DNA of 21,836 nucleotides from a virus. Shown here one piece after another: positions 1 to 21,836 of the stretch (position 1 is the stretch's first letter; the number at the start of each line of letters is the position of its first letter). The notes beneath the pieces are model-generated. The model worked only from the letters and a program-made list of their open reading frames with translations. It ran no database searches and was not told the origin of the DNA. The DNA is taken from the IMG/VR virus record IMGVR_UViG_3300021090_000117, positions 1 through 21,836 of that record; one strand, given 5' to 3'. The translations under genes and the position numbers were made by a program.

Positions 1-40
1 GCTGAGCATCAAGCGATGAGTACGTCTACGGTTCAGGCTG

Positions 41-60
41 GTAGAATGGGTGTGCTAAAG
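41..60 (+). repeat. 20-bp conserved box, copy 1 (5' flank of first HNH-like gene)
   Basis: This 20-base stretch matches 2471-2490 at 17 of 20 positions (core gtagaatg then tgtgctaa). In the second HNH-like gene the ATG inside the box is the likely start codon. Here the equivalent ATG at 46 is in frame with the gene but is followed by about 75 extra bases before the better start at 121. The box may be a shared ancestral 5' end, an insertion border, or a promoter element (TAGAAT resembles a -10 box, but no good -35 is visible). Confidence 0.55.
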
Positions 61-65
61 AGAGA

Positions 66-94
66 GCGGACGCGCTGCGCTAACAGCCGTCCGC
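66..94 (+). promoter_or_regulatory. Stem-loop in leader of first HNH-like gene
   Basis: Bases 66-72 pair perfectly with 88-94 (7 bp). After a one-base bulge at 73, bases 74-77 pair with 84-87 (4 bp), leaving a 6-base loop. The hairpin sits 12 bases upstream of the Shine-Dalgarno sequence at 107-112. There is no T-run after it, so it is not a classical intrinsic terminator. It may control or insulate expression of the HNH-like gene, or be an RNA processing site. The second HNH-like gene lacks this segment. Confidence 0.45.
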
Positions 95-120
95 GTGACA
101 CCGAGGAAGGAGACTCCCCG

Positions 121-585
121 ATGCGCCTACAGTCTAGCAAGGCTTGCTCCATCGAAGGCTGCGAATCACGCGCCTACAGCCGCAGTTGGTGCATCAAGCA
201 TTACTCTCGCTGGTTGCGCCACGGCGACCCCTCCGTCGATCTGCCACGGGCCAGCTTTAAGGTTGGCAACAAGATAGGCCACCGCTTCCAATCTACCCAC
301 GGCATGTACGCCACACCGACCTATCGCTCTTGGCAAAACATGATCACGCGCTGCTCAAACTCGAATCATAAGCACTACGCGAACTACGGCGGGCGGGGGA
401 TCACGGTCTGCGCGGCCTGGCGGGCGAGTTTCGAAGCCTTCCTGTCCGACATGGGCGAGAGGCCCGAGGGCAAGACGTTAGATCGCCGTGATAACGACGG
501 CAACTACGAGCCTGCCAATTGCCGATGGGCGACGCGCATCGAGCAGAGGCGGAACCGGCGCCCCAGGCGCGGGCGCGAGGTGTAG
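121..585 (+). CDS. HNH-like free-standing endonuclease-family protein, copy 1
   Basis: The 154-residue product opens with a probable zinc finger (C9, C14, C24, H27). It then carries a block seen in many phage proteins usually annotated as HNH endonucleases: YGGRGITVC, a DMGERPEG segment, and D121-R-R-D-N-D-G-N-Y followed by N133-C-R-W. Such genes usually act as selfish homing elements or DNA-binding proteins. The position where classical HNH proteins have the first histidine (DHID) is R122 here, so cleavage activity is uncertain. Position 121 is chosen as start because AAGGAG lies 8 bases upstream at 107-112. An in-frame ATG at 46 would add 25 residues but has a poor ribosome-binding site. 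The gene ends 3 bases before the portal start. A close relative lies just after the portal at 2476-2964. Family membership is clear; nuclease activity is inference. Confidence 0.8.
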   Translation: MRLQSSKACSIEGCESRAYSRSWCIKHYSRWLRHGDPSVDLPRASFKVGNKIGHRFQSTHGMYATPTYRSWQNMITRCSNSNHKHYANYGGRGITVCAAWRASFEAFLSDMGERPEGKTLDRRDNDGNYEPANCRWATRIEQRRNRRPRRGREV

Positions 586-588
586 ACC

Positions 589-2463
589 GTGTATATTCCC
601 GATGCCCATTATGTAAACGCGCTCCTACTCCAGCTTCAGCGCGAGCTCGAAGGCGCGCACCGCAAGGTCATGGAGATCGAGGCGCTGCGGTACGGCGAGG
701 ACAAGATCACCCGGCCCAGCGTCCAGAAGCAGACCGGCCTCGAAGTGCGCGCCGGCCTCACCGCGGACCTGATCCGCAGCGTCGTCTCGGCACTCACGGC
801 TAACCAGCCGCGCACGAAGCTCCGGGCGCTGCGCTCGGGCGACGGCGCTGCCAAAAATACGAGCAAGCGCGAGGCGTTCTGGGATGCCTGGCTGAAGCAC
901 CAGCACCAGGTGTTCCGCCGGTTGGTCGACAGCACCGTCGGCAACGGCCTGGGCATCCTCAAAGGCGTCTATGCGCCCTGGCCGACCGAGGACCGCAAGA
1001 GGCTGGCCGGAGAGGCTGACAAGAAGTACCTCGCGCGCATGCGGCCGCTAAAACGCAAGTGGGGGCCGCCTTACGCCGCCGTCACGCCGCACCCGCTGAC
1101 GTTCTACCACCGCCTCGGCCAGGGCGACCGCATAGCCGAAGTGATCGAGCACGGCTGGCGTTCAAAGGTCGACGTCTATGCCAAGTACGCAATCGAGGAC
1201 GATGCCACCCTTCGGCGCAAACAACGCGGCCCGGAGCTTGACAGCAAGGTCGCCGAGATCCGGACGGCCACGCTGCTGCGCTCGGTCACCGGCCAGCCCG
1301 AAGAGATAATCCGGCCGCTACCCGCCGGCGCCGACAGCACCACGATGTGCCTCGTGACCGAATACTGGAATGCCGACTGCTACCAGGTGTACGTCAACCG
1401 GCGCCTCCTGTACGAGGAAGAGAAGCCCGGCGTCGGCTACTTCACCTGCGTAGGCGAGAGCACCAGCTCCCCGGACCCGGACAAGTACGGGCTGAGCATC
1501 GCCGAGAACATGCGGGCGAACGAGCCCGTGATCAACCGCATGCTGTCGCAGATGGCCGACGCCGCCGAGATGCTCGTGCACCGGCGCGCGACGATTGAGC
1601 TGCCCGACGGCACCGTCTTGCCGCAGGAGATCGGGGACGACAACAAGCCGAAGCCCGTCGAGTTCGACTTCTCAGACCCGAAGCGCATCCGTCCGCTGCC
1701 GGGAGGCGCGAAGGTCCACGACTTGAGCGCGGGCATCGAGTCGGTGGCCGGGCTGGTGCCGGCGCTTGAGATGATCGTGCGGTTTACCTCGCAGCACGGC
1801 GTCGCGCCGATCTTCAAGGGCATGCCGCCGGGCGCGAGCGGCTCCGGCTACCGCGACAACTCGCTGTACCTCATGGCAAAAGCGCAGTTCGAAGCGCTCG
1901 TCGACAGCATCCAGGAAGCCGTCGCCGACTACATCAGGTGGATGGAAGGCCAGATCGTCGAGCACGGCGAGCCAGTGTACTTCGAAGACCTCGAGCTCAA
2001 GCCCGGCGATATCGAAGAATGGGACGCCGTGATCACCGTCTCGCTTGACCCGGCGCTGCCGCAAAACCTCATAGCTGAGGGTTCCTTTTGGGCCGAAATG
2101 CAGGCGCGCGGCTTCGTCACGAAGCGCCAAGTCCGCGAGGACGGGCTCAAGATCGAGCAGCCGGACGATATCGAGGAGCAGATGCTCCTTGAGCAAGTCC
2201 AAGAACTACTGAAGCCCACGCTCGTACAGGACGTCCTTCGTCATTTCCAGATGGCTCCCGTCGCCGACGCGGTGCAACAGGGCGGGCAACCTACCATCCT
2301 CGGGCCTGACGGCAACCCGCTGGCCCCAAGCGGTGGGCCGGGAGGCGCTCAGCAGCTCCTCAGCGCAACCAATGGAGCGACAGGCGGTTTCCCTCAGGGC
2401 CAAGCCCGTGCCGGCGTGGCACGCCAACCACCCTTCCAGCCGGGAAGCTATCCGCCAGCGTAG
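589..2463 (+). CDS. Portal protein
   Basis: This 624-residue protein has the size and layout of a phage portal, the dodecameric ring at the capsid vertex through which DNA is packaged and ejected. Visible features are a helical N-terminal region with TADLIRSVVSALTANQP-type sequence (about residues 52-70), a central beta-rich clip/wing region, long helices around residues 395-450, and a stretch beginning SLDPALPQNLIAEGSFWAEM (about residues 485-505), typical of portal C-terminal parts. The last 70 residues are low in complexity and rich in Gly, Pro, Gln and Ala. The start is GTG at 589, with GAGGTG 7 bases upstream. Position before an ejection module, scaffold and capsid gene supports the call. 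The large terminase expected upstream would lie outside the window. Confidence 0.85.
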   Translation: MYIPDAHYVNALLLQLQRELEGAHRKVMEIEALRYGEDKITRPSVQKQTGLEVRAGLTADLIRSVVSALTANQPRTKLRALRSGDGAAKNTSKREAFWDAWLKHQHQVFRRLVDSTVGNGLGILKGVYAPWPTEDRKRLAGEADKKYLARMRPLKRKWGPPYAAVTPHPLTFYHRLGQGDRIAEVIEHGWRSKVDVYAKYAIEDDATLRRKQRGPELDSKVAEIRTATLLRSVTGQPEEIIRPLPAGADSTTMCLVTEYWNADCYQVYVNRRLLYEEEKPGVGYFTCVGESTSSPDPDKYGLSIAENMRANEPVINRMLSQMADAAEMLVHRRATIELPDGTVLPQEIGDDNKPKPVEFDFSDPKRIRPLPGGAKVHDLSAGIESVAGLVPALEMIVRFTSQHGVAPIFKGMPPGASGSGYRDNSLYLMAKAQFEALVDSIQEAVADYIRWMEGQIVEHGEPVYFEDLELKPGDIEEWDAVITVSLDPALPQNLIAEGSFWAEMQARGFVTKRQVREDGLKIEQPDDIEEQMLLEQVQELLKPTLVQDVLRHFQMAPVADAVQQGGQPTILGPDGNPLAPSGGPGGAQQLLSATNGATGGFPQGQARAGVARQPPFQPGSYPPA

Positions 2464-2470
2464 GTGGAGC

Positions 2471-2490
2471 GTAGAATGACTGTGCTAATG
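2471..2490 (+). repeat. 20-bp conserved box, copy 2 (start of second HNH-like gene)
   Basis: This stretch matches 41-60 at 17 of 20 bases and contains the ATG start of the second HNH-like gene at 2476. In this copy the coding homology with the zinc-finger segment follows within about 10 bases, whereas in copy 1 it is displaced by the stem-loop leader. Confidence 0.55.
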
Positions 2491-2964
2491 TGCTCCGTCG
2501 ATGAATGTGAGCGAGCCACTCATTGCAAGGGCTTCTGCAAGAAGCATTACACGCGCCTCCTGCGCCATGGCAGCCCCCTGATCGTCAAGAAAACAGGACT
2601 GCCGCTGGGTGCGGGGCATACTTCTAACCCCTTTCCTAAAGGCCACAGGTACAGCACCCGCCACGGCTACACGGGTACATCGACTCACAACATCTGGCTC
2701 AGCATGGTCGCGCGCTGCTCGAATCCCAGGTCGAAAGATTGGCCCAATTACGGCGGCCGGGGCATCACGGTCTGCAAGCGCTGGCTAACCTTTGAGAACT
2801 TCCTTGCCGACATGGGCGAGAGGCCCGAGGGCCTGAGCATCGACCGGATCGACAACGAGCGCGGCTACGAGGCGGGCAACTGCCGCTGGGCCTCGCGTTC
2901 AGAGCAAGGCCAGAACCGGCGCCCTTACCGGTGGATGCGCAACCGAGAATTGGCGGTGACGTAA
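2476..2964 (+). CDS. HNH-like free-standing endonuclease-family protein, copy 2
   Basis: The 162-residue product is a clear paralogue of the gene at 121-585. It has the same N-terminal zinc-finger pattern (C6, C11, C21, H24), the YGGRGITVC and DMGERPEG blocks, and D123-R-I-D-N with a downstream NCRWA. The two genes share 26 identical consecutive bases (446-471 and 2807-2832). ATG 2476 is preferred because GGAG lies 6 bases upstream; a GTG at 2464, directly after the portal stop, would add four residues. The reading frame fills the space between the portal stop and the next GTG at 2965, as expected for a tidy insertion between two genes. As in copy 1, Arg (R124) replaces the first HNH histidine. 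It is probably a homing-type endonuclease or a DNA-binding derivative; activity is not proven by sequence. Confidence 0.8.
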   Translation: MTVLMCSVDECERATHCKGFCKKHYTRLLRHGSPLIVKKTGLPLGAGHTSNPFPKGHRYSTRHGYTGTSTHNIWLSMVARCSNPRSKDWPNYGGRGITVCKRWLTFENFLADMGERPEGLSIDRIDNERGYEAGNCRWASRSEQGQNRRPYRWMRNRELAVT

Positions 2965-3294
2965 GTGCCTCTGGTGACCGGCCCATCTCTTGATCAAGTC
3001 GTCAAAGAAGCGCGCGAGTGGTACGCCGCGAAGCGGACCTGGCTCATCGAGCAGCTCAGCGAGAGCTATCCCTACGGGGCAGTGCCATTAACCCCTATGG
3101 ATCAGCTCGCCCGATACTCTGAAATGCAGCTAGACCCGGCCTCGTGGAGGGCGCTCGTGATGATGCTTGAGGACCGCTACCGCGGCCTGCCCGATGCGCG
3201 CCAGAAGGTCGAGCGCGACCTACAGGCGTACGTGCGGCGCATGGAAGCGCTGAAGGCGAAGGTCAGCTCGCCCGGAGGGGTGGAGAATGCCTAA
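2965..3294 (+). CDS. Small helical protein of unknown function
   Basis: The 109-residue product is not recognised. It begins with GTG immediately after the TAA of the second HNH-like gene and overlaps the transglycosylase gene by 8 bases. The sequence is mostly helical, with many charged residues (for example EAREWYAAKRTWLIEQL near the N terminus and a C-terminal segment with DLQAYVRRMEALKAKV). The ribosome-binding site is weak (a GGCGGTGA-like stretch), so translation may depend on coupling to the upstream gene; before the HNH-like gene arrived it presumably followed the portal directly. Position suggests a virion or assembly role, but nothing in the sequence proves it. Confidence 0.65.
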   Translation: MPLVTGPSLDQVVKEAREWYAAKRTWLIEQLSESYPYGAVPLTPMDQLARYSEMQLDPASWRALVMMLEDRYRGLPDARQKVERDLQAYVRRMEALKAKVSSPGGVENA

Positions 3295-4438
3295 CCCGAT
3301 TGAACTGATCGAATACGCGAAGCAGGTCGCGCGACAGGCAGGCATCGACGAGAAGCTGTTTATCGGCCTGATCGCCCACGAGAGCGGCTTCAAGGCGGAC
3401 CCGGGCGGCAACGGCGGCGGCATCGGCCAGTTCCGCAAAGAGACAGCCGAAGGCTATGGCGTCACTCAGGAGCAATTGAGGAAGGACCCAAAGCTTGGGC
3501 TTCGGGTCGCCGCCCGCCTGCTCCAGGACAACTACAAGGCCGTCGGCAACGACTGGACGAAGGCCGCTGCCGCCTACTTCGTGGGCTCCGGCAACATCCA
3601 GCAGGCCAGCCAGGGCGGCGGCAACTGGATCGCTGCCGCCGACAAGATCGCCGGGCAATACGGGCAGGGCAGCGTTACTCAGTACCTCAAGGATATCGGG
3701 CTCAGTGACACGCTGGCGAGCACGCGCGGCCAGCTCGGCGCGCGGCCCGCCGGTAGGACAGGCGCGACCGCTGGCGACTTGCCGCCTCCGAATATCGAGA
3801 GCTACCGCTTGCCTGATCCGATCACCGGCGAGCTGTCGGGTGACTATGACTACGGCGCCTACTATCAGGCGCTCACTGGCTTCAGGGAGCTCTCGAAGGG
3901 CAAGAGCGACGAAACACTTGCCGACCGTTTGGCGCTCATCGAAGCCGACCTGGGCTACTTTGACGCGGAACTTGAGGCCGGCCGCCTCAACGTGACAAAA
4001 GCCAGCCAGGAGTTCCAGCAGCGCCTGGACTCATACAAGGCCGCGAACGCGCCTTTCGAGTCTGCGATGGGCTATCTCGTACCGATGGGGGCGACTCATT
4101 TTCCGGGCACCGACAAGCCTCTCAGTGGGCCGCCTGTCGAATGGAACCCGCTGAAGATGGCTCTTGATATGCGCAACGGGCTTGGCACGCCTGACCTGAC
4201 CACGATCCCCACGCCGCAGGCCCCAAGCCGCAACCTCTTCGCGGAGGCGCTCGATATGGCCCGTGCCCGCGGCGCCACAGGTGCGGCGCAGCCGGACACG
4301 ACACAGCCGGCGCAGTTCCCACGCGACAATCCCCCGCCGGCGCCTAATACGAGCATCGCGCCGGGGATGGCTTCGACTGCTGGCGGCGACGCCGAAGCGA
4401 TCAGGCTCGCGCAGATGTTCGCGGGTGGAGGCTACTGA
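3287..4438 (+). CDS. Virion lytic transglycosylase (SLT domain) with long C-terminal extension
   Basis: Residues 1-110 form a soluble lytic transglycosylase-like domain. Catalytic Glu32 lies in AHESGF, the GGIGQF motif is at 44-49 followed by T53-A54, and the AAAYFVGSG motif is at about 94-102. Enzymes of this family cleave the MurNAc-GlcNAc bond of peptidoglycan. In tailed phages such domains are commonly carried on virion proteins that open a local hole in the cell wall during DNA entry. Residues 130-383 are not recognised and end in a Pro/Ala-rich tail finishing with GGGY. ATG 3287 follows a GGAGGGG-type ribosome-binding site inside the previous gene. The stop overlaps the next start by one base. 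Location between portal and capsid genes favours an ejection protein over an endolysin; no holin neighbour is seen. Confidence 0.8.
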   Translation: MPNPIELIEYAKQVARQAGIDEKLFIGLIAHESGFKADPGGNGGGIGQFRKETAEGYGVTQEQLRKDPKLGLRVAARLLQDNYKAVGNDWTKAAAAYFVGSGNIQQASQGGGNWIAAADKIAGQYGQGSVTQYLKDIGLSDTLASTRGQLGARPAGRTGATAGDLPPPNIESYRLPDPITGELSGDYDYGAYYQALTGFRELSKGKSDETLADRLALIEADLGYFDAELEAGRLNVTKASQEFQQRLDSYKAANAPFESAMGYLVPMGATHFPGTDKPLSGPPVEWNPLKMALDMRNGLGTPDLTTIPTPQAPSRNLFAEALDMARARGATGAAQPDTTQPAQFPRDNPPPAPNTSIAPGMASTAGGDAEAIRLAQMFAGGGY

Positions 4439-5499
4439 TGGCCGCGCAGGACAACTATTGGGACGACCCAGCCGGGCTCTGGCGCGACCGCGCGACCGGC
4501 AACTACATGAAGCCCACCGACAAGGGCGGCGACGGCATCTGGTACAGCCCGGACGGACGACAGAAGTTCGTTAATGGAGTCTGGGTGGACACGGCCGGCG
4601 CCGGGGCCCAGGGAGCTGCCACGGGCACGGGCACTGGCTACGGCCTGGCCCCGGACTACATGTGGACGGTCGACCAGCTCAACCGCGACTTCACCGCGCA
4701 GCAGAATCAGGCGCAGCAGAACTTTACGGCGCAGCAAACCGACCTGGCCCGCTCGCAGACGGCGCACCTGACCGAGGTCGACGCCAACCTGCAACGCGAG
4801 CTTCAGCGCGGCACTATCGACGCGAATCAGTACATGCAGGAACGCGAGCTGGCGCAACGAGAAAGCGAGTTCGCCCGTAACATCGCCCTGCAGACCCTCA
4901 CCGCCGACCGCGACAACGAGTTGCGACGGATCGGAGAAGCGCGCCAGGAGCGGCTGCTGCAGGCGCAGCTCGCCGCCAACCCGCAGGACCTTGTCGCCTA
5001 TGAGTTCTACAAACGCAACCTCGGCCAGCCGGAGGCGTGGGACCTGGCGCAGCAGTTCGCGGCCGGCGGCGAAGCCGGGGCTAACGCGCCCATGACCACG
5101 GTCGAGAACCCGAGCGTGACCAGGGCCAAGCCTCCGACGGAGACGCTGAGCGGCCAGCCCTACCCGGAGCAGCCGCCGGCCTACTCGGACGAAGCCCTGC
5201 AGGAGCTCGCGTCGAGCTTCTACGACAACACGCCGGGAAACACGCCGCTCTACGACCCCAAGCTGTCGGGCACGGGCGTGTTCGGCGCGCAGATTAAGAG
5301 CCCCGGCGCGATCTCGCGTTCTCAGGGCATGCGCCTGAGCGACAGCGAGATGGGTGTCCTGTCGAGCTTCCTGCGCGGGGGCATCGACATGGGCGGCGGG
5401 AAGCGTGTGAGCATCAACCCGGACGAGTATTTCCAGCAAGTGGAGAAAAGTTGGATCCCAACGCTGAGCGGCGTTGGGACGCAGACGCAGTATCGCTAG
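4438..5499 (+). CDS. Coiled-coil putative internal virion protein
   Basis: The 353-residue product is not assignable to a named family. The N terminus has two short Trp-rich, WW-like segments (around YWDDPAGLWRD and GIWYSPDGRQKFVNGVW, residues 7-50). A Gly/Ala/Thr-rich linker follows. Residues about 75-190 are a long Gln/Glu/Arg-rich helix with repeated FTAQQ motifs, likely a coiled coil. The C-terminal third is less regular. The start overlaps the transglycosylase stop by one base (TGATG) and is preceded by GGTGGAGG. Translational coupling to the transglycosylase and position ahead of the giant protein suggest a packaged or ejected structural protein; this is inference. Confidence 0.7.
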   Translation: MAAQDNYWDDPAGLWRDRATGNYMKPTDKGGDGIWYSPDGRQKFVNGVWVDTAGAGAQGAATGTGTGYGLAPDYMWTVDQLNRDFTAQQNQAQQNFTAQQTDLARSQTAHLTEVDANLQRELQRGTIDANQYMQERELAQRESEFARNIALQTLTADRDNELRRIGEARQERLLQAQLAANPQDLVAYEFYKRNLGQPEAWDLAQQFAAGGEAGANAPMTTVENPSVTRAKPPTETLSGQPYPEQPPAYSDEALQELASSFYDNTPGNTPLYDPKLSGTGVFGAQIKSPGAISRSQGMRLSDSEMGVLSSFLRGGIDMGGGKRVSINPDEYFQQVEKSWIPTLSGVGTQTQYR

Positions 5500-5507
5500 G
5501 AGGCGAC

Positions 5508-5765
5508 ATGTCACAGAACCCCGCAATCGGCCGAATCGTCCACTACCGTCCCCTACCGGGGACCGAGCCCGTCATGATCGGCGAGCGACCCGCGATCATC
5601 GTCCGGACCTGGGGCAAGACGCCCGAGGACAAGGTGCAACTTCAGGTGTTCGTCGACGGAAGCAACGACGGCTTTCGCGAAGGCCTGATCTGGCGCACGT
5701 CCGTGGTGCAAGGCCCCGGGGAGGGTCAGTTTCACTTCCACGAGGACTGCCAGGAAGGCAAGTAG
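5508..5765 (+). CDS. Small phage protein, probable beta-barrel (SH3-like) fold
   Basis: The 85-residue product starts at ATG 5508, preceded by AGGAGG with 5-base spacing; an in-frame ATG at 5451 lies inside the upstream gene and is less likely. The sequence has alternating beta-strand character (GRIVHYRPL near the start, then RPAIIVRTW, VQLQVFVDG and the C-terminal GQFHFHEDC). It resembles a family of small phage proteins of unknown function that often sit among structural genes, with a conserved pattern of an N-terminal GxxVHY strand and a C-terminal W/F-H-F/W strand. Function cannot be inferred beyond a likely minor virion or accessory role. Confidence 0.7.
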   Translation: MSQNPAIGRIVHYRPLPGTEPVMIGERPAIIVRTWGKTPEDKVQLQVFVDGSNDGFREGLIWRTSVVQGPGEGQFHFHEDCQEGK

Positions 5766-5802
5766 CTCCGCGCCCTCTACGCCAACTCAAAGGAGTGACC
5801 CG

Positions 5803-6045
5803 ATGCCCTCGCCAGGAATGCACGGCGGCAGCCCCGACAACACCAGCATGCGCCTCGCGCGGCAGTTCCTCGGGCACCGCCCGATGCAGTCCGGGGAGGC
5901 GCAGACGATGCCGCAGGGCGTCACGGTCGAGAACATGCACGACTTCGGGCGCACTCCCGCCGGCATGAACATGATCGACGCCATGATGCGGCAGGTGGAC
6001 CCGAAGAAACGCCGGCCTTCTTCCGCAGGACCGCCACGGCGCTAA
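5803..6045 (+). CDS. Small Met-rich protein of unknown function
   Basis: The 80-residue product is not recognised. It has ten methionines including the start, a Ser/Pro-rich and basic C terminus, and no clear domain. An AAAGGAG ribosome-binding site lies 7 bases before ATG 5803. The stop overlaps the start of the giant downstream gene by one base (TAATG), so the two are probably translationally coupled. The coding call rests on the strong ribosome-binding site, tight fit between neighbours and codon composition matching the region. Confidence 0.6.
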   Translation: MPSPGMHGGSPDNTSMRLARQFLGHRPMQSGEAQTMPQGVTVENMHDFGRTPAGMNMIDAMMRQVDPKKRRPSSAGPPRR

Positions 6046-9000
6046 TGAGCAACTGGTACACCTACGAGCCAGCGGTCAGCTACCGGCGGCGCCAGGCGCG
6101 CCAGTGGACGGCGCAAGCGCGCAAGCACGCCTTCCAGACGCTTGCCCGCGACCAGCTCGCCGCAAGCGGGCAGGACCCCGACCTGCTCCGGACGAGTCCG
6201 ACCATGCTCGACCGGCCGGGGATCACGGGGCGCGACGTGGACGCGATCATGCGCCCGCGGCCCGAAGAGGAGGGCGGCGGCCCGCTCGGCGTCCTGGGCC
6301 GTGCCCTTGACGACGCCACGAGCACAGTGTTCGGCGGCAAGGTGCGGCAGCCCTGGGACGTCCTGAGGCCGATCAAGCGCATCATGGACGCGGAGAACCG
6401 CTACATCGCGAAGCCCGTCGCCAGTGGCCTCTACGAAGGTGTCACCGGCAGCGATTACGAGGACGCGCCGGGGCTCGTGAAGTTCGGCCTCGAGGCGCTC
6501 GCCTCGCCGAGCACGTACATCGGGCCTGGGACCGTGACGAAGCTGGTGAAGGGCGCCGGCGCCGGCAAGGCGGCGATCAAGCTCAGCGGCCTGGCCCAGG
6601 AGACGGATAGCGCGCTCCTCAGCGGCGCTTCACGCGTCGCCTCGAAGCTGACCGGCACGCCCGCGGCTATCGGCGGCGGCGCGTCAGGCTCTCGCCTCAC
6701 CCAGGTGCCGGACGCCGCGCTGCGCAAGCTCGTCGGCGGGCAGCTCCCGGCTTTCCCGATGCTCACCGCGCAGGACAAGGCGCTGAACGCCCTCAAGCGA
6801 ACGGTTGGCATCGGCGTCGAGGAAGAGGCGACCGCCACGACGATCATGCGGCACCGCGGCGACCTGAGGCTCACGGCCGAAGGACTCGCCAACCGGCTCG
6901 GCGCGGTCGCCGGCCGCAGGACTCGCCAGGCGTTCAAGGTCGACGAGAAGGGCCGGATCGCGTCGATACCCGGCGCGCCCACGATCCAGGACCTTGCCGC
7001 CAAGCTGCCGGAGTTCGACCAGTACCTCGACGACGGACAACGCAAGGTGCTCGGCGAGCTGCGCGACGAGATGGACTTCTATCACGGCGCCCTCACCGAG
7101 CAGGGCATCGAGATCGGCTCGCGCGCCGACGTCGTCGAGGGCGGCTTCTACCTACCGCGCGGCAACGCGCTCGAGGAAGGCGCCGACGCACCGCTCAAGG
7201 TCTACGCCGGCGGCGGCCGCGCGGGCACGCGCAAGGGCTTCGAGAAGAGCGCCGTGTTCGAGTCCATGACCCAGGGCATCGAAGCGGGCTTCGAGTACGC
7301 GCCCTTCGACGACGCCATCAAGAGCTATGCGCGCGACGCCGCGAACCGCTCGATCGACGCCTACTCCTCCAATGTGTTCAAGAACGCGGCGGACGAGGCG
7401 GGAGAATTGCTCGGCGAGAGTCCGGCGGCGCGGCTCGAGCGCATCGCGCCCGGCATGAGGGATCGCGTCGAGGACCTGCGCACCAAGATCAGCGGGCGCC
7501 TCAAGACCCTGGTCCGGCAGGAGACGCGCGGAGTGTCCGAAAACTACTCGGCGGCGCGTATGAAGCGCCTGCTGGACGACACCGAGACGCGCATCGCCAA
7601 GGCCGACGCGAAGGCGAACGAGTTGGGAGGAGCCGTAGATATCCTCGGGCCGGAGCGGACTCGTCTCTCGCAGCGCATCGCACGACTCGAAGGCGCAGCG
7701 AGCGAAGCACAAGCCGTCAGGGCCCGGGCAGAGCGCCGACTGCGCGGGGCCGAGAACCGAGCCGCGTCCGCTGAGGGGCGAGCCAACCTTCCGCGCCCTG
7801 GCTCTGGGGCCATGAAGCGCAATGAGGGCTTCATGCAGGCGCGTCAATCGGAGGCCGACCTGGCCGCCGCTGAGGCGAACCGGGCTACTGAGGCCGAGGC
7901 CGCCGCGCAGCAGGCCGTTGAGGAGGCGAAGGCAGAGCTTGGAGGCTTGCCGGGAGCCACCCCAGGCGTCGAGAAGGCCCTCACGCGCGCCGAGGCGGAG
8001 CTGCTGACGCTGGACCGCGAGGCTAACCGCATCGCCGGCGTGGCCCAGAGCGCGGCCGAACGCGGCATGAAGACCGAAGAGCGCTACCTGCGGTCGCTCG
8101 AGGGCGTCGAGGGCCTGCGCGAGGAGCTGTTCGGCATCCGCGGCGAGTGGCAGCGCGCCCTCGACCGCTCCCGTCAGACGCCACGAAACCAGGGCCAGAT
8201 CGGCATCGCGCAGCTTCAGGGCACGACGTTCCCCGACGCCGTCGCGAACGCGGCCAACGCCTATCTGCGCAGCGAGCAGAAGGGCAGTAGCGCCCTGGGC
8301 GCCCTGAACAACATCATGCGAGGCCTCCGCGCCACCGGCGACGTGAGCTTCCTCGGCATTCAGGGACTCCTCGGCCTCGCGCACGAGCCCGGCAGCTACG
8401 GGCGCGCGTGGAAGGCCGCGATGCAGGGCATCGGCGACCCCGACGCGCTGGCGAAGTTCATCGACGACTTCGACGCGAAGGCCCTGGCCGCGAGCCTGCC
8501 GGGCAGCAAGGAATGGATCAAGGCGGGGCTACGGCTCGGCGGCGCCGACACCGAGTTCGCGCTCAGAGCTAAGGGCCTGCTTCGCTCCGGCGACAAGATC
8601 GAGAAGCTACCGATCATCCGGCAGTCCAACCGCGCGTTTGGCTACTTCGGCGACGCGTTGCGTCTCGACGCCGCCGGCGCGATGCGGCTCGCCAACCCAA
8701 ACGCGAGCCTCGGCGAGCTCGCGCAGGCGGCAAACCTCATGACCGGCTGGACGAAGGGACGTTTCCTCGGCGACGCCGGCGAGTGGGTGCAGTTCGCGCC
8801 GCGGTTCTTCCAGTCGCAGCTTGAGCTCGTCGCCCGGGCCCTGACCGACAAGAGCGCCACGGGCGAGCAGGCGCGGCGCATGCTCGTGAAGCTCATCGGC
8901 ATAGGTGGCTCGCTGACCGTGGCCGCAAACGAGGCCATGGGCGGATCCACGGACTTCAACCCGGCGAGTCCCAACTTCATGCGCGTGCGCGTCGCGGGCC

Positions 9001-9794
9001 AGGACGTGAGCCTCTTCGGGCCGTGGGACTCGCTCGTCAAGGCGATCGTGAACGCCGGCAAGGGCGACTTCGAGTACCTGGCGCGGACGAAGGCGTCGCC
9101 GCTGGTCGCGACCACCTGGGACGCGATCACGGGCAGGACTTTCACCGGCGACCCCGTGCTGAGTCCGCTGAAGCCGGGCGAGGCCGACCCTGAGAAGGTA
9201 GTCAACTTCCTCAAGAGCTTTCTGCCGTTCACCGCGCAGGACACGATCCGCGAGGGCATCGGCGCCGGCACCGCGATCGGCCTGACCGGCGTGAAGTCGG
9301 CGCCGCTGTCGAAGGCCGACCTGGTCGACGAGGTCGCGCGAGACGCCTTCGGCGAGTCGTGGGAGGACTTGAGCGCGCAAGAGGTGCTCGCCCTCGCAGA
9401 GCGCTTCCCAGAGCGCATCGACGCAAAGACGGCGCGCGCGGCCGCCAGCGTGAAGAAGAGCCTCGCGCCCTACTACGCGATCGAGGACGACGTCTGGGAC
9501 CGGATTAACGACCGATCGGAGTTCGCGCAGTACAAGACGCTCGACGACTTCGTCGAAGCCAAGGCCGAGTCGCTGCGCCAGGCCGGCGTGCCGGAGCGAG
9601 AGATCTCGAGCCGCCTTGAGGCGCTGCCCGTGGTCGGGACGCTCAACAGCGCCGTGCGTAAGCTCCGGCAGCGCTACCGGCTGGCGCACCCCGAGGTCGA
9701 CGATATTCTCGTGTCCTGGTACAACGCGACGCCCATCAGGCAGCAGATGGGGGCCGGGCGCAGGACAGCGGCCGCGCGACCAGCAGAAGGGTAA
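6045..9794 (+). CDS. Giant putative internal virion / ejection protein (1249 residues)
   Basis: This is the second largest gene in the window. The N-terminal part (about 1-200) contains amphipathic and hydrophobic stretches. Residues about 500-705 are a long Ala/Glu/Arg-rich coiled coil. Residues about 900-1050, with WVQFAPRFFQSQLELVARAL and a following hydrophobic helix, resemble a region I recognise from very large phage proteins, often called polyvalent or internal structural proteins. It lacks visible catalytic motifs. Size, coiled coil and position next to a virion transglycosylase suggest a protein packaged in the head and ejected with DNA. The start overlaps the preceding gene by one base and has no strong ribosome-binding site. 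The C terminus may be frameshifted: a downstream +1 frame continues plausibly to 9873. Confidence 0.7.
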   Translation: MSNWYTYEPAVSYRRRQARQWTAQARKHAFQTLARDQLAASGQDPDLLRTSPTMLDRPGITGRDVDAIMRPRPEEEGGGPLGVLGRALDDATSTVFGGKVRQPWDVLRPIKRIMDAENRYIAKPVASGLYEGVTGSDYEDAPGLVKFGLEALASPSTYIGPGTVTKLVKGAGAGKAAIKLSGLAQETDSALLSGASRVASKLTGTPAAIGGGASGSRLTQVPDAALRKLVGGQLPAFPMLTAQDKALNALKRTVGIGVEEEATATTIMRHRGDLRLTAEGLANRLGAVAGRRTRQAFKVDEKGRIASIPGAPTIQDLAAKLPEFDQYLDDGQRKVLGELRDEMDFYHGALTEQGIEIGSRADVVEGGFYLPRGNALEEGADAPLKVYAGGGRAGTRKGFEKSAVFESMTQGIEAGFEYAPFDDAIKSYARDAANRSIDAYSSNVFKNAADEAGELLGESPAARLERIAPGMRDRVEDLRTKISGRLKTLVRQETRGVSENYSAARMKRLLDDTETRIAKADAKANELGGAVDILGPERTRLSQRIARLEGAASEAQAVRARAERRLRGAENRAASAEGRANLPRPGSGAMKRNEGFMQARQSEADLAAAEANRATEAEAAAQQAVEEAKAELGGLPGATPGVEKALTRAEAELLTLDREANRIAGVAQSAAERGMKTEERYLRSLEGVEGLREELFGIRGEWQRALDRSRQTPRNQGQIGIAQLQGTTFPDAVANAANAYLRSEQKGSSALGALNNIMRGLRATGDVSFLGIQGLLGLAHEPGSYGRAWKAAMQGIGDPDALAKFIDDFDAKALAASLPGSKEWIKAGLRLGGADTEFALRAKGLLRSGDKIEKLPIIRQSNRAFGYFGDALRLDAAGAMRLANPNASLGELAQAANLMTGWTKGRFLGDAGEWVQFAPRFFQSQLELVARALTDKSATGEQARRMLVKLIGIGGSLTVAANEAMGGSTDFNPASPNFMRVRVAGQDVSLFGPWDSLVKAIVNAGKGDFEYLARTKASPLVATTWDAITGRTFTGDPVLSPLKPGEADPEKVVNFLKSFLPFTAQDTIREGIGAGTAIGLTGVKSAPLSKADLVDEVARDAFGESWEDLSAQEVLALAERFPERIDAKTARAAASVKKSLAPYYAIEDDVWDRINDRSEFAQYKTLDDFVEAKAESLRQAGVPEREISSRLEALPVVGTLNSAVRKLRQRYRLAHPEVDDILVSWYNATPIRQQMGAGRRTAAARPAEG

Positions 9795-9873
9795 CCGGCA
9801 CTCCGCGATCGGGATGCTCCGTGTGTTCCTGCAGCGCCTCGAAGCGCAAATGCTGCGCGAAGTCGAGGACTAA
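9748..9873 (+). other. Probable original C-terminal coding tail in +1 frame after a frameshift
   Basis: The giant gene stops at 9794, but the +1 frame through 9748-9873 encodes a natural-looking, charged helical tail (containing RPRDQQKGNRHSAIGML, ending LRREVED-like as MLREVED). Frame 0 here gives a low-complexity Arg/Ala tail instead. Removing one G from the run of five at 9749-9753 would join the frames and give a protein of about 1274 residues. It could be a sequencing error, a mutation, or programmed slippage. Confidence 0.4.
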
Positions 9874-9979
9874 TTTCCCTTCAGGGTGACATTACCCCTT
9901 GTTTCTTAGCAGACCGCCTCCCGTAGCGTGATCGCCGTAGCGTCCGGCTCTCCATGAGGGGGCCGGCTACGGAGGGACG
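9874..9979 (+). promoter_or_regulatory. Intergenic leader with direct repeat and stem-loop before the scaffold gene
   Basis: This is the non-coding part of the largest gap in the window. A weak hairpin GGGT (9884-9887) / ACCC (9894-9897) is followed by a T-rich stretch, which could be a poor intrinsic terminator for the ejection module. A 9-bp direct repeat CCGTAGCGT occurs at 9921-9929 and 9935-9943. A strong stem-loop spans 9936-9971: 6 bp (9936-9941 with 9966-9971), a 3-base bulge, then 8 bp including two G-T pairs, and a 5-base loop. Its last base is the first G of the GGAGGG ribosome-binding site. A promoter is plausible in this gap, but I see no convincing -35/-10 pair. Confidence 0.5.
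9884..9907 (+). terminator. Weak candidate intrinsic terminator after the ejection module
   Basis: GGGT at 9884-9887 can pair with ACCC at 9894-9897 and is followed by a T-rich run (ttgtttctt). The stem is only 4 bp, extendable by a G-T pair, so stability is low. Position in the only substantial gap, before the capsid module, is appropriate. Confidence 0.25.
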
Positions 9980-10816
9980 ATGCCACCGGAAGGCGACAAG
10001 GCCGACGTTTCGCTGTCTCAGCAGTTCGCGACGGCGTTCTCCGAAGAGGACGGGGGCGCGGCGCCCAAGGGCGACCCGCTGCCTCCAGACCCCAAGCCGG
10101 GGGACGAGGGCGACAAGGGCGGAGACGGCGACAAGGACGACGACCCGCTCAAGGGCGTGACGCTCGCGCAGCTTCAGCAGCACCCGGAACTCGGGAAGCA
10201 GCTCAATAGCTGGGCGGACTCGATCGCAAACAAGCGGATCGCGGCGGAAGTCGAAACAGCGCAGGCCCGTGGCAAGTCCGAGGGACGCCAGGAGGTAACG
10301 GCGGAGAGCCGCGACAGGTTCTTCGCGGACCTGTCGAAGGACCGTGAAGAGCTCGCGAAAGAGCTCGCCGCCGACGATGACCTCGCGGTCGAGTACGCCG
10401 ACTGGCAGAAGGCGCGGCGGAGCGCCGCGGGGGATACGGAGGCCGTGAGCCGCGCCGCTCAGGTGTATGCCTTGAGCACGCAGATCACGACGATCTCGCA
10501 GTCTCTCGCCGACGCGAAGCTGCCGCCCGAAGTGCTGGCCGACCCGAAGCTGAAGCCGGAAACCTACATCGCCCAGGGCGCGACCGGCGTCGTGGCATGG
10601 GGCAAGGCAGCGACGGAGGCCATTACCGCCCACAAGGCACAGGAGGGCCGCACGGCCCTCACAGACGAAGCGCGAGAAGCGCTCCGGCAGGAGATACAGG
10701 CCGAACTCGACGCCAAGAAGCCCGGTGGGCTCGGTGCGTCGGGGCGGCGTGACGGCGCCCGGCCGGACCTCATCAAGACACCTGCACGCCTGCTGGCGCG
10801 TGACGCCTGGGCGTAA
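9980..10816 (+). CDS. Capsid scaffolding / assembly protein
   Basis: The 278-residue product directly precedes the major capsid gene, the usual place for a scaffold. It shows typical scaffold composition: a disordered acidic N terminus rich in Asp, Gly, Lys and Pro (residues about 20-55), then predominantly charged helices through residue 240 (for example RDRFFADLSKDREELAKEL), and a basic C-terminal tail ending TPARLLARDAWA. Scaffolds template procapsid assembly and leave before or during DNA packaging, and the basic tail commonly contacts capsid subunits. No protease triad is seen. ATG 9980 follows GGAGGG with only 3 bases of spacing, and the ribosome-binding site touches a strong upstream stem-loop. 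Confidence 0.8.
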   Translation: MPPEGDKADVSLSQQFATAFSEEDGGAAPKGDPLPPDPKPGDEGDKGGDGDKDDDPLKGVTLAQLQQHPELGKQLNSWADSIANKRIAAEVETAQARGKSEGRQEVTAESRDRFFADLSKDREELAKELAADDDLAVEYADWQKARRSAAGDTEAVSRAAQVYALSTQITTISQSLADAKLPPEVLADPKLKPETYIAQGATGVVAWGKAATEAITAHKAQEGRTALTDEAREALRQEIQAELDAKKPGGLGASGRRDGARPDLIKTPARLLARDAWA

Positions 10817-10831
10817 GCGGAGGATACGATC

Positions 10832-11752
10832 TTGTCTGATATCACGATGCTCGAGTTCGCGGACTACGCCGAAGTCGACCGAAAGACCGGCGCAGTCGTT
10901 AAGCAGATCGTCGAAGAGTCTCCGATCATGGAGTACGTGCCCGTCCACCTGATTCAGGGCGCGGGGTACAAGTATCCGCGGGAGGAGAGTCTCGGCGGCA
11001 TCGACTGGCGCGCCGTGGGTGGAAGCTACGTCGCCAGCGCCGGCATGATCCGGTGGGACATGGAGACGTTGGCCGAGGCCGGCGGCGAGGTGTTCGTCGA
11101 CGACCAGGAGATCGAGAGCTCCAACCTCATCGCGATCAAGCCCCAAAAGTTCATGATGAAGGCCCGCTCGATGGGGCTGTTCATCAGCCAGAACTTCTTT
11201 GAGGGCGACAAGAGCGTCGACCCGGACGGCCTTGACGGGATGCGGCGGCGCCTGATGGGCTCACAGCTCATCAACGCCGGCACGGGCGGCGCCACGCTCG
11301 GCCTGACGATGATCCGCAACCTGATCGATTCGGTAAGGGGCTCGCCGGACGCCCTGTTCATGAACAAGACGATGCGCAACAAGATCACCGCCCTCGTCGA
11401 CGCGCAGACGGGCACCGCGCGCATCGTGTACGACCGCGACAACTTCGGCAGCGTGCAGCGCTCGTTCGACGGGATCCCGATCCGCGTCATCGAGCGCCAG
11501 GACGACGCCTCGACCTTCCTCGAGTTCAACGAGGACGACGGGTCGGGCAACCCCGACACGTGCTCGATCTACGCCGTGAAGTTCGGCATGGAGGACGTGC
11601 ACCTGATCGCCCACGGCGGCGTCCCCTCGGTCAAGGACTTCGGCGAGATCGAGGACCGCCCCGGCCACCTGGGCCGCATCCGCTGGATGTGGGGCATCGC
11701 CGTCGAGCACCCGCGGTCGGCCGCGCGGCTGAACCACATCAACAACGCCTGA
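10832..11752 (+). CDS. Major capsid protein (HK97 fold)
   Basis: The 306-residue product matches a family of phage major capsid proteins. The N-terminal arm contains EESPIMEYVP and YKYPREESLGG (residues about 28-55). It is followed by an extended strand region, the segment KARSMGLFISQNFFEGD (about 110-126), a helix region LDGMRRRLMGSQLINAG, and a C-terminal domain with ALFMNKTMRNKI and a closing RIRWMWGIAVEHPRSAARL. It forms the icosahedral shell. The likely start is TTG 10832, with GGAGG 8 bases upstream; ATG 10847 would remove five residues and has poor spacing. It follows the scaffold by 15 bases. No N-terminal delta domain is apparent, consistent with a separate scaffold. Confidence 0.88.
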   Translation: MSDITMLEFADYAEVDRKTGAVVKQIVEESPIMEYVPVHLIQGAGYKYPREESLGGIDWRAVGGSYVASAGMIRWDMETLAEAGGEVFVDDQEIESSNLIAIKPQKFMMKARSMGLFISQNFFEGDKSVDPDGLDGMRRRLMGSQLINAGTGGATLGLTMIRNLIDSVRGSPDALFMNKTMRNKITALVDAQTGTARIVYDRDNFGSVQRSFDGIPIRVIERQDDASTFLEFNEDDGSGNPDTCSIYAVKFGMEDVHLIAHGGVPSVKDFGEIEDRPGHLGRIRWMWGIAVEHPRSAARLNHINNA

Positions 11753-11778
11753 GCGCGCGTAGAGGAGACGACCAGCAC

Positions 11779-12051
11779 ATGAACGCAGCACTGCTTCCGC
11801 CAGACACCATCGTCCGCAACGGTAAGGTCTTTCGAAAGCTCACCGTTGAGGTCGATGGCAAGCCGCGGACTATTCGCCGGCTTGTCTCCATGACCCGCGA
11901 GGAGGCCAAGAAAACCGGCTCCGACTACTACGACCACACCTACGGGTGGATCCGTGGTGGCGTGAAGATGGAAAAGGAACACCCCCTGGTGGAGGCGGAA
12001 ACCCTGCGGCAGGCCGGCCTTCTGGACGACGAGGACGACGAGGACGACTAG
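11779..12051 (+). CDS. Small protein with acidic C terminus, capsid-module neighbour
   Basis: The 90-residue product is not recognised. It begins at ATG 11779 with GAGGAG about 11 bases upstream; reading frame upstream of this overlaps the capsid gene and is not used. The N-terminal half has beta character (IVRNGKVFRKLTVEVDGK), the centre is aromatic (SDYYDHTYGWIRGG), and the C terminus is a run of Asp and Glu. Genes at this place often encode capsid-completion or minor head proteins, but the sequence does not establish that. Confidence 0.65.
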   Translation: MNAALLPPDTIVRNGKVFRKLTVEVDGKPRTIRRLVSMTREEAKKTGSDYYDHTYGWIRGGVKMEKEHPLVEAETLRQAGLLDDEDDEDD

Positions 12052-12083
12052 GCCGCCCCGGCCAGCCGTCAGGAGGTTGAACT

Positions 12084-12542
12084 ATGTACGACGCCAATCT
12101 GGTCCTTGACGCGGGCCAGACCGTAACCAACGAAGCGCAGACCACCCCGATCAACGTCGAGGGTGGCATCCTGGCCTGGCTGCACGTGCTACTCGGCACG
12201 CTCGCGGCCGACGGGGACGCGCTGAACATCCGCCTGCAGCACAAGCGCGACGGCACCAACTGGCGCACCTGCCCCGGCGGGCGCCTCGAACAGGTGCTCG
12301 GCACCGCCGACAACAAGCACCTCAAGGCGCCGGTGTTCATCCCGAAGCACGACACGAAGGGCGAGCTAACGCCCGTGCGGCTCGATTACGAGCTGTCCGA
12401 GAACGCCACCGAATCTTTCGCGATCGCGAAGGCATGGCTCGAGCCGGTCCTCGGCGCCAGCCTTGCCGACGCCGCAGTGGAGGCCGCTCAGAGCGAGGGC
12501 CTGTACTTCGACCAGGCGAAGGCCACGGTCGCGCTGCTGTAA
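12084..12542 (+). CDS. Putative minor head protein, beta-rich
   Basis: The 152-residue product has an AGGAGG ribosome-binding site just before ATG 12084. Residues 1-125 look like a beta-sandwich: hydrophobic strands alternate with short turns, including WLHVLLGTL, LNIRLQHKRDGTNW and VRLDYEL. The last 25 residues are a helical, Ala-rich tail. The pattern of a strand with GTNW resembles small structural proteins found after capsid genes in many phages. It could be a capsid decoration or completion protein. No enzymatic motif is visible. The gene is the last before a strong stem-loop, so it probably ends the capsid transcription unit. Confidence 0.65.
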   Translation: MYDANLVLDAGQTVTNEAQTTPINVEGGILAWLHVLLGTLAADGDALNIRLQHKRDGTNWRTCPGGRLEQVLGTADNKHLKAPVFIPKHDTKGELTPVRLDYELSENATESFAIAKAWLEPVLGASLADAAVEAAQSEGLYFDQAKATVALL

Positions 12543-12554
12543 TAGCCGGCCCAC

Positions 12555-12595
12555 CGGGAGGGCGGTCGTGATGTTTCCCCGCCACCGCCCTCCCG
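12555..12595 (+). terminator. Strong stem-loop after capsid module
   Basis: A perfect 12-bp inverted repeat pairs 12555-12566 with 12584-12595 around a 17-base loop, in the 73-base gap after the capsid-module genes. There is no T-run on either side, so it is not a textbook intrinsic terminator. It could reduce readthrough, stabilise the capsid mRNA 3' end, or be a processing site. The stem is real; its role is inferred from position. Confidence 0.55.
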
Positions 12596-12615
12596 TCGCT
12601 GGATAGGAGCTTCCG

Positions 12616-13077
12616 ATGCCCTACGAATGGTTGCACGTCAAAGGAGCTGAGGCCGACCTGCCGCAAGGTGGCGCACCTCTGGGCGACCTAGTCGTCGCTG
12701 ACCGGCAGATCAAGCCCAGGCCTGGAGAGACGTTGATCATCAACAGCCTCGCCGGGGCCCTCGGCGCCGTAACGCAGATCACGAGCATCACCACGGGTGT
12801 CACGCTGGCCGCGCTTGCGGGTGAGATCACGACTTTCGCCCTTGCCCTCGCCGCCGCCGCCGAGGCTGAGTTCGTCGTCACGAACAGCAAGGTGGGCGCA
12901 TCGGACGTCGTGGTTCTCAACGTCGTATCCGGCCCCGCCGACAACGAGCACGTCGTGCCCCACGTCACGGCGATCGCGAACGGCAGCTTCAGCATCGCGA
13001 TTTCGAACCTGGGAGCGGCCCAGGCCGACGGCGCCATGGTAATCAGGTTCCTCGTACTCAAGGCTGGGGTGGGCTAA
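12616..13077 (+). CDS. Putative capsid decoration or surface protein with beta-sandwich domain
   Basis: The 153-residue product has a short N-terminal segment (1-45) and then a domain (about 50-150) that I recognise as recurrent in phage structural proteins: a threonine/alanine-rich strand region, FALALAAAAEAEFVVTNSKV, a second strand pair, and GSFSIAISNLGAAQADGAMV followed by a final hydrophobic strand. This domain is often found on head-decoration or fiber proteins. Here it is a free-standing protein next to the capsid module. A TAGGAG ribosome-binding site lies upstream of ATG 12616. It could sit on the capsid surface or on the tail; the sequence does not decide. Confidence 0.65.
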   Translation: MPYEWLHVKGAEADLPQGGAPLGDLVVADRQIKPRPGETLIINSLAGALGAVTQITSITTGVTLAALAGEITTFALALAAAAEAEFVVTNSKVGASDVVVLNVVSGPADNEHVVPHVTAIANGSFSIAISNLGAAQADGAMVIRFLVLKAGVG

Positions 13078-13079
13078 CC

Positions 13080-13709
13080 ATGACTAGCGACGAGCTGAAG
13101 CAAGCGCTGAGGGTCGCGGACACGTCGAACAACGAGGGCTACCGCCTAGGCGCCAAGATAGAGGCGATCGCGGCCTTCCTGCTCGGCATGGTCGGCATCG
13201 GCGAGGATGCGGCCATCGAGCCACCGGAGGGCGAGCCTGAGCCCATCAGCGACGAGGGCGCCCGCGATTACGTGCGCGGCATCGTCGACGAAGTGCTCGA
13301 CGCCCGGGCCTGGCGTCCGACCGCCGACATGCCGCCCTTAGAACAGCGCTTGGAGCGCATCGAGGCCAGCATCGTGCAGCTCGTCGAATGCATCGAGCAC
13401 TTGGAGGCGCAGCACGAGGTAGCCGACGGGCATACCAACGACGCCACGCCGGATATGCCGCCTCTGGCCCAGGACACCGGCCCTGAGGCCCCCACGAGCG
13501 ACGTAGACCCCACCGACGACGTGAGCGCGCCTCTGGCCCAGGGAGAGGATGCGACCGCGCCGGCCCAGGACGCCATCGACTACGAGGCCCTGACGAAGGG
13601 CGACCTGATCTCGCTTGCGGGCGAACGCGGACTGCACTTCCCGAGCGGATCCACAAAGGCGACGATCATCGAGGCGCTTAGCGCCGACGACGCGAAGCGA
13701 GGGGCGTAG
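13080..13709 (+). CDS. Acidic protein with C-terminal SAP-like motif
   Basis: The 209-residue product has a helical N-terminal half (residues 1-115, including a probable coiled coil around LEQRLERIEASIVQLVECI). A disordered Pro/Asp/Thr-rich linker follows, with repeats of a (D)MPPLxQ or APLAQ motif at about residues 83, 125 and 150. The C-terminal 40 residues, beginning YEALTKGDLISLAGERGL, match a SAP/HeH-like helix-extended-helix motif, a small fold often used to bind DNA or protein in phage structural modules. The start is two bases after the previous stop, with only a weak ribosome-binding site. A head-completion or DNA-contacting virion role is possible. Function is not established. Confidence 0.65.
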   Translation: MTSDELKQALRVADTSNNEGYRLGAKIEAIAAFLLGMVGIGEDAAIEPPEGEPEPISDEGARDYVRGIVDEVLDARAWRPTADMPPLEQRLERIEASIVQLVECIEHLEAQHEVADGHTNDATPDMPPLAQDTGPEAPTSDVDPTDDVSAPLAQGEDATAPAQDAIDYEALTKGDLISLAGERGLHFPSGSTKATIIEALSADDAKRGA

Positions 13710-14134
13710 TGCCTCAGGTCGCCGAGGGCCAGGAGATCACGCTTGAGCTGCTCACGGACCTGTCGACGTCGATCCGCAACGTGGCCAGGGACTTCCTTCC
13801 GGGCCGGGACTTCACCGTCTCGGTAAGGCGTGAGCCCGCGGGCATCGTCTTGCGGGTGCCCGGCGCGACCTCGAAGCCAATGGAGGCGGCGCTATACGAG
13901 CTGGCACAGGGCTTGAAAACCGTACTGGACAGGATCATACCGAGCCTGCCGCTGCGCTACATGGTCATCGGCGGGTCGGAGGCGGCGGGAATCCAGATCA
14001 CGGTGCAGCCGGGGGCAACGCCGGTCTACGGCCACGTCATCAAGGCGAAGGTCGAGAGGCTGATCGCCTCTGAGGCATTGCGGGGAAAGCCAAGGCTCGT
14101 GGATGCGCTGCTAAAAGGAGATGCGAGACTATGA
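13709..14134 (+). CDS. Protein of unknown function, head-tail region
   Basis: The 141-residue product is not recognised. The GTG start at 13709 overlaps the previous stop by one base, so translation is probably coupled. The sequence has helical segments (TLELLTDLSTSIRNVARDF and ALYELAQGLKTVLDRII) flanking beta strands (FTVSVRREPAGIVLRV and YMVIGGSEAAGIQITV), and a basic helical C terminus. The gene ends in a 4-base overlap with the next start. Position suggests a structural or connector role; no catalytic signature is visible. Confidence 0.6.
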   Translation: MPQVAEGQEITLELLTDLSTSIRNVARDFLPGRDFTVSVRREPAGIVLRVPGATSKPMEAALYELAQGLKTVLDRIIPSLPLRYMVIGGSEAAGIQITVQPGATPVYGHVIKAKVERLIASEALRGKPRLVDALLKGDARL

Positions 14135-14559
14135 GCGCCCTATCAGACTTCGCAGAAGTCGAGATCCGGAAGCACATCTTCCGAACCGGCTCCTTTACCA
14201 AGCCCACTGTCCTGCGTGTAGCCCTGGCAACAGCGGCGACGACCGACGCCCAGACCGGCGCCACGATCACGGAGGTCACCAACGCCAACGCCTACGCGCG
14301 AACCGGCCCTGACCCGCTGGACGCCAACTGGTCGGGGGCGTCCTCGAGTGATGGGCTCACCGACAACGTAGCGGCCATCACCTTCCCGACCTGTACGACA
14401 GCGACGTGGGGCACGGTCAGCCATATCGCCATTGTCGACTCGGCGACCTGGGGCGCTGGCAACTCGCTCCTGCACGGAGCGCTGACAGCGAGCAAGACCG
14501 TAGGCGTCGGCGACGTGTTCCAGTTCAACGCCGGCGCGCTGGACGTGACCTTTGCCTAG
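14131..14559 (+). CDS. Phage structural protein (tail fiber-like small beta protein)
   Basis: The 142-residue product belongs to a family I recognise in many tailed phages: an N-terminal helix (SDFAEVEIRKHIF), a TKPTVLRVAL strand, a YARTGPDP turn, then ITFPTCTTATWGTVSHIAIVD and LLHGALTASKTVGVGDVFQF, ending in a short LDVTF strand. Members are usually annotated as tail fiber or minor structural proteins; their exact place in the virion is mostly unknown. A strong AAAAGGAG ribosome-binding site lies 10 bases upstream. The protein is full length for the family. Confidence 0.75.
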   Translation: MSALSDFAEVEIRKHIFRTGSFTKPTVLRVALATAATTDAQTGATITEVTNANAYARTGPDPLDANWSGASSSDGLTDNVAAITFPTCTTATWGTVSHIAIVDSATWGAGNSLLHGALTASKTVGVGDVFQFNAGALDVTFA

Positions 14560-14569
14560 GAGGCGACCC

Positions 14570-14941
14570 ATGACCGCGAAAGAGCAGCTCCTCGAGTACG
14601 GCTACCAGCAGGCCGGCGACGACTTCGTGCCGGCCCGCGCCTCCTCCGAGCGCTGGCGCAGCGTCCCAGGCGGCTTCGAGTGCTACGCCATGCCTACCCT
14701 AACCTTCGGGGGCGGGAAGCCCTGGGGCCTGCCGCAGGACGGCGGCTTCGTGAAGGTGCCTTACCGCCAGTCGGAGCGCTTCGCGAACGCGAGCGGCCTG
14801 CACCCGGCGACGCACCCAGAGTGCTTCGAGTGGGTGTGGCCGGAAGAGCGGCTGGTGGAGATTTACGCCCACGCGCCCAAGGACGGCAAGGCCAATCCCT
14901 ACCTCCGCCAGGCGGACGGGATATTCGCCCTGGCGGAGTAA
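14570..14941 (+). CDS. Small protein of unknown function, aromatic-rich
   Basis: The 123-residue product starts at ATG 14570 with AGGAGG 7 bases upstream; an upstream in-frame start at 14552 lies inside the previous gene and is unlikely. The sequence is rich in Trp, Tyr, Phe, Gly and Pro (RWRSVPGGFECYAMP, GKPWGLPQDGG and PECFEWVWPEERL), with few long helices. I do not recognise the family. It lies between two probable structural or accessory genes, and its stop overlaps the next ATG by one base. A minor tail role is possible. Confidence 0.65.
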   Translation: MTAKEQLLEYGYQQAGDDFVPARASSERWRSVPGGFECYAMPTLTFGGGKPWGLPQDGGFVKVPYRQSERFANASGLHPATHPECFEWVWPEERLVEIYAHAPKDGKANPYLRQADGIFALAE

Positions 14942-15264
14942 TGCGCTGGCGTCTCTACTACGCTGACGGCTCGACCTTCAGCGACCGAGACGGCGAGCCC
15001 GAAGAGGCCCCTGTAGCGGGCGTCATGTGTGTCGCCCAGGAAGCGGCTAACCCGCAAGGCTTCCAGCTCCTTTACGGCACGTCCAACCTCGATGGCTACT
15101 GGTTTTACCGCGATGAGAGTTGGTTTTGCTGTGACCAGCTTGGCTTCTGGGACAACCTTTTGATGTTCCCGAATCCCAAGATCATGGTCTTCGGGCGCTC
15201 GATGCCGCGAGACGCTGACTTCTGGGCGATCATCGAGAGGGCGGGCCGTGAAGGTGTGGGCTAG
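14941..15264 (+). CDS. Small conserved phage protein of unknown function
   Basis: The 107-residue product starts at ATG 14941, sharing one base with the previous stop (TAATG). The pattern WRLYYADGSTFSDRDGEPE near the N terminus, then APVAGVMCVAQ, GYWFYRDESWFC and GFWDNLLMF, resembles a widespread small phage protein family without known function, generally encoded near tail fibers. Its 3' end overlaps the fiber gene by 17 bases, consistent with translational coupling. Two adjacent cysteines (SWFCCDQ) are unusual, but no metal-binding pattern is evident. Confidence 0.7.
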   Translation: MRWRLYYADGSTFSDRDGEPEEAPVAGVMCVAQEAANPQGFQLLYGTSNLDGYWFYRDESWFCCDQLGFWDNLLMFPNPKIMVFGRSMPRDADFWAIIERAGREGVG

Positions 15265-18200
15265 CCCTAATCAGGATCGAGAGTGGATTTCGCGTGGCAT
15301 TGAGCTTTACGCGAAGGCCACCTTCACGCCGGCGTTCGATGCTTGGCGGTTCTACAACGACGGCGGCGAGGCCACGTCCGCGCCCTGGGCGGCAGTCTCT
15401 ACGAACATCAACGTCAAGTGCGGCGCGGGCGACCGCAAGGTACACCTGCGCGTCCGCATCCAGGAGACTGCCGGCGCCGCCGGCGCCTCGACCGACGACT
15501 ATCAGCTTCAGGTATCCAAGAACGCCGGGGCCTACGCCAACGTCGCCGCGGCGTCCTCGAACATAAAGGCCGACACCGGCTCCTCTCTCACGGACGGCTC
15601 CGCGACCACGAACCGCGCCACTAACGGCCTGACAGACGGCTCAGGAGCGTTCGTAGCGGGCGTCCAAGAAGAAGGCGACGGCCAGGTCGCGAATCATGCG
15701 CTGACAGCCTCGAACTTCACCGAGCACGTCTGGGCCTTGACCCTGGTTGCCGCCGACCTCGCCAACGGCGACACGCTGGACTTCCGCATCACGCTGAACG
15801 GCGGTGCGCCTGGCATGACGAACTCGGTCACGCCGCGCATCACGGTGAGCAAGGGCACGGCGGCAACTCTAGAGTTCCAGAGTGGTTTCTACACGGGCAA
15901 TGGTGGAGCTTCGAAAGCGATCAGCGGTCTCGGTTTTGCCCCACGCTATATGTACATCAAGGAAGACTCCGCCGACGACCTTTATGTGCGTGTCGATACG
16001 ATGGATGCTGACAGTGCCCGTCACCTGAGCGGCTCTATTAACACAGGCGTGATTCTCTCCTTGGATTCGGATGGGTTCACAGTAGGACTTACCCTAAACA
16101 CCAACAATGTCATATATCACTGGGCGGCGTTTGGTGGTGAGATTGACGAGATTGACACCTTCGTTTATACGGGCAACGCTGTCGATGGTTTCTTCCACGA
16201 TGTAGGGTTTACTCCCGACTGGGTGCATGTCTGGGGCACATCCGGCTCTAGTATTTGGAAGACCAGCGACCTTGCCGGAGACGCTGCTCTTCTGCCGGAC
16301 TCAGCAGCTTTGACAGACCGCTTACAGTCTTTGGAAGCTGGCGGCTTCACAGTTGGGGTAAATGGAGACACCAACGGCAGTGGCCCGACCTACTACGGAG
16401 TCGCCCTCAAAGACCGCGCCAACGTCCTCAAGACACACACTTACGACGGCACAGGTGGCGACGACAGGACTCTAACGGGCGCAGGCTTCCAACCCAACTT
16501 CGCCTTCGTCAAGGGCAACAACAACTTTAGCGCGCACTTCCGGTTCAAGGATCAAGTAGGTGACCTAAGTTATCCCTGGACTGACACGGCCTTCAACAAC
16601 CGCATTCAGGCATTCACGTCTGACGGGATGCAGCTCGGCACGGACGCGGCGGTCAACGAGAACACGGTCGCCTTCTATGTGCTGTGGGCGAAAGCGCCTG
16701 CCGGCACCACGCACCTCGCGGAGGCATCCCTCGCCGCTTCCGGGGCTATAGCCGCGGCTGCCGTGGCGCAGTATGCGGCTGCGGCCGCTCTGGCCGTGTC
16801 AGGGGCCGTAGCGCCTCTAGGACGCCTCACGCTCAGTGGGGTCGTGGCTCTCGAGGGTAGCGGGCTTCTTGCCGGCGACGCGGCGCTCGTGCGCGCAGGC
16901 GAGGCCGCCCTCGCCGTATCAGCCGCGCTGAGCCCAGACGCGCGCATGACCTACGCCGCCGCCCTGGCCCTGGCCGCCGCCGGGGTGCTCTCTCCCGACG
17001 CGGTAGCGCAGTACGCCGCAGCCGCGGGACTCAGCGCACAGGCCCTCGTGGATCCAAGTGGCCGCCTGACTCTGGGCGGGGCCGCTGTGCTGGACGGCTC
17101 CGGTTCTCTGGCGGCCGCTGCGAGCATTGCGCGGCTGGCGGAGGCCCTTCTCGCGGCCAGCGCAACCCTTTCGCCGGACGGCCGCATGACCTATGCAGGC
17201 GCGAGCGCGCTCAACGCCGCCGGCGTGCTATCGCCGGAGGCCAGAATGCAGTACGCCGCAGCAGCTCTGCTAGATGCTCTGGCGACGGTAGGGGCGGCAG
17301 GACGCCTCACGCTCGGGGGAGAAAGCCAGCTCGCAGGTTCCGGAAACCTTGCGGCCCAGGCCGTGATCGCATTGCTCGCGGGGGCGGCGCTGACAGGCTC
17401 CGGGGCACTGTCCGGCGCCCCGAAGCTGACGCTGGCGGGAGTCTCGCAGCTCGCGGCGTCCGGTGCCCTGGATATAGCCGCCAGCGTGGCGTACGCGGTC
17501 GCCAGCGCCCTGGCCGCGACCGCTGGCCTCACGCCAGCGGGCGGGCTCATCCTAGGCGGCGCTGCCGCCCTTGACGGCTCGGGGCTGCTCTCGGCCACAC
17601 CAACTCTAATCCTGGCCGGCGCTTCCCTCCTCGAGGCCCTCGCGAGCCTGACGGCGGAGGGGATCATCGTCGGCGGTGGTCTCGTGCTGGCTGAGGCAGT
17701 GCTTGCCGCCGCCGCAGCCTTGAATGCGGCCGGGGCGCTGACGCTGGGCGGGCAGGCTGCCTTCTCAGCTGCGGCCATGCTCGCGGCTGAGGCGACCGCC
17801 TTCCGCCTGGCGGAGGCCCTGCTCGCTGGCTCAGCCGCGGTCGCCGCCGCCGCCCGCATGACTCTCTCGGCAACCGCCGGTGTATTGGAGTTTCCTACTA
17901 CACCCGTCCTTGACAATTTCAATGGCGCAGACTTGAACCCTATCAACAACACCGGGATTTGGGGCGACCATCTTCCTGGCGACAACAACATACGCCGCAT
18001 CGTAAACCAGTGTGGTTCAAGCTCGGGCTTCGGCTCCGGTCTTACGAACGCTTCTTATGACCGTCCCGTCGAGGTTTACCTGACGATCTCCGACCTGGCC
18101 GACTCTCAAATAAACCTGTATTGGCTGACCGATTCGGATGCCCTGACAGGCTACTTCTTGAATGTTGTTGGAGGCTTTCTACAGCTCTACAAGCTAGTGA

Positions 18201-19051
18201 ATGGCTTTTCACAAGCATTAGGTTCGGCAATTGCGCAGGCCATTAGCGCGGGGGATAGCCTTGGAATTGCTCATGATTCCAGCGGCACCATCCATATCTT
18301 CTACAAGGTAGGTGCGGGCGCTTGGGCGGAGATAGGGACCCGGAGCGATAGTACCTACAGTTCCGGCATCCTCGGAGTATCAGTCGCCAGCACCTCTGTG
18401 CGGGTCGACGACTTCGGCGGAGGGGTTGGCGTCCCTGTTTCTCTCAGGGGGACTGCGTCTCTGGTCGCCGTTGCCAGGCTCCAACTAGCAGCCGCAGCCT
18501 CACTGGCCGCAGCTGCAGGCCTCAGTGCTACTCCCGGCGTCACGCACAGCGGCGCGATCCTTCTGCCCTCGTCAGCGTCCCTGCAGGCCCTCGGTGGCCT
18601 GTTCACACTCGGCGAGGCATCCCTGAGCTCAGCGGGTTCTTTGTCCGCCACGGGAAGTCTCCTGGTCACGGTGGCGGCCCTCCTCGAGGCCTCAGCGGCA
18701 CTGGCCGCTGCCGGCAGGATGACCTACTCGGGGGCCGCGGCCCTCATGGCTTCCGCCGCCCTGGCCGCGACGGGCGGCGGGCTCCTCAGCGCCTCGATCT
18801 CGCTAGTCGGTAGTGCGATCATCGTCGCCGCCGGCAACCTCCCCCGGCGGCTGGCGGACGCCATCGCCCGGCTCACGGGCCAGCTCCCGCCGGGCACGGC
18901 GCTTGTCGCCAAGCTGCCCGGCGGTGGTATCGCTGTCGCCTTCCAGCTGCCCGGCGCGAGTGGGCGTGCCGCAGGCCCTCCGGGCGCCGGCCTCGCGCGC
19001 GACAGTACGCCATTGGCGGACGGCGCGGGAAGGGTAAGGATCGACGAATGA
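15248..19051 (+). CDS. Giant repeat-containing tail fiber with lectin-like insertion (1267 residues)
   Basis: Residues 1-205 form a beta-rich N-terminal region. Residues about 208-480 are three diverged copies of one beta-rich domain, each with a YTGN/YDGT-type strand, a GF(A/T/Q)P(R/D/N) motif and a GFTVG-like or GMQLG turn. Residues about 490-878 and 1064-1196 are about 25 copies of a 20-residue Ala/Leu/Gly-rich repeat, probably a shaft. Residues about 879-1061 are a lectin-like (LamG/concanavalin-like) beta domain that interrupts the repeats. Such multi-domain fibers bind host receptors. The GTG start at 15248 is preceded by GAGAGG and overlaps the previous gene. The triplicated and lectin-like parts are markedly lower in G+C than the repeats, which suggests domain acquisition. 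No chaperone or intein-like domain is seen. Confidence 0.8.
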   Translation: MKVWASPNQDREWISRGIELYAKATFTPAFDAWRFYNDGGEATSAPWAAVSTNINVKCGAGDRKVHLRVRIQETAGAAGASTDDYQLQVSKNAGAYANVAAASSNIKADTGSSLTDGSATTNRATNGLTDGSGAFVAGVQEEGDGQVANHALTASNFTEHVWALTLVAADLANGDTLDFRITLNGGAPGMTNSVTPRITVSKGTAATLEFQSGFYTGNGGASKAISGLGFAPRYMYIKEDSADDLYVRVDTMDADSARHLSGSINTGVILSLDSDGFTVGLTLNTNNVIYHWAAFGGEIDEIDTFVYTGNAVDGFFHDVGFTPDWVHVWGTSGSSIWKTSDLAGDAALLPDSAALTDRLQSLEAGGFTVGVNGDTNGSGPTYYGVALKDRANVLKTHTYDGTGGDDRTLTGAGFQPNFAFVKGNNNFSAHFRFKDQVGDLSYPWTDTAFNNRIQAFTSDGMQLGTDAAVNENTVAFYVLWAKAPAGTTHLAEASLAASGAIAAAAVAQYAAAAALAVSGAVAPLGRLTLSGVVALEGSGLLAGDAALVRAGEAALAVSAALSPDARMTYAAALALAAAGVLSPDAVAQYAAAAGLSAQALVDPSGRLTLGGAAVLDGSGSLAAAASIARLAEALLAASATLSPDGRMTYAGASALNAAGVLSPEARMQYAAAALLDALATVGAAGRLTLGGESQLAGSGNLAAQAVIALLAGAALTGSGALSGAPKLTLAGVSQLAASGALDIAASVAYAVASALAATAGLTPAGGLILGGAAALDGSGLLSATPTLILAGASLLEALASLTAEGIIVGGGLVLAEAVLAAAAALNAAGALTLGGQAAFSAAAMLAAEATAFRLAEALLAGSAAVAAAARMTLSATAGVLEFPTTPVLDNFNGADLNPINNTGIWGDHLPGDNNIRRIVNQCGSSSGFGSGLTNASYDRPVEVYLTISDLADSQINLYWLTDSDALTGYFLNVVGGFLQLYKLVNGFSQALGSAIAQAISAGDSLGIAHDSSGTIHIFYKVGAGAWAEIGTRSDSTYSSGILGVSVASTSVRVDDFGGGVGVPVSLRGTASLVAVARLQLAAAASLAAAAGLSATPGVTHSGAILLPSSASLQALGGLFTLGEASLSSAGSLSATGSLLVTVAALLEASAALAAAGRMTYSGAAALMASAALAATGGGLLSASISLVGSAIIVAAGNLPRRLADAIARLTGQLPPGTALVAKLPGGGIAVAFQLPGASGRAAGPPGAGLARDSTPLADGAGRVRIDE
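15869..16690 (+). repeat. Three tandem diverged copies of a beta-rich fiber domain
   Basis: The encoded segment (fiber residues about 208-480) contains three copies of about 90 residues starting near residues 214, 305 and 397. Shared landmarks are a Y-T/D-G-N/T strand, a GF-x-P motif, and a C-terminal GFTVG or GMQLG turn followed by N and an aromatic strand. Local G+C is low: bases 16081-16140 contain 28 G/C of 60. Similar domains occur in other phage tail proteins, probably for host binding. Confidence 0.65.
16715..17880 (+). repeat. 60-bp tandem repeat array in fiber gene, first block (about 19 units, 240-bp higher order)
   Basis: Units of 20 codons repeat with pattern A-x-x-x-L-x-x-x-G-x-L-x-x-x-x-x-L-T-L/Y. 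Related units recur every four, giving an exact 240-bp period: matching QY-type units begin at 16763, 17003 and 17243; RLTL-type units near 16821, 17061 and 17301; RMTY-type units near 16938 and 17178. The pattern implies growth by duplication of a four-unit block. One unit near 17690 is five codons longer. The array is very G+C rich (45 of 60 at 17101-17160). Confidence 0.85.
17881..18430 (+). other. Lectin-like domain inserted into the fiber repeat array
   Basis: Fiber residues about 879-1061 break the 20-residue repeat and encode a beta-sandwich-like domain with a VLDNFNGADL start, a GYFLNVVGGFLQLYKL core and a closing VRVDDFGGG strand. This resembles LamG/concanavalin-type glycan-binding domains. 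Base composition drops sharply (29 G/C of 60 at 18181-18240), and the repeats resume right after it. It reads as an in-frame domain insertion. Confidence 0.65.
18437..18835 (+). repeat. 60-bp tandem repeat array in fiber gene, second block (about 6-7 units)
   Basis: After the lectin-like insertion the same 20-codon repeat resumes with units such as AAAASLAAAAGLSATPGVTH and TVAALLEASAALAAAGRMTY. Units here are more diverged, and some are 19 or 21 codons. The array ends near IIVAAGNLP, followed by a non-repeat C-terminal tail rich in Gly, Pro and Ala. Confidence 0.75.
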
Positions 19052-20193
19052 CCGCTACCGTCTACGTCACGGTCGAAGATGTTGCCGCGCAGCTCGCCGC
19101 GCTCTACACCCGCATCGAGCTTCACAGCGCGGCCAGTGTCGGCGGCGCGTACAGCCTGGTCGCCAACACGGACCTGGTCGCCGGCGACTACACCTACTCG
19201 CTAGAGGACGCGGCCGGCGACCTCAACACCTTCTACAAGTACCGCTTCACGGCGGCCGGCGGCGGCGCGCCCCTGAGCGCCTTCTCCAATCCTTTTCAGC
19301 CCGAAGGCGTCACCCGCAAGAAGATTCGCCAATACGCGATCACGAACTACCGCCAGGGCGTGGTGCTCGCGGCGGCGGGCTCGGGCAGCTCAACCTCGGT
19401 GCCGCTGACGGACTATCGCTTCAAGTCCAGCATCTACCGCACCAACCGCGGCAAGGGCTCCTGGCTGCACCCGACCACGGGCAGCCGCGCCCTCGAGACG
19501 CGGATCATCTCGGCGACGGACCCGGCGAACGGCACGTTCACGGTGAGCCCGGCCCTGTCGGGCGCCCTCGCCGCTGCCGACGAGTTCGAGTGGCATTGGC
19601 TCGCGGACCCGGACGAGTGGAACGGCGCCATCAACCGCGCGGCCGACCGCTACTACCAGCTCGAGCGCGTGCCCATCGTCTGTGTCGCCGGCCAGGAAGA
19701 GTTCGACCTCACCGAGATCGCGCCCTGGCTGCGCTCTAAAGAGGACATTTTCGGGCTCTGGCACTACCCGCTGTCCGACGACGCCACGCCCGACGCCGAC
19801 GACGAGCCGTTTCAGGGCAACGGGCGCTGGTGGCGGCCGCGCCAGGACGGGGCGACGGTCACTCTCGTGATCTCGCCGGCCCAGGCCACCGGCAAGCACC
19901 TCTACCTCGAGGCAGCCCGACCGATGCCCAAGCTCCACACCGACGCCTCGGTGGGGCCAGCCCCGGCGGCGGTCGACCTCTGGGCGGCGCTGGCCTACGA
20001 CGAGATGATGGACCTGCTCTCGCGGCCGGGCACGGGCGCATCGAAGGACCGGAGCGCCTGGGAGCGCGAGCGGGCCCGGCATCGGGCCGACACGCTGGTG
20101 CCCCTCCTGCGGCGCGAACGCCTGAAGCCGCGCGGCCAGCCGCCGCAGCTCCCGACGCCGGCGAATGCCCCGCGGGCATGGAGCGCCCGGTAG
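19048..20193 (+). CDS. Putative head-tail adaptor with N-terminal FnIII-like domain
   Basis: Residues about 5-88 look like a fibronectin type III-like domain: IELHSAASVGGAYSLVA, then a YTYSLEDAAGDLNTFYKYRF strand pair and LSAFSNPF. Residues 92-345 resemble a family of phage connector/adaptor proteins: a TRKKIRQYAITNYR helix, a central beta region, DPDEWNGAINRAADRYYQL, a GLWHYPL strand, and a helical C-terminal half (WAALAYDEMMDLLSRPG, then ARHRADTLVPLLRRERL). Adaptors join the portal to the tail or nozzle. The start overlaps the fiber stop by 4 bases. In short-tailed phages an adaptor gene is followed by a nozzle gene, which matches the next gene here. The domain fusion is unusual but not unknown in phages. 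The adaptor role is a moderate-confidence inference. Confidence 0.6.
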   Translation: MTATVYVTVEDVAAQLAALYTRIELHSAASVGGAYSLVANTDLVAGDYTYSLEDAAGDLNTFYKYRFTAAGGGAPLSAFSNPFQPEGVTRKKIRQYAITNYRQGVVLAAAGSGSSTSVPLTDYRFKSSIYRTNRGKGSWLHPTTGSRALETRIISATDPANGTFTVSPALSGALAAADEFEWHWLADPDEWNGAINRAADRYYQLERVPIVCVAGQEEFDLTEIAPWLRSKEDIFGLWHYPLSDDATPDADDEPFQGNGRWWRPRQDGATVTLVISPAQATGKHLYLEAARPMPKLHTDASVGPAPAAVDLWAALAYDEMMDLLSRPGTGASKDRSAWERERARHRADTLVPLLRRERLKPRGQPPQLPTPANAPRAWSAR

Positions 20194-20196
20194 CCG

Positions 20197-21836
20197 ATGC
20201 CACAACCCACGATCACGAACGTCGGCTCCTGCCAGATCGACTCGAAGAGCTACCGGCTCGTGCGCTCGGGCAACCACCAGGCATACGTACAGGGCTTCGA
20301 AGACGAGCCGCCGTGGCAGGGCGGCGCGCCACCGCTCGTCTCGGAAGAGCAGTTCACCTGGCACCTGGGCGGCCTGAAGTCGAGGCCGGGCATCCCCGGC
20401 ACGAGCGAGTACGGCAAGAACTCCGACGGCCGCTTCCCGTTCCGCCTGTTGCCTTCGGCGAAGATTAATAGCCTGACGCTCACCAGTTCGGCGAGCAACC
20501 CGTCGTCGATCTTCGAGGCGATGGGTTACGTGTTCGTCGTCGCCGGCCAGCGAGTCTACCGCATCGACCCCGCGACCGACACCGTCGTGCTGAGCAAGGA
20601 CTTCGGCAGCGATATCGGCGTCATGGGCCTGCGGTGGGAAGAGGACTATGCGCTCGTCACCACCAGCGCGACCACTCAAAGCCTCTGGAAGCTCGTCACC
20701 GGCGGGATCGTCGGCGGCGGCCCGGACACATGGACGCAGACCGCCGCCGTCGCCGCCTACCGCCTCGCGGTCGGCATCAACCGCCTGTTCAAGATCACCA
20801 AGGCCGGCGAGCTGCGCAACGTCTCGACCGGCCTCGACCCCATGACCGACGCGAATTGGGCCGACAACGTGCAGGTGGGCGAGACTTCGACCCTGCCAAC
20901 CGGGCTCCTGGCGTACGAACGGACGGCGTTCGTCGGCAAGCCCGAGGGCCTCTTCGGCGTCGGCGACGACGGCTTCGGCCTGCCGCTGATCAAGCGCATG
21001 GCGCGCGACACGGACAATTGCCTGGGCATGGCGTTATTCGACCCCTGGGTGCTCGTGCCCCACGTGCGCGGGCTCTATCGCTACGTGCCCGGCCTGGCCG
21101 AAGCCTGCGGGCTCGAGAAAGAGAAGCTCAACGAGTCGCCCGTGCGCGGCCGCTGGAAGGGCTTTGCCGTCGACGGTGAGTGGATTTACGGCCTCCTCGC
21201 CGTGGGCGCCGACACCTACGTCATGGCCGGGCGGGAGCGCGACGAGGAGGGCCTCGGCTTCGGCCCGATCGTCTGGGACACCTGGCTCTACTTCGCGGCC
21301 GCGAGCAAGGCGATCTGGCTGTCGGCCCTCACCTCGACGCCGCGGCTATGGTTCGGCAACGGGAACAACATCAGCTACGCGAAGCTCTCGACCGGCGCCG
21401 GCGCGCCCGACGTGGACGGCCCCGAGTACGAGTTCGCGCTTTCGGGCCAGCGCTTCAGCTACAAGTACCGCTTCGAGGATTGGGGCTCGAAGGACTTTCC
21501 GAAGATCGACGTCGTCGGCAAGAACCTGACAGCGGCCCGATATTGGGACGTGCTCTACAGCATCGACGGCGGCGCTTTCTCCAACCTCGACGTAGCCGGC
21601 GCCGGCATGCGGATCAGCGCCGACGGCCGGCAGACCTTCTTCCTGCCGACTACCGCCGTGGGCCGGGAAGTACAGTTCCGTTTCGACTACACCGGCAACG
21701 TCGCGAGCGAAGCCGGCGAGCTCAACTTCTGGCAGCCCTTCGCGGTCCCGCAAGCGCGCCGCACCCCCGTGATCGTGATTCACTTGCTGCTCGAGGAAGG
21801 CCTGCGCCACGACGAGGAGATCGAGCAGCGGTCGGC
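20197..21836 (+). CDS. Large tail protein, nozzle/hub candidate (partial, runs off the end)
   Basis: An open frame starts at ATG 20197 and continues without a stop to the window end, giving at least 546 residues. The visible part is almost entirely beta: repeated short strands and turns such as YVFVVAGQRVYRIDP, TGLLAYERTAFVGKPEGLF and IYGLLAVGADTYVMAGRE suggest a beta-propeller. A further beta domain follows (FRFDYTGNVASEAGELNF), then a segment beginning PVIVIHLLLEEGLRHDEE. Propeller-based proteins form the nozzle of short-tailed phages such as T7 gp12 and P22 gp10, and also occur in hubs of other tails. The neighbouring adaptor-like gene supports a nozzle. The ribosome-binding site is weak. 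Missing the C terminus, the call stays tentative. Confidence 0.6.
   Translation, partial: MPQPTITNVGSCQIDSKSYRLVRSGNHQAYVQGFEDEPPWQGGAPPLVSEEQFTWHLGGLKSRPGIPGTSEYGKNSDGRFPFRLLPSAKINSLTLTSSASNPSSIFEAMGYVFVVAGQRVYRIDPATDTVVLSKDFGSDIGVMGLRWEEDYALVTTSATTQSLWKLVTGGIVGGGPDTWTQTAAVAAYRLAVGINRLFKITKAGELRNVSTGLDPMTDANWADNVQVGETSTLPTGLLAYERTAFVGKPEGLFGVGDDGFGLPLIKRMARDTDNCLGMALFDPWVLVPHVRGLYRYVPGLAEACGLEKEKLNESPVRGRWKGFAVDGEWIYGLLAVGADTYVMAGRERDEEGLGFGPIVWDTWLYFAAASKAIWLSALTSTPRLWFGNGNNISYAKLSTGAGAPDVDGPEYEFALSGQRFSYKYRFEDWGSKDFPKIDVVGKNLTAARYWDVLYSIDGGAFSNLDVAGAGMRISADGRQTFFLPTTAVGREVQFRFDYTGNVASEAGELNFWQPFAVPQARRTPVIVIHLLLEEGLRHDEEIEQRS

Follow-up and report, generated by a model that had tools for sequence, protein, structure and literature searches.

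Two free-standing HNH-like nuclease genes, here called HNH1 and HNH2, bracket a presumed portal gene in the viral DNA stretch analysed here (21,836 nt in full, hereafter the window). They are probably two separately acquired homing-type nucleases and a small example of the published HEG-islands, described by Barth et al. 2023 (PMC10448857) as nuclease genes that flank essential phage genes and are proposed there to drive cargo exchange. The bracket was confirmed, and another phage has one as well; it exemplifies an already known phenomenon and is not new in kind. The three genes and the features discussed below are the following:

121–585, + strand: HNH1, free-standing HNH-like nuclease gene (154 aa) with a putative N-terminal Cys/His finger
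589–2463, + strand: presumed portal gene (624 aa), named by position and size only
2464–2964, + strand: HNH2, HNH-like nuclease gene of the same family as HNH1 (166 aa; 162 aa from ATG 2476)
145–201, + strand: HNH1 N-terminal finger (C9, C14, C24, H27), a putative zinc finger from its motif pattern
2491–2547, + strand: HNH2 N-terminal finger (C10, C15, C25, H28), putative, from its motif pattern
298–561, + strand: HNH1 nuclease core, D-R...Y...N-C-R-W, from the aligned family
2656–2922, + strand: HNH2 nuclease core, from the aligned family
446–471, + strand: 26-base run identical to 2807–2832, from sequence comparison
2807–2832, + strand: 26-base run identical to 446–471, from sequence comparison
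41–58, + strand: 18-mer upstream of HNH1, 16 of 18 bases matching the HNH2 start region
2471–2488, + strand: partner of 41–58 (16/18 match), spanning the HNH2 ATG

Reading of the ORFs confirmed both HNH-like genes at the positions given in the original prediction, as well as the tight fit it had noticed, with few bases to the neighbouring genes. Between the HNH1 stop (585) and the GTG of the middle gene (589) lie three bases. The middle gene runs to 2463, and HNH2 starts at the very next base, with GTG 2464, or else at ATG 2476, which follows GGTGGAG. A further ORF begins with GTG 2965, right after the end of HNH2 at 2964. The nuclease genes and the gene between them are all complete ORFs, each nuclease gene filling its own gap as a free-standing unit. 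HNH1 was taken to start at 121, behind GAGGAAGGAG, a start that is uncertain because the upstream frame is open to ATG 46 and ATG 16; the window includes nothing of the gene preceding HNH1. Searches of positions 1–4500 for Rfam introns returned none, and one sub-threshold sRNA match.

The two proteins share 51% identity over residues 8–157 of HNH2, and the common architecture that had been predicted, an N-terminal Cys/His stretch (C-x4-C-x9-C-x2-H) plus the NCRWA motif, is present in both. Judged from their profile matches, they belong to the large phage nuclease family PHROG 374/3377/8790 (HNH1: phrog_3377, E 1.1e-42, phrog_374, E 3.7e-42, phrog_8790, E 1.8e-39; HNH2: phrog_8790, E 1.1e-38, phrog_374, E 4.3e-38, phrog_3377, E 1.1e-37), and matched 993 (HNH1) and 1059 (HNH2) phage records. 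Both copies carry the core D/E-R...Y...N-C-R-W, in which R, Y and N each occur in 177/177 members of the aligned family and D or E in 175/177. The first signature position is Arg in all 177, not the usual catalytic His, and the last is Asn in place of His in 167. The proteins therefore depart from the canonical His-Asn-His pattern, and neither matched any Pfam model, HNH models included, at E<=0.1; the predicted label “HNH-like” is apt. The pair draws attention to a nuclease family that is abundant and lacks this histidine.

That Arg invariably replaces His counts against reading the proteins as homing nucleases, whose catalysis is predicted, and together with the Asn at the last position it would suit a domesticated or inactive pair of DNA-binding proteins that no longer cut. 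We consider this quite improbable, since the Arg, Tyr and Asn never vary across the aligned set, relatives behave as mobile genes (see below), and the best structural match of the HNH1 model is an active enzyme, R.PacI (3LDY; VIA-align Z 5.6, rmsd 3.9, 80 residues, 21% identity), whose general base is thought to be tyrosine (PMC4081073). In the predicted model, block means of pLDDT are 88–98 for residues 61–150 and pLDDT is low in the finger region; a beta-beta-alpha element spans residues 119–144 (strands 119–122 and 134–137, helix 139–144). The family fold is possibly PacI-like. PacI differs in being a restriction enzyme, the Foldseek match is weak (E 1.3), and sequence and profile searches of the PDB with the HNH proteins returned no relative, PacI included.

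Whereas two HNH-like genes do bracket 589–2463, the original prediction that they flank the portal was confirmed in this respect only, and the portal identity of the middle gene is a guess from position and size, which the tools applied neither upheld nor ruled out. The 624-aa protein had no family match in Pfam (E<=0.1), NCBIfam (E<=1) or PHROGs (E<=10) and no tblastn match to phages at E<=10; its PDB matches were at chance level, and its single-sequence fold (pLDDT 37.3) was useless. Profile comparison with portals was uninformative, as two known portal families were also left unlinked by the same comparison. Local single-sequence hhalign gave E 0.007 for the RpAliso portal and 0.063 to 0.42 for the other eight targets; against a four-sequence profile the RpAliso match reached only E 0.62.

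The place of HNH1 before a presumed portal resembles that of HrdP, found between terminase and portal in 89/89 Skunavirus genomes studied and linked to packaging by its authors (PMC12724721). HNH1 might by this likeness be a packaging nuclease such as HK97 gp74 or lactococcal HrdP, working with the terminase. HrdP and GVE2-type packaging HNH proteins, though likewise encoded next to the portal gene, are of another HNH class, and the lack of any Pfam match noted above, HNH models included, also speaks against this function. Furthermore, HNH2 follows the presumed portal instead of preceding it, members are absent from close relatives in two cases, and the family adjoins genes of many kinds (terminase, portal, DNA polymerase, capsid, protease, helicase). 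Mainly on account of the HNH2 position and these varied neighbours, we consider a packaging role very unlikely. The neighbours were hand-picked among the ORFs on the + strand of the loci (100/154 upstream and 102/166 downstream ORFs), which were called by longest-ORF rules that can err, and their families are the first 25 among 84 and 114 listed. The 157 family loci are the best 80 per query of at least 598 and 160 confirmed matches, so that frequencies in them are not population values.

Evidence for mobility comes from family members in other phages. Two of the loci, L060 and L090, share 93.7% identity along 2460 bp, terminase included. In L060 an HNH gene fills the exact interval from the stop codon of a small gene to the start codon of a T7-type portal gene (PF12236, E 1e-193), and at this place L090 has none; L090 in turn carries an HNH gene after the terminase, where L060 has only a 3′ relic. 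A second case is PhiM1_19, which precedes the DNA polymerase in Pectobacterium phage PhiM1 and has 68% identity to HNH1 across 88 residues; Peat1 and Nobby lack it. The best 30 of 434 matching records, several of them present in both GenBank and RefSeq, comprise PhiM1 itself (two), PP90 with another HNH gene at that place (two) and 26 whose match is split in two, with 470 bases less than in PhiM1. PhiM1 and Peat1 are 97.7% identical before the insert; along the polymerase their identity per 300 nt runs 55, 78, 95, 100, 99, 100, 99 and 100%, i.e., the PhiM1 polymerase has diverged for about 600–900 bp beside the HNH gene. Peat1 and Nobby are 95 and 93% identical over the first 600 nt of the polymerase. 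The Nobby gradient adjoins an HNH gene of another subfamily (assigned by eye), which weighs against our preferred explanation.

These comparisons support the view that the family is mobile elsewhere, inserting at the edges of conserved genes and replacing the end of the neighbouring gene. Homing-type insertion beside conserved genes, as originally predicted, thus holds for the family, with occupied and empty sites in L060/L090 and PhiM1/Peat1; for the two sites of the window no such pair was found in the collections searched, a point against our explanation. HNH1 and HNH2 were each probably acquired alone, settling in the gap before or after the presumed portal gene. During co-infection by two related phages, a nuclease would cut or nick the nuclease-free allele of its neighbouring gene, and repair from the carrier would then transfer both the nuclease gene and the part of the conserved gene next to it. 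The sequence pattern of such co-conversion is present for a family member in isolate phages, and the same process may have acted in the window. As the edges of conserved genes would catch such genes repeatedly, a bracket could form in this way rather than by recent duplication of one element. The steep fall of identity at the nuclease-side gene end offers a simple signature to test homing-driven exchange in other phages.

The copies had been called paralogues, but an origin by recent local duplication was not borne out by the codons: of the 71 for residues shared by HNH1 and HNH2, 43 are identical against 41.3 expected from codon usage, i.e., synonymous sites are saturated. Ranked by core identity to each copy, the partner stands at 55/176 and 22/176, with other members reaching up to 71% and 63% compared with 59% between HNH1 and HNH2. 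In none of 42 co-located copies, the window pair included and four of them from one contig taken twice (L036/L148), was the nearest copy a co-located one. Because of the saturated sites and the closer core relatives elsewhere for each copy, recent duplication is not supported. A gene tree of both copies had been suggested with the original prediction; in the trees, whose 95-column core resolves little, sisterhood of HNH1 and HNH2 was not rejected (AU test, p = 0.51).

An old duplication of one nuclease gene across the presumed portal fits several observations. HNH1 and HNH2 are mutual best matches in full-length BLASTP within the sampled set (154 bits, the runners-up at 147 and 140), and the simple finger pattern occurs within the first 90 residues of only 7/177 members, both copies among them. 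Their 5′ ends agree in 16 of 18 bases (41–58 vs 2471–2488), a pattern at these two window places only that was chosen after seeing it; this level was reached by 3/2912 random segment pairs and by 0/294 in a smaller first run. The predicted run of 26 consecutive identical bases (446–471 and 2807–2832) was confirmed, and runs of at least 26 occurred in 16/3000 pairs drawn at random from family genes at separate loci and in 136/2990 pairs of genes >60% GC, near-identical genes being included in both controls. HNH1 shares 28 identical bases with the L131 copy (1/184 other copies reaching at least 26), and HNH2 shares 27 with L042 and 26 with L028 (2/184). Such a run is infrequent without being peculiar to the HNH1/HNH2 pair, and it was set aside as evidence of duplication on the strength of the random-pair control. 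Weighing the fits against the codon and rank data, we regard a local duplication as unlikely and prefer two separate acquisitions.

Relatives of this phage were sought through several of its proteins. The presumed portal returned none in phages (tblastn), viral_contigs or genome_contigs, and neither did the capsid protein alone or a 1249-aa protein in the collections searched. A three-sequence capsid profile matched 38 loci; when the window genes were compared by tblastn with these and three annotated loci, only the capsid gene matched (41/41). Two other window genes searched against phages yielded a single match, to a stretch with a lysozyme domain in one phage record (36.8% identity, 27% of the query), and the 157 nuclease loci held weak single-gene matches in L118 (14131–14559; 38.9%, E 3.7e-8) and L043 (15248–19051; 28.9%, E 4.2e-8), none of which were counted as relatives of the phage. 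As the scans use exact 8-residue patterns for single proteins, relatives at moderate identity can be missed.

Described systems resemble the pair in part. The Mycobacterium phage Pacc40 has an out-of-frame HNH-like gene in its gp60 methylase, with free-standing counterparts in Tiff81 (gp75) and Sashimi (gp74) (PMC11855218). The Pacc40 record matches HNH1 at 60% over residues 56–138, its hidden frame having the same core motifs, and the gene numbered 70 in the Tiff81 record, presumably the gp75 of that paper, matches HNH2 at 47.5%. These genes differ in lying as single copies inside or before a DNA methylase rather than a portal, and that of Pacc40 in its GxRFGxLxV-type N-terminus without a Cys/His finger. 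In that paper the Pacc40 model was superposed on PacI, and the HNH label was considered less certain for Pacc40-type genes than for the ShiLan element; the paper, the one on close members, presents computational work and is not known to include an activity test (PMC11855218). The PhiM1 HNH protein (AFQ22504.1) resembles our case, with 68% core identity to HNH1, a position at a conserved-gene edge, absence from siblings and a co-conversion-like gradient, but it stands as one copy in the replication module and is without a Cys/His finger. I-HmuI and I-PfoP3I likewise belong to the HNH-type homing endonucleases that phages encode at conserved gene sites (PMC3428280), but are intron-borne, and I-HmuI has a catalytic His, H75 (PMC12724721). 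As a candidate relative, I-PfoP3I was rejected, since with BLASTP it matched neither HNH1 nor HNH2 at a limit as loose as E<=10.

Brackets of this kind recur. HNH–portal–HNH was found in L030 with a P22-like portal (PF16510, E 5.4e-73), and in L035 HNH genes bracket a DUF4055 gene, with one small ORF added; the middle gene was read directly from the frames, as the longest-ORF rule gave the wrong one. The terminase-like gene of L035 had no family match and, like the small ORFs there, was named by eye. In L090 a terminase lies between two HNH genes, and in PP90 the DNA polymerase lies between two of other subfamilies (assigned by eye). Like the HEG-islands, our locus has nuclease genes on both sides of one gene, a presumed portal and thus a putatively essential gene; the islands described in PMC10448857 are larger regions and involve other nuclease classes, including T5orf172, IPA-HNH and HNH-3. 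Our locus is a very small case of nuclease-bracketed genes.

That both nucleases act together, with the portal moving as cargo in mixed infection, would fit the arrangement published there as well as the recurring brackets. We hold such joint action to be possible but doubtful: the searches above found no relative with conserved cargo in a diverged genome, and in PhiM1 and Nobby only the nuclease-side end of the gene differs, not the entire gene. A more specific, and rather speculative, version is that portal-gene edges are a preferred target, where two members with different cut sites would settle on both sides in several unrelated lineages and jointly replace the portal, as a minimal one-gene HEG-island. 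As each nuclease would co-convert one gene end, the pair could replace a whole portal by successive homing. The lineages concerned are that of the orphan portal candidate in the window, that of the P22-like portal in L030 and possibly that of the DUF4055 gene in L035.

Two HNH-like genes, HNH1 and HNH2, flank the presumed portal gene in the virus record under study (21,836 bases). The bracket described in the original prediction is real, as the three genes adjoin at gaps of 3 and 0 bases:

121-585, + strand: HNH1, a nuclease-like ORF, 3-base gap to the 624-aa gene
589-2463, + strand: 624-aa gene, presumed portal, no family match
2464-2964, + strand: HNH2, 0-base gap after the 624-aa gene
from 2965: next gene, directly behind the HNH2 stop
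3287-4438, downstream of HNH2: lysozyme-domain protein (SLT, PF01464, E 3.3e-13)
6045-9794, downstream of HNH2: 1249-aa protein, no Pfam or PHROG match
10832-11752, downstream of HNH2: capsid protein (phrog_212, E 7.1e-49)
13080-13709: 209-aa protein, C-terminal residues 147-205 matching phrog_3281 (endonuclease VII, E 5.4e-06)

Because the 624-aa gene is without a family match, the label "portal" reflects its position and size only. No relatives of the 624-aa (589-2463) and 1249-aa (6045-9794) proteins, or of the phage itself, were found in the collections searched, and it seems to represent an orphan lineage.

PHROG profiles assigned both nuclease-like genes to phrog_374, 3377 and 8790 (E 1e-37 to 1e-42), and neither had a Pfam model at E 0.1 or an NCBIfam model at E 1. 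HNH2 matched 1059 phage records and HNH1 993; judged from these sequence matches, this putative nuclease family is very common in phages. The published I-HmuI motif (D74, H75, N96; PMC12724721, section 18) served to assign the presumed catalytic-His position, which is Arg in all 177 aligned family members. Tyr at +7 and Asn at +11 from this position are likewise shared by every member, and 167 of the 177 have Asn at the last signature position. The structure model of HNH1 (mean pLDDT 78, with at least 90 at 81 of 154 residues) contains a beta-beta-alpha element, and its top structural match was PacI (Z 5.6 over 80 residues, 21% identity; runner-up Z 2.9; Foldseek E 1.3), an HNH enzyme whose general base is thought to be a tyrosine (PMC4081073). 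This model-based match suggests a PacI-like fold but does not prove one. In place of the family-consensus GxRFGRLxV stretch, both copies carry a C-x4-C-x9-C-x2-H finger; a simple finger pattern occurs within the first 90 residues of 7 of the 177 members, HNH1 and HNH2 included.

A recent local duplication as the origin of the pair was not borne out. HNH1 and HNH2 have a 26-base identical run in common, and runs of at least 26 bases were reached by 16 of 3000 random family pairs from different loci and by 136 of 2990 pairs of genes above 60% GC, both sets containing near-identical genes. When each copy was searched against 184 others, genes on unrelated contigs equalled this run (HNH1-L131, 28; HNH2-L042, 27; HNH2-L028, 26). 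Same-residue codons, without Met and Trp, were identical in 43 of 71 cases; codon usage in five other genes of the window predicts 41.3, so synonymous sites are saturated. The cores are 59% identical, each copy ranking the other only 55th and 22nd of 176, and the best core matches outside the window reach 71% and 63%. Saturation and these closer matches argue against a recent duplication. An old one may have occurred: the two are mutual best full-length matches within the sampled set, the finger they have in common is uncommon, and an AU test did not reject their sisterhood (p = 0.51). Furthermore, positions 41-58 and 2471-2488 agree in 16 of 18 bases, which 3 of 2912 random segment pairs equalled, for a pattern picked after being noticed; it was absent from 215 of 217 fetched loci, the other two (L001 and L002) being the window itself. 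The most likely account, and in our view a probable one, is that HNH1 and HNH2 are two separately acquired homing-type nucleases. The 18-mer of the HNH2 start (2471-2488) has its second copy 62 bases ahead of the HNH1 start, and the ATG of this copy (46) is in the HNH1 frame; the copy at 41-58 may be an old HNH1 start or the relic of an earlier nuclease gene.

Mobility at packaging genes is seen in two loci, L060 and L090, that are 93.7% identical across 2460 bp spanning a terminase. In L060, an HNH gene is exactly flanked by the stop of a small gene and by the start codon of a T7-type portal gene (PF12236, E 1e-193), whereas only two bases separate stop and start at this site in L090, with no HNH gene. 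Directly behind the terminase, L090 has an intact HNH gene (5566-6051), of which L060 retains a 3′ relic (2454-2551). Therefore, family members come and go at sites like those in the window.

More than one family match was present in 24 of 157 loci, and at least two copies of at least 100 aa in 22 of 157 (best 80 matches per query; L036 and L148 are one contig present twice). In L030, a P22-like portal (PF16510, E 5.4e-73) stands between two HNH genes at gaps of 44 and 39 bases, the second being a divergent family member. L035 (1-7417) contains a head module in the order terminase-like gene (named by eye), HNH, DUF4055 gene (E 4.5e-12), small ORF, HNH, head morphogenesis, small ORF, HNH and scaffold (phrog_206); its three family HNH genes each stand directly before a head gene (DUF4055, head morphogenesis and scaffold). 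We take DUF4055 to be portal-like. The L090 terminase is bracketed by two HNH genes, and in phage PP90 a DNA polymerase lies between two HNH genes that, judged by eye, are of other subfamilies. Immediate neighbours varied: the 100 upstream and 102 downstream genes compared included terminase, portal, DNA polymerase, capsid, protease and helicase families, each with 1-5 members among the 25 families listed per side. L118 encodes two family HNH genes close together (5782-6999) and a weak relative (38.9%) of the window head protein at 14131-14559. Brevundimonas phage Bajun, whose capsid protein resembles that of the window, has an annotated HNH nuclease (5739-6278) two genes before its major capsid gene.

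The bracket around the presumed portal is an instance of a known phenomenon. In HEG-islands, nuclease genes flank essential genes on both sides and are hypothesized to mobilize this cargo (PMC10448857); the idea that the portal cassette spreads as a unit equals this published hypothesis. The word "portal" is absent from the main text of that paper, and no HNH pair around a portal appeared in the titles and abstract openings of the papers listed in literature searches. In each of the 89 genomes of one study (PMC12724721, section 16), terminase and portal are separated by lactococcal HrdP; its position beside the portal is alike, but its nuclease class differs from that of HNH1 and HNH2. PMC11855218 describes an HNH-like gene within the Pacc40 methylase gene, which belongs to the HNH1/HNH2 family by sequence match, and a comparable gene that stands free ahead of related methylases.

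Probable exchange at a gene edge was traced in Pectobacterium phages. PhiM1_19, with 68% core identity to HNH1, adjoins the DNA polymerase gene of PhiM1 on its upstream side and is missing from Peat1 and Nobby; of the best 30 of 434 matching records, 26 align to this region as two segments and are 470 bases shorter there than PhiM1. PhiM1 and Peat1 are 97.7% identical before the insert (475 nt), and their polymerase identity per 300 nt from the HNH side is 55, 78, 95, 100, 99, 100, 99 and 100%. Peat1 and Nobby agree over the first 600 nt (95 and 93%); therefore, PhiM1 is the changed one. Nobby has an HNH gene of another subfamily, judged by eye, behind the polymerase, and its identity to Peat1 drops to 68, 65, 59 and 55% towards that end. 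Homing that co-converts the adjoining gene end would be expected to leave such gradients, with nuclease cutting as their putative cause. Relative to Peat1, PhiM1 and Nobby show opposite polymerase gradients, from 92-100% to about 55%, each towards the HNH-bearing end.
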